Shown piece after piece: positions 1-64,000 of a DNA stretch of 64,000 nt. The notes under the pieces were generated by a model that worked only from the letters and a program-made list of their open reading frames with translations, made no database searches and was not told the DNA's origin. The position numbers and the translations under genes were made by a program. Position 1 is the stretch's first letter. The number at the start of each line of letters is the position of its first letter. This DNA is from an uncultured Clostridia bacterium (GTDB taxonomy: Bacteria; Bacillota; Clostridia; Oscillospirales; Ruminococcaceae): NCBI GenBank assembly GCA_946567425.1, contig CAMNXF010000013.1:22545-86544 (forward strand), read 5' to 3'.

Positions 1-337
1 CGGAATTCCTGTTAACAGCAGCGACACGCAGACGTTCTCCAGTGCCGTCTCACTGAACAGCAGCTCGAAATCCTGCATTATAAAGCCGACGTCGCGGTTG
101 CGGTACGCGGCGGGCTTTCGCGGACTGCCACGGTTCAGCTTTATATTGTTGCAGCAAATATTCCCCGAGGTCGGCGTGTCGAGACAGCCGAGGATGTGAA
201 GCAGCGTGGATTTCCCCGATTATCGCGGTAAAATCGCCCTTTTCGATCTCCGGATCTACCCCGTCCAGAACCTTGCAAGCGTTCTGTTTGCCCTTGTTGT
301 AAATTTTACCTATGTTTTTCAGTTTAAGCATGCTCAT
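1..337 (-). pseudogene. ABC transporter ATP-binding protein, P-loop destroyed; runs off window
   Basis: The reading frame opens at ATG 337 behind an intact GAGGTGAT ribosome site and encodes a typical MacB/LolD-like start (MLKLKNIGKIY, then FTAIIG). At about 216-222 the frame breaks. The other minus frame resumes with SGKSTLLHILGCLD and later GFIMQDFELL, the Q-loop region. The usual GPSGSGKST is missing about 14 nt, probably lost between short TCGG repeats. The Walker A loop is therefore gone and the rest is out of frame. The neighbouring permease is also broken, so the exporter is presumably non-functional. The remainder of the gene lies outside the window. Confidence 0.82.
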
Positions 338-357
338 AATATCACCTCAAGATTATT

Positions 358-1249
358 TTACGTCCCGACGATTATTCCGACGGGATAAGTCTTTTTAATG
401 TCCGAAAGCGGTTTCAGCAAGGTCAAAAGGAAAATCGCAGACAAGAACACAACCATAATGACAACATTTACCGTGCTGACACGCATTTCCCCAAATTCGT
501 TTTGCACGCAGAATCGCATATACATCATATATCCCGCCGCTGCGGGCAGCGTGAGCTTTATCACACGTTGGATAAGCGATATGAAAAATCCCGTTTTCCA
601 CTCCATTCCGCAAAGGAAGTATACCGCGAGGCGTTTTTTGCAAGAGATAGCCGACAGCAGATTTCCGCTGCTCACGCCCGCCGCGAGACCAGCGCCATTA
701 TCACGAAAAGCGCCGTTACCATTTCGGTCATTAGCCTGTTGCTTTCATAGGCTTTGTCGGACATCTCCGCAAACGTGAACGTCATTGACAAGTCGACTAT
801 GCGCTCCATGACAATCTGCTGATTTTCGGGAGCGATCTTAATGTCCCCCCTGTCAAACGCCGAAAACTCCGATTTGTCCACACAGGCTCTGAATGTATCG
901 TTGCCGACCCCGAACAGAAAGCTGGTATCCATATCCGTACTGCTACCGCCGACGTTGAGGATCATAGTGTTGCGCTCCAAAACGCCTATAACCACGCATT
1001 CCCCATAAACCGCCTTTTGGGATTTAAGCGAATAGACCGGAAGACTTAGCATGTCGCCGATATGAAATCTTCCGTCAAAATTGCTTCCGATAACGACGGG
1101 AATTCCCCGCCGCTGAGCCGTCCGATAATTTTGTCTACGCTCTCCGTACCGCACGCGCCGCAGGCCATACAGACGATCAACCGGACAAACACCTTTTTCT
1201 CTGTATGGAAAAAAGCCGCAATGTCCTTGAAAGTGATGTGTGAAATCAT
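358..1249 (-). pseudogene. FtsX/MacB-like ABC permease with two frameshifts
   Basis: The remnant starts at ATG 1249 behind GGGAGGCGATAAA. It reads through an N-terminal membrane segment, an extracytoplasmic domain (IPVVIGSNFDGRFHIGDML, typical of MacB_PCD) and three C-terminal membrane helices with the FtsX-type cytoplasmic loop (KRLAVYFLCGMEWK). The frame changes near 1085-1105 in a G-rich run. It changes again near 684-690, where one G lost from GGCGGCGGG turns SAAGVSSG into SRRA-stop. Joined, the pieces make about 297 codons, close to a small FtsX permease. It sits just upstream of the broken ATPase and was presumably its partner. Confidence 0.8.
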
Positions 1250-1280
1250 TTTATCGCCTCCCAGAATATATTATATAACG

Positions 1281-1310
1281 CAAAACGGCGTTGGTTTTGT
1301 TCCGACGCCG
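1281..1310 (-). terminator. Terminator after spoIIP
   Basis: ACGGCGT (1285-1291) pairs with ACGCCG (1305-1310). On the minus strand the stem is followed by TTTTG. It lies 25 nt after the spoIIP stop. Confidence 0.55.
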
Positions 1311-1334
1311 CAATATTTTATTAACCGATGTTGT

Positions 1335-2561
1335 TTACTCCGTGCCCTTTTTAAGCGCGTCGGCGATAATATTGCCGAGCAGCTCCCCCGTATAGACCGC
1401 CTCGTCAAGCGAGTTTCCGTGACTACCAACCTCGATAAGCAGCGCGCCTGTGGAAACGTCCTGATTGTAGTTCCGATAATCGAACAGCACCGCACGCGCC
1501 AGATCGGGGTACGCTTCCTCGGCGCAGTTCTGAAGCAGACAGGCGAGCTTAAAATTCTCCATATAATCCGGCATATCCATTTCCCCGTCGTCGCAGCCCG
1601 AGATTATCATAAACTGCGCGGCGTTTTTTCCGCCAATCTCGGTTATCGGCGCGACTAGCGAGCCATCCGCGTTAATAATTCCGTCGCGGTGAATATCAAG
1701 CACGATCTTAATACTCGGGTACTTGTCGAGAATTTCCCGCATACTGTCCGCGGAACGATAATAAGCGCCCGTAAATATCGGCGAATCATAAACCATACAG
1801 TCGTGAACGGACGATATTCCGCGTTTTGAAAGGCTTTCGCAGATAGCGTCGCCGACCGCCGTCATATTCCGCGACGGGTCATCGGAACGGTTCGGGTAAT
1901 TCTCGTCGAAGCTCTCCCCGTAAGGAAGATAGCTCTCGCTCGTATGTGTATGGTAGATCAGCACGGAGGGTTGCTCGCTGTCAAGCGTGCCGAAAGTCGG
2001 TTCATTCTTTGCGGCTTCGGCAAGCACGCTGTTCGTAAGCTCCGTGCAGTTGCGCACCTGAGCGCCGCTGCGGAGTGTTATGTAATCGTCCGACTGCTGT
2101 TTTCCGAAATTGTAGCGGTATATTTCGCCGCTTTTTTCATTGAACTTCGAGTAGTCCGTATCGTCTGTGTTTTCTGTGCGGTTGACCGTAATCATTCTGC
2201 CGAGCTTCTGCTGCGGCACGGGAATGTCCGAACCACCCGTATCGGTGCTTGTGTCGGGCGGACTGCTTTCCGCGCCGCTTGTTACCGTGGAATGCTGCGT
2301 GTTGCCAGACCCCGTGCTTTCCGCGGGGCAAATGCTTTCGCCGCTTTGAACGGAGCTGCCCGTTCCAACCGTTGACGAACTTTCCATTTCGCCTGTATGA
2401 CCGTTTTCCGTTGGCAGGGCTTCACCATACGGAAACTCAACCGCGCCCGCCGATACATATGCCGCGCTGCGCAAAGCTGTGCCGACCGCGGTGCTTGTCC
2501 CCACCAGAAACGGACAGCACAACGCTGCCGCGCCTATAATAAAGAATTTTACCTTTCCCAT
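1335..2561 (-). CDS. spoIIP: Stage II sporulation protein P (peptidoglycan hydrolase)
   Basis: 408 residues. SpoIIP works with SpoIID and SpoIIM in the engulfment complex, cutting cross-links and glycan as the mother-cell membrane migrates round the forespore. The protein has an N-terminal signal/anchor helix (about 5-30), a long Ser/Thr/Gly linker (about 45-125), and the SpoIIP domain with HTHTSESY, then DIHRDG and LIEVGSHGNSLDEA near the end, which supply the zinc-amidase-like residues. ATG 2561 is preferred to GTG 2570 because AAGGAG abuts the GTG but lies 8 nt before the ATG. The gene stands alone between groEL and the decayed ABC pair, behind a sigma-E-like promoter. It is a strong marker of a spore-forming lineage. 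Confidence 0.93.
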   Translation of the reverse strand: MGKVKFFIIGAAALCCPFLVGTSTAVGTALRSAAYVSAGAVEFPYGEALPTENGHTGEMESSSTVGTGSSVQSGESICPAESTGSGNTQHSTVTSGAESSPPDTSTDTGGSDIPVPQQKLGRMITVNRTENTDDTDYSKFNEKSGEIYRYNFGKQQSDDYITLRSGAQVRNCTELTNSVLAEAAKNEPTFGTLDSEQPSVLIYHTHTSESYLPYGESFDENYPNRSDDPSRNMTAVGDAICESLSKRGISSVHDCMVYDSPIFTGAYYRSADSMREILDKYPSIKIVLDIHRDGIINADGSLVAPITEIGGKNAAQFMIISGCDDGEMDMPDYMENFKLACLLQNCAEEAYPDLARAVLFDYRNYNQDVSTGALLIEVGSHGNSLDEAVYTGELLGNIIADALKKGTE

Positions 2562-2582
2562 AATTTTCACTCCTTTTTGAAC

Positions 2583-2611
2583 ATTTTATTCACGGGGAAC
2601 AATAAATATTA
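2583..2611 (-). promoter_or_regulatory. Candidate sigma-E-type promoter of spoIIP
   Basis: On the minus strand TAATATT (2611-2605) is followed after 14 nt by AATAAAAT (2590-2583). The sigma-E pattern is about TCATATT-N14-CATACANT, so the spacing is exact and most positions match. spoIIP is under sigma E in Bacillus subtilis. Confidence 0.45.
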
Positions 2612-2645
2612 CATAACCAATCAGATGAAACGCGGCGTTTCTGCG

Positions 2646-2679
2646 CAAAAAACAGGCTGCACGGCAAAGTGCAGCCTGT
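2646..2679 (-). terminator. Terminator of groESL
   Basis: An 11-bp perfect stem, ACAGGCTGCAC (2652-2662) with GTGCAGCCTGT (2669-2679), is followed on the minus strand by six T. It lies 21 nt after the groEL stop. Confidence 0.9.
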
Positions 2680-2699
2680 AAAAAAATTGCAAACGTTAA

Positions 2700-4358
<1,659 letters not shown>

Positions 4359-4362
4359 TTAA

Positions 4363-4818
<456 letters not shown>

Positions 4819-4843
4819 CTAATGAAATAATGTGCGAATATTT

Positions 4844-4870
4844 TTAGCACTCGTGTTTCCCGAGTGCTAA
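4844..4870. promoter_or_regulatory. CIRCE operator (HrcA-binding site)
   Basis: TTAGCACTC, nine spacer bases, GAGTGCTAA: a perfect 9-9-9 CIRCE inverted repeat, 37 nt before groES. HrcA is the known repressor of this element. No hrcA gene lies in the window. Confidence 0.98.
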
Positions 4871-4902
4871 TTATATTTTAACCTATATTAAAAAAAAATC
4901 AA
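4870..4902 (-). promoter_or_regulatory. groESL promoter
   Basis: Minus strand: TTGATT (4902-4897), then either TAAAAT (4880-4875, 16-nt spacer) or TATAAT (4875-4870, 21-nt spacer). It abuts CIRCE, so HrcA binding would block it. Confidence 0.55.
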
Positions 4903-5027
4903 GAGGTATTGTGTGTTTTTTTTACAATTTTGTATAGTAGCACAAATATTTGTTTTTATTATCGACGCCTTTTGGCAATTTTATACAGTGATTTTTTATT
5001 GATTTTACGATATTTATATTAAGGATA

Positions 5028-5056
5028 TTGCAAATTTCCGAAGTTTATGTTATAAT
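5028..5056 (+). promoter_or_regulatory. Sigma-A promoter of the 113-residue gene
   Basis: TTGCAA (5028-5033), 17-nt spacer, TATAAT (5051-5056). The start codon is about 39 nt downstream. Confidence 0.7.
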
Positions 5057-5094
5057 TATAAAAAAGCAGTGCTAGATCTTGAAAGGGATATTTT

Positions 5095-5436
5095 ATGTTC
5101 GGACTATTCAAAAAAAACAAAGGCTCAGACGAGGACAAGCGTGCGGACTTTCTTCCGCTCACCAAAAAGGTTCAGTTTGAGGCACTGCCGCTCAGGCAGG
5201 TCGAGAGCGAAATGGACAGCAATCTGCGTGCGGTTGTCGGCTATGTTCCCGTAAATTATTACGCCACAAAGGACAAATATCTGCTGTGCATCTTCTACTA
5301 TAATGAAGATTACAGCGAGATCTACATTCGCTTTGAATACCGCGTCGATGATCTTCCACGCGGCAAAACCAAGCTGTGGGCGATCGACAGGGAGCTTATG
5401 CGCGATATTCTGCGCAAGTTCGGACAAAATATATAG
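5095..5436 (+). CDS. Hypothetical protein, 113 residues
   Basis: A small soluble protein that I do not recognise. It begins MFGLFKKNK with a basic stretch, followed by an alternating hydrophobic/polar region (KDKYLLCIFYYNEDYSEIYI) that looks like beta strands, and ends DRELMRDILRKFGQNI, probably a helix. There is no signal peptide or membrane segment. The start has GAAAGGGA 6 nt upstream and a good promoter, so expression is likely. It stands alone, followed by a 200-nt untranslated stretch before a hairpin terminator. Function unknown. Confidence 0.7.
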   Translation: MFGLFKKNKGSDEDKRADFLPLTKKVQFEALPLRQVESEMDSNLRAVVGYVPVNYYATKDKYLLCIFYYNEDYSEIYIRFEYRVDDLPRGKTKLWAIDRELMRDILRKFGQNI

Positions 5437-5637
5437 GATCGGCGCATATTGACCCTTTTTCATTAGCGAGCGATTTACACCTCATTTGTGCATAATTTTC
5501 ACTTAACTTTCACCAAAGTGACCCCCAAATTTCATACATAACTGTTAAAATATGTATTGTAATCAAGAGTTATCAAGAACGCTCGTGATTTATTAAAATT
5601 GCCAACCACCCTTTTCATATAATTACCAACCAAACCA
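5437..5637 (+). other. Non-coding stretch between gene and terminator
   Basis: No convincing frame on either strand. It is AT-rich, with CCAACC-type short repeats near 5600-5635. It may be a long 3' untranslated region of the 113-residue gene or the body of a small RNA ending at the terminator at 5638-5677. No clear internal promoter was found. Confidence 0.4.
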
Positions 5638-5677
5638 ACATTGGAGCCTCGCAGAAATGCGGGGTTTCAATGTTTTT
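5638..5677 (+). terminator. Hairpin terminator
   Basis: A 15-bp stem with three G-T pairs: ACATTGGAGCCTCGC with GCGGGGTTTCAATGT, loop AGAAAT, then TTTT. Confidence 0.8.
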
Positions 5678-5688
5678 GTCGTCCTATC

Positions 5689-5717
5689 TTGACGTTTGCG
5701 GAATATTGTGATATAAT
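5689..5717 (+). promoter_or_regulatory. Sigma-A promoter of the ECF S-component gene
   Basis: TTGACG (5689-5694), 17-nt spacer, TATAAT (5712-5717). The leader is about 80 nt. I see no known riboswitch core in it. Confidence 0.8.
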
Positions 5718-5802
5718 TTATTATAGGAATTAACTTTTGACTGCGGATTTCGTAAACAGAACCCGCAGACTGAAAATAATACGACCGGAGATGTTGATTG
5801 AC

Positions 5803-6402
5803 ATGAACAAAACGGATAATACTGTTGAGAAAAAAAGAAAGCCCGTGCTTGACCTCACGCTATCGGCTATGTTTCTCGCGGCGGGATTGCTTCTCCCATT
5901 TTTGACGGGGCAGATCAAACAGATCGGCAATATGCTGCTGCCCATGCATATTCCGGTTATTTTGTGCGGACTTATCTGCGGTTGGAAATATGGACTTGGC
6001 GTGGGATTTGTAACGCCGCTGCTGCGCTCCCTCATTTTCACAAGACCTGCGATGTATCCCGACGCAATCTCCATGGCGTTTGAACTGGCGACCTACGGAC
6101 TGGTGGTGGGTCTGCTTTACACCCGTTCGCGTTGGAAGTGTGTTATTTCGCTGTATCGCAGCATGATAGCCGCGATGATCGCGGGGCGCATCGTCTGGGG
6201 CGTCTCAGAAATTTTCCTGCTCGGTCTGGGAGAAAACGGTTTCACTTGGGAAATGTTTATGGCAGGCGCGTTCTTTAAGGCTTTTCCCGGGATCATTCTG
6301 CAGCTTGTCTTTATTCCCGCTATGATGCTTGTGCTCAATAAAACGGGGTTGGTGAAGTTCTCAAAACATCACAAAAAGCACGCCGAAAGCTCTGAGAGTT
6401 GA
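5803..6402 (+). CDS. ECF transporter substrate-binding S component
   Basis: 199 residues with about six hydrophobic helices after a short polar N-terminus (MNKTDNTVEKKRK). The stretch LPMHIPVILCGLICGWKYG followed by PLLRSLIF is characteristic of the ECF S-component family (PF12822-like). S components bind a vitamin or other micronutrient and share the ECF module of EcfT and two ATPases. No EcfA/T gene is adjacent, so this is probably a group II S component that uses a module encoded elsewhere. The substrate cannot be read from the sequence. ATG 5803 lies 12 nt after GGAG; ATG 5791 is too close to that site. The stop lies 2 nt before the next start. Confidence 0.85.
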   Translation: MNKTDNTVEKKRKPVLDLTLSAMFLAAGLLLPFLTGQIKQIGNMLLPMHIPVILCGLICGWKYGLGVGFVTPLLRSLIFTRPAMYPDAISMAFELATYGLVVGLLYTRSRWKCVISLYRSMIAAMIAGRIVWGVSEIFLLGLGENGFTWEMFMAGAFFKAFPGIILQLVFIPAMMLVLNKTGLVKFSKHHKKHAESSES

Positions 6403-6404
6403 TT

Positions 6405-6971
6405 ATGAACAAAGCCGTTTTTGTTGTCGCGGAGGAGATAAAAAAGCACGCAAAGCCCTTGACAGTCGCCATTGACGGACGCTGCGCGGCCGGAAAGACC
6501 ACTCTTGCCGAGCAGCTGCGGGAGCTGCTCGGCTGTAATGTCATTCATGCCGACAGCTTTTTTCCGCGACCCGAGCAGCGCAACGCCGAGCGCCTGAACG
6601 AATTCGGCGGCAATTTTGACCGCGAACGTTTGCTCGCCGAGGTAATGCTGCCGCTGAAACGCGGAAAACCGTTTTCTTACCGCCCGTTCAGCTGCAAAAC
6701 ACAAAGCCTTGTCGGAGAAATTCACGTTGAACCAAATGAAGTGACCGTGATCGAAGGCTCATACAGCTGTCACCCCGCGCTGTGGGAATATTACGGACTG
6801 CGCGTTTTCCTCACCGTCGACCCGACGGAGCAGCTGAAACGGATAGAGCGCCGCAACGGAGCGGACTCGCTAGCCGTGTTCCGTGAGCGCTGGATACCGT
6901 TGGAGGAAAAGTATTTCGCCGTGCTGAATATTGCCGAGCGGTGCGATCTGGTTCTTGATACGCGGGAGTGA
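6405..6971 (+). CDS. Uridine kinase-like P-loop kinase
   Basis: 188 residues. Walker A GRCAAGKTT lies near residue 24, followed by NVIHADSFF, where the acidic residue of the nucleoside-kinase lid or metal site sits, then VTVIEGSYSCHP and RIERRNG, the lid arginines. This matches the uridine kinase/phosphoribulokinase fold. The substrate could be a nucleoside or a vitamin precursor. Being 2 nt from an ECF S component, it may phosphorylate the imported compound, which is inference. TTG 6399 is an alternative start. A strong terminator follows at 6991. Confidence 0.8.
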   Translation: MNKAVFVVAEEIKKHAKPLTVAIDGRCAAGKTTLAEQLRELLGCNVIHADSFFPRPEQRNAERLNEFGGNFDRERLLAEVMLPLKRGKPFSYRPFSCKTQSLVGEIHVEPNEVTVIEGSYSCHPALWEYYGLRVFLTVDPTEQLKRIERRNGADSLAVFRERWIPLEEKYFAVLNIAERCDLVLDTRE

Positions 6972-6990
6972 ATTGGTCGGTGAATAAATA

Positions 6991-7025
6991 AGAGCCCTGA
7001 CAACGCGTCAAGGCTCTTTATTTTT
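6991..7025. terminator. Bidirectional terminator
   Basis: AGAGCC-TGAC pairs with GTCA-GGCTCT, with TTTATTTTT on the plus side and TTATTTATT on the minus side. It separates convergent genes. Confidence 0.85.
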
Positions 7026-7033
7026 GCGGAGAA

Positions 7034-8404
7034 TTATCCAGTGCGCTCCGTTCCAAAGCGAATGTAATTGTATTCCTTGGCGAGAGCGTCCCATGTCGGT
7101 GAGCCGACGATACCTGATGGATCAAGCCCGTAAAGCCGCTGGAAGATCATAACGGCGCGTTCGGTCTCGGGACCGAAGTAGCCCGTAGCCTCAATAACGG
7201 GAATGTCGCCGATGTTCTGCCCGATAACGCGCAGATATGTCTGAAACTCCTTTACGTCGTCGTTACGCATTCCGGGGGTGAGGTTATAACCGGGATAAAG
7301 CGCGGCAGTCGCGCCTTCATAGCCCTCGGGAAGGTTATTGAGGATATCCGTGTAAATACGGCTGATAAGCTGCCATGTGCGAAAATCCACTATGCCGTCG
7401 GGGTTCAAGCCGTAAAAGCGTTCAAACGTTTTCACCTGATTATCCATCGCCTCGTTGAAAACGCCGTTGGAATTTACGGTGGGAATTTCGGGGTTAAAGT
7501 AGGCTATCGTGTTCAGATAGTACGCGAGTGAGCGCACACGTTGCCCATAATCGCCCTGACGGAGATTTTCGTCCCAAAGGTTCTCTATCTCCTCTGCCGA
7601 CAAACCCTCGCTCGTAAGTTCCGAGAGGTGTTTTACTGCAACAAATATGTACTTTATCTGATACCATGTTGCCTTGTTGACAATGCCTGTCACGGGAAGA
7701 TTAAACACGCTCTGGAACGTGCGGACGGCGGCAGTGGTACTTTCGCCAAAGATACCGTTCGCGGGAACTATCTTTGGTATCGCGGGGTAATTCGTGCTTA
7801 TCCGGTTCAATTGCACCTGAATGGTGCGCACCTCGTTTCCCGACGCTCCAAACCCGAACGGAGTGCCCGGATAGCTCGGTATATTCGGTGAGATCGGTGC
7901 ATTGTACACGATGTCGATATCGTTGCCATAGTAGTACTGCAATATCTCATAGGGCGTGTAGCCGCGGTTTGCAAGCGGCACCGTCCCCCATTGCGACAAG
8001 CCTTCGCAAGTGACGGTCGTGCCGTTGCAGAACATCGTAAACAGCGGTTCTATGTTTCCGCGCCTTACGACATAGTTGTTGAAAACCTCGTCCACAATGT
8101 TGGCAATATTCGCGAAAATATCTCGCCCGTACACAAACGCCTGGTCATACTGGGTGGAGTTGGTGATGTCGAAATCGTAGCCGCGCGAACGGTACCACTC
8201 TGTGTATACGCGGTTGAGCGCGAACGATATCTGAACGTAGATATTCGCCCGCAAAGCCGCCTCGGGCCACGTCGGGAAAATCTCGCTCGAGGCTACGTTC
8301 TTTATGTAGTCCGGGAACGTCACCGAAACGTTGGTCGCGTTGGAGGAGGGCGTTCCAAGGTGAACGATTATCCTTTCGGGAATAAACGGTACATTAGAGG
8401 GCAT
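7034..8404 (-). CDS. SpoIID-like / peptidoglycan-binding repeat protein
   Basis: 456 residues. The N-terminal 170 resemble the SpoIID/LytB domain: WPEAALRANIYVQISFALNR, then EGLSQWGTVPLANRGY and EILQYYYG, equivalent to the QYG-containing core of SpoIID. Three peptidoglycan-binding (PG_binding_1) repeats follow at about 185-250, 285-350 and 375-445, each ending in a D/NGIVxxxTW-like motif. No signal peptide is visible. Its start overlaps the end of the upstream gene by 11 nt, with GGAGGTGG as ribosome site, so the two are translationally coupled. The sigma-E-like promoter upstream suggests a role in the spore cortex or coat. Exact activity is unknown; the SpoIID catalytic glutamate is not evident to me. 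Confidence 0.8.
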   Translation of the reverse strand: MPSNVPFIPERIIVHLGTPSSNATNVSVTFPDYIKNVASSEIFPTWPEAALRANIYVQISFALNRVYTEWYRSRGYDFDITNSTQYDQAFVYGRDIFANIANIVDEVFNNYVVRRGNIEPLFTMFCNGTTVTCEGLSQWGTVPLANRGYTPYEILQYYYGNDIDIVYNAPISPNIPSYPGTPFGFGASGNEVRTIQVQLNRISTNYPAIPKIVPANGIFGESTTAAVRTFQSVFNLPVTGIVNKATWYQIKYIFVAVKHLSELTSEGLSAEEIENLWDENLRQGDYGQRVRSLAYYLNTIAYFNPEIPTVNSNGVFNEAMDNQVKTFERFYGLNPDGIVDFRTWQLISRIYTDILNNLPEGYEGATAALYPGYNLTPGMRNDDVKEFQTYLRVIGQNIGDIPVIEATGYFGPETERAVMIFQRLYGLDPSGIVGSPTWDALAKEYNYIRFGTERTG

Positions 8405-9581
8405 TATCCACCTCCGTTATCTCCTCGGCTGCATTGTCCTTTGCAGCGACGGGAACCATGGCTACGCGCTGAATAGATTGTACTCCGTCAAATACGGGAA
8501 TATCGCGCAGAACAACTTCGGCAAAATCTTTTCTTGTCACCGTCGCGTCATACAAAGCAAACGGCTGAATATTATTCTCAAATGACTGCGAAAGCTCTCT
8601 CGACGGAGCGGGGAGCGTTTCGGCGCGTGTCTGACCGCTGCTGTCCGTAGTGAGCACATATAACTCGCGGATCTCGCCGCCGATCTTTTTGGTGACAACG
8701 CACCGCGCCCCCGCGATAGGCAGCGCCTCACGCGCCGTATACACGCGAAACAGTATCGTTCCTCTACCGATATTCCGCCGAACGAAATCGTCGTAATCAT
8801 CGTAAACGGGTTCTGGATAGTTTATCGGCTCAGCACCGCTGCCCTGCCGCATAACGCTTTCGGAGGGTGCGTCGGGATTTTGCGGATAACTCTCGTCCTC
8901 AAAACTGCGTCCCGTAAGCTGTTCATCCTTACTCGTGCCGCTTATCGGCTGATCGGCGAGCGTCTCTGCCTTTTCCGCGGAAACGCTCTGCACATCCGCG
9001 AGATCAGGGCGCGGCGCAGTCGGCGAGTTATCCGTTACGCCCGAAACGTTCTCCTCGGGGTTATTATTCGCGGGATTGCTTTGCTCGGTAATGTCCTCGC
9101 GAACCTGCTGAGTCGACGGTACCTTGGAATGCTTCGGCAGCGTAAAAAGCACGTCTGACAGCCCGACAACTTCATTTTCCGTAGTCGGGGCGGAGTTTTC
9201 CGACGGCGGCTCGGGATCGGGCACGGTCACAGGCTCGTCGCATTTCTCTTCCTTGGGATGCTCAACTATGTCGTTCGGGTTCAGGCTTTCGTCGTTGTCG
9301 ACTATCTCCGCGAGAAATCTGTCGTAAACTGCGGGAAATTCACCGCTCTCCTCGTTGACGTAACCGATAACGGTGGGCTTTCTTTCGGGTTCCGACACTT
9401 CGGTTGTTTCGACAGCCGCTTCAACAGGCTCGGACATGTGAGCAGCCGTCTCCGCTTCGCCGTCAACCACCGGGACGCGCTCCTCCACCCTGCTCCTAAC
9501 GGTCGCGGGCTTTTGGGAGCGGCGGTTAAGCTCCATAAGTTCGCGCTTGTATTTTTCTATCAGCTTTTTCGTATCTTCCAT
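8394..9581 (-). CDS. Disordered acidic protein with C-terminal Ig-like domain
   Basis: 395 residues. Residues 1-25 look helical (LIEKYKRELMELNRRSQK). About 30-265 is a low-complexity region rich in E, P, S, D and N, probably unfolded. The last 120 residues start RGTILFRVYTAREALPIAGA and continue VLTTDSSGQTRAETLPAP, the pattern of a carboxypeptidase-regulatory/CNA-B-like beta sandwich. No signal peptide or membrane anchor is seen. It is the first gene of a coupled pair with the SpoIID/PG-binding protein, so it may be a spore-surface scaffold or partner (inference). Confidence 0.7.
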   Translation of the reverse strand: MEDTKKLIEKYKRELMELNRRSQKPATVRSRVEERVPVVDGEAETAAHMSEPVEAAVETTEVSEPERKPTVIGYVNEESGEFPAVYDRFLAEIVDNDESLNPNDIVEHPKEEKCDEPVTVPDPEPPSENSAPTTENEVVGLSDVLFTLPKHSKVPSTQQVREDITEQSNPANNNPEENVSGVTDNSPTAPRPDLADVQSVSAEKAETLADQPISGTSKDEQLTGRSFEDESYPQNPDAPSESVMRQGSGAEPINYPEPVYDDYDDFVRRNIGRGTILFRVYTAREALPIAGARCVVTKKIGGEIRELYVLTTDSSGQTRAETLPAPSRELSQSFENNIQPFALYDATVTRKDFAEVVLRDIPVFDGVQSIQRVAMVPVAAKDNAAEEITEVDNAL

Positions 9582-9611
9582 AATATGACCTCCGTATAAA
9601 TTTTCTTGTAA

Positions 9612-9640
9612 AGTATATGCAAAGGCGCTGCGGAAAATGA
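9612..9640 (-). promoter_or_regulatory. Candidate sigma-E/K-type promoter
   Basis: Minus strand TCATTTT (9640-9634), 14-nt spacer, CATATACT (9619-9612), close to the sigma-E pattern TCATATT-N14-CATACANT. No sigma-A promoter is apparent between the terminator at 9661 and the start at 9581. Confidence 0.5.
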
Positions 9641-9660
9641 CGGAGGTACTGATATCGCCA

Positions 9661-9707
9661 AAAGAAAAGCCGATATCCCCACGTTCTCCATGAAAATATC
9701 GGCTTTG
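9661..9707 (-). terminator. Terminator of the ExbB/ExbD-like operon
   Basis: AAAGCCGATAT (9667-9677) pairs with ATATCGGCTTT (9697-9707). On the minus strand TTCTTTT follows. It starts 7 nt after the last gene. Confidence 0.8.
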
Positions 9708-9713
9708 TAAGCG

Positions 9714-10163
9714 TTATTCGTTGTAGCTGACCTTTATGTCAAGTGCGTTTTCAAGCTCCGCGAGGACTTGTTTCACCTCGTCGTAAGTCGATTTTATGGC
9801 TGCGGAATGGTCTATCGAGTATTCCTTCTTCGTGCCGAGCGACGTTATCCTATCCTTAAGCGCTGCGGCATTATCGCATTTCTCGCCGTCAAAGTAAATG
9901 TCGTTTCCGTCGATGCGTATCACAACGGTATCGGATTCGGAGCTGTCCGAAACGGGATCGCTCCCCGAAACGTCCGAGCTAACGGAGCTGCCGGAATTTC
10001 CTACCCCGAGCCCGAAACCGTTACCGCCAAACGGCTTGAAAATAATAAGTACGGCAATGACAGCCGCTAACAGCAAAGTAAGCAGCAACCCTATCGGCAG
10101 TCCTCTGCGTCTGCGTCTTGGTTTTTCCTCCTTGGGCGGTCTCGGTCCTTTATTTTTGGGCAT
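9714..10163 (-). CDS. ExbD-like small membrane protein
   Basis: 149 residues. A Pro/Arg/Lys-rich cytoplasmic start (1-22) leads into one membrane helix (about 23-43, GLPIGLLLTLLLAAVIAVLI), a Gly/Ser/Asp linker (46-78) and a C-terminal domain: VVIRIDGNDIYFDGEKC, then a Tyr/Val-rich helix and LDIKVSYNE. That last domain has the order seen in the periplasmic domain of ExbD/TolR. It lacks the N-terminal membrane aspartate of true ExbD, which the preceding gene has. It is the third gene of the operon, 21 nt after the second, and ends at a terminator. Probably a sensor or cell-wall-contacting subunit. Confidence 0.65.
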   Translation of the reverse strand: MPKNKGPRPPKEEKPRRRRRGLPIGLLLTLLLAAVIAVLIIFKPFGGNGFGLGVGNSGSSVSSDVSGSDPVSDSSESDTVVIRIDGNDIYFDGEKCDNAAALKDRITSLGTKKEYSIDHSAAIKSTYDEVKQVLAELENALDIKVSYNE

Positions 10164-10184
10164 ATTAAATACTTCCTTTCGTCT

Positions 10185-10844
10185 TTATTCATTGTCAAGC
10201 GAATTTATGCGGTAGCGCACGTTTCCGCTGTTTGCCTTGTGCTCAAGATCGTTCAGCGCCTTGTCGACCGCAGCGTAATCGTCCTGAAATACCAGCCGCG
10301 AGTCATACGAGAATATCATATACGCGATCGTAGAGCCGCTTTGGTCATTAGCCGCCTGCGAGATGTATTCCGATAAAAATACGCGCATTCGGTTAAGCGC
10401 CGTTTCAAGTTCGTCATTATTATGTATCTCGATAACCGTGCTGCTCTCTGCTTTTGCGGGATCACCGAACGACAGACGGCGCACGGTGTTGGAATAACTG
10501 TTCTCCAACCCGATATTCAGCACGATTATCACGTCGTCCATATATTGATACGCATCGAGACGGCTCTCGGCGGCGTGCAGCTTGTCCAGCAGTTCGGCGG
10601 CGCTGCCCTCGTCCAACTTGCCGAGCGCCTCCGCAAGCTCCGCGGACAATTCGCTGTTTTCGTTCTGAAGTTCTCCGAGCGCGGCGCTGTTCGCGGCGTT
10701 CTCGGTCTGAGCAGCGTCGAGGGCGTTCTGCTTTTCGGAGATAAGCTTGCTGTTCTCCGCCATGACCATGAAGATCATTATCATAATAACGTCAAGCAGC
10801 GAGGTAAGCTCGATTATGATATCGCGTTTACGTCTGCGCTTCAT
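10185..10844 (-). CDS. ExbD/MotB-like proton-channel subunit with coiled coil
   Basis: 219 residues. After MKRRRKRD comes a single helix, IELTSLLDVIMIMIFMVM (about 10-28). Its aspartate sits where ExbD, TolR and MotB carry the proton-accepting residue. Residues 30-85 form a strong Ala/Leu/Glu/Asn coiled coil. The C-terminal 100 residues are a mixed alpha/beta domain. The family couples proton flow through the partner ExbB/TolQ/MotA pore to mechanical work on the envelope. The start overlaps the ExbB-like gene by 17 nt, which supports a complex. Confidence 0.75.
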   Translation of the reverse strand: MKRRRKRDIIIELTSLLDVIMIMIFMVMAENSKLISEKQNALDAAQTENAANSAALGELQNENSELSAELAEALGKLDEGSAAELLDKLHAAESRLDAYQYMDDVIIVLNIGLENSYSNTVRRLSFGDPAKAESSTVIEIHNNDELETALNRMRVFLSEYISQAANDQSGSTIAYMIFSYDSRLVFQDDYAAVDKALNDLEHKANSGNVRYRINSLDNE

Positions 10845-11328
10845 GGTCTTTCCTCTTTTCCTTGTCGTGCTCGTGTATCAGATAATCCGCTTCGTCGAGC
10901 GCCCTGTCAAGGCGCGCGGTCACAAAGCTATCGGCTATTTTAAAACCGATCGCGAAAATCAATCCCCAGAACGTCGTGGAAAGCGCGGACATAAAATTGT
11001 CCGATAAATTTTCCGCTCCCGAAAGCCGCATAAGCGACGTTACCGTGCCGAGTATTCCCAGCAGCGGGAACACCGCCGTTATATTCGTGAACAGCGAGTA
11101 CGTTCCCGCCGCACGTTCCGAGCAGTTCATAAGCGAAGAAAGCTCGTCGTCTTTCAGCGCAAGCTCCGCCATAACGCCGTTGCGGCGGTCGCTTTTCGGG
11201 CGAACGATATTTTCTAGCCTTAAAATATTCTTTCGCAAAGCCAAATAAACCAGTACGTTTACGGCGCAAGCTGCCATAATGACAAGCGTTATAAGATCGA
11301 ATTTAAAAATCGCTTTGAGAAATTCCAT
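10828..11328 (-). CDS. MotA/TolQ/ExbB-family proton channel protein
   Basis: 166 residues with three membrane helices: about 13-32, 85-108 (FPLLGILGTVTSLM, the family signature) and 117-140 (LSTTFWGLIFAIGFKI, matching the second conserved helix). The cytoplasmic loop (35-75) is shorter than in ExbB. It forms the pore that a D-bearing partner helix energises. First gene of a three-gene operon with two ExbD-like proteins, behind a perfect promoter. Such systems are best known from outer-membrane bacteria, so this one in a spore-former is unusual. Confidence 0.85.
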   Translation of the reverse strand: MEFLKAIFKFDLITLVIMAACAVNVLVYLALRKNILRLENIVRPKSDRRNGVMAELALKDDELSSLMNCSERAAGTYSLFTNITAVFPLLGILGTVTSLMRLSGAENLSDNFMSALSTTFWGLIFAIGFKIADSFVTARLDRALDEADYLIHEHDKEKRKDHEAQT

Positions 11329-11360
11329 AGGCGCGCTCCGTTCGTTTTATACTTTATTTC

Positions 11361-11389
11361 ATTATACAACATATTATGGCGTTTGTCAA
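11361..11389 (-). promoter_or_regulatory. Consensus sigma-A promoter of the ExbB/ExbD-like operon
   Basis: Minus strand TTGACA (11389-11384), 17-nt spacer, TATAAT (11366-11361): both hexamers match the consensus exactly. Confidence 0.9.
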
Positions 11390-11485
11390 CAAAAATCGCT
11401 TTTTTATGCCATAAAACAGGATATGGCGCTGCATTCGGCTATAGGCAACACCACAAAATTACTGCGCTTCACGCTTTGTCGTCCA

Positions 11486-11618
11486 GATCGCTTTGCCGGC
11501 GGCGTCCTTGCCGCCTTTTGGCGATCTTGCAACAACATCGTGTTGTCGAAGTTTGCTTGCACGCATTATGCGCTTCGTGCAAAACGCTATTTTCGTCATA
11601 GGGTTGACCTTTGGTCAA
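11486..11618. repeat. Run of four hairpins in the exbB-pyrG spacer
   Basis: Consecutive dyads: GATCGC/GCGATC (11486-11491 with 11521-11526) enclosing GGCGGC/GCCGCC (11498-11503 with 11510-11515); ACAACA/TGTTGT (11532-11546); TTGCACG/CGTGCAA (11557-11563 with 11576-11582); TTGACC/GGTCAA (11604-11618). A weak 80-codon frame (11469-11711, minus) overlaps it; the outer half of that frame looks protein-like, but its last 30 codons are the hairpins. It may be a dispersed repeat, a REP-like element or a structured RNA. Confidence 0.6.
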
Positions 11619-11768
11619 TTCGAGCACAATTCGCCTTAGTAAGGTATACAGCCTTTCGTCGTCCTCATTGTACAATCTGACGGAAAATTTGACTGCACAA
11701 CTGCTCGACATTAATTGTGCTGTGTTGACTATAGTTCTTATTCCTTGAATAAATTTTCAAATTAACTA

Positions 11769-11797
11769 TTGAAAAAAAGGACGAATAGTGTTATAAT
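11769..11797 (+). promoter_or_regulatory. Sigma-A promoter of pyrG
   Basis: TTGAAA (11769-11774), 17-nt spacer, TATAAT (11792-11797), about 32 nt before the pyrG start. Confidence 0.85.
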
Positions 11798-11805
11798 AAG
11801 TTTAA

Positions 11806-13452
<1,647 letters not shown>

Positions 13453-13502
13453 ACACTGTGTTCTGTATAATAAAGCTATTCATGGGATAAGGAGTTGATA
13501 AT

Positions 13503-15632
13503 ATGTCGGGATCGTTTTACGACAACCGCGAGCTTTCGTGGCTGAAATTCAACGCGCGCGTGCTTGAAGAAGCGCGCGATGAAACTACTCCGCTGTTTGA
13601 GCGGCTGAGGTTCGTGCAGATATTCTGTTCAAATCTGGACGAGTTCTTTATGATACGCGTCGGCAGCTTACAAGACAAGCTGCTGTACGAGCCGAAGGAC
13701 CGCGAGAACAAGACTAATATGAACGCCAAGGAGCAGCTTTCGGCTATTGCGAAGCGCGTCAAGGCGCTGCTGCCCGTAAAGGACGAGGCTTATGCTGAGA
13801 TAATGCAGGGGCTGTCTGTGTGCGGCGTGGAGCACCTGAACGAGGACGCGCTCACGCCCGAGGAGGACGCGTTCCTGAAAGCGTATTTCACGCGCGAGGT
13901 TCGTCCGCTGCTGTTCACGGGAGTAGTAGACAAAAAGCACCCCGTTCCCTTTCTGAAAAACGGAGGCATATATATCGGTTGCCTTATCCGCAAAAAGACC
14001 GACGCTTCGGGTAAGCGCACGTTGGGAATACTGCCCGCCTCGGATAATCTGCCGAGAGTGGTATTTTTGCCGGGAACGGGAAAATTCCTGCTTATTGAGG
14101 AGCTGATACGCCGCTACGCGAAGCAGGTGTTCAGCAACTTTGACATCATTTCGAAATGCATTTTCCGCGTGACAAGAAACGCCGACATTGAGATAGACGA
14201 GGGACTGTTCGACCATGACGTGGACTTCCGCGACGTGATGAGCAAGCTCGTCAAAAAGCGCAAGAAGCTCCGCCCCGTGCGGCTGGAATTTCAAGGCTCA
14301 CCCGACGGAGAGACGGTCTCAGTGCTGACTAAAATTCTCGACGTTTCGGACAACTACGTTTTCAAGCAGACAGCGCCGCTTTCAATGGGCTTTATTTCGG
14401 TGTTGGAGAAACGTCTTGAAAAACAGGCGGGGCTGTTCTTTGAGCCGCTCGTTCCACAGCGCTCGGGAGCGATACTGCTCGACGTTCCGCTGATAGAGCA
14501 GATAAAACAACACGATATTCTGTTGAATTATCCGTATGAAAACATCAACCACTTTATAAATCTCCTTGAGGAAGCGGCGGTCAACCCCGACGTTTCTTCG
14601 ATAAAGATAACGCTTTACCGTGTTGCGCGTGACAGCAAGATAATCAACGCGCTGAACAAGGCAGCCGAAAACGGCAAGGACGTTCTGGCGCTTGTGGAGC
14701 TGCGCGCGAGGTTCGACGAGGAGAACAACATCGGCTGGTCGAAGCAGCTCGAGGAAGCGGGCGTTACCGTCATTTACGGGCTGGAGGAGCTGAAAGTCCA
14801 CTCGAAGCTGCTGCTGATAACTCTGCGCGACGGGAACAACGTCCGCTACATCACGCAGGTCGGCACGGGAAACTACAACGAGCGCACCTCGCGGCTGTAC
14901 ACCGATCTTACGCTGATGACCTCGGACGAGGATTTCGGGGCGGACGCGTCGGTGGTGTTCAACGCGCTTATGGTCGGCAGCACCGTCGAGAGCACGAACC
15001 GTCTGCTCGTCGCGCCGAAAGGCTTGAAGAGCCGTCTTGTTTCCTTTATCGACAACGAGATAACCTACGGACGCGACGGGTATATTGGAATTAAAATTAA
15101 CTCGCTGACCGACCGCGACCTTATTGAGAAGCTCGCCGAGGCGAGCCGCGCGGGCGTTACCGTGGAGCTTATCGTGCGCGGAATATGCTGTCTTATCCCG
15201 GGCGTTGAAGGAGCGACGGAGAATATCCGCGTTATCTCGATAGTCGGACGTTTTCTGGAGCATTCGCGAATTTATATTTTCGGACGCGGAGACCGCCGCA
15301 GAGTGTACATCTCAAGCGCGGACTTTATGACGCGTAACACCGAGCGCCGCGTTGAGGTCGCCGCGCCGATACTCGATACTTCGCTTGCGAACAGGGTCTG
15401 CGATTTATTCTCAACAATGCTCAGTGATAACGTCAAAGCCCGCGAGCTCGGCAAAGACGGAAAGTACAAGCGCGTTTCCTCGGCGGGCAGGATTCCGCTG
15501 AACTCGCAGCTCTACTTCTATGACGAGGCGTACAAGTCCGCCGCCGCTTCAACGGGAATAATCAGCGAAAAGCCTGCCGTAAAGCAGAACGAGGACGCTT
15601 CCATCAAAGTGAAAATAAGAAGAATACGCTGA
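13503..15632 (+). CDS. ppk1: Polyphosphate kinase 1
   Basis: 709 residues, normal length. Reversibly transfers the ATP gamma-phosphate onto polyphosphate. It begins FYDNRELSWLKFNARVLEEA, typical for Ppk1. The two phospholipase-D-like catalytic histidines are visible: His433 in KVHSKLLLI, the phosphorylated residue by family analogy, and His587 in EHSRIYIF. FCSNLDEFFMIRV and the Arg/Asn-rich TGNYNERTSRLYTDL are also conserved. GGAG lies upstream of ATG 13503. It is downstream of pyrG and ends in a bidirectional terminator. Confidence 0.97.
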   Translation: MSGSFYDNRELSWLKFNARVLEEARDETTPLFERLRFVQIFCSNLDEFFMIRVGSLQDKLLYEPKDRENKTNMNAKEQLSAIAKRVKALLPVKDEAYAEIMQGLSVCGVEHLNEDALTPEEDAFLKAYFTREVRPLLFTGVVDKKHPVPFLKNGGIYIGCLIRKKTDASGKRTLGILPASDNLPRVVFLPGTGKFLLIEELIRRYAKQVFSNFDIISKCIFRVTRNADIEIDEGLFDHDVDFRDVMSKLVKKRKKLRPVRLEFQGSPDGETVSVLTKILDVSDNYVFKQTAPLSMGFISVLEKRLEKQAGLFFEPLVPQRSGAILLDVPLIEQIKQHDILLNYPYENINHFINLLEEAAVNPDVSSIKITLYRVARDSKIINALNKAAENGKDVLALVELRARFDEENNIGWSKQLEEAGVTVIYGLEELKVHSKLLLITLRDGNNVRYITQVGTGNYNERTSRLYTDLTLMTSDEDFGADASVVFNALMVGSTVESTNRLLVAPKGLKSRLVSFIDNEITYGRDGYIGIKINSLTDRDLIEKLAEASRAGVTVELIVRGICCLIPGVEGATENIRVISIVGRFLEHSRIYIFGRGDRRRVYISSADFMTRNTERRVEVAAPILDTSLANRVCDLFSTMLSDNVKARELGKDGKYKRVSSAGRIPLNSQLYFYDEAYKSAAASTGIISEKPAVKQNEDASIKVKIRRIR

Positions 15633-15638
15633 AAAAAA

Positions 15639-15667
15639 GGGCTGTAATATAACGTTACAGCCCTTTA
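15639..15667. terminator. Bidirectional terminator
   Basis: GGGCTGTAA (15639-15647) pairs with TTACAGCCC (15655-15663). T-runs lie on both sides (TTTATTGTT; TTTTTTT on the minus strand). Confidence 0.9.
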
Positions 15668-15670
15668 TTG

Positions 15671-16702
15671 TTAAATTTTTTCAAGACTGAGCAGCTTGGC
15701 GTCGATATCCGCGAAATATTCGTTCCCAATCGAAATTATATCGCTTATTGTTATCTTAACGTGCGTGAAACGCTCACCCACCTCAAGACCGTCAAGGTCT
15801 ATGTCGTAATCGTGGAGATTTCCGAGCGAGAACCTGTTGAAATCGTTATAGGCGTTGCTATCCCAGTTGCACATGGGCGAATGCTCCACCACGTTTTTCT
15901 CCACGTTTACGCCATACTTTATTATCGGTATTTTGTCAACAAATTCGTTGTCGGGTACGAACCTTATCTCGCCGCCATCATCGTAGCCCTCGTTAGGACG
16001 CGAGACCTGAATATATCCCGTAAGCTCCAGTTCTCCGTCAAATTCTATCATTCCGCTGTATGTATAAGCGCCGCTGATGCGTTCATCGTAGTCAGCTTAG
16101 TTCGAGTAGAACCTGGTCTCGGCGCTCTTAACCGTAAGCTCTCCGAATTTGTCCCCAGGCTCAACGCGGTAATACTCGCTGCTTGGGGTGATCTCTTCGC
16201 CGATATATTCCACAATATCGGTATCTTCAAAGTGTTCCTTGACATCAAATAAATCGGGGTTCTGCGCGGGATTAAATGAATGCTCCGAGGTGAACGCGTA
16301 GGCAAACCCGTCGCAGTTAACGCTGTATTCGCAGTTCAGAAAGCGTTGCTTGTCGATATCCTCGACCGTGAATTCCTTTATATCCGTGTCGGTCTCGTCG
16401 TAATGAAGGGACGTAATATCCGAAGTGGTAATGACCGTGCCGTCCACACATGTGAGGAATGTCGGCTCGCCTTTGGGAGCGCTCTCCTCGGGTGTGGAGC
16501 TTTCGGGTGCGCTTTCCGAACCGCTGCTCTCGGAGCTTGCGCCGTCGGGAGTGCTTTGCGGACTGCCGCTCTCGGATCCGCCCGTGCTCTCGGACGCAGA
16601 ATTTGTGCTTTCGGGAACGCTGCCCGAGGTCTCCTTGTTGTCGCAAGCGGTGAGCGCCGCGAGCATTGCCATTGTGCAGATGATTGCAGTAAATTTTTTC
16701 AT
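15671..16702 (-). pseudogene. Lipoprotein gene interrupted by one in-frame TAA
   Basis: ATG 16702, behind AGGAG, opens MKKFTAIICTMAMLAALTAC, a lipoprotein signal with Cys20. A Ser/Glu/Pro-rich linker (about 25-75) and a folded domain follow. At 16097-16099 the frame meets TAA after ETRFYSN, but the same frame continues ADYDERISGAYTYSGMIEFD and on to KLLSLEKI, ending at 15671. The whole would be about 343 codons with one nonsense change. No other frameshift is seen, so the lesion is recent, a sequencing error, or suppressed. I do not recognise the folded domain. Confidence 0.75.
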
Positions 16703-16769
16703 TGTTTGTTCTCCTATTGTCAAGAAATTTATTATAAAGCGCTTAAAGAAGCGTTTTAACGGGAAATAA

Positions 16770-17198
16770 TTATGCCGAACGCTTATGTAACGACGAAACG
16801 ATCTGCAAAACGATCCCCGCCGCTGTAAATGCAAGAACGGTTATTATCCAGATAACGGTGCCCTGATGAGACGACAGATAGTATATACGATCAGGCGTCA
16901 TATCGGGAGTGATGATTTTTTCATTATGCGATATGATAAGGTCGCCGAGAAGCTGCCCGATGATAACCCCCGTAAGGTTTCCGACGGTTACGGCATACGA
17001 TACCGCGGTTTTATTGAATGCCGCGAGAATAAGCGCGGGCACCCAGATAAAGTAATAAAGTCCGCGCGAGGTCCATTCAAACAGATAAACGTCCCGCAAA
17101 AGTGTTCGGGATAGCGCGTACAAGCCGCCAAATGCGATAACTGCTGCGGTCATTGCCGCAAGCCTGTTTTTTGAGTTTTGTGTTAAAACATTTGTCAT
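16770..17198 (-). CDS. Hypothetical four-helix membrane protein
   Basis: 142 residues with four predicted membrane helices (about 13-32, 47-62, 66-87 and 113-136) and a short polar loop (90-112). No recognised family. Codons and the ribosome site (AGGAG before ATG 17198) are normal. It is divergent from the two-component system, and its TTGAAT-17-TAAAAT promoter sits beside three GGTTACA boxes at 11-bp spacing, so a response regulator may control it. Confidence 0.7.
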   Translation of the reverse strand: MTNVLTQNSKNRLAAMTAAVIAFGGLYALSRTLLRDVYLFEWTSRGLYYFIWVPALILAAFNKTAVSYAVTVGNLTGVIIGQLLGDLIISHNEKIITPDMTPDRIYYLSSHQGTVIWIITVLAFTAAGIVLQIVSSLHKRSA

Positions 17199-17231
17199 AA
17201 TAACGCTCCTTTCGGTTGTTTTTATGAATTT

Positions 17232-17260
17232 ATTTTACCATATTACCGCAGCAAATTCAA
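17232..17260 (-). promoter_or_regulatory. Promoter of the four-helix membrane protein
   Basis: Minus strand TTGAAT (17260-17255), 17-nt spacer, TAAAAT (17237-17232) with a TGG extension. Confidence 0.65.
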
Positions 17261-17269
17261 CTACAAAAA

Positions 17270-17327
17270 GGTTACAATCGGGTTACAAAAAGGTTACAGT
17301 TTCCGCATAAAGGTTACAAATTGTAAC
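17270..17327. promoter_or_regulatory. GGTTACA repeat array, probable regulator binding sites
   Basis: GGTTACA at 17270, 17281, 17292 and 17312: steps of 11, 11 and 20 bp, so all on one helix face. The last copy forms a 15-bp palindrome, GTTACAAATTGTAAC (17313-17327). This layout is typical of OmpR/PhoB-family regulators. It lies upstream of the -35 of the divergent membrane gene. Confidence 0.7.
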
Positions 17328-17361
17328 TTTTTTCGTCAAATCATAAAAAATCGCGAAAAAA

Positions 17362-17393
17362 TTGACGCTTTTTTGACTTTTTTGTTATATAAT
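17362..17393 (+). promoter_or_regulatory. Promoter with 11-bp TTGAC repeat, response-regulator gene
   Basis: TTGACG (17362-17367), N5, TTGACT (17373-17378), N9, TATAAT (17388-17393). No -35 lies at the normal distance, so activation by a regulator bound to the repeat is likely. The same layout recurs at 19458-19489. Confidence 0.7.
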
Positions 17394-17422
17394 AAATATA
17401 GTTGTACTTAGGAGAAAAAGCC

Positions 17423-18118
17423 ATGCTCTACAAAATTCTTATCATAGACGACGAGCCTATGCTGACGCAGCTGCTGTCCGATCATCTCGGCGACAGCGGA
17501 TATATTACGTTTGCCGCAAACAGCGCGGAAGAGGCGCTCCCGCTGCTTTCAAACGCGCCCGACCTTATTCTGCTCGACATAAATATGCCCGGAATGGACG
17601 GACTGGAGCTTTGCAAGTCGATACGCGAACATATAGACTGTCCGATAGTTTTCCTTACCGCGAGGATAACCGAGCAGGACAAGGTGAACGGTTTTCTTAC
17701 GGGCGGCGACGATTACATCACAAAGCCGTTCAGTCTTGTGGAGGTCACGGCGAGGGTAGCCGCTCACCTGCGCCGCGACGAGCGTTCGCGCGACGCGTGC
17801 AGCCGCGCGGCACACCGTCTTGTCACATCGCAGGAGCTCATCGTAAATTTGTCGAGCAGAACGGTCCATTTTAAAGAAAACGAGATACTGTTCTCGAGAC
17901 GCGAGTTTGACATCATCGAATACCTGATAACGAACGCGGGACAGGTGTTCGACCGGGAGAGCCTGTACGAAGCGGTCTGGGGACTGGATGCGGAGGGCGA
18001 CAACAGCGTCGTCAAGGAGCATATCCGCAAGATACGCCAAAAGCTCGCCGACGCAACCGGAAAAGACGATTACATTGAGACTGTATGGGGAGTAGGATAC
18101 AGATGGAAAAAGCATTAA
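17423..18118 (+). CDS. OmpR-family response regulator
   Basis: 231 residues. Receiver domain (1-120): IIDDEP, phospho-acceptor Asp52 in LILLDINMPGMDG, FLTAR and DDYITKPFS. Winged-helix DNA-binding domain (about 130-231): FSRREFDIIEYLITNAGQ and SVVKEHIRKIRQKL, ending GVGYRWKKH. ATG 17423 is chosen because AGGAG lies 8 nt upstream. The end overlaps the histidine kinase gene by 16 nt. It probably binds the TTGAC repeats at its own promoter and at the lipoprotein promoter 19458. Confidence 0.95.
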   Translation: MLYKILIIDDEPMLTQLLSDHLGDSGYITFAANSAEEALPLLSNAPDLILLDINMPGMDGLELCKSIREHIDCPIVFLTARITEQDKVNGFLTGGDDYITKPFSLVEVTARVAAHLRRDERSRDACSRAAHRLVTSQELIVNLSSRTVHFKENEILFSRREFDIIEYLITNAGQVFDRESLYEAVWGLDAEGDNSVVKEHIRKIRQKLADATGKDDYIETVWGVGYRWKKH

Positions 18119-19461
18119 AGGGCAAGATGAGACTTCGCGCCGATTTTATAAAATACGTCACGGCTACGTTTGTGTGCGCGGCGGTGCTGTCGCTTATTGC
18201 AATATTGGGCTGTACCGCGGTGCGCGAACATCTTGTGCCGAACTCGGACAAGGTATATCTGAACTGGACGGACACCCCCGAAGATCCTTACGAAAAGGAC
18301 GTAAAGCCGCACATGGGGTTTATAATGCTCACCCTCTCGGAGCCGTCGGATACCAATCCGTTTTATACCGATGACGCGCACACAAACCGCGTCGCAAGAT
18401 TGGGTCCTGAGCTTCTCGGATTTTATGAAATAGGCGACAGAGGCTTCTATGCCAACGTCGCAAACAGCAAGGGCGTGGACGTTTGCGTTACCAGAGTGTA
18501 TAATTCCCCCGATAGCCTTACCCCGAAGCGCAAATTCGTATACTACGCGAGCGGCGCGGCTATGATTGCCGTGCCGGTTTTGCTGTCTCTGGCGGGAGTG
18601 CTTATGTGCGGATTTGTGTTTTACGAGGAAAAACTGAAAAAGCCTATCGATGTGCTGTCCGCGGCTACGGAAAAAATCGCCGCGCAGGATCTTGATTTCA
18701 CCGTCGGATATAACGCGCCCGACGAGCTGGGTACTCTGTGCGGTTCGTTTGAGCAGATGCGCACTGCGCTGCGGGAAAATAACGAAAAAATGTGGCAGAT
18801 GCTTACGGAGCGGCGTCAGCTTCAAGCGTCGGTTGCGCACGACCTCCGCAACCCTATCGCGATAATAAAGGGGCACGCGGAATATCTCAAAATAAATGTC
18901 GAAAGAGGGAGACTGAACGGGAAAAAAATTCTTTCGGTGTCCGATAATATCGCTGACGCTGCGGAAAGACTGGCGCATTACACCGAGTCTATACGCACGC
19001 TTAATCACCTCGAGGATCTCGAGATCAAGCGCTCCAAGGTGAATTTCGTGAAGCTGTTTGACGAAATACGCGAGGATCTCGCGGCAATGTCAAAGCAGAG
19101 CGGGATAACCGTGCGGTCCGAGCAGAGCGTCGGAAAGCGCGTTCTTAACCTCGACGAACAGGCGCTTTACCGCATTATCGAAAACCTTGTCGGAAACGCG
19201 CTCAGGTTTGCCGAAAAGAAGATAACGGTGAAATTTTCCTACGCCGACGGCAGACTTTCCGTGCGGGTATCGGACGATGGCTGCGGCTTTTCGGACAAGG
19301 TGCTTAAGGCCCGCGACCGCTGTTTTGTCACTGACAGAAGCGATTCGACTCACTCGGGACTGGGACTTACTATCTGCCGCATACTCTTGCGCAAACACGG
19401 CGGAGAATTAACTATCGGAAATATGAACGGCGCGTTTGTGGAGTTTTTTTTGAACGCTTGA
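18103..19461 (+). CDS. Sensor histidine kinase
   Basis: 452 residues. Membrane helix 1 (about 16-36), an extracellular sensor (37-150), helix 2 (about 152-175), a HAMP domain (178-230), then HisKA with phospho-acceptor His246 in SVAHDLRNP and an ATPase domain with NLVGNALRFA, SDDGCGF and SGLGLTICR. ATG 18103 overlaps the regulator's stop, so the two are co-translated. The ligand is unknown. The downstream lipoproteins and ABC exporter suggest sensing of envelope damage or an antimicrobial, which is inference. Confidence 0.94.
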   Translation: MEKALKGKMRLRADFIKYVTATFVCAAVLSLIAILGCTAVREHLVPNSDKVYLNWTDTPEDPYEKDVKPHMGFIMLTLSEPSDTNPFYTDDAHTNRVARLGPELLGFYEIGDRGFYANVANSKGVDVCVTRVYNSPDSLTPKRKFVYYASGAAMIAVPVLLSLAGVLMCGFVFYEEKLKKPIDVLSAATEKIAAQDLDFTVGYNAPDELGTLCGSFEQMRTALRENNEKMWQMLTERRQLQASVAHDLRNPIAIIKGHAEYLKINVERGRLNGKKILSVSDNIADAAERLAHYTESIRTLNHLEDLEIKRSKVNFVKLFDEIREDLAAMSKQSGITVRSEQSVGKRVLNLDEQALYRIIENLVGNALRFAEKKITVKFSYADGRLSVRVSDDGCGFSDKVLKARDRCFVTDRSDSTHSGLGLTICRILLRKHGGELTIGNMNGAFVEFFLNA

Positions 19462-19489
19462 CGGAAATTTGACTTTTATGGTTTATAAT
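19458..19489 (+). promoter_or_regulatory. Promoter with 11-bp TTGAC repeat, lipoprotein-ABC operon
   Basis: TTGACG (19458-19463), N5, TTGACT (19469-19474), N9, TATAAT (19484-19489). The order and every spacing match 17362-17393. A shared response regulator is the simplest explanation. Confidence 0.72.
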
Positions 19490-19514
19490 TAAAAAAACGA
19501 AAGGTGGAAAGACC

Positions 19515-21017
19515 ATGAAAAAAATAATTTCCGTTATAAACGCTGCGGCATTGGCGCTCGCGCTTTGCGCTTGCGGCAAGACAGACGGTAATTCGAAGAG
19601 CAGTCCCGAGATCGGTACGGGCGATATCGAAAGTTATTCGCCGAACTCAAATTCAACCTCAGACCCAAACGAAAGCAAGGTCTTGACAGAACAGAATGCT
19701 CCTGTAAATGAAAACAGTACGCAAAGCACACCGACCGAAGATAAAAAATTAACGCTGCTGTATACGGAAAACCACTCACCCATGAGGATCGGCTGCGGCA
19801 CAGAAAGCGGCTATTACAGCATACAATCCAACGTCACGGAAGAGAACCGCTGCATCACCTATGTCGACTACGCTACCAAGCAGGAGGTCGTTCTCTGCTC
19901 GGACAGCTCCTGCAAGCATGATTCGGAGCGCTGCACGGCGATTTTGTCCAACTATGATTCGCAATTCTGCGAGATATTCTTCTATAAGAATCATCTGTAT
20001 TATCTTAATATTGACAATGATGACGAGGGAGCGATCTCTGCCGGATGGACGTTCCCAAAGGGCGAGGATTACAGTAACGCGATATATATGGCCAATCAGC
20101 AATTATACAGAATGAACCCCGACGGCACAAACAGAGAACTCGTATATACTTTCGGCGAAAACGAGAAGGTCGAGCATTTTGCGGTCGGTGACGGAGACTG
20201 TATATGGTTTATCACCAAAGAGCCGACTATCGAACGCTACGAAAAAACGGGAGCGGTGCGCTACGGCTCGAAAAACCGCGCCGCCGTGCGTCTCGACCTT
20301 AACGAGCGCAAAATCGTGGAACAAATTCCCATTTCCTTCAAGGACAACATTGACAAGCAATTTATCGGCGTATGCGGCAGCAGAATGATCTTCGGCGGCA
20401 TAGCGTACCCCGACGGAAAAAGCGCGTTCGATTATATGGATATACTCACACCAAGCCCCATTGTCGGGGATACGTCGGATACGGACGAGTATCTTGAATT
20501 TATGAGCAGGTGCGAATATGCGTTTTTCATGCTGGACGTTAACGACAAAACAATGAGGCAGATATACCGCACGGGCTTTGACGAAATTTCACTTGACTAC
20601 ACTCAGATAGGCGAACAGCTGTACATTCCCGCGAGAAACGACACCGCGTCCGCGTTTGTGCTTGACCTGAACACTGGGAAAACCGAGGAGTTTCCTGTGC
20701 CCGAGGGATATAAATTGGACGGCTTTGTCGGGGAGCGCCCGTTATATATAACAACTGACGGCGGGTATAGGCGCTATATCGCCGATCCCGACACGGGCGA
20801 GATGAAAAACTGGATATTTGACACGGGAACATATAATATTATCGCAACGCGCTCCGACAGCGTTCTGGTGATCTTCAAAACCGTCGGCGAGCCTACGCCC
20901 GACGGCGGACTGCTTAACCCTTACGACTTACTCGCACTAATATCCCTTGATGACTTGTACAATGGTCGGAAAAATTTTGAGCCTGTCAATATGCTGGAAA
21001 GGAAAATGAGAACATGA
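19515..21017 (+). CDS. Lipoprotein, probable beta-propeller
   Basis: 500 residues. Signal MKKIISVINAAALALALCAC with lipobox Cys at about 20, a Ser/Asn/Thr linker (21-75), then a domain of repeated strands with alternating aromatic residues (YYLN, IYMANQQLYRMNPDGTN, CIWFITK, MIFGGIAYPDG), looking like a six-bladed propeller. Three cysteines cluster in CSDSSCKHDSERC (about 132-145). It is exported, and lipid-anchored on the outer face of the membrane. First gene after a regulator-type promoter, in an operon with a truncated paralogue and an ABC transporter. Possibly an accessory ligand-binding protein. Confidence 0.78.
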   Translation: MKKIISVINAAALALALCACGKTDGNSKSSPEIGTGDIESYSPNSNSTSDPNESKVLTEQNAPVNENSTQSTPTEDKKLTLLYTENHSPMRIGCGTESGYYSIQSNVTEENRCITYVDYATKQEVVLCSDSSCKHDSERCTAILSNYDSQFCEIFFYKNHLYYLNIDNDDEGAISAGWTFPKGEDYSNAIYMANQQLYRMNPDGTNRELVYTFGENEKVEHFAVGDGDCIWFITKEPTIERYEKTGAVRYGSKNRAAVRLDLNERKIVEQIPISFKDNIDKQFIGVCGSRMIFGGIAYPDGKSAFDYMDILTPSPIVGDTSDTDEYLEFMSRCEYAFFMLDVNDKTMRQIYRTGFDEISLDYTQIGEQLYIPARNDTASAFVLDLNTGKTEEFPVPEGYKLDGFVGERPLYITTDGGYRRYIADPDTGEMKNWIFDTGTYNIIATRSDSVLVIFKTVGEPTPDGGLLNPYDLLALISLDDLYNGRKNFEPVNMLERKMRT

Positions 21018-21430
21018 AAAAAAAATTAACGTTGTTTCTCGCGGCGGCAATAACACCGTCACTCATCGCCTGCAATAAGATGGGCGGCAGCTTGGAAAAC
21101 GAAAGCGGCTCTTTATCAGGCGATACGTCCTCGACGGAACAAAGCACCTCCAAGGAAAATCCCGAAACCGATATACAGCTCGAAAAAACCGTGCTTAAAG
21201 AGCTTAAGGAAACTGCGGGAATATATTTCGAGGGATCTGTCTGCGGAATGGAAAAAAGATTATACTATATTGAAAAAGAGCGCATGGGCACGCATTGGGG
21301 ATATGCTTATCATATTGACTATGCCACAAAGCAGGAGGTTTTTCTGTGCTCAAACAGCTTCTGCAAAACTACGGTGATGTCAATAAAATATTCTATTAAG
21401 GGCGGTGAACGATATGCATCTGGAGCTTGA
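21014..21430 (+). pseudogene. Truncated paralogue of the preceding lipoprotein
   Basis: 138 codons. MKKKLTLFLAAAITPSLIAC is a lipoprotein signal with Cys20, followed by a Ser/Glu linker. HIDYATKQEVFLCSNSFCK matches the paralogue's YVDYATKQEVVLCSDSSCK. Immediately after, similarity stops and a 20-residue unrelated end runs into the ABC ATPase start. About 360 residues of the propeller are missing. The start overlaps the previous stop (ATGA) and the end overlaps the next gene by 17 nt, so the stub may still help translational coupling. It could be a short functional lipoprotein, but a deletion remnant is more likely. Confidence 0.65.
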
Positions 21431-22139
21431 AAACATTACCAAAAAGTACGGAGAAAAACGCGCGCTAAACAACGTTTCAATATCGTTCTCCGAAGGAATA
21501 TACGGCTTGCTCGGACCTAATGGCGCGGGCAAATCAACAATGATGAACATAATTACGGGCAACCTGAAGCCGACTGTCGGCAGCGTTCGCTGGAACGGCG
21601 GGGACATCCGGAGGCTCGGCAGCGAATACCGCGCTGTGCTCGGCTACGCGCCGCAGCAGCAAGGGCTATACAACGCGTTTTCGGGCAGGAGATTTCTCTG
21701 CTATATGGCGACGCTGAAGAATATCCCGAGAAAGCAGATGAAGACCGAGATAGAGCGAGTGCTGTCCTACGTCAACCTCGCCGACGCGTCAAAAAAACCG
21801 ATAGGCGCGTATTCGGGCGGAATGAAGCAGCGCATACTTATCGCGCAGGCGATACTCGGCGATCCGAAGATCATCATACTCGACGAGCCGACGGCAGGTC
21901 TCGACCCGAAAGAACGCGTGCGTATCCGAGAAAAGATAAAGGACATCTCGGGCGATAAGATAATTCTCGTCTCAACGCACGTCGTTTCGGACATACAGTC
22001 GATCGCCAAGGAGATAATTCTGCTTAAGGACGGGGAGGTGCTCGACCACAACACCGTTGCGAACCTATGCGTCAAATACGGGAGCGTACAAGACCTCGAA
22101 CAGGTCTATATGCGCCTTTTCGGGGAGGACGAGCACTGA
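21414..22139 (+). CDS. ABC transporter ATP-binding protein
   Basis: 241 residues, complete. Walker A GPNGAGKST (about 35-43), Q-loop YAPQQQGLY, signature YSGGMKQR (about 138-145), Walker B IIILDEP and H-loop VSTHV. The type is CcmA/multidrug-exporter. It pairs with the permease encoded next, whose start shares one base with this stop. ATG 21414 is preferred over GTG 21405. The operon is likely controlled by the two-component system upstream. Confidence 0.94.
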   Translation: MHLELENITKKYGEKRALNNVSISFSEGIYGLLGPNGAGKSTMMNIITGNLKPTVGSVRWNGGDIRRLGSEYRAVLGYAPQQQGLYNAFSGRRFLCYMATLKNIPRKQMKTEIERVLSYVNLADASKKPIGAYSGGMKQRILIAQAILGDPKIIILDEPTAGLDPKERVRIREKIKDISGDKIILVSTHVVSDIQSIAKEIILLKDGEVLDHNTVANLCVKYGSVQDLEQVYMRLFGEDEH

Positions 22140-24418
22140 TGTTTAAACTGCTTCCATATGAGCTTGGGAAGATATGGCGCAAAAAGAGCTTTCCCGCGCT
22201 TATGCTTTTGCTGCTTATCCTTAACGTTTTTCTGCTGTGGTATCTGAATGATCCTAACGAATCGCAGCCGACGCTGTCCGCTTATAAGGCAATCTCAGCC
22301 GACATTGCCGCAAAATCTCCCGAAGAACAGACGGAGTATATCAACGAATTAACGGAAACCATGGAATGGGCTTCTATCGTCGACGAGATAATTCTGTTTC
22401 AGTCGTTTAATAACCCCAGAGCAACGGAACACGCCGAGTACCTGCTCGAAAACAACCGCGAAATTTTTGAAAAATACAAGGACGCGTATGACAGCGGCAG
22501 CTTTCTGCGTTATACCGACAATATCGCAAAGGAAAACGCTCTCATAAAAGAGATCGCTTCCGAATATGACAGCGTCGCCGATTACGACAATTACATCGCC
22601 TCGATCGAGGAAAACAAAAACCGTCTCGGCGGTATTTCGATATTCGCCAAAAAAGAAGCGGAGAGCTTTTCAAGCCGCAACATCGAAAAAAGCTACGAAG
22701 ATCACCTGAACCTCAATTCCTCTAATATCCGTTTTACGTCGTCAAAGGGCGTGCGAATGGCAACCGAAAACACTATTACCGATCTGTTTATAATTCTGTC
22801 GATAATGCTCTTCGTGGGCGGACTTATCACCGAGGAAAAGGAAAAGGGTATGTTTTCGGTGACGCGCGCCACACGCCGCGGAATTGCGGAATGCATAGGC
22901 GCAAAGCTCATGGCACTGCTTATACAGAGCATTGCTATCGTGCTTTTACTGTACGGCAGCAATTTCGTTTACACTGCCGCGACAACCGGCATCGGCGACC
23001 TTTCCGCATCTATCCACTCCGTCGCAACGTTTCAGGAGAGCAGTCTTGACATTACGCTGCTTACGTATTTTCTGCTTGTGTTTTTTACTAAAGCTGCGGT
23101 GATATTCACGTTCGGCGCGGCTGTCACGGCGATTTCAGTAATCAGCTCGCGCAGCTTTGTGCCGCAGCTTTCGGCGGTGGGCTGGCTCGCGTTTAATTGG
23201 CTGACGTTCACATTTATTCCCGCGTATTCGATGTTCAATCCGCTAAAATATCTCTCGTTCTGGGGAATGATAAATCCGAAATTTCTCTATGGTGAATATC
23301 TCAACTTTAATATTTCTGAGCATCCAGTAAACCGCACTTCCGCTGCCGTTGTCGTGATAGCGGTGCTGTTTGCGGCGGCAGTCGCGGCGATATTCCTCCT
23401 GTTCGCGAGGTTCGGAAGTACGGATATCAAAAGAACGCGCCGTGCTTCGCTTATTCCGTTCAGACCGCACTCAAGCCTGTTTGTTTATGAGGGCAGCAAG
23501 ATATTGTTTACGGGAAAGGCGGTCATTGTGCTGCTGATCTTCGGTCTGCTTATCGTCTACGGTGACCTTAACCGCACTCGCACTCTCTCGGTAGGCGAGC
23601 AGTATTATTCCAAAATAATGAAAGAACTTGAGGGAGAACTCAACGACGAAAAGGAACGGTTTATCTCTGAGGAAGGGCAGCGCTATGAAGATGCCTTTGC
23701 GCAGATAGACAATATCGAGGCGCTTATAAACTCGGGCGAACTGGACCGTATGACGGGCGAAAATATGAAATCGCACTGGTACGCCGTGACCGCTCTCTAT
23801 CCTTATTTTCAGCGCGCCGAACTGCAGTACGATCACATTCTCGAAAAGGGCGGAGTGTTCATTTACGACACGGGATATCAGCATCTTTTCGGGAAGATCG
23901 ACGATAATTTCACTGCCGATCTGCTTATGCTTTCAATTTGCATGGTTTTCGCGCTGGGGAACGTTCTGCCGATGGAGGAGCAGAAAAAATCGTGGAACCT
24001 GCTCTCCGCCACAGCAAGAGGCAGACGGAAAATAATATCACGGAAGATAACGGTATGCGCCGTGTGCGCGGCAATTATGACCACGATACCTTTCGTTTGC
24101 CGAATGATCGTCACGTTTAAAACATATTCGCCCGCAATGTGGCAAAGTCCCGCAAACTGTCTGCCTATGTATTACGAAAGCGGGATAGGTCTGCCGATAT
24201 GGGTGTTTACAGGAGCAGTTTTGATGCTGCAGACGATCTCCGTTTTTATTGCGGCTGCGATAGTATTGCTTATCTCGGCGAACCGCAAGAGCTTTCTGCA
24301 AACGGTTTTTCTCGGGCTGATGATACTTGCCGTTCCTCTTACGCTCAGCGTAATGGGACTCGAACCCGCAAAATGGATAAGCGTTTATCCGCTGTACTCG
24401 ATAACCAAGCTGATATAG
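22139..24418 (+). CDS. ABC-2 type permease, large
   Basis: 759 residues. Helix 1 at about 20-37, an extracytoplasmic region rich in Glu/Tyr (40-205), a helix group (about 215-420) with ITEEKEKGMFSVTRATRRG, the typical loop that contacts the ATPase, a second extracytoplasmic segment (about 450-590) and a final helix group (600-750) with MEEQKKSWNLLSATARGRR, a second copy of that loop. It therefore looks like two ABC-2 half-permeases fused into one chain, forming the pore for the ATPase encoded before it. The substrate is unknown. Confidence 0.88.
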   Translation: MFKLLPYELGKIWRKKSFPALMLLLLILNVFLLWYLNDPNESQPTLSAYKAISADIAAKSPEEQTEYINELTETMEWASIVDEIILFQSFNNPRATEHAEYLLENNREIFEKYKDAYDSGSFLRYTDNIAKENALIKEIASEYDSVADYDNYIASIEENKNRLGGISIFAKKEAESFSSRNIEKSYEDHLNLNSSNIRFTSSKGVRMATENTITDLFIILSIMLFVGGLITEEKEKGMFSVTRATRRGIAECIGAKLMALLIQSIAIVLLLYGSNFVYTAATTGIGDLSASIHSVATFQESSLDITLLTYFLLVFFTKAAVIFTFGAAVTAISVISSRSFVPQLSAVGWLAFNWLTFTFIPAYSMFNPLKYLSFWGMINPKFLYGEYLNFNISEHPVNRTSAAVVVIAVLFAAAVAAIFLLFARFGSTDIKRTRRASLIPFRPHSSLFVYEGSKILFTGKAVIVLLIFGLLIVYGDLNRTRTLSVGEQYYSKIMKELEGELNDEKERFISEEGQRYEDAFAQIDNIEALINSGELDRMTGENMKSHWYAVTALYPYFQRAELQYDHILEKGGVFIYDTGYQHLFGKIDDNFTADLLMLSICMVFALGNVLPMEEQKKSWNLLSATARGRRKIISRKITVCAVCAAIMTTIPFVCRMIVTFKTYSPAMWQSPANCLPMYYESGIGLPIWVFTGAVLMLQTISVFIAAAIVLLISANRKSFLQTVFLGLMILAVPLTLSVMGLEPAKWISVYPLYSITKLI

Positions 24419-24438
24419 TGTATAACCGAACAAAGCAT

Positions 24439-24476
24439 TATCCCCGACGACATAAAAATCGTCGGGGATAGTTTTA
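24439..24476 (+). terminator. Terminator of the two-component/ABC operon
   Basis: A perfect 12-bp stem, TATCCCCGACGA (24439-24450) with TCGTCGGGGATA (24459-24470), then GTTTTA. Confidence 0.85.
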
Positions 24477-25562
24477 ATGATGTCCGCCGTGATGTCCGTT
24501 TCCGTTGCCGCAGCCGTAGCCATTTCCGTTACCATAACCGTTTCCGTTACCATAACCGTTTCCGCTGCCATAGCCATTTCCATTGCCGTAACCGTTATCG
24601 TTACCATAACCGTTTCCGTTGCCGTTGCCGTAGCCGTTTCCGTTGCCGTCATCGTTACTGTTACCATAACCGTTTCCGTATCCGTTACCGCAGCCGTTGC
24701 CATAAACGCATTCGCTGCCGAAATGGCAGTCCTCGTTATGCGTATGCTGAACGCAGCGCGAACGAATGCAGCGCCCCTCGCATTCCCCCGCAAGGCAGAT
24801 CGCGTAGCCGCAACCCTCGGCAGGAGTAAAATTCTCTAATTCTTCGCGGGTAAACAGCACGCTCAAATGATTTTCGTTTAACGGGCACGTTGTGTATCCA
24901 CACGAATTTTCATATTTGCACTGTGCATTCCACTCGCAGTCGCTGGTAAACCCTCCATCCTTGTAAGTCTCAACGACAACCTCAAAAAGATATTCTTCCT
25001 GATTGTCTGTTTCAACAAATTCATTCAGCGCCCCCTTTAGCGGCTCGCTGTAATATACCGTTCCGTTTGCGGGTGCGTCAAACGTGCCGGAGCTTACTTG
25101 GGGATATTCGGTGATTATTGAACGGTACATCGGAGATTGATCGGACGGCGTACTCGTTGCATTACCGTCTGTTGATGCAATGATATTATCTGCGTTGCCG
25201 GAAGTTGCGCCGTCTAATGTTGTTCGATCGGACGATGTGCCTGTTGCATTGCTGTCTGTTGATGCAATGATATTATCCGCGTTGCCTGAAGCCGCTCCGT
25301 CTGATACTGAAACGCGGTCATCGACTGTATCGCTTTCCTTGCTGTGATTTTCGCCGTCGTTGGCGAATTGCCCCTCCAACAAAACCATATCCGCATCGCG
25401 CACGGAATTTCTCCACGCGCCGAATCCGACCGCTCCCGCGATCAGCAGGCAGCTCGCAGCAGAACCTATTTTAATAAGCGTTCGTCTGCGTTTATTGTTA
25501 TGCTCGATAATTTCTTCACTGCGCCGAAATACGCTTTCGGCGACTTCGTTATAATTCTTCAT
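24474..25562 (-). CDS. Probable anti-sigma factor with Cys/His domain and Gly-Asn-Tyr repeat tail
   Basis: 362 residues. A cytoplasmic basic segment (1-28), one membrane helix (about 31-50), then an external linker holding two copies of a 30-residue unit (SGNADNIIASTD). A Cys-rich region follows (about 200-285) with CKYENSCGYTTC, then CLAGECEGRC and CVQHTHNEDC. The final 75 residues are GYGNGN-type repeats ending HHGGHH. ATG 25562 has AAGGAGG 9 nt upstream. It overlaps the end of the sigma gene by 14 nt, the usual sigma/anti-sigma arrangement. The cysteines and histidines suggest metal binding, and the tail may stick to the cell wall. Both are inferences. Confidence 0.7.
   Translation of the reverse strand: MKNYNEVAESVFRRSEEIIEHNNKRRRTLIKIGSAASCLLIAGAVGFGAWRNSVRDADMVLLEGQFANDGENHSKESDTVDDRVSVSDGAASGNADNIIASTDSNATGTSSDRTTLDGATSGNADNIIASTDGNATSTPSDQSPMYRSIITEYPQVSSGTFDAPANGTVYYSEPLKGALNEFVETDNQEEYLFEVVVETYKDGGFTSDCEWNAQCKYENSCGYTTCPLNENHLSVLFTREELENFTPAEGCGYAICLAGECEGRCIRSRCVQHTHNEDCHFGSECVYGNGCGNGYGNGYGNSNDDGNGNGYGNGNGNGYGNDNGYGNGNGYGSGNGYGNGNGYGNGNGYGCGNGNGHHGGHH
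24484..24690. repeat. Tandem Gly-Asn-Tyr codon repeats
   Basis: Within the anti-sigma gene, units such as CCGTTTCCGTTACCATAA recur in 6, 12 and 18-base steps, coding GNGYGN. They are translated in frame, so this is not a CRISPR array. It is prone to length change by slippage. Confidence 0.85.
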
Positions 25563-26106
25563 AAACAAAGCCCTCCTTTTCAAGCTCCGATTTTAACGAC
25601 TGTTTGCCGCGGTAGATCAGGTTCTCTATCTGGCGGCAACTTTTCTTCATTACCGCCGCGATCTCAGCGTTGGGCAAATCCTCAAAAAACGAGAGGTACA
25701 GCACGGTACGATACTCTTCCCTGATTTTGCCCATTGCGCGGTGAAGCATTATTTTCTGCTCCTCTTTAAGGTATTCATGTTCGAGATCATTCTCGTCGGC
25801 AAAAATATCCTCCAACTCCTCAATGGGGGTATCCGTCCACCTTGAGTTGCGCCGGAACCAATCTATTGCCGCATTTCTGCCTATCGTATATAGCCACGTC
25901 TTGAACGAAAATTTCTCGGAAAAGCGGGGCTTTTTTACGACGAGTTTCACGAAGACGTCTTCCATTATCTCCTCGGCGATATGTATGTTTTTGACATAAC
26001 CGTTCAGATACAAGATAAGTCCGTCCTTGTAGTCCCTTATTATTTCAACGATACCGCTCTCATCACCGGCAAGGAAACGGCGGTAGCTACTTGCACCGTT
26101 ATCCAT
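25549..26106 (-). CDS. ECF-type RNA polymerase sigma factor
   Basis: 185 residues. Sigma region 2 (about 20-85: IAEEIMEDVFVKL, TWLYTIGRNAAIDWFRR) and region 4 (about 125-175: REEYRTVLYLSFFEDLPNAE, then a helix-turn-helix with SCRQIENLIYRGKQSL). There is no region 3 or extra domain. GGAGAGG lies before ATG 26106. Its stop overlaps the anti-sigma start, so the pair is translated together. The signal is presumably read by the Cys-rich external part of the partner. The promoter targets cannot be told from the window. Confidence 0.93.
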   Translation of the reverse strand: MDNGASSYRRFLAGDESGIVEIIRDYKDGLILYLNGYVKNIHIAEEIMEDVFVKLVVKKPRFSEKFSFKTWLYTIGRNAAIDWFRRNSRWTDTPIEELEDIFADENDLEHEYLKEEQKIMLHRAMGKIREEYRTVLYLSFFEDLPNAEIAAVMKKSCRQIENLIYRGKQSLKSELEKEGFVYEEL

Positions 26107-26179
26107 GACCTCTCCTTTCCGAAAGAAATTTTTCCCTTCACTTATTAAACGCAGCGAAACTTAAAAACTCTCACCACGA

Positions 26180-26212
26180 AAAAAAAATCCTCCGAAAAAT
26201 ACGGAGGATTTT
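26180..26212 (-). terminator. Terminator of the chemoreceptor gene
   Basis: AAAATCCTCCG (26184-26194) pairs with CGGAGGATTTT (26202-26212). The minus strand continues in T. It starts 7 nt after the stop. Confidence 0.85.
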
Positions 26213-26218
26213 CGCGTT

Positions 26219-27868
26219 TTACTTTTTTAGCGTGAATCTTGAAGTCTGCTCCTGCAGCAGCCGCGCCTGAGCGAACAGCTCCGCGCTTACCGCCGCCGCC
26301 TGCTCGCTGCTCGCGGAATTTGTCTGCGTAACTGCGGCTATCTGACCTATGCCCTGATTGATCTGCGTGATAGCCTCAGCCTCGTCACGAACCGCGTCCG
26401 CGATAACGCCTATATCCTCGTTGGAATGCGTAACAAGCTCCATTGTCTTTTGAAGCGTTTCCGAAACTCCACCTACGATCGTGATACCTCTGTTCGACGC
26501 GCCGACGCAGTTTTCGATGAGGTCCTTGGTTGCCTTGGACGCCTGATCGCTCTGTACCGCGAGACTGCGTACCTCGTCCGCAACGACCGCGAAGCCCTTG
26601 CCCGCTTCTCCCGCGCGCGCCGCCTCAATAGCCGCGTTGAGCGCGAGTATGTTCGTCTGGAACGCTATGTTCTCGATAGTCGCAATAATCTGCCCGATTT
26701 GCTGCGAGGAACTGCTCACATCGGACATCGCGTCCATCATCTGTTTCATCTGCTCGCTGCTCTCCTGCACCTGTTCGCCTGTAAGCTGCGCGCGTTCCTT
26801 TGCGCCTGTAGCCTTTTGAACGTTCTCAAGGGCGCTCTTGTACAGCTCGTCAAGCGACGCGTACAATTGTTCGGTGGAGCTTGCTTGCTCGGTTGCTCCC
26901 TGTGCCACTGCCTGCGAGCTGTTGGAAAGCTGCTCGGCGTTCTCGGAAATGCGGCGCTCCGCACCCGCTATCTTCCCGAGCGCTCCCGACATGGTCTCCG
27001 TAAAATTCTCGATCGAACTCTGTATTGACGTAAAATCGCCCACATAATCCGCAGAGGTGCGCACATCGAAATTACCGTTTGACAACTCGCCCATAATTCT
27101 GTTGATATCGGAAACATAACCGCCTATTCTGTCCATAGAAGTTTTCAGCGTGTTTACAAGTTCACCCACCTCGTCGTTGGACTTGTAGTTTATATTCAGC
27201 GCAATCTGTCCGCTCTGCAATATGCGGCTTCCGTCCGTTATCTTGATGATAGGCTTTATAACACGCCTTATTACAAACATTATAAGCGAGATAAGGCACA
27301 CCAACGCCAGTACCAGACAGATTATCGTGGTTATGTGCATAATATTTATCGTGCGTTCAGTTTCCTCCTCGCTTGCTGTGCGGAGCGTTTCGCCGCGTTC
27401 TATGACCTTATCCAGAATGCCGACAAGTGTGGTCAGGTTGCTCTGAATGGAGGTCTGATAAAATTGCTGTGCATCGGAGGGACTGCTTGCGTACTGCTCA
27501 AGCACCTGCGAAGCGGAACCGTGAAGCTCCTTGTGAAGCGTCTCCAGATCGCCGCGCAACTTAAGTATCTCCGCGTCGTCCGTACCCGCCTCGCCGTACA
27601 GCCACTGCCCCAAAACACACGTTGTCGGATCCATGCTGCCCGTGAACTCCGTCCCTGCGTACAGTGCGCTGCTCAGATTCGCCGACCACTTGTAATGCGC
27701 TGTCTCGGCAGTACGCGACCTAGCCAGCAAAGAATTCATCTGAGTATTTATCGTCTGTGTTCTGTCAATACGAATTATGTTGACAGTAGTCATAACGCTG
27801 AAAAGAAGCATCGACGCAAGTGCCGCTGCAACGCGAAAACCAACGTTAACCTTAATGCTTTTGCTCAT
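26219..27868 (-). CDS. Methyl-accepting chemotaxis protein with extracytoplasmic CZB-like domain
   Basis: 549 residues. Helix 1 (about 10-32), an external segment (33-185), helix 2 (about 187-208), HAMP (210-262) and the cytoplasmic signalling coil with the conserved tip NIAFQTNILALNAAIEAARAGE. The external part shows HYKW...L, TTCVLGQWLY and LHKELHG, the His/Cys/His/His pattern of the CZB zinc-binding domain. CZB usually sits at the cytoplasmic end of receptors; here it lies between the membrane helices. It may sense zinc or oxidants such as hypochlorite, as known CZB proteins do. The receptor stands alone with its own promoter and a hairpin in its leader. Confidence 0.9.
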   Translation of the reverse strand: MSKSIKVNVGFRVAAALASMLLFSVMTTVNIIRIDRTQTINTQMNSLLARSRTAETAHYKWSANLSSALYAGTEFTGSMDPTTCVLGQWLYGEAGTDDAEILKLRGDLETLHKELHGSASQVLEQYASSPSDAQQFYQTSIQSNLTTLVGILDKVIERGETLRTASEEETERTINIMHITTIICLVLALVCLISLIMFVIRRVIKPIIKITDGSRILQSGQIALNINYKSNDEVGELVNTLKTSMDRIGGYVSDINRIMGELSNGNFDVRTSADYVGDFTSIQSSIENFTETMSGALGKIAGAERRISENAEQLSNSSQAVAQGATEQASSTEQLYASLDELYKSALENVQKATGAKERAQLTGEQVQESSEQMKQMMDAMSDVSSSSQQIGQIIATIENIAFQTNILALNAAIEAARAGEAGKGFAVVADEVRSLAVQSDQASKATKDLIENCVGASNRGITIVGGVSETLQKTMELVTHSNEDIGVIADAVRDEAEAITQINQGIGQIAAVTQTNSASSEQAAAVSAELFAQARLLQEQTSRFTLKK

Positions 27869-27910
27869 AAAAAAATCCTTTCTAAACCTGCCCTGCCGTA
27901 TTTATTCTAT

Positions 27911-27947
27911 AAAAAAGCGCAGGGCATCGATAGGAGTGTCTTGCGCT
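27911..27947 (-). promoter_or_regulatory. Attenuator-like hairpin in the chemoreceptor leader
   Basis: Minus strand AGCGCA (27921-27916 side) closes with TGCGCT (27947-27942 side) followed by TTTTTT. The hairpin lies in the roughly 120-nt leader, about 45 nt before the start codon, and could stop transcription conditionally. Confidence 0.4.
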
Positions 27948-27997
27948 GACAGCGGCAAATTTTGTCTTGTAATATCTTGACAACAGTCACTTCTCTT

Positions 27998-28026
27998 ATT
28001 ATACATTATATGTTCAAAAAAGTCAA
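27998..28026 (-). promoter_or_regulatory. Sigma-A promoter of the chemoreceptor gene
   Basis: Minus strand TTGACT (28026-28021), 17-nt spacer, TATAAT (28003-27998). Confidence 0.8.
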
Positions 28027-28104
28027 GCGGTGTTCTACAAAATGTAAGAAATTGACTGAAAAAGGCATTTTCTCTGCCCGAAAATTGTTATTTACTCCTA
28101 ATTT

Positions 28105-28147
28105 AAATAAAACTGCGGCGGCAGACATTATCGTCTGTCACCGCAGT
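28105..28147 (-). terminator. Terminator of iscS-iscU
   Basis: ACTGCGG and CAGAC arms pair with GTCTG and CCGCAGT (28112-28147). The minus strand then reads TTTTATTT. Confidence 0.85.
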
Positions 28148-28163
28148 ATATTCTTTTTGAACG

Positions 28164-28595
28164 TTAATCCTCTCCACAGTGCCCGCAGTCATGCGTCTGC
28201 ACGAACTTCCCGTGGTCGTATGCGATCCCGTTCCTGTCGTAATAGTCCTTGACCGCTGCCTTGACAGCCTCCTCGGCGAGAACCGAACAGTGCAGCTTGT
28301 GTGCAGGCAGTCCGTCAAGCGCCTCCACTACCGCTTTGTTGGTAAGCTCGAGCGCCTGTGACAGCGGCTTGCCCTTTATCATTTCGGTCGCCATTGACGA
28401 GCTTGCTATCGCCGAACCGCAGCCGAACGTGCTGAATTTCACGTCGATAATAATATCGTTCTTGATCTTCAGAAAAATCTTCATTATATCGCCGCACTTC
28501 GCGTTGCCGACCTCTCCGATACCGTCCGCGTCCTCCATAGTACCGACGTTGCGCGGATTGGTAAAATGATCCATAACCTTTTCACTGTATAACAT
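28164..28595 (-). CDS. iscU: Fe-S cluster scaffold protein IscU/NifU N-terminal type
   Basis: 143 residues. Builds [2Fe-2S] clusters from sulfur delivered by the cysteine desulfurase. The three ligand cysteines are present: Cys34 in NAKCGD with Asp36, Cys59 in FGCGSA, and Cys103 in LHCSVLA with His102. The tail ends HDCGHCGED, an extra CxxC common in Clostridia. ATG 28595 is chosen: GGAGGGGAAGAGA lies upstream and the protein begins MLYSEKVMDHF, the family start. It overlaps iscS by 14 nt. Confidence 0.95.
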   Translation of the reverse strand: MLYSEKVMDHFTNPRNVGTMEDADGIGEVGNAKCGDIMKIFLKIKNDIIIDVKFSTFGCGSAIASSSMATEMIKGKPLSQALELTNKAVVEALDGLPAHKLHCSVLAEEAVKAAVKDYYDRNGIAYDHGKFVQTHDCGHCGED

Positions 28596-29775
28596 AATTT
28601 CTCTTCCCCTCCTGCAGTTCCTGCCAAATCGGCGACATATTCCGCAGATACTCCACAACTTCCTTTACCGATCTTATGATAAATTCCACCTCATCGGGAG
28701 TATTTTCCGACGAGAGCGTCAGGCGCAGCGAACCGTGAGCGACCTCGTGAGGTCTGCCGATCGCGAGCAGCACATGGCTCGGGTCGAGCGATCCCGACGT
28801 ACACGCCGACCCCGACGACGCGCAAATTCCCTTTGCGTCAAGGAGAAGCAGCAGACTTTCTCCCTCGATACCCTCAAAGCACATATTTACGTTTCCCGGC
28901 AAACGATTTGTCGTCGAACCGTTCAGTACCGAATGCGGTATTTCCGACAGCCCCGCGATAAGCCTGTCGCGCATTGCCGTAAGCTTGGGTGTGTCTTCTG
29001 GAATAGCCGTAGCGGCTTCATTTAGTGCCGCTGCCATTGAGCATATCCCCGCGATATTTTCCGTACCCGCGCGTCTGCCGCGTTCCTGAGCACCGCCCTC
29101 GATTATGCACGACGGCATAAGCCCATTGCGAACATACAACGCTCCGACTCCCTTTGGACCGTGGAACTTATGCGCGGAGAGCGACAGCATATCGCAGCCG
29201 ATCTCGTGAACGTCAAGCGGAATATGACCGACCGCCTGAACAGCGTCCGTGTGGAATAACACTCCTTTTGCACGGCAGACCTCCGCGATCTCCTTTATCG
29301 GATACAGAGTTCCTATTTCGTTGTTTGCGGTCATTGTCGTCACGAGCGCTGTGTCTCCGCGTATCGCCGAACGCACTTGCTCTGCCGTAATGCTGCCCTC
29401 CCCGTCAACGTCAAGCAGGGTTATCTCAAAGCCCTGTTTCTCCAGCTTTTTCAGCGTATTAAGAATGGCGTGGTGCTCGGTTTTCTGGGAGATTATGTGT
29501 TTTTTTCCCTTTCGCGCGCCCGCTTCGGCGGCTGAGATCAGCGCCTGATTATCGGACTCGCTGCCGCCCGATGTAAAGTATATCTCCTTGACGTCCGCAC
29601 CAAGACGTTCCGCGATCTCGCGGCGGGCATTAAAAAGCGCCTCCGCCGCCAGCTGCCCTGCTGTATGTAGCGAGGATGGATTTCCGTAACGCTCCTCAAG
29701 ATACGGCAGCATAGCTTTGACCGCTTTTCTGCTCATTTTGGTGGTCGCAGCATTGTCAACATATATTCTGTTCAT
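28582..29775 (-). CDS. iscS: Cysteine desulfurase IscS/NifS
   Basis: 397 residues. A PLP enzyme that takes sulfur from cysteine and passes it to IscU and other acceptors. It begins MNRIYVDNAATTKMS. The PLP lysine is Lys203 in LSAHKFHGPKG, and the reactive loop is SSGSACTSGS with Cys325. TEHHAILN carries the PLP-stacking histidine. It is first in a two-gene isc operon with a consensus promoter overlapped by a dyad operator. Confidence 0.96.
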   Translation of the reverse strand: MNRIYVDNAATTKMSRKAVKAMLPYLEERYGNPSSLHTAGQLAAEALFNARREIAERLGADVKEIYFTSGGSESDNQALISAAEAGARKGKKHIISQKTEHHAILNTLKKLEKQGFEITLLDVDGEGSITAEQVRSAIRGDTALVTTMTANNEIGTLYPIKEIAEVCRAKGVLFHTDAVQAVGHIPLDVHEIGCDMLSLSAHKFHGPKGVGALYVRNGLMPSCIIEGGAQERGRRAGTENIAGICSMAAALNEAATAIPEDTPKLTAMRDRLIAGLSEIPHSVLNGSTTNRLPGNVNMCFEGIEGESLLLLLDAKGICASSGSACTSGSLDPSHVLLAIGRPHEVAHGSLRLTLSSENTPDEVEFIIRSVKEVVEYLRNMSPIWQELQEGKRNYVIQ

Positions 29776-29849
29776 TTTTTCACCTGCTTTTTCTTCGTTA
29801 ATTTAATAACTATCGTATATTCAGATGTATTATTACACAGCTTATCCAT

Positions 29850-29877
29850 ATAATACCTATCTGTACAATAGGATTAT
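29850..29877. promoter_or_regulatory. Dyad operator over the isc promoter
   Basis: ATAATACCTAT (29850-29860), 7 nt, ATAGGATTAT (29868-29877): inverted arms with one bulged base, covering the -10 and start point of iscS. An Rrf2-family (IscR/CymR-like) repressor is the natural candidate. No such gene is in the window. Confidence 0.6.
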
Positions 29878-29901
29878 AGCACATTCTTCCTGAAATGTCA
29901 A
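29873..29901 (-). promoter_or_regulatory. Consensus sigma-A promoter of iscSU
   Basis: Minus strand TTGACA (29901-29896), 17-nt spacer, TATAAT (29878-29873): exact consensus at both hexamers. Confidence 0.9.
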
Positions 29902-29907
29902 CCCCCA

Positions 29908-29952
29908 CAAAAAACGGATAATTCCGCAGCCACCGCGCCGATCTGCGGAATT
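29908..29952 (-). terminator. Terminator of the agmatine/ECF operon
   Basis: AATTCCGCAG (29920-29929) pairs with CTGCGGAATT (29943-29952). The minus strand then reads ATCCGTTTTTT. Confidence 0.75.
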
Positions 29953-30038
29953 TCCTTTTGACGCGCCGCAAAAACGTTCGGCGGCACACGAACGGCATCG
30001 GCATTATATACTTTTACCGACATATCAAGCGTTCTTTT

Positions 30039-32675
30039 CTACCCGATCAACCCGTACTTCACCTTAACGCGCTCCAACTTTTCCAGCATAGGCTCTGCGA
30101 GGAACCACAGAAAAATCGCGGTCGCAGCAGCGTGAATACAGTCCATCGGCAAACCCGTAAGATAATATCCGAGAATAATATTAAAATTAAGCGACTCCGC
30201 TCCCCATACCAACGCGGAAACGGGGTTCATTATTCCGCCATAAATCACGATAGCGCTGAACGCGCCGAAAACGCAGAGCGGCAGACGCGTTTTGCGAAGC
30301 AGTCCCTTATTGCACAGAACTCCCGCCAGAAACCCTACGATACCAGCCGCGAACATCTGCCAAGGCGTCCACGGTCCTTGGGAAAGCATAACGTTAGACA
30401 CGAGCATTGTCACCGCGCCGACCAGAAATCCCGTTTCTCCGCCAAGCGCCGCGCCCGCGATTATCACGACCGCCAACACGGGCTTAAATTCAGGTAGCAT
30501 AAAAAACGCCGCCCTCCCCGCTATCCCGATCGCGCACAGCACCGAGATCAGCACCAGCTCCCGCGCTCCCGGCTTTCGCCCTTCAAACGCCAGAAAGAAC
30601 GGCAGCATACACTCCGCAAGCACTGCCAGAGCAGTTATATAGTACTGCTTATTATCCAGAAAAACCATTCCGATATACAGCGTTAAAGGGATAAGGCAAA
30701 TTATTATCGCCACCGCCACAACCGTCCGTTTCGGCAGCTTTCGGCGAATCTGCACGGGCGGCTCGGCGGGCCTTGACCGATTGCCTCCTCCAAGAAAAAC
30801 GGCGGCGAGTATCAGCGAAAAAATTACTATCCCGTAAACGCAAAGCTGTCTCACGCCAAGCGCGGTCACTCCTACCTGCCACGGCATTTCAATAAAGCTT
30901 TCGCTATTCAGCGCGCAAAAATATGCGACAGCGGCAGAGACTGTGCAGACCGCTGCGCCGATTTTTCTCCAAAGCGGCATCTTCCGTTCCGCTTTTTCGG
31001 GAGGCATTTCCGCAGTCCGCGTACATACGTCTGCGGTGCTTTTTTTCATTTCAGGGAGCGTTCCGCCGACCGCTGAGACAACGTCCTTAACAGTGACCGC
31101 GTCGGGTATTATACCGCGCGATATGCGGTTCGCGGCGGTCGTATAGAAACTGTTCCCTGAGAAAAAAACGCGCGGCTCGCCCTCCGCCGCGACAGCTCCG
31201 TCAAAGAAAAGCGCACAGCGATCGGCGTATTCGGCGCAGAACTCCACATCGTGGCTTACCATAACAACGCACACACCCGCTCCGAGAAGTTCTTTCAATA
31301 TTGCCGCGAACTCAATTTTAAATTCCGCGTCAAGCCCCTTTGTAGGCTCGTCCAGCAGCAGAATTTCGGGGTTCGTGAGCAGCAGCTTTGCCAGGGCGGC
31401 GCGCTGCATTTCGCCGCCCGAAAGGTCGTAAGGGTGACGCTCCTCCAGTCCGTTAAGGCGGCAAAGCGACAGGATATGCGCGAGCTTTTCACCGCGACGC
31501 TCCTTTGACAGCGTACTGTCGGAAAGCACGTCCGCCAAGTCCGAGTAAACGGTTTTCCCGACGAACAGCGTCTGCGGGTCTTGCGGCAGCATGCAGACAC
31601 GTCCGTTTACGCTTACCTCACCGCGGTACGGCTTTTTCAGCCCCGCCAGCAGCTTTAAGAGGGTAGTTTTCCCCGTGCCGTTTCCCCCGAGAATACAAAC
31701 CAGTTCGCCCGCCCGAGCCGAAAACTCCAAGCCGCGTACAACGTCGGGCAGCTCCCTTTCATAGCAAAAATACGCTTCGTTAAGCGATATTTTTTTTTCG
31801 CCGAATTCGCGCGGCTTTTTCTCCGCAATGGGCGAAACGGGATTTTCCGCAGCGTATTCCGCAAGGAATCCCCTTCCCTCGTTCACCGAAACGGGACATT
31901 TTCTCTCCGAGTTGACTGAGCCCCAGATACGCATTGCGGCGGGCATCGCGAGGAACATATCGTGACCGTTCTCTTTTAGCAACGCTCCGATTTCCGCCGC
32001 ATTTCCGCTGCACAGCAAGCGCCCGTTTTCCATTACCGCCGCGCGGTTTGACAGCGGCAGTGCTTCTTCAAGACGGTGCTCGGTGAGAATTATCGTCGTG
32101 CCAAGTTCCAGATTTATCTTTTTCAGCACTGCCAGAAAATCCGACGCGGCAATGGGGTCGAGCTGACTTGTCGGCTCGTCGAGAATTAAAATTTTCGGCT
32201 GCATTACCATTACCGCCGCTAAATTCAGCAGCTGCTTCTGACCGCCCGAAAGCTCCGAAACGTTCTTGTGGAACCAATTCTGTATGCCGAAAAAGGAAGC
32301 GGTCTCGGCGACCCTGCGGCGTATCGTCGGAGTATCACAGCCAAGACTTTCCAACCCGAACGCCAACTCGTGCCAAACCTTATCGGTAACGATTTGATTT
32401 TCAGGCGACTGCTGCACAAAGCCGATCAGCGCGGCGCTTTCGCGCTCGTCAAGCTCAGAAAGCAGCTTTCCCTCGAAAAAAATTTCGCCGCTTAAAGCTC
32501 CGCAGGGTGAGAGTTGGGGCTTTAACTGCCTTAACAGTGTAGTCTTTCCGCAGCCCGAACGTCCGCACAGCACAAGAAAATCCCCCGTATCGACCGTGAG
32601 CGACAAATTGTCAACAGCGGGTTCAGTGCTCTTCGGATAGCAAAATGTTAAATTTTTGAGCGCAAGTATTTCCAC
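30039..32675 (-). CDS. ECF transporter fusion: two ATPase domains plus S component
   Basis: 878 residues. ATPase 1 (about 1-235): GRSGCGKTT, ELSGGQKQ, ILILDEPTSQLD. ATPase 2 (about 295-520): GGNGTGKTT, DLSGGEMQR, ILLLDEPTKGLD. Then about nine hydrophobic helices (570-865) containing ELVLISVLCAIGIAGRAAFF and QGPWTPWQMFAAGIVGFLAG, an ECF S-component family I know only as substrate-unassigned. Fused EcfA-EcfA' are known; adding the S component to the same chain is uncommon. GTG 32675 is the start because CGGGAGGA lies 6 nt before it. It overlaps ecfT by 28 nt. Together the two genes encode a complete dedicated transporter. Confidence 0.9.
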   Translation of the reverse strand: MEILALKNLTFCYPKSTEPAVDNLSLTVDTGDFLVLCGRSGCGKTTLLRQLKPQLSPCGALSGEIFFEGKLLSELDERESAALIGFVQQSPENQIVTDKVWHELAFGLESLGCDTPTIRRRVAETASFFGIQNWFHKNVSELSGGQKQLLNLAAVMVMQPKILILDEPTSQLDPIAASDFLAVLKKINLELGTTIILTEHRLEEALPLSNRAAVMENGRLLCSGNAAEIGALLKENGHDMFLAMPAAMRIWGSVNSERKCPVSVNEGRGFLAEYAAENPVSPIAEKKPREFGEKKISLNEAYFCYERELPDVVRGLEFSARAGELVCILGGNGTGKTTLLKLLAGLKKPYRGEVSVNGRVCMLPQDPQTLFVGKTVYSDLADVLSDSTLSKERRGEKLAHILSLCRLNGLEERHPYDLSGGEMQRAALAKLLLTNPEILLLDEPTKGLDAEFKIEFAAILKELLGAGVCVVMVSHDVEFCAEYADRCALFFDGAVAAEGEPRVFFSGNSFYTTAANRISRGIIPDAVTVKDVVSAVGGTLPEMKKSTADVCTRTAEMPPEKAERKMPLWRKIGAAVCTVSAAVAYFCALNSESFIEMPWQVGVTALGVRQLCVYGIVIFSLILAAVFLGGGNRSRPAEPPVQIRRKLPKRTVVAVAIIICLIPLTLYIGMVFLDNKQYYITALAVLAECMLPFFLAFEGRKPGARELVLISVLCAIGIAGRAAFFMLPEFKPVLAVVIIAGAALGGETGFLVGAVTMLVSNVMLSQGPWTPWQMFAAGIVGFLAGVLCNKGLLRKTRLPLCVFGAFSAIVIYGGIMNPVSALVWGAESLNFNIILGYYLTGLPMDCIHAAATAIFLWFLAEPMLEKLERVKVKYGLIG

Positions 32676-33544
32676 TGCTTTTCCTCCCGGATATATATCG
32701 CTATCGGCACTGCGCACAGTCCGAAATACGCCGCTTCAAGTCCTACCGTCAGCGGCTCGGTGAGCGTTCCGCAAATATTCGGGAAGTACTGCCAACGCAG
32801 ATTCCCCGAAACACACCCGCTCAGCAAAAAAAACGCGTACAGTCCGAGCCACGCCAGTATACTTTTATCGCGTTCGGTGAACGTATAGATCGAAAACGAC
32901 GTCCGTCCTCGCAGTCCGTAACCTCGGCTTTTCATGCTGTCGGCTGTCTCGATCGAGTTTTCAAGCGACCAAGTCACCATGCTCGAAAAGCACCCGAGCG
33001 CGCTTTTCAGCTTGCCGAACGCTGAGCTTTCGGACGAGAATTTACCCATTCCGCGCTGCGCCTCTTTAACGCGCTCAAACTGCTCCTTAAACCTCGGCAC
33101 GAAACGCAGTGTCATACTCAGCACCAACGACAGTGCGGGTATAATTCTCCCGAAAAGATACACAAACTTGTCCGACGTCATGATCTCTGTATAGCACGCG
33201 AACCATAACAGCACGCTCACCAGCATGACCGCCGCGGCAAGTCCGTAAACTATGCTCTCCAGCGTCAGCGGATTACCCGTCGGCAGATAGCAGATTATCA
33301 TCATTCCACGGTGGTTGAACGCGGGATTGACGAGCGCCGTCACAATCATCAACGGCAACGAGTATCTTATCATAAACCGCAGTGCCCTTGCGCCCTTAAG
33401 CCGCGCGTAATAAAACACCGCGCAGACAAGCGAAATAAGCAGACACACAGGGTGCATTAAAAACATTGAAAATCCCGTTACTAAAGCGAAATACACGAAA
33501 TTCACCACGGGGTGGCAACCGCCGAAAGCGTCCTTATTTTTCAT
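32648..33544 (-). CDS. ecfT: ECF transporter transmembrane protein EcfT
   Basis: 298 residues. Energy-coupling membrane subunit with about six helices (25-45, 60-75, 95-125, 135-160, 230-250, 265-285) and the coupling-helix motifs of the family: RFVPRFKEQFERVKEAQRGMG and SIETADSMKSRGYGLRGR, equivalent to the two A-R-G signatures that touch the ATPases. The next gene supplies both ATPases and the S component. It follows aguB by 18 nt and shares its transcript. Confidence 0.92.
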   Translation of the reverse strand: MKNKDAFGGCHPVVNFVYFALVTGFSMFLMHPVCLLISLVCAVFYYARLKGARALRFMIRYSLPLMIVTALVNPAFNHRGMMIICYLPTGNPLTLESIVYGLAAAVMLVSVLLWFACYTEIMTSDKFVYLFGRIIPALSLVLSMTLRFVPRFKEQFERVKEAQRGMGKFSSESSAFGKLKSALGCFSSMVTWSLENSIETADSMKSRGYGLRGRTSFSIYTFTERDKSILAWLGLYAFFLLSGCVSGNLRWQYFPNICGTLTEPLTVGLEAAYFGLCAVPIAIYIREEKQWKYLRSKI

Positions 33545-33562
33545 TTTTCCTCCGATACGATT

Positions 33563-34435
33563 TTACCTTGTGATCTGCCCATACATTTCCGGACGGCGGT
33601 CGCGAAATACTCCCCACTCTTGACGGAACACCCGCATTTCGTTAAGGTCAAATTCACGGAGCAGAACACAGTCGGAAACGCGGTCGGCACTTTCAACAAT
33701 CTCGCCTCGCTCGTCGGTAATAAAGCTCGAGCCGTAGAACGTCAGCGCGCTTGACTGCCCGGCGTTGCCACCGTCGGGAGTTATTATCTCCGTGCCTGTG
33801 CGGTTCGCGGCAATCACGGGTACAAGATTTGCCGCCGCGTGTCCCTGCATACAGCGCCGCCAGTGTGGCATACTGTCGCACTCAATTATTGGTTCACTGC
33901 CGATAGCGGTCGGATAAAGCAGCAGCTCCGCGCCCATAAGCGCCATACACCGCGCCGCCTCGGGGAACCATTGATCCCAGCATATACCCACTCCGATACG
34001 CCCGAAGCGCGTTTCCCAGACCTTAAATCCCGTATTCCCGGGAGTAAAGTAAAACTTTTCCTGATAAAAATGGTCGTCGGGAATGTGCGTTTTGCGGTAC
34101 ACACCGAGCACCTCGCCGCAGTCGATTACCGCGACGCTGTTATAGAAAACGTTTACATTGCGTTCGTAAAAGCTTATAGGCAGCACTACACCAAGCTCCC
34201 GAGAGACTTCTTTGAACCGCGCAACGGCAGGGTTTTCGTCAAGCGGCAGCGCAAGCTCGTAATGCTCATATCGGCGCTCCTGACAGAAGTATTTCGTCTC
34301 GAAAAGCTCGGGTAACAGAATAACGTTCGCGCCTCGCGAAGCCGCATCACGAACCAGATTTTCAGCTTTTTCGATTGATAGCTCCCGCGTCTCGGGAACG
34401 GACATCTGCACTGCGGCAACGGTAATTTTTCTCAT
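33563..34435 (-). CDS. aguB: N-carbamoylputrescine amidase
   Basis: 290 residues, nitrilase superfamily. Hydrolyses N-carbamoylputrescine to putrescine, CO2 and ammonia. Catalytic triad Glu43 (LLPELFE), Lys115 (YRKTHIPD) and Cys152 (GICWDQWFPEAAR). The stretch HIPDDHFYQEKFYFTPGNTG is diagnostic for AguB. With aguA upstream it completes the agmatine route to putrescine. Between them lie a DUF1835-type gene and a 151-nt gap with a hairpin. Confidence 0.95.
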   Translation of the reverse strand: MRKITVAAVQMSVPETRELSIEKAENLVRDAASRGANVILLPELFETKYFCQERRYEHYELALPLDENPAVARFKEVSRELGVVLPISFYERNVNVFYNSVAVIDCGEVLGVYRKTHIPDDHFYQEKFYFTPGNTGFKVWETRFGRIGVGICWDQWFPEAARCMALMGAELLLYPTAIGSEPIIECDSMPHWRRCMQGHAAANLVPVIAANRTGTEIITPDGGNAGQSSALTFYGSSFITDERGEIVESADRVSDCVLLREFDLNEMRVFRQEWGVFRDRRPEMYGQITR

Positions 34436-34450
34436 TGCTTTCTCCTTTTG

Positions 34451-34501
34451 TTTTGCAGCGTTTCCGTTATCGTTTTTCGATAATCAAAATAAGCTGCAAA
34501 A
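34451..34501. promoter_or_regulatory. Two-tier hairpin before aguB
   Basis: TTTTGCAGC (34451-34459) pairs with GCTGCAAAA (34493-34501). Inside it, TTATCG (34467-34472) pairs with CGATAA (34478-34483). On the minus strand it has no T-run, so it is not a simple terminator. It lies 15 nt before the aguB start. Confidence 0.5.
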
Positions 34502-34586
34502 AGACTTCAAAACTGCTTAACGACAGAATAAATCAGAGTTTAATCCACTTAAAAAAATCAATCTTTTTTGAAGAGTTTTCGACTTG

Positions 34587-35393
34587 TTAAATTTCATTTA
34601 AACGCAGAACTCTTTCGTATTTCTTATCGGAGTCCTTGACAATCTCAATACGCTCCGATTTGATGTATTTATCTATTCTGTCGGCAAACCACCAATCGCT
34701 CATTCCAAGACGATGCTGCGAGATAATCGACGCTATGATCTCGACCTCGCGCCGAGGCTCTTTTCCCATATACTTCCATATCAGAAAATCATAGAAACTA
34801 TCGGGAACGCCAATAACAGTGCCGTTTACAACCGCACGCAAGGGGGAATTTTCGCGTTTCAGCGCATCCCAGCGCACCGCGTTCATCACTATTTCAATTT
34901 GAGCCAACTTTCGTTGAAGCGGCAGCAGCTCCAAAATTTCACGCGGCTCGACCTCGCCCCAGCCGGAATGCTCTACAGCCGTTTCGCCCTTGACAATGGG
35001 GTTCGGCAGCTTGACCGCGTACACCTCTCCCCTGTAACTACGCAGCTTTCCGCAAAGCCACATCATGCCGCATATCGAATAGGGCGCGTCGCTGTACCAT
35101 ATCCGCAGCGGTTCTCCGTTTTTCACATGAGCTTTGAGCCGCGCAAGCTCGCGCGAATATTTGCCACCAAGCGACTTCAGCTCGGCGCTCATTTCCTCGT
35201 CCGCACCCCATTGGTAATGATAAAGCATTTTATAAATTAAATCACGCCGATATTTACTTAACACAGGCTGCGAAATATCACCGATATCAAGCATAAACGG
35301 CAGACAGATCAATTCGCTGCCAAGCCCCTTTTCGCGTTTTAGTGCGTATTTCATCATGCCCGCGTCGCCCTCGCCAAATAATATCTCGACCAT
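34587..35393 (-). CDS. DUF1835/DUF3658-type protein
   Basis: 268 residues. MVEILFGEGDAGMMKYAL is the typical DUF1835 opening, LRIWYSDAPYSICGMMWLC follows, and the C-terminal 100 residues (SFYDFLIWKYMGKEPRR, QHRLGMSDWWFADRI) match DUF3658. The family is soluble and of unknown biochemical role. It lies 15 nt after aguA and before aguB. That could mean a link to agmatine metabolism, or it may simply be a passenger. No catalytic motif is recognised. Confidence 0.82.
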   Translation of the reverse strand: MVEILFGEGDAGMMKYALKREKGLGSELICLPFMLDIGDISQPVLSKYRRDLIYKMLYHYQWGADEEMSAELKSLGGKYSRELARLKAHVKNGEPLRIWYSDAPYSICGMMWLCGKLRSYRGEVYAVKLPNPIVKGETAVEHSGWGEVEPREILELLPLQRKLAQIEIVMNAVRWDALKRENSPLRAVVNGTVIGVPDSFYDFLIWKYMGKEPRREVEIIASIISQHRLGMSDWWFADRIDKYIKSERIEIVKDSDKKYERVLRLNEI

Positions 35394-35408
35394 TATTAAC
35401 CTCCATAT

Positions 35409-36503
35409 TTACTTAAAAAAAGGTATCTGTTGAGTTATACAGTGGATATTTCCGCCGCCGATAAGTATATCACGCGCATTGATGGGTATCACCTCGCGCT
35501 CGGGAAACAACGTTTCCAGTAGCTCGCGCGCGGGCTCGTCCGCGCGCGAGCCAAAAAACGGCATAACCACCGCGCCGTTCGCAATGTAAAAGTTGACGTA
35601 GGACGCGGCGAGGCGCTCGCCGGGAGTGCGCGTCGGCTGAAAGTTCATCGTATCAAGACCCGAGCACTCCTCGTCGGTAATAGTGACAGGCTTCGGACAG
35701 CGCAGCTTGTGCACCGTAAACTCGCGCCCTTTCGCGTCCGTTTCACGGGTAAGAATATCAAGGCACGACTTTGACAAGGCATACTGCGGGTCGTTTTCGT
35801 CGTCCGTCCACGCGAGCACCACCTCCGACGGCTTTACAAACGCGCAGATATTGTCGACGTGCTCGTTGGTCTCATCGCCGTAAATGCCGTTTTTAAGCCA
35901 GATAACCTTAGTCACGTTAAGATATTCGCACAGATAATTCTCAATTTCCGTTTTTGTGAGCATCGGATTGCGTCCGCGGCTGAGCAGACACGCTTCGGTC
36001 GTAATACAGGTTCCCTCGCCGTCAACGTGGATCGAACCGCCCTCCAGTATAAAATTGCCAAGATCGTACATATCCTTATTGTACAGATCGCACAATTTCC
36101 TTGCCATTTTATTATCCAGATCCCACGGGAAATACAGTCCGTCCTCGAGACCTCCCCATGCGTTAAAGCCCCAGTTCACGCCGCGTATCTCCTCGCCGTT
36201 TGTAACGAATGTCGGCGCGTAATCCCTTGCCCAGCTGTCGTTGGAGGACATCTCGACCACGCGTATATTATCGGGGAGCATTCGCCGCGCATTCTCGTAC
36301 TGCTTTTGCGACGCGCAGACCGTGACCCGTTCGCTCCTTGAAACAGCCTGGGCAACCTGAACAAATGCCTTTCTCGCCGCATATCCTCCGAACTGCCAGC
36401 TGTCCGGGCGCTCCGGAAAAATCATAATGCACCCGTAGTGCGGCGCAAATTCGGCGGGCATATAAAAGCCGTCCGCTTTGGGCGTTGAGCTGATTATCTT
36501 CAC
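35409..36503 (-). CDS. aguA: Agmatine deiminase
   Basis: 364 residues. Converts agmatine to N-carbamoylputrescine and ammonia. Motifs of the guanidino-group-modifying fold are visible: MPAEFAPHYGCIMIFPERPDSW, NDSWARDYAPTF, LEGGSIHVDGEGT, DETNEHVDN, and GGGNIHCITQQ with nucleophile Cys355. The start is GTG 36503, behind AGAGGA. It is the first gene of the operon and has its own extended -10 promoter. The only transporter in the operon is the ECF system, so the agmatine source is not clear. Confidence 0.97.
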   Translation of the reverse strand: MKIISSTPKADGFYMPAEFAPHYGCIMIFPERPDSWQFGGYAARKAFVQVAQAVSRSERVTVCASQKQYENARRMLPDNIRVVEMSSNDSWARDYAPTFVTNGEEIRGVNWGFNAWGGLEDGLYFPWDLDNKMARKLCDLYNKDMYDLGNFILEGGSIHVDGEGTCITTEACLLSRGRNPMLTKTEIENYLCEYLNVTKVIWLKNGIYGDETNEHVDNICAFVKPSEVVLAWTDDENDPQYALSKSCLDILTRETDAKGREFTVHKLRCPKPVTITDEECSGLDTMNFQPTRTPGERLAASYVNFYIANGAVVMPFFGSRADEPARELLETLFPEREVIPINARDILIGGGNIHCITQQIPFFK

Positions 36504-36538
36504 TGAAACCGCGTCCTCTCATTGATTATTATTCTAAT

Positions 36539-36567
36539 ATTATACCACCGTGCGCAAAGAAAAGCAA
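36539..36567 (-). promoter_or_regulatory. Promoter of the aguA operon
   Basis: Minus strand TTGCTT (36567-36562), 17-nt spacer ending TGG, TATAAT (36544-36539): an extended -10 promoter. Confidence 0.7.
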
Positions 36568-36717
36568 TATCTTTTTAAAATGAGAACGTCTGTTTTATAC
36601 TACATTTTGTGCATTATTTAAAAATATTTGGAAGTTTTTGGCGGCTTTCCGTCAATATACACAATTATCACGAAATTATCACACAAAAGATTGGAAGCGT
36701 GTTTTGTTCATATTATA

Positions 36718-36746
36718 TTGACAAATCGCTCGAATTATGGTAGAAT
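36718..36746 (+). promoter_or_regulatory. Sigma-A promoter of the DUF4190 gene
   Basis: TTGACA (36718-36723), 17-nt spacer, TAGAAT (36741-36746). Two ATTATCAC copies 11 bp apart (36664, 36675) lie upstream. Confidence 0.8.
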
Positions 36747-36798
36747 TTATATAGACGAATGATTTTTCGTGAATTATTTTTGAGGGGAGTATTTTATT

Positions 36799-37113
36799 AT
36801 GACAGTAAAAAATATGGCGATCGCCGCTTTGGTTTGCGGAATTGTCGGCATTGTAGGCTCGTTTATTCCGTATGTAGGCTATGTTGCTCCGCTTTGCGCA
36901 ATTGCGGGTATCGTATTCGGTGCGTTGGCGCTCAAGCGCATTAAGGCAGGTGAAGAGCCCGAGAGCAAGGGACTTGCGATCGGCGGATTGGTTTGCGGTA
37001 TCGTTGCAACCGCAGAGAGCGTTATTGCGGTGCTTTGCACTATTTGCGTATTATGCGCGGCTGCCGGCGCTCTCGGCGCTCTCGGTGCTTACAGCAGTTT
37101 CTTCATCTTCTAA
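36799..37113 (+). CDS. DUF4190 membrane protein
   Basis: 104 residues. Two paired helices (about 5-47) with the Gly-rich pattern ALVCGIVGIVG and IAGIVFGALALKRIK, then GLAIGGLVCGIVATAESVIAVL and a third hydrophobic segment. This repeat is typical of DUF4190, a small membrane protein of unknown function in Gram-positive bacteria. GAGGGGAG precedes ATG 36799. Expressed alone from a consensus promoter; a terminator follows. Confidence 0.85.
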   Translation: MTVKNMAIAALVCGIVGIVGSFIPYVGYVAPLCAIAGIVFGALALKRIKAGEEPESKGLAIGGLVCGIVATAESVIAVLCTICVLCAAAGALGALGAYSSFFIF

Positions 37114-37134
37114 GATAGCTACATAATAAGATTT

Positions 37135-37176
37135 AGCCCTGCTGAGACGAAGACCTTTCGGCAGGGTTATATTTTT
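37135..37176 (+). terminator. Terminator before the Lgt-like gene
   Basis: AGCCCTGCTGA (37135-37145) pairs with TCGGCAGGGTT (37158-37167) with one imperfect position, followed by TATATTTTT. Confidence 0.7.
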
Positions 37177-37191
37177 GGAAAAGGTGTTTTT

Positions 37192-37980
37192 ATGTTTCCC
37201 GGATTTGAAATTTTCGGACGTTTTATCGGCAGCTATATGATATGCGCGGTGATCGGAATTTTCATCGCCTGTCCGCTCGGGATATACTGCTACAAAAAAT
37301 TTACGGGCGATGACATTTCGCTGATATTTGTGTATCTTTTCTCGGCGATCGGCGTTTTCGTCGGAATGCACTTACTGTACGGCATCACCAATATCGCCTA
37401 TTGGGGAGAGCTTTTTAAAGCTACAGGCTTTGTAAATTTCTGGGAGCGGTTCGGACTGATCTTCGGCGGCTCGGTTTTCTACGGCGGTCTTATCGGAGGT
37501 CTTATCGCGGGCGGAATTTCAGTCAAGGTTCAGAAGCTCCCCCCCGATATTGCGACCGACTGCGCCGCCCCGTCGATAGCGCTGCTGCACGGCTTCGCGC
37601 GCATAGGCTGTTTTCTCGGAGGGTGCTGTTACGGCATCGAATGGGAACATGGCGTCACCTTTACGAAGTCGCTAGTTGAGAAAGCCAACGGCGTTCCCAG
37701 AGTGCCCGTACAGCTTTACGAAGCGGGTTTTGAGTTCGCGCTTTTTGCGATGCTGTTCATTCTGCTAACGAAAACCAATAAGCTGCGCGGACGGCTTTTG
37801 GCACTGTATCTGCTGATTTATTCCGTCGGGCGATTTATTCTGGAATTCTGGCGCGGCGACGAATACAGGGGCTTTATTCTGGGAATGTCCACCTCGCAGT
37901 TTATAAGCGTACTTGTTTTCGCGGTAAGTCTGGCGTTCCTCGTATTTAAAGAAGTTCGGGAAAAAAGACGGTCATTGTGA
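37192..37980 (+). CDS. lgt: Prolipoprotein diacylglyceryl transferase-like protein
   Basis: 262 residues with about seven helices. Lgt attaches diacylglycerol to the lipobox cysteine of lipoproteins at the membrane. Seen here: SVFYGGLIGGLIAG, the signature HGFARIGCFLGGCCYG, VPVQLYEAGFEF and FILEFWRGDEYRG...GMSTSQFIS. The HGFARIGCF and YE elements are those of the Lgt active region. Many Clostridia carry more than one Lgt-like gene, so this may not be the housekeeping copy. The organism's many lipoproteins need such an enzyme. Confidence 0.87.
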   Translation: MFPGFEIFGRFIGSYMICAVIGIFIACPLGIYCYKKFTGDDISLIFVYLFSAIGVFVGMHLLYGITNIAYWGELFKATGFVNFWERFGLIFGGSVFYGGLIGGLIAGGISVKVQKLPPDIATDCAAPSIALLHGFARIGCFLGGCCYGIEWEHGVTFTKSLVEKANGVPRVPVQLYEAGFEFALFAMLFILLTKTNKLRGRLLALYLLIYSVGRFILEFWRGDEYRGFILGMSTSQFISVLVFAVSLAFLVFKEVREKRRSL

Positions 37981-38092
37981 TTTTGGGCGGCGTTTATGCC
38001 GCCTGATTTTTTATGCGCTATGCTTATTTTATATATTTGTATATAATTGCTATATATTTAAGCAAAAATTTTACGAAAATTGATAAATTTCC

Positions 38093-38121
38093 TTGACAAC
38101 TTGAAAAAAATCGTGTATAAT
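38093..38121 (+). promoter_or_regulatory. Consensus sigma-A promoter of pckA leader
   Basis: TTGACA (38093-38098), 17-nt spacer, TATAAT (38116-38121). The predicted start point, about 38128, gives a leader of roughly 240 nt. Confidence 0.9.
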
Positions 38122-38173
38122 GGTATTCGTGGAAAGGTTTTTCGGTCGTGGTTTGTCGCGGCGCGGAATCCTT

Positions 38174-38336
38174 AGACCTGTTCGATAACCGGAGAAGTGT
38201 CGTATTGCGTAGGATTTTTGGCAGCGGGAGAAGCGAGGATTCCGCCGTCATACTGTATGTATTACAAGAAAGCCTCGCAAAGTCAGCTGTCAAAAAGACT
38301 AGCAAGACGGCGCTTCGGAGGTTATCGAACAGGTCT
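38174..38336 (+). ncRNA. Long structured leader or small RNA upstream of pckA
   Basis: The strand folds into one rod: 38174-38190 with 38320-38336 (17 bp, perfect); GGA/GGA loop; 38194-38203 with 38307-38316 (10 bp, two G-U); 38205-38212 with 38299-38305 (7 bp, one bulge); GA/GA loop; 38215-38225 with 38286-38296 (11 bp, one G-U). That gives 45 pairs in 163 nt, plus GCGAGG/CCTCGC in the end loop. CGGAATCC (38164-38171) can also pair with GGATTCCG (38237-38244), a pseudoknot. It is transcribed from 38128 and ends 34 nt before the pckA start, with TTTTT at 38346. No known riboswitch class was recognised. Confidence 0.7.
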
Positions 38337-38370
38337 CTTGTAAAATTTTTATGAAACGAGGTTTTTTCCA

Positions 38371-39975
38371 ATGAGCAAGATCGATTTGACGAAGTATGGC
38401 ATTACAGGAACTACGGAAGTCGTTTACAACCCCTCTTATGACGAGTTGTACAAGGCGGAGCTTGATCCCTCCCTTACCGGCTACGATAAGGGTCAGGAGA
38501 GCGAGTTGGGCGCAGTAAACGTTATGACAGGCGTTTACACGGGACGTTCGCCCAAAGACAAGTTCATTGTTATGGACGACAACTCCAAGGACACCGTATG
38601 GTGGACCTCCGACGAGTATAAGAACGACAACCACCCCGCTACCAAGGAGGCTTGGGATGCCTGCAAGGAGATCGCAAAGAAGGAGCTCTCCAACAAGAAG
38701 CTGTATGTAGTTGACGCTTTCTGCGGCGCTAACAAGGACACGAGAATGGCTATCCGCTTTATCATGGAAGTGGCTTGGCAGGCTCACTTTGTTGAAAATA
38801 TGTTTATTAAGCCCACTGCGGAGGAGCTTGAGAGCTTTGAACCCGATTTCGTTGTATACAACGCTTCCAAGGCTAAGGTTGAGAACTACAAGGAGCTCGG
38901 TCTTAACTCCGAGACTGCTGTTATGTTCAACATTACCTCACGCGAACAGGTTATCATCAACACATGGTACGGCGGCGAAATGAAGAAAGGTATGTTCTCG
39001 ATGATGAACTACTATCTGCCGCTTAAGGGCATTGCGGCTATGCACTGCTCCGCTAACACCGATATGGACGGCAAGAACACCGCTATCTTCTTCGGTCTGT
39101 CCGGCACAGGCAAGACCACGCTTTCGACCGATCCCAAGCGTCTGCTTATCGGCGACGACGAGCACGGCTGGGACGACAACGGCGTATTCAACTTCGAGGG
39201 CGGCTGCTACGCAAAGGTTATCGACCTCGACAAGGATTCCGAACCCGATATATACAATGCTATCAAGAGAAACGCGCTCCTCGAGAACGTTACTCTCGAC
39301 GCTGACGGCAAGATCGACTTCACGGACAAGAGCGTTACTGAGAACACTCGCGTTTCTTACCCGATCGACCACATTCAGAACATTGTAAGACCCGTTTCGT
39401 CCGCTCCCGCAGCGAAGAATGTTATCTTCCTGTCCGCAGACGCGTTCGGCGTTCTGCCGCCCGTTTCTATCCTCACTCCCGAGCAGACGCAGTACTACTT
39501 CCTTTCGGGCTTTACCGCTAAGCTCGCGGGTACGGAGCGCGGCATTACCGAGCCTACCCCCACTTTCTCCGCTTGCTTCGGTCAGGCATTCCTCGAACTG
39601 CACCCGACCAAGTACGCAGAGGAGCTTGTCAAGAGAATGCAACAGAGCGGCGCAAAGGCTTATCTCGTAAACACCGGCTGGAACGGCACAGGCAAGCGCA
39701 TTTCCATTAAGGACACGCGCGGCATCATCGACGCGATCCTCAACGGCGACATCAACAACGCGCCCACCAAGAAGATCCCGTACTTCAATTTTGAAGTTCC
39801 GACAGAGCTTAAGGGTGTTGATACGGGCATTCTCGACCCGCGCGACACCTACGCAAACGCTGCCGATTGGGACGAAAAGGCAAAGGATCTCGCACAGAGA
39901 TTTATCAAGAACTTCGCAAAATACGAGGGCAACCCCGCAGGTAAGGCTCTCGTTCCCGCAGGTCCGCAGCTTTAA
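38371..39975 (+). CDS. pckA: Phosphoenolpyruvate carboxykinase (ATP)
   Basis: 534 residues, full length. Interconverts oxaloacetate + ATP and PEP + CO2 + ADP; in gut anaerobes it often runs towards oxaloacetate to fix CO2 during fermentation. Motifs: GRSPKDKF (substrate arginine), [13 protein letters not shown], the P-loop [31 protein letters not shown] (kinase-2 and Mn site) and [11 protein letters not shown]. Codons are strongly optimised, which suggests high expression. It lies behind a 240-nt structured leader and ends at a strong terminator. Confidence 0.98.
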
Positions 39976-40000
39976 TGCAGCCTGATAATTTAAAATAGTC

Positions 40001-40036
40001 AAACAGCGCATAGACGGTCGTTTGTGCGCTGTTTTT
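40001..40036 (+). terminator. Terminator of pckA
   Basis: AACAGCGCA (40002-40010) pairs with TGCGCTGTT (40025-40033), followed by TTT. Confidence 0.88.
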
Positions 40037-40103
40037 GATATGATACACTGATAAGCCAGGCTGTAGTACTTTCAGTATATTGTAAAAGAGTTTTTACCAA
40101 TTG

Positions 40104-40712
40104 TTATTGCAACCTGCCCGATATCTCAAATGCCGGACCCTTCTGCCACAAAAACGGCGTTAGGATTATCTCAAAACCCTCGCCGGGTCCGCACATAAAA
40201 TCCGCGGGCTGCCCTTTCGGCAAGCCGTAACCACACAGCAGATTGGTGATCACGCCCGCGTGGGTAACGCAAGCGGCGCGTGTAACTTCACGACGCATCA
40301 TATCACTGAAAATAATATCCAGCCCCTCGATGCACCGCACCATAAAATCGCCGTATTTCTCGCCGTTCGGGGGTGCAGCGTCGGGGCCTCCGCGCAACCA
40401 GTCGGTGTACTCGCGCAAGTCCTGAAGCTGCCGCTGCGTTTTGCCCTCAAACTCGCCGAAATTCATTTCGCATATCTCGTCAATAATCATCAGCTTCTGC
40501 TCGGGATAGATGATCTCGGCGGTCTCCAGACACCGCGCCAGCGGCGAGGAGTACACCTTGCCGACCTCGGGGTAAATTTCGTCGGCGCAGAAAGCTTCGA
40601 TTTGCCTTTTTCCCTCGGGACAAAGCGCCAGATCGGTCTGTCCGATATATTTTCCGTCAAGATTACCTTGGGTAATTCCATGGCGGATTAAATACAAGTA
40701 GTAGTTTTTCAT
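40104..40712 (-). CDS. Histidine phosphatase family protein
   Basis: 202 residues. Phosphoglycerate-mutase-like phosphatase. LIRHGITQGN carries the phospho-accepting His, SSPLARCLETAE the second Arg, MNFGEFEGKT the Glu region, and VTHAGVI the second His. The substrate cannot be told; related proteins act on sugar phosphates, nucleotides or alpha-ribazole phosphate. It stands alone between pckA and a divergent XRE regulator. Confidence 0.9.
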   Translation of the reverse strand: MKNYYLYLIRHGITQGNLDGKYIGQTDLALCPEGKRQIEAFCADEIYPEVGKVYSSPLARCLETAEIIYPEQKLMIIDEICEMNFGEFEGKTQRQLQDLREYTDWLRGGPDAAPPNGEKYGDFMVRCIEGLDIIFSDMMRREVTRAACVTHAGVITNLLCGYGLPKGQPADFMCGPGEGFEIILTPFLWQKGPAFEISGRLQ

Positions 40713-40798
40713 TTGATTTCCTCCTATATACGGTATGTCCGTTTTTGTCTTATATATTATGTCCTAGACCGCTGTCGAAAATTTGGTTATTCTGCCGC

Positions 40799-40827
40799 TT
40801 TACAAATCGGAATAACTGTTATATAAT
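40799..40827 (+). promoter_or_regulatory. Promoter of the XRE regulator
   Basis: TTTACA (40799-40804), 17-nt spacer, TATAAT (40822-40827). Between it and the start, ACGGGTA occurs twice, 11 bp apart (40870, 40881), a possible autoregulatory site. Confidence 0.65.
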
Positions 40828-40906
40828 ATACTATGTGATAATTTGATCGTCAATGGATTTTTGATATTGACGGGTAACAACGGGTAGTGGGAGAGTAGAG
40901 AGAACT

Positions 40907-41575
40907 ATGAACAAGGATTTTCCGAGAGTAATGAAGCTGCTTCGCAAGGAGCGCGGTCTGCGGCAGAAAGAGGCTGCCGATCAACTGGGGATTGCACAAG
41001 CGCTGTTGTCGCATTACGAAAACGGAAAACGCGAATGCGGACTGGATTTTTTGGTGCACGCCGCAAATTTTTACGGCGTGTCGGTCGATTATATCCTCGG
41101 CAGGACAAGCTCACGCAACGGTACGGTCGTGTCCGAGGAGGAGCTTCCCGAGAGCACGGTCTCGGAGAGCTACGGCGGCGACCCGAACGGGCTTAGCGTG
41201 GCGTTCAGAAAAAAGCTGATAACGAACGCGATTGAGGTAATTTTTTCACTTTTGATGAAAGCTAAGAACGCCAAGCTTACCAAGGCGGTTTCGTCATACA
41301 TAGTAACGGCGGTTTACCGCGCGTTCAGAATGGTTTATTCGGCTGGCGGAAAAAACGACGAGGATTGTTTCGCCGTGCCGTTTGACGACGTTTCGGGAAC
41401 GTGCGCGGCACAGCTTTCGCTCGACGATGTGAGAGCAAGAAGCGCCGCTCACGACGGAACAGCCGACGAGCGGATCACGAACTCGCGTATCGAACAGGAA
41501 TATCCCAAACAGAGTACGGCGCTGTTTTCGATAGTTACCAACGTTGAGCGAGATCTGCAGAAATTCGGGAAATAA
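40907..41575 (+). CDS. XRE-family transcriptional regulator
   Basis: 222 residues. The N-terminal helix-turn-helix (about 5-60) reads VMKLLRKERGLRQKEAADQLGIAQALLSHYENGKRECGL, a clear Cro/CI type. The region 75-222 has no recognised domain; it includes a hydrophobic helical part (LITNAIEVIFSLLMKA, VSSYIVTAVYRAF) that could bind a partner or ligand. Expressed alone; a terminator follows. The target is unknown, and self-regulation is plausible from the ACGGGTA repeats in its leader. Confidence 0.88.
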   Translation: MNKDFPRVMKLLRKERGLRQKEAADQLGIAQALLSHYENGKRECGLDFLVHAANFYGVSVDYILGRTSSRNGTVVSEEELPESTVSESYGGDPNGLSVAFRKKLITNAIEVIFSLLMKAKNAKLTKAVSSYIVTAVYRAFRMVYSAGGKNDEDCFAVPFDDVSGTCAAQLSLDDVRARSAAHDGTADERITNSRIEQEYPKQSTALFSIVTNVERDLQKFGK

Positions 41576-41578
41576 GAT

Positions 41579-41610
41579 AACGGGCGGGTGAAAGCTTCCG
41601 CCCGTTTTTT
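41579..41610 (+). terminator. Terminator of the XRE gene
   Basis: AACGGGCGG (41579-41587) pairs with CCGCCCGTT (41598-41606), then TTTT. Confidence 0.88.
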
Positions 41611-41613
41611 CGG

Positions 41614-42516
41614 TCATTCGTCGGCGATATTATACTCCGTGATAACGTTTTCACGGTTGCGCCAGTCCTCCTTGACCTTAACAAAAAGCTGTAAATTCAC
41701 CTTGCAGCCGAGAAGCTCCTCGATATCCTTGCGCGCCATTGTGCCTATTTCCTTAAGGCGCTCACCGCCCTTTCCGATTATCATGCCCTTGTGCGAATCT
41801 CTTTCACAGATAACCACAGCAGAAATATCGACGAGCTCCGCTCCCTTTGTGCTTTGGCGCGTTTTGAAGCTCTCAATGTCGACTGCCGTTCCGTGTGGTA
41901 TCTCCTGCTGCATTGTCCAGAGTATCTTCTCGCGGACTATCTCAGCGCAGAGAAAACGCTCCGTGCGGTCGGTCGCGATATCGTCGGGGAAAAAGTGCTC
42001 ACCATCTACGGCATATTTTTCCAGTGCGGGAAGTATTTTATCGGTGTTTATACGTCGTTTCACGCTTATCGGAATAATCTCTGCGAAATCGTACAACTCG
42101 TTGTACTGCGCGATTATCGGCAGCAGATCCTCCTTGTTCTTCAAAAGGTCTATCTTGTTCAGCAACAGCACAACCTCCGTGCCGTTCTGCGCAAACGAAC
42201 GGATAAGCTCCTGCTCCACGCCCGACATTTTTTTCGTAACGTCCGCCATTAACACAGCAACGTCAACGTCCTCGACCGACGTGCGCACCGACTTCACCAT
42301 GTGCTCGGCGAGCTTGGTTTTCGCCTTGAGCATACCGGGCGTGTCAATAAAAACGAACTGCGTCCCGCCCTTGGTCAGTACGCCGTTGATGCGATTGCGG
42401 GTAGTCTGCGGCTTTTCGCTTACTATGGATATTTTCTCGCCGACAAGCAGATTTGTCAGCGAGGATTTTCCCGCGTTAGGGCGTCCCGTTATTGCGATAA
42501 ATGCGTTCTTATTCAT
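41614..42516 (-). CDS. era: GTPase Era
   Basis: 300 residues. An essential GTPase that binds the 3' end of 16S rRNA and helps 30S assembly. G1 GRPNAGKSS, G2 TT, G3 DTPG, G4 NKID and G5-like ISV lie in the first 170 residues; the C-terminal KH domain contains GMIIGKGGERLKEIG. It overlaps trmD by 8 nt and is the last gene of the rlmB-era operon. Confidence 0.97.
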   Translation of the reverse strand: MNKNAFIAITGRPNAGKSSLTNLLVGEKISIVSEKPQTTRNRINGVLTKGGTQFVFIDTPGMLKAKTKLAEHMVKSVRTSVEDVDVAVLMADVTKKMSGVEQELIRSFAQNGTEVVLLLNKIDLLKNKEDLLPIIAQYNELYDFAEIIPISVKRRINTDKILPALEKYAVDGEHFFPDDIATDRTERFLCAEIVREKILWTMQQEIPHGTAVDIESFKTRQSTKGAELVDISAVVICERDSHKGMIIGKGGERLKEIGTMARKDIEELLGCKVNLQLFVKVKEDWRNRENVITEYNIADE

Positions 42517-43291
42517 TGTTATTATCCCCTTTATGTTTACGTTCTTTTCGTCTTAATCTTTTCAGCCGTTTTGCCTCCTCGGCGGCGATTTCCTCTGCGT
42601 GATCCAGAAGATATTTCTCGTACATATCAGGGCGCTTTTCCCGAGTGACCTCGATAGCCGCCTGTTTTTGCCACTCGGCGACCTTTTTGTGGTCGCCCGA
42701 CAGCAATATCCCGGGAACGGCTCGTCCGCGCCAGACCTCGGGACGGGAGTACTGTGGAAACTCCAGAAGCCCGTTGTAGTGGCTCTCGATCGAATACGCG
42801 TCCTCGTTCGGGAGAACGCCTTCCTGTAACCTCGCCACCGCGTCGCAGACTATCATCGCGGGCAGCTCGCCGCCCGTCAGCACATAATCTCCGACCGAAA
42901 GCTCCTCCGCGTCCAGTTCCTCGAGAACGCGGCTGTCAACACCCTCGTAGTGTCCACACAGCAGTATCAAGCCCTCCTCGGCGGCAAGCTCGCGCACTTT
43001 GCCCTGCGTGAGCGTTTCCCCTTGCGGCGACATATAAATTATCCTTGGACGCGCCTTATGCTGTGAGATAAGCGCCATTACGCAGTCGTAGATCGGCTGC
43101 GCCTGCATTACCAGACCCGTGCCGCCGCCGTAGGGCTTGTCGTCGACGTTGCGGTGCTTGTCCTCGGTGTACAGACGGATATTGTGCGTGTAGATCTCGA
43201 TACAGCCGCGCTTTATACCGCGCCCGAGAACGCTTGTCCGCAATACGCTGTCGCACATCTCGGGGAACAGCGTGGCTATGTCTATCCTCAT
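42509..43291 (-). CDS. trmD: tRNA (guanine-N1-)-methyltransferase TrmD
   Basis: 260 residues. Methylates G37 of tRNAs, preventing +1 frameshifts. MRIDIATLFPEM, the knot-forming LILLCGHYEGVDSRV and SVGDYVLTGGELPAM (S-adenosylmethionine site) are seen. The last 25 residues are Lys/Arg-rich (RLKRLRRKERKHKG), an extension beyond the usual end. It follows rimM with a 4-nt overlap; rplS and rpsP, the usual companions, are absent here. Confidence 0.97.
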   Translation of the reverse strand: MRIDIATLFPEMCDSVLRTSVLGRGIKRGCIEIYTHNIRLYTEDKHRNVDDKPYGGGTGLVMQAQPIYDCVMALISQHKARPRIIYMSPQGETLTQGKVRELAAEEGLILLCGHYEGVDSRVLEELDAEELSVGDYVLTGGELPAMIVCDAVARLQEGVLPNEDAYSIESHYNGLLEFPQYSRPEVWRGRAVPGILLSGDHKKVAEWQKQAAIEVTREKRPDMYEKYLLDHAEEIAAEEAKRLKRLRRKERKHKGDNNNE

Positions 43292-43806
43292 TGTCCGTCC
43301 TCGTCATCGAACAGCCCCGGCAGCGGCTTTATCAGCATTTCTCCGCCCCCGATGTCAACCTTTTTGATTACCTCGTCAATGCACGGGAACATCAGCTCTG
43401 TACCGTTCTCTTTCTTAATGGAGTAAACATCCGCAGCGCCGTTCTGGTACACCTCGGAAATTTTCCCGTACACCTCGCCCGTTTCCGCGTCCTTTACCGT
43501 CAAGCCGATTATATCCTGAATGAAGTACAGATCCTCGTCAAGCTCCGCGTCGTCGCGGTCGATGTACAGCAGTTTTCCGATGAGAGTCTGCGCCTTTTCA
43601 ACAGTATCAACGCCCTCGATATGCACTATTACCACATTTTTATGCGGATAAGCACGGACAACGTGAACGGACTGCGCTCCCTTGTTAAAATACAGCTCGT
43701 CAAATTCACACAGCACCTCGGGCGCGTCGCAGTAGTATTGACAGCGTACCTCGCCGCGTATTCCATGAGTGGCGACTATTTTTGCTATTTCCAGAAATTG
43801 TTTCAT
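43288..43806 (-). CDS. rimM: Ribosome maturation factor RimM
   Basis: 172 residues. Helps the 30S head mature with S19. The N-terminal RimM barrel (EIAKIVATHGIRGEVR) and C-terminal PRC-barrel (DLYFIQDIIGLTV, YGKISEVYQNGAADVY, FPCIDEVIKKVD) are both present. It overlaps the flippase gene by 4 nt and trmD by 4 nt, so the three are translated as a chain. Confidence 0.95.
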   Translation of the reverse strand: MKQFLEIAKIVATHGIRGEVRCQYYCDAPEVLCEFDELYFNKGAQSVHVVRAYPHKNVVIVHIEGVDTVEKAQTLIGKLLYIDRDDAELDEDLYFIQDIIGLTVKDAETGEVYGKISEVYQNGAADVYSIKKENGTELMFPCIDEVIKKVDIGGGEMLIKPLPGLFDDEDGQ

Positions 43807-45458
43807 CTTCTCTTATCCTTATACTGTTCGTTTCGATATCGATCAAGCGGTATCTCGCGGTTTGTAAAGTATTCGCGGCGCTGAGAATTGTTCGGGATAC
43901 CGCGCGGAACGTTCGATCGTTCCCTTTTCTGTGAATTATTGTACGCGTCTCGGAGGGCGTTCGGCGGCGCATTCCGACGCGTACTATCGGCGGAGTTCCG
44001 AGGAGCGCTCGACGGAGGTGTGCTCCGCGTATTATTCGACGCGGCTTGCGGAGCAGTCCGCCGTCTGTTGAGCACCAGTTTCACCGCCTGAACGCACGAT
44101 TGGAAGTTGATCGCGGCGATAAACAGGAAGATCACCGCGTTGATAACGTTCTGGAGCGTTCCATACTCAAGGAACATTATCGAGCACGCCATTCCCGTTA
44201 GCAGCATGAGATTAACGACTATTTTCGCCCAGTACACTTTCATGTAAAGGTATTTCTTCGTGTCGATTATGCGGTAAACGAACACGACTATGTAGCTTGC
44301 GAGAGTGGCGATCGCTGCGCCCGCAATTCCTATCGTCTTGATAAGTATTACGTTTAATCCGATGTTTACGGCAGCACCTATCGCCGACGACGTCAACGAG
44401 TGGGTGGTTTTCTGCGAGGCTTCGTAGATGCTCGCGAGGAAGTTGTCCATTGCCTGAAATATCGTTGCACCAAGCAGCAGCGGAACATAAAAAAATCCGG
44501 TTTCAAAACCCTTAGTGTTGTAGAACTGCATGATTATCGGACGGAGGACAAGCATAATTCCGCCACAGCCGAGGAACATCACAGTTTGTATCATGCTGAA
44601 CGTCGTTGAGTAGAAATTTGATATCGTGCGCGAATTGCGCTCCGTTATCGCGGACATTCGCCACGCCTGCGAGAAAATGCCCACAACAATCGTTACCAGA
44701 TTTGGAAATTTATAGGCAAACGAATACAAGCTGTTTTCCTTGTCGCCAAGCATACCCGTTATCATAAACTGGTCGGACGCGTTGATTATCCACCACATTA
44801 TCATGGTCGGCATAAGCGGAATGCTGTAACGCAGCATGGCGTTGCGGAGCGTTTTGTCATTGTTGACGGGGCGGTACTGCGTGATGAGCTTGGTGGAAAC
44901 GTTCAAAAAGATGATCGAGGTAAAATCACCCAGAATAACCGCCAGAACGTAACCCATAACTCCCCATTTCAGCGCGCCGAGGAAGATAAGGTTATAGACG
45001 ATCGACGAAACCGTAGTGATTATCCCGTCCACTGCATACAGCTTCACGCTGTACCGCGAACGGACGTAAATGCCGCAGACCTCCTTTACCGCTCCCGTAA
45101 AAACGTACAGCAAGATCAGCCACTCGTACCCCTTGAGCATGGGGATCATTCCGATGAGCGGTACTAACGGAATAAATACAACGCACCCGACTATACATAC
45201 GTTTATGCCTATTGAAAATACCATTTTGCCGTTGTTGGACTGCTCCAACGCAAAGCGAAGCACGCCGTCCGCGATGGACAGCGTAACCACCGATATTAGC
45301 AGCGAAGATGCCGTGATGATGTTGTTCATTACGCCGAACTGCTCGTCGCCGAGCGTGTCGAGGTAGAACTTCAGCATTACATACACAAGCAGCTTCGAGC
45401 TGAATTGTCCTATTCCCAAGACCAGTGTATTGCTTGCCAGTTTTTGGTATTTATTCAT
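43803..45458 (-). CDS. Polysaccharide/lipid flippase (MATE-Wzx superfamily) with basic tail
   Basis: 551 residues. About 14 membrane helices fill residues 1-455, with the Wzx/MVF pattern (NTLVLGIGQFSSKLLVYVML; DQFMITGMLGD; YVPLLLGATIF). It would flip an undecaprenyl-linked sugar or lipid across the membrane. After the last helix there is a 95-residue polar tail rich in R, N, S, P and Q (about 457-551), unusual for the family and probably disordered and cytoplasmic. It sits in a translation operon between tadA and rimM, an odd place for a cell-surface gene. Confidence 0.85.
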   Translation of the reverse strand: MNKYQKLASNTLVLGIGQFSSKLLVYVMLKFYLDTLGDEQFGVMNNIITASSLLISVVTLSIADGVLRFALEQSNNGKMVFSIGINVCIVGCVVFIPLVPLIGMIPMLKGYEWLILLYVFTGAVKEVCGIYVRSRYSVKLYAVDGIITTVSSIVYNLIFLGALKWGVMGYVLAVILGDFTSIIFLNVSTKLITQYRPVNNDKTLRNAMLRYSIPLMPTMIMWWIINASDQFMITGMLGDKENSLYSFAYKFPNLVTIVVGIFSQAWRMSAITERNSRTISNFYSTTFSMIQTVMFLGCGGIMLVLRPIIMQFYNTKGFETGFFYVPLLLGATIFQAMDNFLASIYEASQKTTHSLTSSAIGAAVNIGLNVILIKTIGIAGAAIATLASYIVVFVYRIIDTKKYLYMKVYWAKIVVNLMLLTGMACSIMFLEYGTLQNVINAVIFLFIAAINFQSCVQAVKLVLNRRRTAPQAASNNTRSTPPSSAPRNSADSTRRNAPPNALRDAYNNSQKRERSNVPRGIPNNSQRREYFTNREIPLDRYRNEQYKDKRR

Positions 45459-45466
45459 AGGGTAAA

Positions 45467-45931
45467 TTATTCCTGTCCATTATTTCGGAGCTCCTTGAAA
45501 AATTCGCTTAAAACCGCTCCGCAGCGCTGCTCCAGAACACGGCTCCTTACTCGCGGAATATGCGTGAACTTCTCATCGAACAGCGCTGCCACCGACGCGC
45601 ACGCACCGTTTTTTTCGTCGAACGCGCCGTACACCAGACGGCCAAGTTTTGCATTCATCACCGCGCCCGCGCACATTGGGCACGGCTCGAGCGTAACGTA
45701 AAGTGTGCATCCCGTAAGCCGCCGTCTGCCCAGCTTCTTCGCTGCGGCTTCTATCGCGATCATCTCCGCGTGGGCGGTAGGAGAACAAAGCGTTTCTCGC
45801 AGATTGTATCCCTCGCCGACTATTTCCCCGTTTTCATCGATAACAAGCGCTCCGACTGGTATTTCGCCATGCTCCGCCGCCTTTTGCGCCAGCAGAAGCG
45901 CGCGTTCCATATATTCCTCGTCTATTGTCAT
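45467..45931 (-). CDS. tadA: tRNA-specific adenosine deaminase TadA
   Basis: 154 residues. Deaminates A34 to inosine in tRNA-Arg(ACG). Zinc ligands: His54 in AHAEM with catalytic Glu56, and Cys84 and Cys87 in PCPMC. The C-terminal helix (EFFKELRNNGQE) is as in bacterial TadA. It overlaps the preceding 1051-residue gene by 4 nt. Confidence 0.96.
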   Translation of the reverse strand: MTIDEEYMERALLLAQKAAEHGEIPVGALVIDENGEIVGEGYNLRETLCSPTAHAEMIAIEAAAKKLGRRRLTGCTLYVTLEPCPMCAGAVMNAKLGRLVYGAFDEKNGACASVAALFDEKFTHIPRVRSRVLEQRCGAVLSEFFKELRNNGQE

Positions 45932-48900
45932 GAGCGCTTGAAAAATTGTGCCGCGAGCGTAATGACCGCCGAGCCGATATTATAGAACAGTATATTGAAC
46001 ATATTGAACATACCGAACATTGCCGCATTAGGCTTGTTGTCGCCATCTTTGACGAACATCATAAATATCACCGCAAGCAGTATTCCGAGGATCACAAACG
46101 CGGTCTGTATTATGCTGCCTAGTATGGCTTTGTCGCGGATATTGCGCGAGGTGACGACAACTCCCGTAAAGCCGGGAAAAGTTCCCGTACAGGAAATGGC
46201 CGCGCTGCCGCTCGACACGAACTTCGTGTGCTCGTTGAATGTTTCGTGAGCCTCGAAAGGAAGTATCTTCACGTTCTCCGCGTCTACCTCGAAAAGCTCG
46301 GTTATCGCGGAGGTTGATATCATACCGTCAACCGTTTTTATTACCAGCGAGACATCACGGTAGCACAAATTCTGCACACAATTTTTGACCACGGGATCTG
46401 CCTTGAGCTGCACGAAGAACAGCAAGCAGACCTCGCCGCCGACTGCGAGGTAGATGACCTCATCGTTGTTTACGTTAGCTGCGGCCTCCTTTTTGTTGTT
46501 GGGAACGGTTATCTCGTGGGATTTCATGTGCTGTCGGTTACCGAGCAGCACGCGCCGTCTGTCAATCCAGCCCATTACGCCGAGATTGTTCTCGTAAATG
46601 CAGCCGGAAACGGGCTTCAGCAGCTCCTGCTTGTAGTTGAGCATATTGAAGAACGCGTCCGCGAGAACGCTGTCGGAGGCTACCGCAAGGCTCGCCGCGT
46701 AGATTATCGCCTCGTCGATGTTAATCTTGCCCTCGCAGCGGTTCTTGGGCTTGTCGTAGCCGCAGATGTTGTTTATTTTAACGGCGCTGGGCGGGAAAAG
46801 CGTCTTGGCTTCAACGAGAACGGCGTTTGTTTCGCTGATATCCTCGACGGCGTTGTAGCCGAGTATCGCAGAGCCGCGCCGTTCGTTCTCTCTTGACGCG
46901 AGGTAAAGCGGCAGAGTAACGGTCATGGAACCCGAGAACGACGCTCCTATAGCGCATATTGCCGAACATACGGTAGCCGCCCACGAAAGATTGTTCGCGG
47001 CAAACTCACTGGGATTAACAAAGAAAGAAACAACTCCGCCTATTATCGCAGCAGCAAGCGTCGCGACTGATATCTTGCGTGAAGTCCTGTCCGAAACGTC
47101 CTCGCAGTAGGTCGAGAGGATAAAATCGCACAGCAGCTCAGTCTTGTGCATTGACGCGATAACGGGGATACCCGAAACCGCACCCTTTGCAAGCTGCTCC
47201 GCGCCGTCGCCGTCGCAGCGCTCCACAAAGAACTTCGCTCTGTCCGCCGCGGAAATAAACGCGAAATTGCGCTGAGCGGTCTTGACGGTGAACAGCTTGG
47301 ACAAAGTATTGAAAATAAGTGTCAGCAGCGATACCGCAAGATATACCTGCGAACGTCCGCGCTGGATATATTCGCCCGAGGTGAGGTAGGGTATCATCGC
47401 CGCTATCGCGGTAACATGAGCCAGAGCGCAGAGCGTATCGCCGTCGGGGCGGAACTTGAACAGCCGCGAAAGACCGTTTGAAATAACGGAGGAACACGCT
47501 GCAAACGACAGAATGCCTATCGTAAGGTTAGTATACAGGTAATTCTGAGGGGCTACACGGTAGCTTACAATATTTGTTATCGTACCCAGATTTATCCAGA
47601 ATTTATTGACAATCGCGATAAACAGCGTTGCCGCAAACAGCACCGTGAGTATTATCAGACGGCTTACCAAGCCCTTTGAGGCACGGGTCAACCTGTCGCG
47701 AATAACATTCTCGTCGTCAAGATCAACGGGTTCTTCCGTGTCGTCCTCGTCTTCATCGTCGTCCTCGTCCTCGTACTGTGAGCGCTCCAGTTCCTCGGTG
47801 TCGCTGCCCATATCCTCAAGAATAAAGCTGGCTATACGGCGCTTTTTCTTTTTCGCCAACTCGTTTGCCTGTTTTATCTTATCCGAAGGGGATCCCTCTT
47901 CGGTCTCCGATTCGGTATCCGGCTCCTCGGGCGCGGAGACGATTATATTAATTTTGCCCGATTGAGTGTCCTCAACGGGAATGCTGCTTGTATTTCCGGC
48001 AACTTCGGCGACCTCGGCTTTTTCCGCGCTTTCTGCGCTTTCCTTGTCGGCAGCAGCTTCGACGGCATATTTACGTGGATTTTTCTCAGCCTTTTTCTTT
48101 TCCTTTTCTTCTTTTTTATCATCTCTGATCTTCTTGTTGAGAGCGTCAACGATCGTCTCTCCGACATGAAGTCCTCCCGGGAACGCGGGGCGCTGCGCTC
48201 CTGCGCTGAACAGAACCTCGTCAGCTTTGTTCTCGGGTTCTTTTTTTCTTGCCGCAGACGGACGGTATTCCTTGACCCTCTCGTCGCCACGGCTTGCTAT
48301 GCGTTTCAGGTCGTTGCCGCCGACCGCCAGCGTGTCGGTGTTCTCGCCAACCTCTTTAAGCTGCTCGGTAGCCTTTGCACGGGATTCCATGGGGTTCAGT
48401 GCGGCAAGCATATCGTCGGGAGTTTCCGCCTCGCTGTCCATTTTAAGGAGGGCTTTATTTATTTCGTCAATCTTACGCTGCTTGCGGAGCTGCATGGTAT
48501 CGGTCGTAACAAGGCTCTCCCGGAAAACGAAACCGTCGTCATCTTCGCTCTCAGCCGCGTCTCCGCCCACGTACTCGTGAGCGCCCGGCTCATATGTCCG
48601 CACGCCCTCTTCGTCAACCTCGTCGTCGTCCTCGCGCAGACGCTCCCATATTTTAATATCCGCCGCCTCACTTATTTCCTTGGCAATGCGCTCGTTGACC
48701 TCTTCCTCGGTGCGCTGTCTCGCGGGAAGCGTAACATTTTCCTTGGGTGCGACTTTCTCGCGCTTGTCGATAGCTCCCGCTATATCGACGGCAACGCGCT
48801 CCTCAAACTCCTCCTCTGTGCGCTGTTTCGCGGCGAGAGGGGGAGCGTCCTTTTTATTCTTCGCGGAAATAGAATTGATGACCGCCGTTACGCTTATATC

Positions 48901-49083
48901 GGGCTTCTCCTGCCCCGCAGTCTTTGTTTTTTTCTGCGATCCCGCACGGAGCGCACGGTCGATCTCGTTACCGCCGATAATATCGGTAACGCTGCCGTCA
49001 AAAGAGCCCTTGTTGTCATCGGAGCGGCGGTTCGTGTCTATCTCCTTCAATATGTCGTCTATACTGTATTTATCGTCACTCAT
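45928..49083 (-). CDS. Degenerate P-type ATPase-like membrane protein with long disordered N-terminus
   Basis: 1051 residues. About 1-465 is a charged, low-complexity region (Glu, Lys, Asp, Ala, Ser), containing two near-copies of a segment around RQRTEEEVNERIAKEI and acidic DEDDDEDEDD. Six membrane helices follow (about 470-735), then a cytoplasmic domain (735-980) and two last helices (984-1045): the layout of P1-type ATPases. The nucleotide-domain landmark RRVLLGNRQHM is present, and DPVVKNCVQNLCYRDVSLVIKT resembles the hinge helix. However, the phosphorylation motif DKTGT is missing (VEAKTLF in its place, about 755), TGD reads TVD, and GDGxND is absent. A catalytically dead relative is likely. 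Role unknown. Confidence 0.72.
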   Translation of the reverse strand: MSDDKYSIDDILKEIDTNRRSDDNKGSFDGSVTDIIGGNEIDRALRAGSQKKTKTAGQEKPDISVTAVINSISAKNKKDAPPLAAKQRTEEEFEERVAVDIAGAIDKREKVAPKENVTLPARQRTEEEVNERIAKEISEAADIKIWERLREDDDEVDEEGVRTYEPGAHEYVGGDAAESEDDDGFVFRESLVTTDTMQLRKQRKIDEINKALLKMDSEAETPDDMLAALNPMESRAKATEQLKEVGENTDTLAVGGNDLKRIASRGDERVKEYRPSAARKKEPENKADEVLFSAGAQRPAFPGGLHVGETIVDALNKKIRDDKKEEKEKKKAEKNPRKYAVEAAADKESAESAEKAEVAEVAGNTSSIPVEDTQSGKINIIVSAPEEPDTESETEEGSPSDKIKQANELAKKKKRRIASFILEDMGSDTEELERSQYEDEDDDEDEDDTEEPVDLDDENVIRDRLTRASKGLVSRLIILTVLFAATLFIAIVNKFWINLGTITNIVSYRVAPQNYLYTNLTIGILSFAACSSVISNGLSRLFKFRPDGDTLCALAHVTAIAAMIPYLTSGEYIQRGRSQVYLAVSLLTLIFNTLSKLFTVKTAQRNFAFISAADRAKFFVERCDGDGAEQLAKGAVSGIPVIASMHKTELLCDFILSTYCEDVSDRTSRKISVATLAAAIIGGVVSFFVNPSEFAANNLSWAATVCSAICAIGASFSGSMTVTLPLYLASRENERRGSAILGYNAVEDISETNAVLVEAKTLFPPSAVKINNICGYDKPKNRCEGKINIDEAIIYAASLAVASDSVLADAFFNMLNYKQELLKPVSGCIYENNLGVMGWIDRRRVLLGNRQHMKSHEITVPNNKKEAAANVNNDEVIYLAVGGEVCLLFFVQLKADPVVKNCVQNLCYRDVSLVIKTVDGMISTSAITELFEVDAENVKILPFEAHETFNEHTKFVSSGSAAISCTGTFPGFTGVVVTSRNIRDKAILGSIIQTAFVILGILLAVIFMMFVKDGDNKPNAAMFGMFNMFNILFYNIGSAVITLAAQFFKRS

Positions 49084-49097
49084 TTAAGAATCTCTCC

Positions 49098-49838
49098 TTA
49101 TTTTGCTTCTCTTTGTCTTACAACCTCATACATGAGTATACCGGCGGAAACCGAGGCGTTCAGCGAATTGACCTTTCCGTTCATCGGCAGCGACAATACC
49201 CCGTCGCAGCTTTCGCGGACAAGCCGCCCCAGCCCGAACCCCTCCGAGCCGACGACAATAGCCGTGCCGCCCGTAAAGTCCGTTTTGCCAAACGGAGAAC
49301 CGTCAGCCTCCATTCCCCAGACCCAGATGTTGCGCTTTTTCAGCGCTTTTATAGTATCCACAAGATTTGATACCCTAGCGACCTTTATCCAAGCCGCCGC
49401 ACCCACGCTGGTCTTGAAAACCGTCGCGTTCAGTGATGCGGAGCGCCTTTTCGGAATGATTACGCCGTCCGCGCCCGCGGCTTCGGCGGTGCGGATTATA
49501 GCACCGAGATTATGAGGATCGACAATTTCATCCGCTATTATTATGAACGGCGAAGTGCCTTTTGCTTCCGAGACCTCGAGAATATCCTCCAATTCCGCGT
49601 AGGTACATGCGCAAAGCTCCGCAGCCACGCCGCCGTGCTTTGGCGTTCCCGCAAGCGCTGAGAGCTTTTCCTCGCTCACGTCCTTTATTACAATGCCGCG
49701 TTTTTTCGCCAATGAGATAATATTTCCCACTGCCGCGCCGCGCTGAACAAAGATTGTGTCTATCTCCTTTTCAGAGCTTAATGCCTCTGAAACCGCATTC
49801 CTGCCGTAAATTATCTGCTGTTCAATATCTTTTTCCAA
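49098..49838 (-). CDS. rlmB: 23S rRNA 2'-O-methyltransferase, TrmH/RlmB family
   Basis: 246 residues. SPOUT-class enzyme. An N-terminal substrate-binding domain (IYGRNAVSEAL), then the knot domain with DEIVDPHNLGAIIRTAEAAGADG (motif 1), IVVGSEGFGL (motif 2) and LPMNGKVNSLNASVSAGI (motif 3). It methylates a guanosine or other residue in rRNA. First gene of a long minus-strand operon from a good promoter, 14 nt before the P-type-like gene. Confidence 0.93.
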   Translation of the reverse strand: MEKDIEQQIIYGRNAVSEALSSEKEIDTIFVQRGAAVGNIISLAKKRGIVIKDVSEEKLSALAGTPKHGGVAAELCACTYAELEDILEVSEAKGTSPFIIIADEIVDPHNLGAIIRTAEAAGADGVIIPKRRSASLNATVFKTSVGAAAWIKVARVSNLVDTIKALKKRNIWVWGMEADGSPFGKTDFTGGTAIVVGSEGFGLGRLVRESCDGVLSLPMNGKVNSLNASVSAGILMYEVVRQREAK

Positions 49839-49884
49839 ATTAATGACCTCTTGATTAATATTAAAGTCTAATCATACATTATTT

Positions 49885-49913
49885 ATTATATCACAAACGA
49901 TTAATTATTTCAA
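49885..49913 (-). promoter_or_regulatory. Sigma-A promoter of the rlmB-era operon
   Basis: Minus strand TTGAAA (49913-49908), 17-nt spacer, TATAAT (49890-49885). Confidence 0.85.
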
Positions 49914-49967
49914 CAGTAAAAATGTGTTTAATTGTGAAAATTTCGCAAAAAATCTTCGGGTTCACCG

Positions 49968-49996
49968 TTGCAATTTACACAAAAAGATGATATAAT
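49968..49996 (+). promoter_or_regulatory. Sigma-A promoter of the comM operon
   Basis: TTGCAA (49968-49973), 17-nt spacer, TATAAT (49991-49996). Confidence 0.8.
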
Positions 49997-50158
49997 GTAA
50001 AATGGAGAGTAATAATTTGGATTGTTATCGGATACGGGTCTTGCATGAGCAGCACCGCCCCGCGCCCCGCAAAAGTGATATATCCCTTTGAAATTCCGAT
50101 TTTTAGACGAAATGTTACTGCTAATTCACAAAACCGACTTTTGGAGGTCATTGAAATA
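49997..50158 (+). other. comM leader, open in frame
   Basis: A 160-nt leader in frame with comM from ATG 50045, which has no ribosome site. GGAGGT at 50143 serves ATG 50159. The upstream 38 codons do not resemble ComM and are probably not translated. Confidence 0.5.
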
Positions 50159-51685
50159 ATGTTCAGTAAGGTTGAAAGTATGGGTCTGTTCGGGCTGAAC
50201 GCCTTTCCCGTAACGGTCGAGGCGAGTATTTCGGCGGGGCAGCCGTCATTCGACATAGTGGGAATGCCCGACATCGCGGTTCAGGAAAGCAAGGCGCGTA
50301 TCCGTGCGGTTCTCGGACAGCTGGAACTCAAACTGCTGAGCGGCAGGGTTACGGTAAATCTCGCGCCCGCAAGCGTGAAAAAAATCGGCTCGATGTTCGA
50401 TTTGCCTATAATCGTCGCGCTTATGCGGCTCGGCGGGATAATTACAAGCGAACTTGACCGCACCGCTTTTATCGGCGAGCTTTCGCTTGACGGAGCTCTC
50501 GCTCCCGTAAACGGCGCGCTGAGTATGGTGCTTACCGCCGCGCGCAACGGCATTAAGCGCGTGTTCCTGCCTATCGACAACGCGAAAGAGGCGTCGGTCG
50601 CGGACGGCGTGGAGGTCTACGGAACGGAGCATATCACGCAGATAATGGATTTTTTGCAGCACGGAACGAGGCTTTCTCCCGAGCCGCGCTACATACCATC
50701 CGAACGCAAATACCGCCATTTTGAGGATTTCGCCGACGTTATGGGGCAATACGCCGCAAAAAAGGCAATAGAGACCGCCGCCGCTGGTTCGCACAATATA
50801 CTTATGCTCGGACCTCCCGGATCGGGTAAGTCCATGCTCGCAAAACGTATCCCGTCCATACTGCCGAGGATAACGTTCGAGGAAAGCATCGAGACGACGC
50901 AGATACACTCGGTCGCGGGTATCATCAACCCGTGCGAACCGCTTGTGACCTCGCGTCCGTTCCGCGCGGTGAGCCATACGGCGAGCTCGGTCGGACTGGT
51001 CGGCGGCGGCAGCATACCAAAACCCGGAGAGATCTCGCTCGCACATAACGGCGTGCTGTTTCTGGACGAGCTGCCCGAGTTTGACAGACGCGTTCTCGAA
51101 ACGCTGCGTCAGCCGCTGGAAAATGGTGATATCACAATTTCACGTGCAAGCGGTTCAGTGAATTACCCGTGCGACGTTATGCTGGTCGCGGCAATGAACC
51201 CGTGCCCGTGCGGCAACTTCGGCAATCCGCTGAAGAAATGTACCTGTTCGGAGAAAGCAGTTTCGGCGTATCTCAACAAAATTTCCCAGCCTGTTCTCGA
51301 CCGTATCGACATTCAGATCGAGATAAAACCCGTGAAATATGACGAGCTTTCGGAGCGTAAGCCTCAGGAGTCCTCGTCGGCAATAGCGGAGCGTGTTCAG
51401 CGGGCGCGTGATATTCAGGCGGAGCGTTATAAGGGCACGTCCGTAAAATCAAACAGCCGCATCACCTCGGATATTATCGCTGACGTTTGTAGTTTAACTC
51501 ACGACGCGCAGGATATGCTGAAAGCGGCGTTTGAGAAGCTGGGGCTTTCGGCGAGAGCTTACGACAGAATATTAAAGGTCTCGCGGACGTGCGCCGATCT
51601 GGACGGCAGCACGGATATCCAAAAATCGCACATCTCTCAGGCGATAAGCTTCCGCAGCCTTGACAGAAAATACTGGAACAGGTGA
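50159..51685 (+). CDS. comM: Mg-chelatase-like AAA+ ATPase ComM/YifB
   Basis: 508 residues. ComM is a hexameric helicase that helps branch migration during transformation. An N-terminal ChlI-like domain (MGLFGLNAFPVTVEASIS, DIVGMPDIAVQESKARIRA), Walker A GPPGSGKS (about 218), Walker B GVLFLDELPEFDR, MNPCPCGNFG and a C-terminal sensor domain. Normal length for the family. ATG 50159 lies 10 nt after GGAGGT. First gene of the operon leading to the starch enzymes; the next start is 8 nt away. Confidence 0.95.
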   Translation: MFSKVESMGLFGLNAFPVTVEASISAGQPSFDIVGMPDIAVQESKARIRAVLGQLELKLLSGRVTVNLAPASVKKIGSMFDLPIIVALMRLGGIITSELDRTAFIGELSLDGALAPVNGALSMVLTAARNGIKRVFLPIDNAKEASVADGVEVYGTEHITQIMDFLQHGTRLSPEPRYIPSERKYRHFEDFADVMGQYAAKKAIETAAAGSHNILMLGPPGSGKSMLAKRIPSILPRITFEESIETTQIHSVAGIINPCEPLVTSRPFRAVSHTASSVGLVGGGSIPKPGEISLAHNGVLFLDELPEFDRRVLETLRQPLENGDITISRASGSVNYPCDVMLVAAMNPCPCGNFGNPLKKCTCSEKAVSAYLNKISQPVLDRIDIQIEIKPVKYDELSERKPQESSSAIAERVQRARDIQAERYKGTSVKSNSRITSDIIADVCSLTHDAQDMLKAAFEKLGLSARAYDRILKVSRTCADLDGSTDIQKSHISQAISFRSLDRKYWNR

Positions 51686-51693
51686 GAAATTCT

Positions 51694-52551
51694 ATGAAGA
51701 GAAAAGCTCCGCTCCCTGAGAAAATAACGTCTGGTGTTGCGGCGGCGGGGATAATATTGCTTGCGCTGGGCGTTTTCAAGGAAAATCAAGTGACCGCGAT
51801 CGCGGGATTGGCGCTCATGGCGGTGGGTTTTTTCGCAAAAATCGTCGTTTCGGCGTTAAGGAATATAAAATCGACATACCCCGCGCGCGACGACCCGTTC
51901 CAGAAGAAAATGCGCGTGCTGTGCCATATCGAGTTCTCCGCGGGCTGTACGGCTTTTTTGAGCGTGGGGCTTCTGTTGTACGCGCTTTATTCGGCAAAAC
52001 GTTGGAACAGACTTTTGTCTCTCGCCCTATCAATTATGGCGGTCGGCATAGTTGTGAATATCGCGGTTGCGGTAATAATACAAGTGATGTCAAAAATATA
52101 CGATTCCCGTGCGAAATTAGATCCTTTGCCGCCCGCCGCTGCCGTTCCTGTGCCGCACAGCGACGACCCCGTTGTTTCGGAAATACTCGCGAACCCATAC
52201 ATTCTGCTTGACGAACGTATACGGCAGATACACGAGGTTCAAAATCTGCTGCAATACCACGAGATACAGCAGGTGTTTTTTGAGCCTGTAAAACTGTATG
52301 AGTTATTTACCAACGACAAAATTGCGGAATTGCTGAACGTCGTGCGTGATTGGATAGTCCAAAACGACCCCGAAAAAATATTCGCCGCTGCGGAGCAAAA
52401 GCACCCCGCGCAGCCGACCGTGCTCGTCAATAACACGAAGCCCAAAAAGAACAAACAAAGCAACACTGTCTTTTGGGCGGTATTTGTAATGATATGGATC
52501 GTCGTTATCACGGCGATAGTGATTGTCTTAACAACAAACAGTATAGATTAA
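51694..52551 (+). CDS. Hypothetical membrane protein, 285 residues
   Basis: Two helices near the start (about 13-30 and 33-52), two more at 80-100 and 107-130, then a soluble stretch (135-255) with a Leu/Gln-rich helical piece (ERIRQIHEVQNLLQYHEIQQ) and a C-terminal helix (about 260-282). I do not recognise a family. AGGTGAG precedes ATG 51694. It lies between comM and malQ with 8- and 14-nt gaps, so it is co-transcribed, but nothing ties it to either function. Confidence 0.75.
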   Translation: MKRKAPLPEKITSGVAAAGIILLALGVFKENQVTAIAGLALMAVGFFAKIVVSALRNIKSTYPARDDPFQKKMRVLCHIEFSAGCTAFLSVGLLLYALYSAKRWNRLLSLALSIMAVGIVVNIAVAVIIQVMSKIYDSRAKLDPLPPAAAVPVPHSDDPVVSEILANPYILLDERIRQIHEVQNLLQYHEIQQVFFEPVKLYELFTNDKIAELLNVVRDWIVQNDPEKIFAAAEQKHPAQPTVLVNNTKPKKNKQSNTVFWAVFVMIWIVVITAIVIVLTTNSID

Positions 52552-52565
52552 CGGAGATGATAATT

Positions 52566-54053
52566 ATGAACAGAAGAAGCTGCGGAGTGCTTATGCACAT
52601 AACCTCGCTGCCGTCGCCTTACGGCATCGGAACGCTTGGCAAAGAGGCGGAGAAATTCGCTGACTGGCTGCAAAAAGCGGGACAGAGCTGGTGGCAGGTG
52701 CTGCCCGTAGGTCCTACGGGTTACGGGAACTCGCCGTACCAGCCGTTTTCGTCATTTGCGGGAAATCCGCTGCTGATAGACCTTGACGAGCTGTGCGAGC
52801 ACGGTCTGCTCGAAAAAGCCGACTGCGAGAACGCCGACTACGGCGCGGATCCCGAATTTGTCGATTATGAAAAGATCTCCGCGACAAGAAACGAGCTGCT
52901 GCGTAAGGCGTTCGGGAAATTCGTGGACGACGTGGGCTACACCTCGTTTATCCGCGAGGAGGCGGACTGGCTGGACGATTACGCGCTGTTTGCCGCGTTA
53001 AAGGATAAATTCGGCGGCAAGCCGTGGACGATGTGGGACGAGGACATCAAGACCCGCAAGCCCGATGCAATGGAGCGTTACCGCGAGGAATTAAAGGAAG
53101 AGATACGCTTTGTGAAGTGGTGCCAGTACATTTTCTTCAGGCAGTGGAACCGTCTGCACAGCTATTGCAACAGCAAGGGCGTCGGCATTATCGGCGATAT
53201 CCCGATATACGTTTCGCCCGACTGCTCGGACGTATGGGCAAGCCCCGAGCTGTTCGAGTTGGACGAGAAGCTTTGCCCGAAGCGCGTTGCGGGCGTGCCG
53301 CCCGATTACTTCTCAGCGACGGGGCAGCTTTGGGGAAATCCGCTGTACAACTGGACTGAGATGAAGAAAACGGGTTACGCATGGTGGATAAAGCGCGTAA
53401 AAAAATCCATGCAGCTTTACGACGTTATCCGCATTGACCACTTCCGCGCGTTCGATACCTATTACGCGATACCGTTCGGGCATAAGACCGCCGAGCACGG
53501 CACTTGGGAGAACGGTCCGGGTATGGATTTATTTAACGCGATAAAAGCGGAGTTGGGCAAGGTCAACATAATCGCCGAGGATCTGGGCGATATTTTCGAC
53601 AGTGTGAAAAAGCTGCTCGCCGATTCGGGTTTCCCGGGAATGCGAGTGGTGCAGTTCGGGTTTAATCCGGAGAACGTCGACAACGATCATTTGCTGCACA
53701 ATTACCCGAAAAACAGCGTCTGCTACACGGGAACTCACGACAACTCCACAATAGCGCAGTGGTTTAAAGAAGCGGACGCGAAGTCCGCGAAAATGGCGAA
53801 AAACTATATGCGAAAGGGGTTTCTGGAGCGCTTTTCCGACTGTGCGGTACGCAGCGCCTATGCAAGTCAGTCGTTCCTTGCGGTCATTCCGATGCAGGAT
53901 ATTCTCGGGCTTGGCAAAAGAGCACGTATGAACCTGCCGTCAACGCTCGGAACGCACAACTGGAGCTGGCGTATGCAACCTAACAAGCTCAGGGCGAAAG
54001 ACGCGGAACGGCTTTTCGCGCTTGCCGAAACGTATATGCGGCTTAAAAAGTAA
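52566..54053 (+). CDS. malQ: 4-alpha-glucanotransferase (amylomaltase)
   Basis: 495 residues, GH77. Transfers alpha-1,4-glucan segments between maltodextrins in starch/glycogen use. RRSCGVLMHITSLPSPYGIG is the family opening. The nucleophile Asp lies in VIRIDHFRAFDTYY, the acid Glu in IIAEDLGDI and the third Asp in YTGTHDNST. The 250s-type loop GNPLYNW is present. ATG 52566 is set by GGAG 9 nt before. The stop shares one base with the next start. It works with the pullulanase encoded downstream. Confidence 0.96.
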   Translation: MNRRSCGVLMHITSLPSPYGIGTLGKEAEKFADWLQKAGQSWWQVLPVGPTGYGNSPYQPFSSFAGNPLLIDLDELCEHGLLEKADCENADYGADPEFVDYEKISATRNELLRKAFGKFVDDVGYTSFIREEADWLDDYALFAALKDKFGGKPWTMWDEDIKTRKPDAMERYREELKEEIRFVKWCQYIFFRQWNRLHSYCNSKGVGIIGDIPIYVSPDCSDVWASPELFELDEKLCPKRVAGVPPDYFSATGQLWGNPLYNWTEMKKTGYAWWIKRVKKSMQLYDVIRIDHFRAFDTYYAIPFGHKTAEHGTWENGPGMDLFNAIKAELGKVNIIAEDLGDIFDSVKKLLADSGFPGMRVVQFGFNPENVDNDHLLHNYPKNSVCYTGTHDNSTIAQWFKEADAKSAKMAKNYMRKGFLERFSDCAVRSAYASQSFLAVIPMQDILGLGKRARMNLPSTLGTHNWSWRMQPNKLRAKDAERLFALAETYMRLKK

Positions 54054-54865
54054 TGGAAGAAAACGCGGTAATAAACAGCCTTCACAAGGAATTTGCGCGG
54101 ACGGTAACGCGGAAATTCTCAAAGGCTGTCGAGGAATTTGAGTTGCTGACAAGCGGCGATAAGATATGCGTGTGCATTTCGGGCGGCAAGGATTCAATGC
54201 TGCTGGCGGCGCTGTTCCGCGATTACGAGCAGCACGGGAGCATTCCCGTTTCCGTGCGGTATCTTGTGATGAATCCGGGATATTCCGAGGAGAACCTCGC
54301 TTTGATAACGGAGAACGCAAAGCGGCTCGAGCTGCCTGTTGAAACGTTTTCTACCGAAATTTTCAGGCACGTCGAAAACGCGGATAATCCGTGCTTTCTC
54401 TGCTCGAAAATGCGGCGCGGACATCTCTACAACAAGGCGCGCGAACTCGGCTGCAGCAAGATAGCGCTAGGTCACCATTTCGACGACGTGATCGAAAGCA
54501 CGCTCATGGGAATGCTCTACGGCGGACAGACGCAGACTATGCTGCCGAAGCTGCGCTCGCGGAATTACGCGGGAATGGAGCTGATACGTCCGCTGTTTTA
54601 CGTTCGTGAGCGCGATATTGCGGCGTGGCGCGACTTTAACGAGCTGCGTTTTTTGCAATGCGCGTGCAAAATAACGCAGCATGAGGACGGCTCGAAACGA
54701 GAAGTTGTAAAGCGGCTGATAGCCGGACTTTCGGAGGATAATCCTCAGGTTGCGCAGAACATTTTCCGCAGCGTCTGTACGGTGCGGCTTGACAGGCTGA
54801 TATCCTATAAGGACAGGGATGGAGTGCATACTTTTCTGGATAATTATGACGACGAATTGTTTTGA
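54053..54865 (+). CDS. TtcA-like tRNA 2-thiolation protein
   Basis: 270 residues. A PP-loop ATPase (SGGKDS at about 44-49) with a CxxC pair in NPCFLCSKMRRG and a further Cys in LQCACK, the set of cysteines that hold the [4Fe-4S] cluster in TtcA. GHHFDDVIESTLMGMLYGGQ is diagnostic. TtcA thiolates C32 in tRNA, so the protein probably adds sulfur to tRNA, which in turn needs the IscS-type sulfur supply. It is embedded between two starch genes with overlaps of 1 and 20 nt. No functional link is known; they share a transcript. Confidence 0.88.
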   Translation: MEENAVINSLHKEFARTVTRKFSKAVEEFELLTSGDKICVCISGGKDSMLLAALFRDYEQHGSIPVSVRYLVMNPGYSEENLALITENAKRLELPVETFSTEIFRHVENADNPCFLCSKMRRGHLYNKARELGCSKIALGHHFDDVIESTLMGMLYGGQTQTMLPKLRSRNYAGMELIRPLFYVRERDIAAWRDFNELRFLQCACKITQHEDGSKREVVKRLIAGLSEDNPQVAQNIFRSVCTVRLDRLISYKDRDGVHTFLDNYDDELF

Positions 54866-56669
54866 TTTTAAGGCTGCCGACAAGTATTATTTCGGCGGAA
54901 AATTGGGCGCGGACTGCTCGCCCGAACGGACGGTTTTCCGCGTCTGGCAGCCGTTCGCCGAGAATATTGTTCTTCGGCTGTACAATGCGGAAAACGAGTT
55001 GTTTTTTTCCACGCCTATGGAGCGGAAAAACGGCGTTTTCGAGTACAAAAAAAGTGGCGATCTTGACGGAGCTTTTTACGCGCTTTCGGTTACGCGGAAC
55101 GGCGAAACAGTTGAGAGCGCTGATCCGTATTCCGTTGCCGTGACTGTTAACGGGGAACGCGGAATAATCACCGATATGCGACGTCACGCTCCCAAGGGGT
55201 GGGAAAACGAGCGAAATATTTCCTCGGAAGAGCCGATAATTTACGAGCTGTCAGTACGTGACTTTTCTATGGACGAGAGCACCGATTTTGCAATCCGAGG
55301 AAAATTTCTTGCATTTTGTGAGGAAAACATAAAAAACTCTCACGGAGATACGGTCGGACTTGACTATATAAAAAATCTTGGCGCAACGCATATTCAGCTT
55401 ATGCCGATATTCGATTTTGATTTTGACGGCTGCGAATATAACTGGGGCTACAATCCCCGCTTTTTCAATGCACCCTGTGCGTATTATTCGCAGAGCGACA
55501 GCGTTTCGGAGCTGCGACGGCTTGTAGCCGCAGCGCATAAAAAAGGTCTTGGAGTTGTTACGGACGTGGTGTATAACCACGTTTTTTCAGCAGAACGTTC
55601 GCCGTTCGGGAGGATTTTTCCACACTATTATTTCCGCGGAAAAGCTGAATATTCCAACGGCTCGGGCTGCGGAAACGAGTTCGCGAGTGAAAGAAGAATG
55701 GCGCGGAAATTCATTTTGGACAGCTTGGAATTTCTTGCACGCGAGTACAGGTTGGACGGCTTCCGCTTTGATTTAATGGGATTGCTGGACATCGCAACGC
55801 TTCGCGAGGCTGAGCGGCAACTTCGCAAGATAAATCCCGATATTCTGCTGTACGGCGAGGGCTGGACGGGCGGCGCAAGTCCTTATCCCGAACGATTCCG
55901 CGCTGTTCAACGCAGCGCGAAAAGACTCCCCGGGTACGCGTTTTTCAACGATAGTTTTCGCGACAGCGTGAAAGGCTCGGTGTTCAATTCCACGGACTGC
56001 GGTTACGTCAACGGCGCAACTGACGAGCAGCATCTCGCGCCGATAAAGGCGGCGCTTTCGGGTGAGTTTCCGAATAATTTCTGGACGGATAATTCGGCAC
56101 AGACGGTAAACTACGTCGAATGTCACGATAATCTTACATTGTACGACAAGCTGAATATTTCGCTTAACGGCGCGGATCGTGAGCGAATTATCAAAGCCGA
56201 TAAAATGGCGGCGGCGCTGATTTTTCTGTCGCGCGGAATTGTGTTTATTCAAGCGGGTCAGGAGTTCCTACGCACGAAAAACGGCATTGATAACAGCTAC
56301 AACTCCCCCGACAGCGTGAACTCGCTGAAGTGGGATATGGTCACGGAAAACCGCGGTACTGTTGAGTATTACCGAGGGCTGATCGCGTTCAGAAAACGGT
56401 TTCTCGGCGAATTCGGCGAGCGCGTTTTCGAGAATGCGGACGGCGGATTTTTGATGAGAACGGGGAATTTTCTGTTGCTTATCAATCCGACCGCCGAGAT
56501 GATTACCGCAAAAATCGACGGTGAATTTGAAATATTCGCGGACGAAAACCGCGCCGACGATAAGCCCTTGTACACGAGCAAGCGGCTTTACTGCGCGGAA
56601 TATTCAATATTGCTTGCAAGGAGAATTATAGATGAAACAGATCGACAAACTGCGCAGATTGATGAATGA
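54846..56669 (+). CDS. pulA: Type I pullulanase
   Basis: 607 residues, GH13. Cuts alpha-1,6 branches in pullulan, glycogen and starch. An N-terminal CBM48-like beta domain (about 15-110), then the barrel: YNWGYNP (about 200, the type I pullulanase signature), DVVYNH, nucleophile Asp in GFRFDLMG, acid Glu in LYGEGWTGG and the third Asp in VECHDNLT. No signal peptide, so it acts in the cytoplasm on imported or stored glucan. ATG 54846 matches homologues. ATG 54819 has a better ribosome site (AAGGA) and would add 9 residues; I cannot decide firmly. Confidence 0.94.
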   Translation: MTTNCFDFKAADKYYFGGKLGADCSPERTVFRVWQPFAENIVLRLYNAENELFFSTPMERKNGVFEYKKSGDLDGAFYALSVTRNGETVESADPYSVAVTVNGERGIITDMRRHAPKGWENERNISSEEPIIYELSVRDFSMDESTDFAIRGKFLAFCEENIKNSHGDTVGLDYIKNLGATHIQLMPIFDFDFDGCEYNWGYNPRFFNAPCAYYSQSDSVSELRRLVAAAHKKGLGVVTDVVYNHVFSAERSPFGRIFPHYYFRGKAEYSNGSGCGNEFASERRMARKFILDSLEFLAREYRLDGFRFDLMGLLDIATLREAERQLRKINPDILLYGEGWTGGASPYPERFRAVQRSAKRLPGYAFFNDSFRDSVKGSVFNSTDCGYVNGATDEQHLAPIKAALSGEFPNNFWTDNSAQTVNYVECHDNLTLYDKLNISLNGADRERIIKADKMAAALIFLSRGIVFIQAGQEFLRTKNGIDNSYNSPDSVNSLKWDMVTENRGTVEYYRGLIAFRKRFLGEFGERVFENADGGFLMRTGNFLLLINPTAEMITAKIDGEFEIFADENRADDKPLYTSKRLYCAEYSILLARRIIDETDRQTAQIDE

Positions 56670-58392
56670 GCGCGAAATTTTTGCATATATTGTGCCGACC
56701 GACGATTTTCACGGGTCGGAGTATGTCGGTGCGCATTTCAAGCTGCGCGAGTACTTAAGCGGGTTTACCGGCTCGGCGGGTACGCTCGTCGTAACGCTTG
56801 ATGAGGCGGCGCTTTGGACTGACGGGCGGTATTTTATTCAAGCGGAGCGCGAGTTGTCGGGAAGCGGAATAGCTCTGATGAAAATGGGCGAGCCGCAAAT
56901 GCTGACCATTGAGCGCTTTCTGCTTGAAAAAATGCCTGAAAAATCGGCGCTCGGTTTTGACGGGAGAGTTGTTTCAGCGACGTTTGCAATGAGGCTCGAG
57001 GAAGCCCTGAAGCCGAAAAGCGTCGCCTTGAAAACAAACGAGGACTTGGGCGGAGCCGTCTGGGAAAACCGCCCGCCGCTCTCGAAAAAGCCTATTTTCG
57101 AGCTTTCGAATATCGTTTGCGGAATGTCGCGGCGCGAAAAATTAACGCGCATACACGAAAAAATGCGCGTCGAAAACACCGGCTGCCTTGCAGTCTCCGC
57201 GTTGGACGAGATCGCTTGGACACTTAATCTGCGCGGCGGCGACGTGGACTACAATCCCGTCTTTTTGTCGTTTATGTTGGTGTTCGCGGAACGGGCGGAA
57301 TTGTTTGCGGAGAGGGAGATTTTCAGTGATGAAACCGCTCGCGCTCTGGAAAATGACGGCGTTGAAATTCGTCCGTACGATGAAATTTACAGCGCTCTCA
57401 AATCGCAGAGCGGTGCGGTTTGGGCTGATCTCAAGGCAGTGAATTACCAAATGAAATGTTCTCTTGCAAACGCGAAAATTATCTCAAAGCATAGTCCGAT
57501 CGTTATGATGAAAGCGGTGAAAAACGATGCCGAGATCGACGCGGAAATTTCCGCGCACATAAAGGACGGCGTTGCCGTAACTCGGTTTATGTATTGGCTG
57601 AAAAATGCAGTAAAACGCGAAATAATAACCGAAATATCCGCCGCCGAAAAGCTGGAAGAGTTCCGCAAAATGGGCGAGGGATACCTCGGGCAGAGCTTCG
57701 AGCCGATAATGGCATACGACGAACACGGCGCGATAGTGCATTACTCCGCGACGGCTGAGACGGACGCGAAGCTTGAACCGCGCGGCTTTCTGCTGTCCGA
57801 TACGGGCGGGCATTATTCGGAGGGAACGACGGATATAACGCGTACCTTCGTTCTCGGGGAGCTTTCCGACGAGGAAAAACGCGCGTTCACGCTTGCGCTG
57901 GCGGCGCATCTGGAGCTGCTGGGCACGGTTTTTCCCAAGGGAGTGCGCGGCTCAACGCTGGACGGAATAGCGCGGCAAGATTTATGGCGGCACGGATTGG
58001 ACTTCAATCATGGCACGGGTCACGGCGTGGGCTTTCTGCTGAATGTTCACGAGGGTCCGCAGCGTATTTCATGGAGGACGGCGAACGACGCGCCGCTTGA
58101 AGCGGGAATGATAACCTCCGATGAGCCGGGGTTGTATTTCGAGGGAAAATTCGGGATACGCCACGAAAGCCTTTTGCTGTGTCAGGAAGCGAAGTGGCTG
58201 CACGACGGTTTTCTTTGTTTTTCGCCGCTTACCTGTGTTCCGTTCGACATTGAGGGAATTGACAAGGAATTGCTCACTGACGCGCAGTTAACTTATTTCA
58301 ACGAGTATCAGAGCTGGGTCTGCGAAACGCTTTCACCGCATTTGCCGATTGAGGAAGCAACGTGGCTTTTTGAGCTGACAAAGCCGCTCTGA
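56632..58392 (+). CDS. Xaa-Pro aminopeptidase (M24 family)
   Basis: 586 residues. Removes the N-terminal residue before proline. Two N-terminal creatinase-like domains (1-310), then the pita-bread metallopeptidase domain with metal ligands in SDTGGHYSEGTTDITR (two Asp), GTGHGVGF (His), DEPGLYFEGKFGIRHES (Glu) and a final Glu. The length and three-domain form match the long AmpP/XPNPEP-type enzymes. AAGGAG lies before ATG 56632. It overlaps pulA by 38 nt, the largest overlap in the operon, and is the last intact gene before a decayed stretch. Confidence 0.94.
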   Translation: MKQIDKLRRLMNEREIFAYIVPTDDFHGSEYVGAHFKLREYLSGFTGSAGTLVVTLDEAALWTDGRYFIQAERELSGSGIALMKMGEPQMLTIERFLLEKMPEKSALGFDGRVVSATFAMRLEEALKPKSVALKTNEDLGGAVWENRPPLSKKPIFELSNIVCGMSRREKLTRIHEKMRVENTGCLAVSALDEIAWTLNLRGGDVDYNPVFLSFMLVFAERAELFAEREIFSDETARALENDGVEIRPYDEIYSALKSQSGAVWADLKAVNYQMKCSLANAKIISKHSPIVMMKAVKNDAEIDAEISAHIKDGVAVTRFMYWLKNAVKREIITEISAAEKLEEFRKMGEGYLGQSFEPIMAYDEHGAIVHYSATAETDAKLEPRGFLLSDTGGHYSEGTTDITRTFVLGELSDEEKRAFTLALAAHLELLGTVFPKGVRGSTLDGIARQDLWRHGLDFNHGTGHGVGFLLNVHEGPQRISWRTANDAPLEAGMITSDEPGLYFEGKFGIRHESLLLCQEAKWLHDGFLCFSPLTCVPFDIEGIDKELLTDAQLTYFNEYQSWVCETLSPHLPIEEATWLFELTKPL

Positions 58393-58659
58393 ACCGAGGA
58401 AACAGGATAAATCTTTCACAGACAGGCTGCTATGTTGAAAAGACGGAAAATACGCGCTTTGACGAGTACGGCTTTCACATAGCGCTGAAAATGCAGCAGC
58501 CTTGTAAGAGCACCGACTAACATTTGCGATATTACCATGACAGAGGTTTATGTCGACTTTATGCCGCTGCCAATGCATATGCGTATTAAGGCGTTGATAA
58601 ATCCAAAAGGAGTGAAAAGAATAAGCTTTCCCGAAAGAAATATGCGAGGACGCTTTTGA
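58393..58659 (+). pseudogene. Plus-strand remnants, including an ImmA/IrrE-like start
   Basis: Two short frames. One, up to TAA 58520, reads NLSQTGCYVEKTENTRFDEY and FHIALKMQQPC, like the end of a lost protein. The other (58537-58659, 40 codons) starts MTEVYVDFMPLPMHMRIKAL, the typical beginning of a small ImmA/IrrE-type metallopeptidase. It ends after MRGRF without the HExxH helix, so it is truncated. Neither has a ribosome site. They indicate that a phage- or ICE-type accessory segment once lay here. Confidence 0.45.
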
Positions 58660-58679
58660 ATAAAGCAACGTTAAAAGAG

Positions 58680-59480
58680 TAATTTTGCCGCCGCGCTGTT
58701 CCGTTTTCCTACTGCCGACCTCCATAGATTTATTTAATTTAACGTCCTTTACATAGGATTGAAAATATAAAAACTCCGCGTCTCCGTCGAGCGTGAACCT
58801 GTCCGTCGCACATTCAAAAAATACTATGCTTTTTCCACTCGACAGGTCGAATTTATGTAGTTTCTCGTCTTGCGAAATGTAGTAGAACGCGCTGCCGTTA
58901 TACTCTGGTCCGAACGATGTATCGTCGGTGAACAGCAGTTTTGGCTTTCCGTAAAGTCCGAGTTTTGCGACCCCGTTTATTTTATCGTAAACATAAACAG
59001 TGTTTCCGTCCGCGAACGCTCCGTCGGAGTGAAAACGAACATCCTCGTCGCCAAAATCGAACATTTTTCCGAACAAAACTTTCTCCATTCCCGTGTCCAT
59101 GCAAACCGTTGAGAGCGAAAAATCGTTTAGGTCGAGCCGCATTATATCGCGATTCAACGAAAATAAAAGATAATCCTCCACGGCAAACAGCGAGCTTAAA
59201 GAAACATTCTCCACGAACGGGCTGAACGTGTATTTCTCCGCCGTTTCCACCTGTTTGTCGGTGATATTCAGCGCGTTTGTGAAATGTCCTTCATTGTCGA
59301 TTTGAATATATTCGATCTCGAATTTATAGAGGCTGTTTTCGCTGTTGCCGCCGTAAAAGGAAATCAAGCCGCCGTATTGCGAAAGCGCATCCGTTTTTTC
59401 GGCAGAGCACGACGTAAATCAAAGCAGCGAAATTACCGTTCCGAGCGCCACGATTTTCTTTATGCTGCTGCGCTTTTTCG
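58680..59480 (-). pseudogene. Lipoprotein-like gene with in-frame TGA in the signal peptide
   Basis: The frame reads KKIVALGTVISLL, then TGA (59419-59421), then FTSCSAEKTDALSQYGG, so the stop lies inside a lipobox-type signal just before the Cys. The codon at the expected start (before KKIV) is ATA instead of ATG. A beta-rich domain follows (FAVEDYLLFSLNRDIMRLDLND, NTVYVYDKINGVAKLGLYG) similar in character to the propeller lipoprotein at 19515. From about 58700 downwards the frame turns into low-quality sequence. No intact start codon or ribosome site is seen. Confidence 0.65.
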
Positions 59481-59772
59481 CGAAATGGTTCTTCCCCGCG
59501 CGAATCAGAATTACCGTTGCCGCGATAACGAAAATCATTGAAGAAATCACAAGCAGACAGGTGTATAAAATGGGTAGCCGTGAAAAAATATGTATTCTTG
59601 GTAGCTCGGTTCGCTTTTGTCTGCGACACAAAATACAAAAAAAGGCCGCCGAAAAGCAGAAAATTGGCGGCTCTTCTATGTACAAAACGGCTCTGTTAAG
59701 CCAAATGTAGAAAGCAAATATTAAAATGTTGAAAAGTTTACAACAAAATCCCCGCAATGTTGAAAAATTTCC

Positions 59773-60138
59773 TCATCTTCGTAAATATTGCATAATTTCA
59801 ACCATTTTAAAAAAATGAAAAATATGTGCAATGACATCGACCGTCCAACCGTTGTCGAGACATTTATACCGTTGAGCATTTGAATCGCAGTCGATGTCTC
59901 CGTCGGGCGGCGTCTGGAGGTCGGCTTTTGTCGGGTTTTCTTCCTTGCTTGTTTCGCTTTGTTCGGGTACGCTTTCGGAAGATTTTTCCGAGGATTTGCT
60001 ATATCTGTTTTCAGAAATGCTGACCTAATTAAACGTGTTGGAAACCGTTCCGCTGTCGGAGGAGACCTCGGTTTTACCACAAGCGGCAAGCGTGAGCACC
60101 GTTGAAAACGAGGATAGTAATGCCGCAAATTTTCTCAT
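59773..60138 (-). pseudogene. Lipoprotein remnant with a frameshift after the signal region
   Basis: ATG 60138, behind AAAGGGA, codes MRKFAALLSSFSTVLTLAAC, a lipoprotein signal with Cys20, then GKTEVSSDSGTVSNTFN and a stop (60025). Another minus frame continues SENRYSKSSEKSSESVPEQS and DGDIDCDSNAQRYKCLDNGW, a matching Ser/Glu linker and a Cys-bearing domain, ending at 59773. One frameshift near 60010-60030 separates them. The domain is also short, so the gene is truncated as well as shifted. Confidence 0.6.
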
Positions 60139-60303
60139 ATATGTATCCCTTTCGTTTTCGTAATATAAAGTTTTATTCCCTTGTTTTTCAGACACCTTAA
60201 TTGCCAAAATTACAACATATATTTTAAAAATTATTTAAAATTCTAAAAAAATGTAGGATACGCCAAGTATATCAAGCTGTTTTTAACTAAATTGCCAAAC
60301 ATA

Positions 60304-60357
60304 AAACACTTCCTTTCGGATAACCCTTTAACACAGAATTTCCGAAAAGAAGTGTTT
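60304..60357 (-). terminator. Terminator of glmM
   Basis: AAACACTTC (60304-60312) pairs with GAAGTGTTT (60349-60357), with TTCGG/CCGAA inside. On the minus strand TTATGTTT follows. Confidence 0.75.
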
Positions 60358-60401
60358 AATTATTCTACCGAATTTGTTTTACCCTCGCTTTTATCGGCTG
60401 C

Positions 60402-61748
60402 TCACTCGACCGCGTAACCCTTTTCGCGGACTGCTTTTTCAATATCCGCGATATGCTTTGCGCATACGTCCTTGGTTTTAGCCTCGGTCATTATGCGGAG
60501 CAGCGGCTCGGTGCCGCTGGGACGCACGAGCACTCTGCCATCCGAGCCGAGCGCTTCTTCGGCGGTTTTGACTGCCGCAAGAACGTCAGCATCGTTCAGC
60601 ACAGCGTTCTTGTCGGTGACACGCACGTTCTTCAATATCTGTGGGTACGTCGTCATTCCCTTTGCAAGTTCGGAGAGCGTGGTCTTTTTCGCGCAGATGA
60701 CCTGCATGATTTTCAGTGCGGTGAGAATTCCGTCGCCCGTATTTGCGTACTTGCTGAAAATAATATGTCCGCTGTTTTCGCCGCCGAGAATATACCCCTT
60801 TTCGTTCATGCATTCGTAAACGTATTTGTCACCGACTGCAGTCTTTTCATAGGCTATACCCAAATTGTCGAATGCCTTGTACAATCCGAGATTGGACATT
60901 ACGGTGGTGACTACAGTGTTCCCCTCGAGCTTTCCGCGTTCCTTGAGATAACTGCCGTATATGTACAGTATCTTGTCTCCGTCAATAATCTTAGCCTTTT
61001 CGTCAACGGCAAGGCAGCGATCCGCATCGCCGTCGAACGCGAAGCCGCAGTCGAGCTGCTCCTCCTCCACAAGCTTTATCAGATTTTCGATATGCGTAGA
61101 TCCGCAGTTCGTGTTGATGTTGAAGCCGTCGGGTTTATTGCTGACAACGTAGGTCCTTGCTCCGAGAGCGTCAAAGACGCTCTTAGCAATTGCAAATGCT
61201 GAGCCGTTCGCGCAGTCAAGTCCGATCCTCTTTCCCTTGAACGAATGAGTTGCCAAAGAGATAAGATAGCCGATATAACGGTTGCGCCCCGCAGAGTAAT
61301 CCGATGCGCGTCCGATTTCCTCGCCCTGCGCGAGAGGAAGTTCGGAAATTACGCCGTCGAGATACTTTTCCAGCTCGTCAATAAATTGGTCGTCCATTTT
61401 TTCGCCCTTGAAATTGAAGAGCTTGATGCCGTTGTCATAGTATGGGTTGTGTGAAGCGGAAATCATAATTCCGCAGTCGAAATCATCCGTGCGTACTACA
61501 TAAGAAACGCTTGGGGTCGTTGTGACGTGCATCAAATACGCGTCCGCTCCCGATGCGGTAAGCCCCGCTGTGAGCGCGTACTCGAACATATATGAGCTGC
61601 GGCGCGTATCCTTTCCGATAACCACTTGACAGCGGTGCTCGCGCCCGAAGTAGCAGCCGATAAACCGCCCGATCTTATAAGCGTGCTCAACGGTAAGTTC
61701 GACATTTGCTTCACCACGAAATCCGTCCGTGCCAAAATACTTTGCCAT
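60402..61748 (-). CDS. glmM: Phosphoglucosamine mutase
   Basis: 448 residues. Converts glucosamine-6-phosphate to glucosamine-1-phosphate for cell-wall UDP-GlcNAc. The phospho-serine is Ser99 in ISASHNP, the metal loop is FDGDADRC, the sugar loop GGENSGH, and the phosphate-binding end RPSGTEPLLRIM. ATG 61748 (MAKYFGTDGFRGEAN) is chosen over the upstream in-frame start because the family begins there and GAGG lies upstream. It is intact although decayed genes lie on both sides, as expected for an essential gene. Confidence 0.97.
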   Translation of the reverse strand: MAKYFGTDGFRGEANVELTVEHAYKIGRFIGCYFGREHRCQVVIGKDTRRSSYMFEYALTAGLTASGADAYLMHVTTTPSVSYVVRTDDFDCGIMISASHNPYYDNGIKLFNFKGEKMDDQFIDELEKYLDGVISELPLAQGEEIGRASDYSAGRNRYIGYLISLATHSFKGKRIGLDCANGSAFAIAKSVFDALGARTYVVSNKPDGFNINTNCGSTHIENLIKLVEEEQLDCGFAFDGDADRCLAVDEKAKIIDGDKILYIYGSYLKERGKLEGNTVVTTVMSNLGLYKAFDNLGIAYEKTAVGDKYVYECMNEKGYILGGENSGHIIFSKYANTGDGILTALKIMQVICAKKTTLSELAKGMTTYPQILKNVRVTDKNAVLNDADVLAAVKTAEEALGSDGRVLVRPSGTEPLLRIMTEAKTKDVCAKHIADIEKAVREKGYAVE

Positions 61749-61784
61749 AATAAAGCCTCTTTTCATAAATTTGCATACTTATAT

Positions 61785-61814
61785 ATTATAGCTTATGCAA
61801 GCGTGGTTTGTCAA
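61785..61814 (-). promoter_or_regulatory. Sigma-A promoter of glmM
   Basis: Minus strand TTGACA (61814-61809), 18-nt spacer, TATAAT (61790-61785). Confidence 0.85.
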
Positions 61815-61855
61815 TATGTTTTTTAAAAGTTCAGCGTTCTTTGTATTTTTTAGGG

Positions 61856-61884
61856 TTGAAAATTTTTTCGTGTTTTGCTATACT
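61856..61884 (+). promoter_or_regulatory. Promoter of the sigma-factor pseudogene
   Basis: TTGAAA (61856-61861), 17-nt spacer, TATACT (61879-61884), still intact although the gene is broken. Confidence 0.65.
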
Positions 61885-61909
61885 TAATTCCGAAGGAGCG
61901 ATGATCTTT

Positions 61910-62439
61910 ATGATAGACGCGATGTTTGCCGTAATTGAAGACGAGGAACAGAGCAGCGAATTGGCGGAATTTTATTGCCGATACAAAGGCGGACTTTACT
62001 CTATTGAGTTCTCAAAGCTGCATAACGCCCAGGAGCCCGAGGATGCGTTGCAAGAGGTTTTTTTGAGGTTCGCGGATAAGTCCGAAAGGTTTTTTGATTT
62101 TCCCGCCGAAAACAGACTTGCATACATAGACGTTATCGTGCGTAATATCGCGGTCGATATGTTCAACACGAAAAACAAGTCCGCCGTTGAGCAGCTTGAA
62201 GACAACGTATCGGAGGACAGCGGGATATCACTTTAGAACAGTCTGCTCGACAAAATATCGCGCGACGAAATACTTAAATTCGCGGACGGTCTGCCGATAT
62301 TGCAGCGCGAGGTTTTAATGCTGCACTGCTTTTTCGGTCTGTCGATCAACGACGTCTCACAAAGGCTGAACATATCGCTTGCCGCCGCAAAAAAAAGAGA
62401 CTGATGCTGGCGCGCAGAGCTATCAGGGAATTTTATTGA
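61910..62439 (+). pseudogene. ECF sigma-factor gene with a TAG stop and a poly-A frameshift
   Basis: From ATG 61910 (GAAGGAG upstream) the frame encodes sigma region 2: EPEDALQEVFLRFADKSERFF and YIDVIVRNIAVDMFNTKNK. TAG at 62234-62236 interrupts SGISL/NSLLDKISRDEIL. The same frame continues through region 4 (LPILQREVLMLHCFFGLSIN, VSQRLNISLAAA). At an A8 run (about 62390-62397) it shifts; the next frame gives RLMLARRAIREFY and TGA 62437. Two lesions, so it is a pseudogene unless both are bypassed. About 176 codons when joined, normal for an ECF sigma. Confidence 0.8.
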
Positions 62440-62456
62440 CGAAAGGAGCAACAGCC

Positions 62457-62522
62457 ATAAGTGAGACTGCATTAACGAATGCTGAGGAGCAACCCGACGC
62501 AGGCCTTGAGATTATACGGTAA
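62457..62522 (+). pseudogene. Start-lost remnant after the sigma pseudogene
   Basis: A good ribosome site, GAAAGGAG, precedes ATA at 62457, where ATG is expected. The frame reads SETALTNAEEQPDAGLEIIR and stops at 62520-62522, where foreign sequence begins. Its place, 18 nt after a sigma gene, suggests the start of the former anti-sigma factor. Confidence 0.4.
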
Positions 62523-62639
62523 AGAGCAGCGACCGATAGGTTGCTGTTCATTTCTTTATCAGTAATCTCCAAGCGGAGAATCTCAGGGGTGCGGGATCGG
62601 AGTTCCCACAATTTATGACAAGAATCTATTTTCGAAGAA

Positions 62640-62951
62640 GATCTTAAACTGCGGATAAGCTAAACCCCAAATCACGAACAGGCATAATCCACTTCTTTGA
62701 GATTTCAGAAGCGCTCATATAAATTTACGAACAGAATCATCTGTCGGGAAAATCCCTTTGGATTTGGTAGACTTTCTTACCATTCTGCGGCAGCCCTCAA
62801 CGGCGTTGGTCGTGTATTTTTTTCGTATTTCGGCAGAATATTCAAAGAAAGTCGTTAATTGTGCCCAATTCCTGTCCCACGATTTCAGAATATTCGGGTA
62901 TTTTTTTATCCCACTTTTCGCGGAACTCTTCCTTAGCGTATTAAGCGTCAT
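62640..62951 (-). pseudogene. IS256-family transposase C-terminal fragment
   Basis: Reads WDRNWAQLTTFFEYSAEIRK, then YTTNAVEG, RRMVRKSTKSKGIFPTDD and VRKFI, the conserved C-terminal part of IS256/Mutator transposases including the YTTNAxEG motif. After TGA (62715) a small deletion shifts the frame and MSASEISKKWIMPVRDLG continues. The N-terminal 300 residues with the DDE residues are absent, so it cannot transpose. Confidence 0.8.
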
Positions 62952-63032
62952 CGAGATTTACAGCGCCATAAATTTTCTGTCTCTTCCCAAAAATTTAGTG
63001 GAAATATGATATAATGAAGATGGTAATAAGAA

Positions 63033-63200
63033 ATGTTTAACAACATAAACAAATTATTGGAAAGGAGTTTACAGCATGAAGAACCGTGGGAAATAACACA
63101 CGCGGAATTTAAAGAGGACGATGGTGCGGCACATATAAAAGTAGACGTGAAAAAGAAAGCACATTTTGTGTGACGTAGTGCGGCGGCAAAACCAAACCAA
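63033..63200 (+). pseudogene. ISL3-family transposase N-terminal fragment
   Basis: ATG 63033 opens MFNNINKLLERSLQHEEPWE, continues ITHAEFKEDDGAAHIKVDVK and reaches KKAHFV before TGA (63171). Reading past it gives an eroded CRSCGG-like piece, where ISL3 transposases have their zinc ribbon. The rest of the gene is missing. Only about 55 codons remain. Confidence 0.7.
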
Positions 63201-63355
63201 TGCGATTTGTCAGTCTTTCCGGTCATCGCCTTGTCTATGTATTCACCGATAACGTTCAACCCGTTTCTGCGGGCAAAGTCGTATGCATTCACGCAGCTGT
63301 CCCTCGATGGACTCCTCGCGCTGACCGCTTGAGGAATACCGAGCATATATAACCT
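63195..63355 (-). pseudogene. Serine recombinase N-terminal fragment
   Basis: One minus frame gives YARYSSSGQREESIEGQLRE, which contains the catalytic-Ser motif of large serine recombinases. After a frameshift the next frame gives AYDFARRNGLNVIGEYIDK and AMTGKTDK. Only the first 55 or so residues of the resolvase domain remain. It joins directly to the phage-type gene upstream. Confidence 0.75.
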
Positions 63356-63511
63356 TCTTATAAGCGGCGTTTTGTCCTTGTCCGCCTTTTCCTTAAGCGC
63401 CTTGTTGTCGTCCTTGAGCTTGTTCATCTCGCTGTGATGAGAGCTCAACAGCGCCGAGATCTGCTCCTCGGCAGCGTCGGGAAACAGCTTCCTGATCTCG
63501 TCTCTTGTCAT
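63356..63511 (-). pseudogene. Phage scaffold (GP20-like) N-terminal fragment
   Basis: ATG 63511 with AGGAGGT 5 nt before it codes MTRDEIRKLFPDAAEEQISA and a coiled coil (SEMNKLKDDNKALKEKADKD), like the start of phage minor structural GP20/scaffold proteins. After about 50 residues the sequence passes into the recombinase fragment. The start is intact but the protein is chimeric. Confidence 0.5.
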
Positions 63512-63662
63512 AAATACCTCCTGTAGTCCGTCACGCGAAATCTAAACCGCATTATGCAAAATCCCAAAATTTCCCGAAAAAAGCCCTATAATCCGAACAT
63601 AAAAATGAAATCTCTAAAAAAATCTTGCATTTTCGCGTGAGATCGTGAGAGGGAGTCGCACT

Positions 63663-64000
63663 TCACGTCCCACTCTTGCTTTTTGGTTCATTAAGCTCAA
63701 CGGGATTGTATAGCTTGTTTTCGATCAGTCTGAACGGGTCGGGGAGGCTTGCGATTTCGTTAAAGCTCGCAGGTGCTCTGTACTTATCCTTAAGGATCGC
63801 GTAAAGGCACTCAAGCTGAATTCGATTAGTGCAGTTTTTCATCAGACTGTTTACCAGTTCGGGAGTTACCGAGCCGCCGACATAGCTTGCAATGTGCATA
63901 GCCTCTTTAAATTGTTCGTTCTTCAGATCAAGCTCCGAGTTTCCGTTGTTCCATTCGCAAATGTCGTTGATCGCATAGTTCAGTTGGATCAGAGCCGCTT
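63663..64000 (-). CDS. Unknown protein, C-terminal part (runs off window)
   Basis: The frame is open to the window end, so ATG 63899 is probably internal. It reads LIQLNYAINDICEWNNGNSE, then QFKEAMHIASYVGGSVTPEL and LECLYAILKDKYRAPASFNE, mostly helical and soluble, ending EPKSKSGT. No family recognised. It may belong to the same mobile element as the phage-like and recombinase fragments next to it. Confidence 0.5.
   Translation of the reverse strand, partial: AALIQLNYAINDICEWNNGNSELDLKNEQFKEAMHIASYVGGSVTPELVNSLMKNCTNRIQLECLYAILKDKYRAPASFNEIASLPDPFRLIENKLYNPVELNEPKSKSGT

What the first reader, a model, noticed from the sequence alone, without database searches (positions are those of the whole stretch)
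38129..38370. Large unassigned RNA structure in front of pckA
45 base pairs in a 163-nt rod with symmetric GGA/GGA and GA/GA loops, G-U pairs and a possible 8-bp pseudoknot, transcribed from a perfect promoter. It matches no riboswitch class I know. It could be a metabolite-sensing leader for a central carbon enzyme, or a separate small RNA ending at TTTTT 38346. A MITE-like element is the alternative.
Basis: partly seen in the sequence, partly recalled or inferred. Interest (0 to 1): 0.75.

Follow-up and report, generated by a model that had tools for sequence, protein, structure and literature searches.

The report
Mobile hairpin inserted before pckA
The large folded structure in front of pckA is a 163-base mobile DNA element that jumped into this gene's leader; its relatives, found across the Clostridia and often in animal guts, keep the same rod-shaped fold on one strand while the letters change, so the folded strand, likely as RNA, is probably what evolution preserves.

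Summary
The rod is real, but it is not a riboswitch. Positions 38174-38336 are a 163-bp palindromic insertion: three close relatives have the same pckA leader without it, and CTT is duplicated at its borders. A covariance model built from 51 copies gives 31 matches in this genome (16 separate places visible in a capped list), and hits 33 of 61 genomes of the neighbourhood and 36 of 291 of the class, this genome included in both. Other copies show TNA, TA or 4-bp target duplications; a second empty site is seen in three relatives. It is more than an ordinary palindrome. Diverged arms stay paired (43 of 49 pairs with compensatory changes). Length stays near 161 bp. Arm mismatches are purine-purine on one strand: 926 against 75 pyrimidine-pyrimidine, 96 of 97 copies. 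One strand's fold therefore seems selected, as RNA rather than single-stranded DNA by my judgement. Several end types share one rod. No Rfam family matches. What the fold does is untested.

The parts
38093..38121 (+). pckA promoter, TTGACA-17 nt-TATAAT; predicted to transcribe the structured strand of the rod
   Evidence: 12 of 12 matches; promoter stretch matched in relatives
38171..38173 (.). target site CTT, left copy
   Evidence: CTT on both sides here, once in three relatives without the insertion
38174..38336 (+). 163-bp MITE; the + strand is the structured strand of the family
   Evidence: absent in G014, G020, G029; covariance model hit 38173-38337, 131 bits on +, 36 bits on -
38174..38190 (+). 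left terminal inverted repeat AGACCTGTTCGATAACC
   Evidence: perfect inverse of 38320-38336
38191..38193 (+). GGA, 5' side of the symmetric purine loop
   Evidence: sequence and fold
38250..38268 (+). conserved apical hairpin and TTACAAG (family form ATACTGTATGTATTTCAAG)
   Evidence: one mismatch to the family pattern; columns nearly invariant in 51 copies
38317..38319 (+). GGA, 3' side of the symmetric purine loop
   Evidence: sequence and fold
38320..38336 (+). right terminal inverted repeat GGTTATCGAACAGGTCT
   Evidence: perfect inverse of 38174-38190
38337..38339 (.). target site CTT, right copy
   Evidence: empty sites
38371..39975 (+). pckA, ATP-type phosphoenolpyruvate carboxykinase, the gene whose leader was hit
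   Evidence: TIGR00224 and PF01293

Best explanation
The rod at 38174-38336 is a 163-bp non-autonomous mobile element (a MITE) that inserted into the pckA leader, and it belongs to a class-wide family whose one-strand rod fold is conserved, likely because the folded strand acts as RNA in the element's own life cycle. Shown here: the insertion, the duplicated target, dispersed copies, a length mostly of 159-165 bp, arms that covary, and arm mismatches that are purine-purine on one strand. Inferred: a transposase supplied in trans moves it, of the IS5 / PIF-Harbinger kind to judge by the TNA and TA duplications of other copies (that link is recalled, and the window copy itself has CTT). Inferred: lineages change their terminal repeats while keeping the rod. 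Less certain: the selected form is RNA read through from host promoters such as that of pckA, a stable self-contained or protein-bound rod that keeps source copies tolerated or active. For pckA the insertion lengthens the leader (TATAAT to ATG) to 249 nt from 71-85 nt in seven relatives; no regulatory role is needed to explain it.
For: Empty sites with CTT once in G014, G020 and G029 and with TA once for a second copy in G020, G021 and G009. TNA duplicated in 15 of 16 GAGCC/GAGCT-ended copies, shuffled maximum 14. Dispersed copies: 11 core matches in the own genome, 31 model matches there, 33 of 61 genomes, 36 of 291 of the class. Covariation: 43 of 49 pairs with compensatory change, score 0.621 against 0.217 shuffled and at most 0.197 slid. 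Strand asymmetry: purine-purine 926 against pyrimidine-pyrimidine 75, G-U 418 against A-C 230 in 97 copies chosen by a strand-symmetric score. The structured strand folds better as RNA in 118 of 119 copies. A pair near the apex is G-U in 32 of 51 copies and never G-C.
Against: No autonomous element with these ends was found. The window copy has CTT, not TNA, and only 5 of 15 GACC-ended copies show matching TA. Copies point with and against flanking genes equally (25 against 26 of 81), so transcription of the structured strand is not favoured by position. A forced global alignment gave no G-U excess in the main cluster. Alignment A2 and the energy test used copies pre-selected for pairing on this strand. 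No transcript data.
Confidence: 0.8

Rival explanations
1. The fold is selected as single-stranded DNA: during replication or transposition one strand extrudes as a hairpin, and the purine loops are landmarks for a protein that handles that strand.
For: The asymmetry fits any single-stranded form; G-A mismatches are also stable in DNA hairpins (recalled); no orientation bias towards transcription.
Against: G-U exceeds A-C (418 against 230) and one apical pair is G-U without G-C, which suits RNA better, though G-T is also tolerated in DNA. Target duplications of 2-4 bp fit DDE transposases acting on double-stranded ends (recalled).
Confidence: 0.25
2. The one-strand pattern is inherited baggage: an ancestral palindrome had purine mismatches and its MITE descendants kept them without any use.
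For: All groups share ancestry, so 14 of 14 groups is not 14 independent events.
Against: Helices changed at 43 of 49 pairs with compensation while loops, apex and length stayed, across distant families of the class.
Confidence: 0.12
3. A metabolite-sensing or other cis-regulatory leader of pckA.
For: Strong fold between promoter and gene.
Against: Close relatives have the pckA leader without it; copies lie at many unrelated sites; no Rfam match.
Confidence: 0.03
4. A separate small RNA gene ending at TTTTT 38346-38350.
For: A T run follows the rod.
Against: That stretch belongs to the native leader of relatives; the scan calls no terminator there, and the one promoter it finds is that of pckA.
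Confidence: 0.03

Closest known systems
YPAL / RU-2 (about 168 bp; passages of PMC2229807)
   Same: Abundant intergenic stem-loop element of nearly the same length, with target duplications and empty/filled site comparisons.
   Different: Described there from Yersinia and Erwinia, with duplications of 3-26 bp, internal inverted repeats and no terminal TA; here the inverted repeats are terminal, duplications are 2-4 bp, and the family is in Clostridia. Sequences were not compared.
Correia / NEMIS and ERIC repeats (passages of PMC2229807)
   Same: Small non-autonomous elements with terminal inverted repeats and TA ends; NEMIS stem-loops are proposed to be cut by RNase III in transcripts, so an RNA-level role has precedent.
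   Different: Other hosts and sizes; the passages seen report no purine loops conserved on one strand and no several end types sharing one core.
Stem-loop sequence families of 40 bacterial genomes (passages of PMC2267715)
   Same: Systematic catalogue of repeated foldable sequences that includes two Clostridium genomes.
   Different: Families are listed per species; the passages state that folding is generally shared by both strands, whereas here one strand folds better in 118 of 119 copies.
Tourist / PIF-Harbinger MITEs of eukaryotes (recalled, no call)
   Same: TWA target duplications and GG/GAGCCTGTT-like ends, as in the GAGCC copies here.
   Different: Eukaryotic; a kinship of the transposase is only a lead because no transposase was found.

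Membership tests
MITE (non-autonomous transposon) | short element with terminal inverted repeats | tested here: met
   163 bp, 17-bp perfect inverted ends; 56 of 77 measured copies 159-165 bp
MITE (non-autonomous transposon) | target-site duplication | tested here: met
   CTT here with empty sites; TNA in 15 of 16 GAGCC/GAGCT copies
MITE (non-autonomous transposon) | dispersed copies and empty sites | tested here: met
   empty sites
MITE (non-autonomous transposon) | no coding capacity | not tested
   a mechanical 115-aa minus-strand frame crosses it; conservation of frames across copies was not examined
MITE (non-autonomous transposon) | autonomous partner with the same ends | tested here: inconclusive
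   none found; assemblies are fragmented and only some genomes were searched
IS5 / PIF-Harbinger mobilised element | 3-bp TNA (TWA) duplication | tested here: inconclusive
   met in 15 of 16 GAGCC/GAGCT copies, but the window copy has CTT and GACC-ended copies TA in 5 of 15
IS5 / PIF-Harbinger mobilised element | related transposase in the genome with matching ends | tested here: inconclusive
   PF01609 and PF13586 genes exist in the own genome but none with these ends was seen
pckA riboswitch or leader motif | conserved in front of orthologous pckA | tested here: not met
   absent from close relatives
pckA riboswitch or leader motif | ligand binding | not testable with these tools
   needs in-line probing
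Rfam families (release 15) | match at the family's gathering score | tested here: not met
   0 in the window; permissive searches of the window stretch and six further loci gave only sub-threshold hits
structured RNA | covariation beyond shuffled and slid controls | tested here: met
   copies pre-selected for pairing
structured RNA | transcript of the structured strand | not testable with these tools
   no RNA-seq available
YPAL / RU-2 | sequence homology to the Yersinia element | not tested
   only passages describing it were seen

The most novel reading that the evidence does not exclude
A class-wide family of mobile structured RNAs: transposon-like elements held together by a constant rod of about 163 bases with purine internal loops, which change their terminal repeats, and thus the transposase they live off, while the folded RNA itself is the part under selection.
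Probability: 0.35. Interest if true: 0.8.

Novelty: new variant of a known kind. Interest (0 to 1): 0.56.

Why it matters
It prevents a false riboswitch call in front of a central-carbon gene and gives one covariance model that recognises a widespread repeat family, absent from Rfam, in Clostridia. If the one-strand fold proves to be RNA, it would be a short DNA transposon whose spread depends on a folded RNA, and it would explain why a palindrome of nearly fixed length keeps fixed mismatches while its ends and arms change.

Tried and rejected
Riboswitch and sRNA readings: rejected on empty sites and dispersed copies. Known RNA family: no match; a mir-957 hit at 24.4 bits against a cut-off of 66 is taken as chance.

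An ISL3 transposase gene looked like a candidate because it holds 30 bp of a rod end, but its own ends differ.

Orientation relative to genes: no bias (naive ORF calling, 81 copies; six loci, copies near contig ends and weakly paired copies left out). Strand test with a forced global alignment and single-linkage clusters: purine excess in 4 of 4 clusters, no G-U excess in the main one; replaced by local alignment. Viral contigs: 0 exact matches to one core pattern; a more permissive search did find phage records.

Rows dropped: of 149 core matches, 128 had 92 nt on both sides and no N; 100 of these had at least 48 enclosing pairs, 97 passed the symmetric score; 63 were kept below 88% identity; 51 entered alignment A2 after 12 with nested inserts, truncation or odd ends were left out. 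Core matches in Vibrio, Moritella, Clostridium tetanomorphum and Chloroflexi records fail the symmetric score and are taken as chance.

Literature: seven searches listed no paper that I recognised as describing this family; passages of PMC2229807 and PMC2267715 were seen, all other papers as listings only. Not-in-print is claimed for these searches of an open-licence library only.

Full report
What is there. The + strand of 38129-38370 folds far better than chance (-108.3 kcal/mol, z -8.9). The rod is 38174-38336: 163 nt, 59 pairs in its minimum-energy fold, ends AGACCTGTTCGATAACC and GGTTATCGAACAGGTCT, and a symmetric GGA/GGA loop. It lies between a 12-of-12 promoter and pckA (TIGR00224). The gene upstream is lgt-like (Pfam LGT above its cut-off; below the NCBIfam cut-offs).

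It is an insertion. Searching with the leader shows G014, G020 and G029, of the same genus, matching query 1-79 and 243-276 side by side with a 3-bp overlap in each. The sequences read ATCCTTGTAAAA where the window has ATCCTT-rod-CTTGTAAAA. The leader from TATAAT to ATG is 249 nt here and 71-85 nt in seven relatives (L006, L008, L010, L012, L014, L019, L026). For L007 and L009 the script started from an earlier TATAAT-like site; the printed sequence shows a short leader without the rod after the conserved promoter. Of the 27 loci tested, 14 gave no call and 4 a spurious one.

It is a family. The core pattern, with up to two mismatches, occurs 11 times in the own genome and in 15 of 37 genomes tested. 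A covariance model built from 51 copies gives 31 matches in the own genome. The capped list shows 16 separate places; the unlisted rest may include weak opposite-strand echoes of the same copies, as seen. It hits 25 of 36 other genomes of the genus and 7 of 24 of the order, 33 of 61 with the own genome. In the class 36 of 291 genomes and 26 of 181 genera match at E 1e-8, own genome included. Stricter filters and limits on candidates make the genome counts lower bounds. One exact core pattern finds 112 or more stretches in named genomes, 80 of them listed, mostly Clostridia MAGs, many from animal guts, a few of them chance. The class is called Clostridia from those names; contigs of G014 have the lengths of named uncultured Clostridia contigs. 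In the window the model finds only 38173-38337 with default filters; unfiltered it gives 131 bits on + and 36 bits on - there.

It moves like a DNA transposon. GAGCC/GAGCT-ended copies have identical TNA flanks in 15 of 16 cases (shuffled mean 7.5, maximum 14 in 10,000). GAGCG-ended copies have TA in 6 of 7, GACC-ended in 5 of 15, GGGCTTG-ended in 2 of 5, and GTAACC-ended copies a 4-bp match in 2 of 3. The window copy has CTT. A second copy (L038, G000:C11:73528-73692) is absent in G020, G021 and G009, with one TA in place of two. Of 20 distant matches read by eye, 7 show TTA or TAA on both sides, 1 shows TCAA and 3 show TA only; the other 9 show none or were not clear. No autonomous element with these ends was found, so the transposase step is inferred, and its IS5 / PIF-Harbinger label is recalled.

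One strand's fold is conserved. In alignment A2, 43 of 49 pairs carry compensatory changes. 88.8% of cells are paired against 65.3% in shuffles; the covariation score is 0.621 against 0.217 shuffled and at most 0.197 when slid. These copies had been pre-selected for pairing, so the percentages are biased upwards. The strand test does not rest on that choice: in 97 of 128 usable copies, selected by a strand-symmetric palindrome score, arm mismatches are purine-purine 926 against pyrimidine-pyrimidine 75, and G-U 418 against A-C 230. The first excess holds in 96 of 97 copies and 14 of 14 groups, the second in 74 copies (17 against, 6 equal) and 11 of 14 groups. On 119 copies, 19 of them distant, it was 21 of 21 and 17 of 21 groups. 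A forced global alignment gave no G-U excess in the main cluster. As RNA the structured strand is more stable than its complement in 118 of 119 copies, means -81.5 and -62.0 kcal/mol (largely the same pre-selected copies). Groups share ancestry: this is one inherited asymmetry that was kept, not many independent ones.

Near-constant frame, changing ends. Of 77 measured copies 56 span 159-165 bp; most of the 12 at 142-145 are end-calling errors of my script inside mismatched ends. The same loops and apex sit in elements with ends GAGCC, GAGCG, GACC, GGGCTTG, GTAACC and others and, in G039, in a longer element with ends GGGCGCGCAAATTAGGGATA. The simplest reading, an inference, is that lineages change terminal repeats, and so transposase, while the rod persists.

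Mechanism and limits. The MITE step is strong (about 0.95 in my judgement). Selection on one strand's fold is likely (about 0.85). RNA rather than single-stranded DNA is a judgement (about 0.6) from the G-U excess and a pair near the apex that is G-U in 32 of 51 copies and never G-C. Copies face either way relative to genes (25 with both neighbours, 26 against both, of 81), which favours neither form. What the fold does is not known. I favour an RNA-level role that keeps source copies tolerated or active, as a self-contained or protein-bound transcript. Here the structured strand is predicted to be part of the pckA message; an effect on pckA is possible but untested.

Compared with what is known. 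YPAL, NEMIS and ERIC are the nearest described kinds (passages of PMC2229807). No Rfam family matches. Seven literature searches listed no description that I recognised. I file it as a MITE on the features tested, and as a new variant because of the one-strand fold, near-fixed length, spread over the class and several end types.

Noticed in passing
L236 from about 1500 (G000:C16:3935): An open ISL3 transposase gene (PF01610) holds a 30-bp stretch identical to the outer end of GAGCC-type rods, in frame, next to DMSK..; a rod remnant exapted into the gene is one reading. The distant ISL3 protein of G015 has a few more residues there.
   Followed up: partly
L004, L052, L095, L098, L100, L224, L230, L238: A small hairpin of about 25 bp (GCGTTTTGCCGAAGGCATAATGCG-like, either orientation) is nested near the apex of several rods: a second, smaller palindromic repeat inside the first.
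   Followed up: no
L343 (G014:C54), about 1438-1511: At the same site where G000 carries rod L038, G014 has a different 74-bp palindromic insert, so this TA looks like a repeated target.
   Followed up: partly
L297 (G062:C2:36727-36769); L226 and L228 (G000:C5): Very short derivatives with the same ends and no core (about 49, 79 and 88 bp), as expected of internal deletions.
   Followed up: no
L293, L307, L308 (G063): Elements with GACCTCCTCGG ends that keep the AAGGC/AACGCAG internal loop but carry a different apex; L293 holds nested palindromes.
   Followed up: no
L049, L063, L083 (G039): A longer intergenic element with ends GGGCGCGCAAATTAGGGATA, at least nine copies, contains the rod core, often at contig ends.
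   Followed up: partly
L358 and L359 (faecal phage records MT835604, MT835719), L360 (Subdoligranulum variabile plasmid record OY725836): A full rod lies on one phage record and on the plasmid record, and a partial one on a second phage record; possible vehicles of transfer. The phage records are marked unverified and could be bacterial.
   Followed up: partly
L106 (Bacteroides sp. MAG) and L123 (Alistipes sp. MAG): Rods occur in two MAGs with Bacteroidota names; wrong binning or naming, or transfer, was not checked.
   Followed up: no
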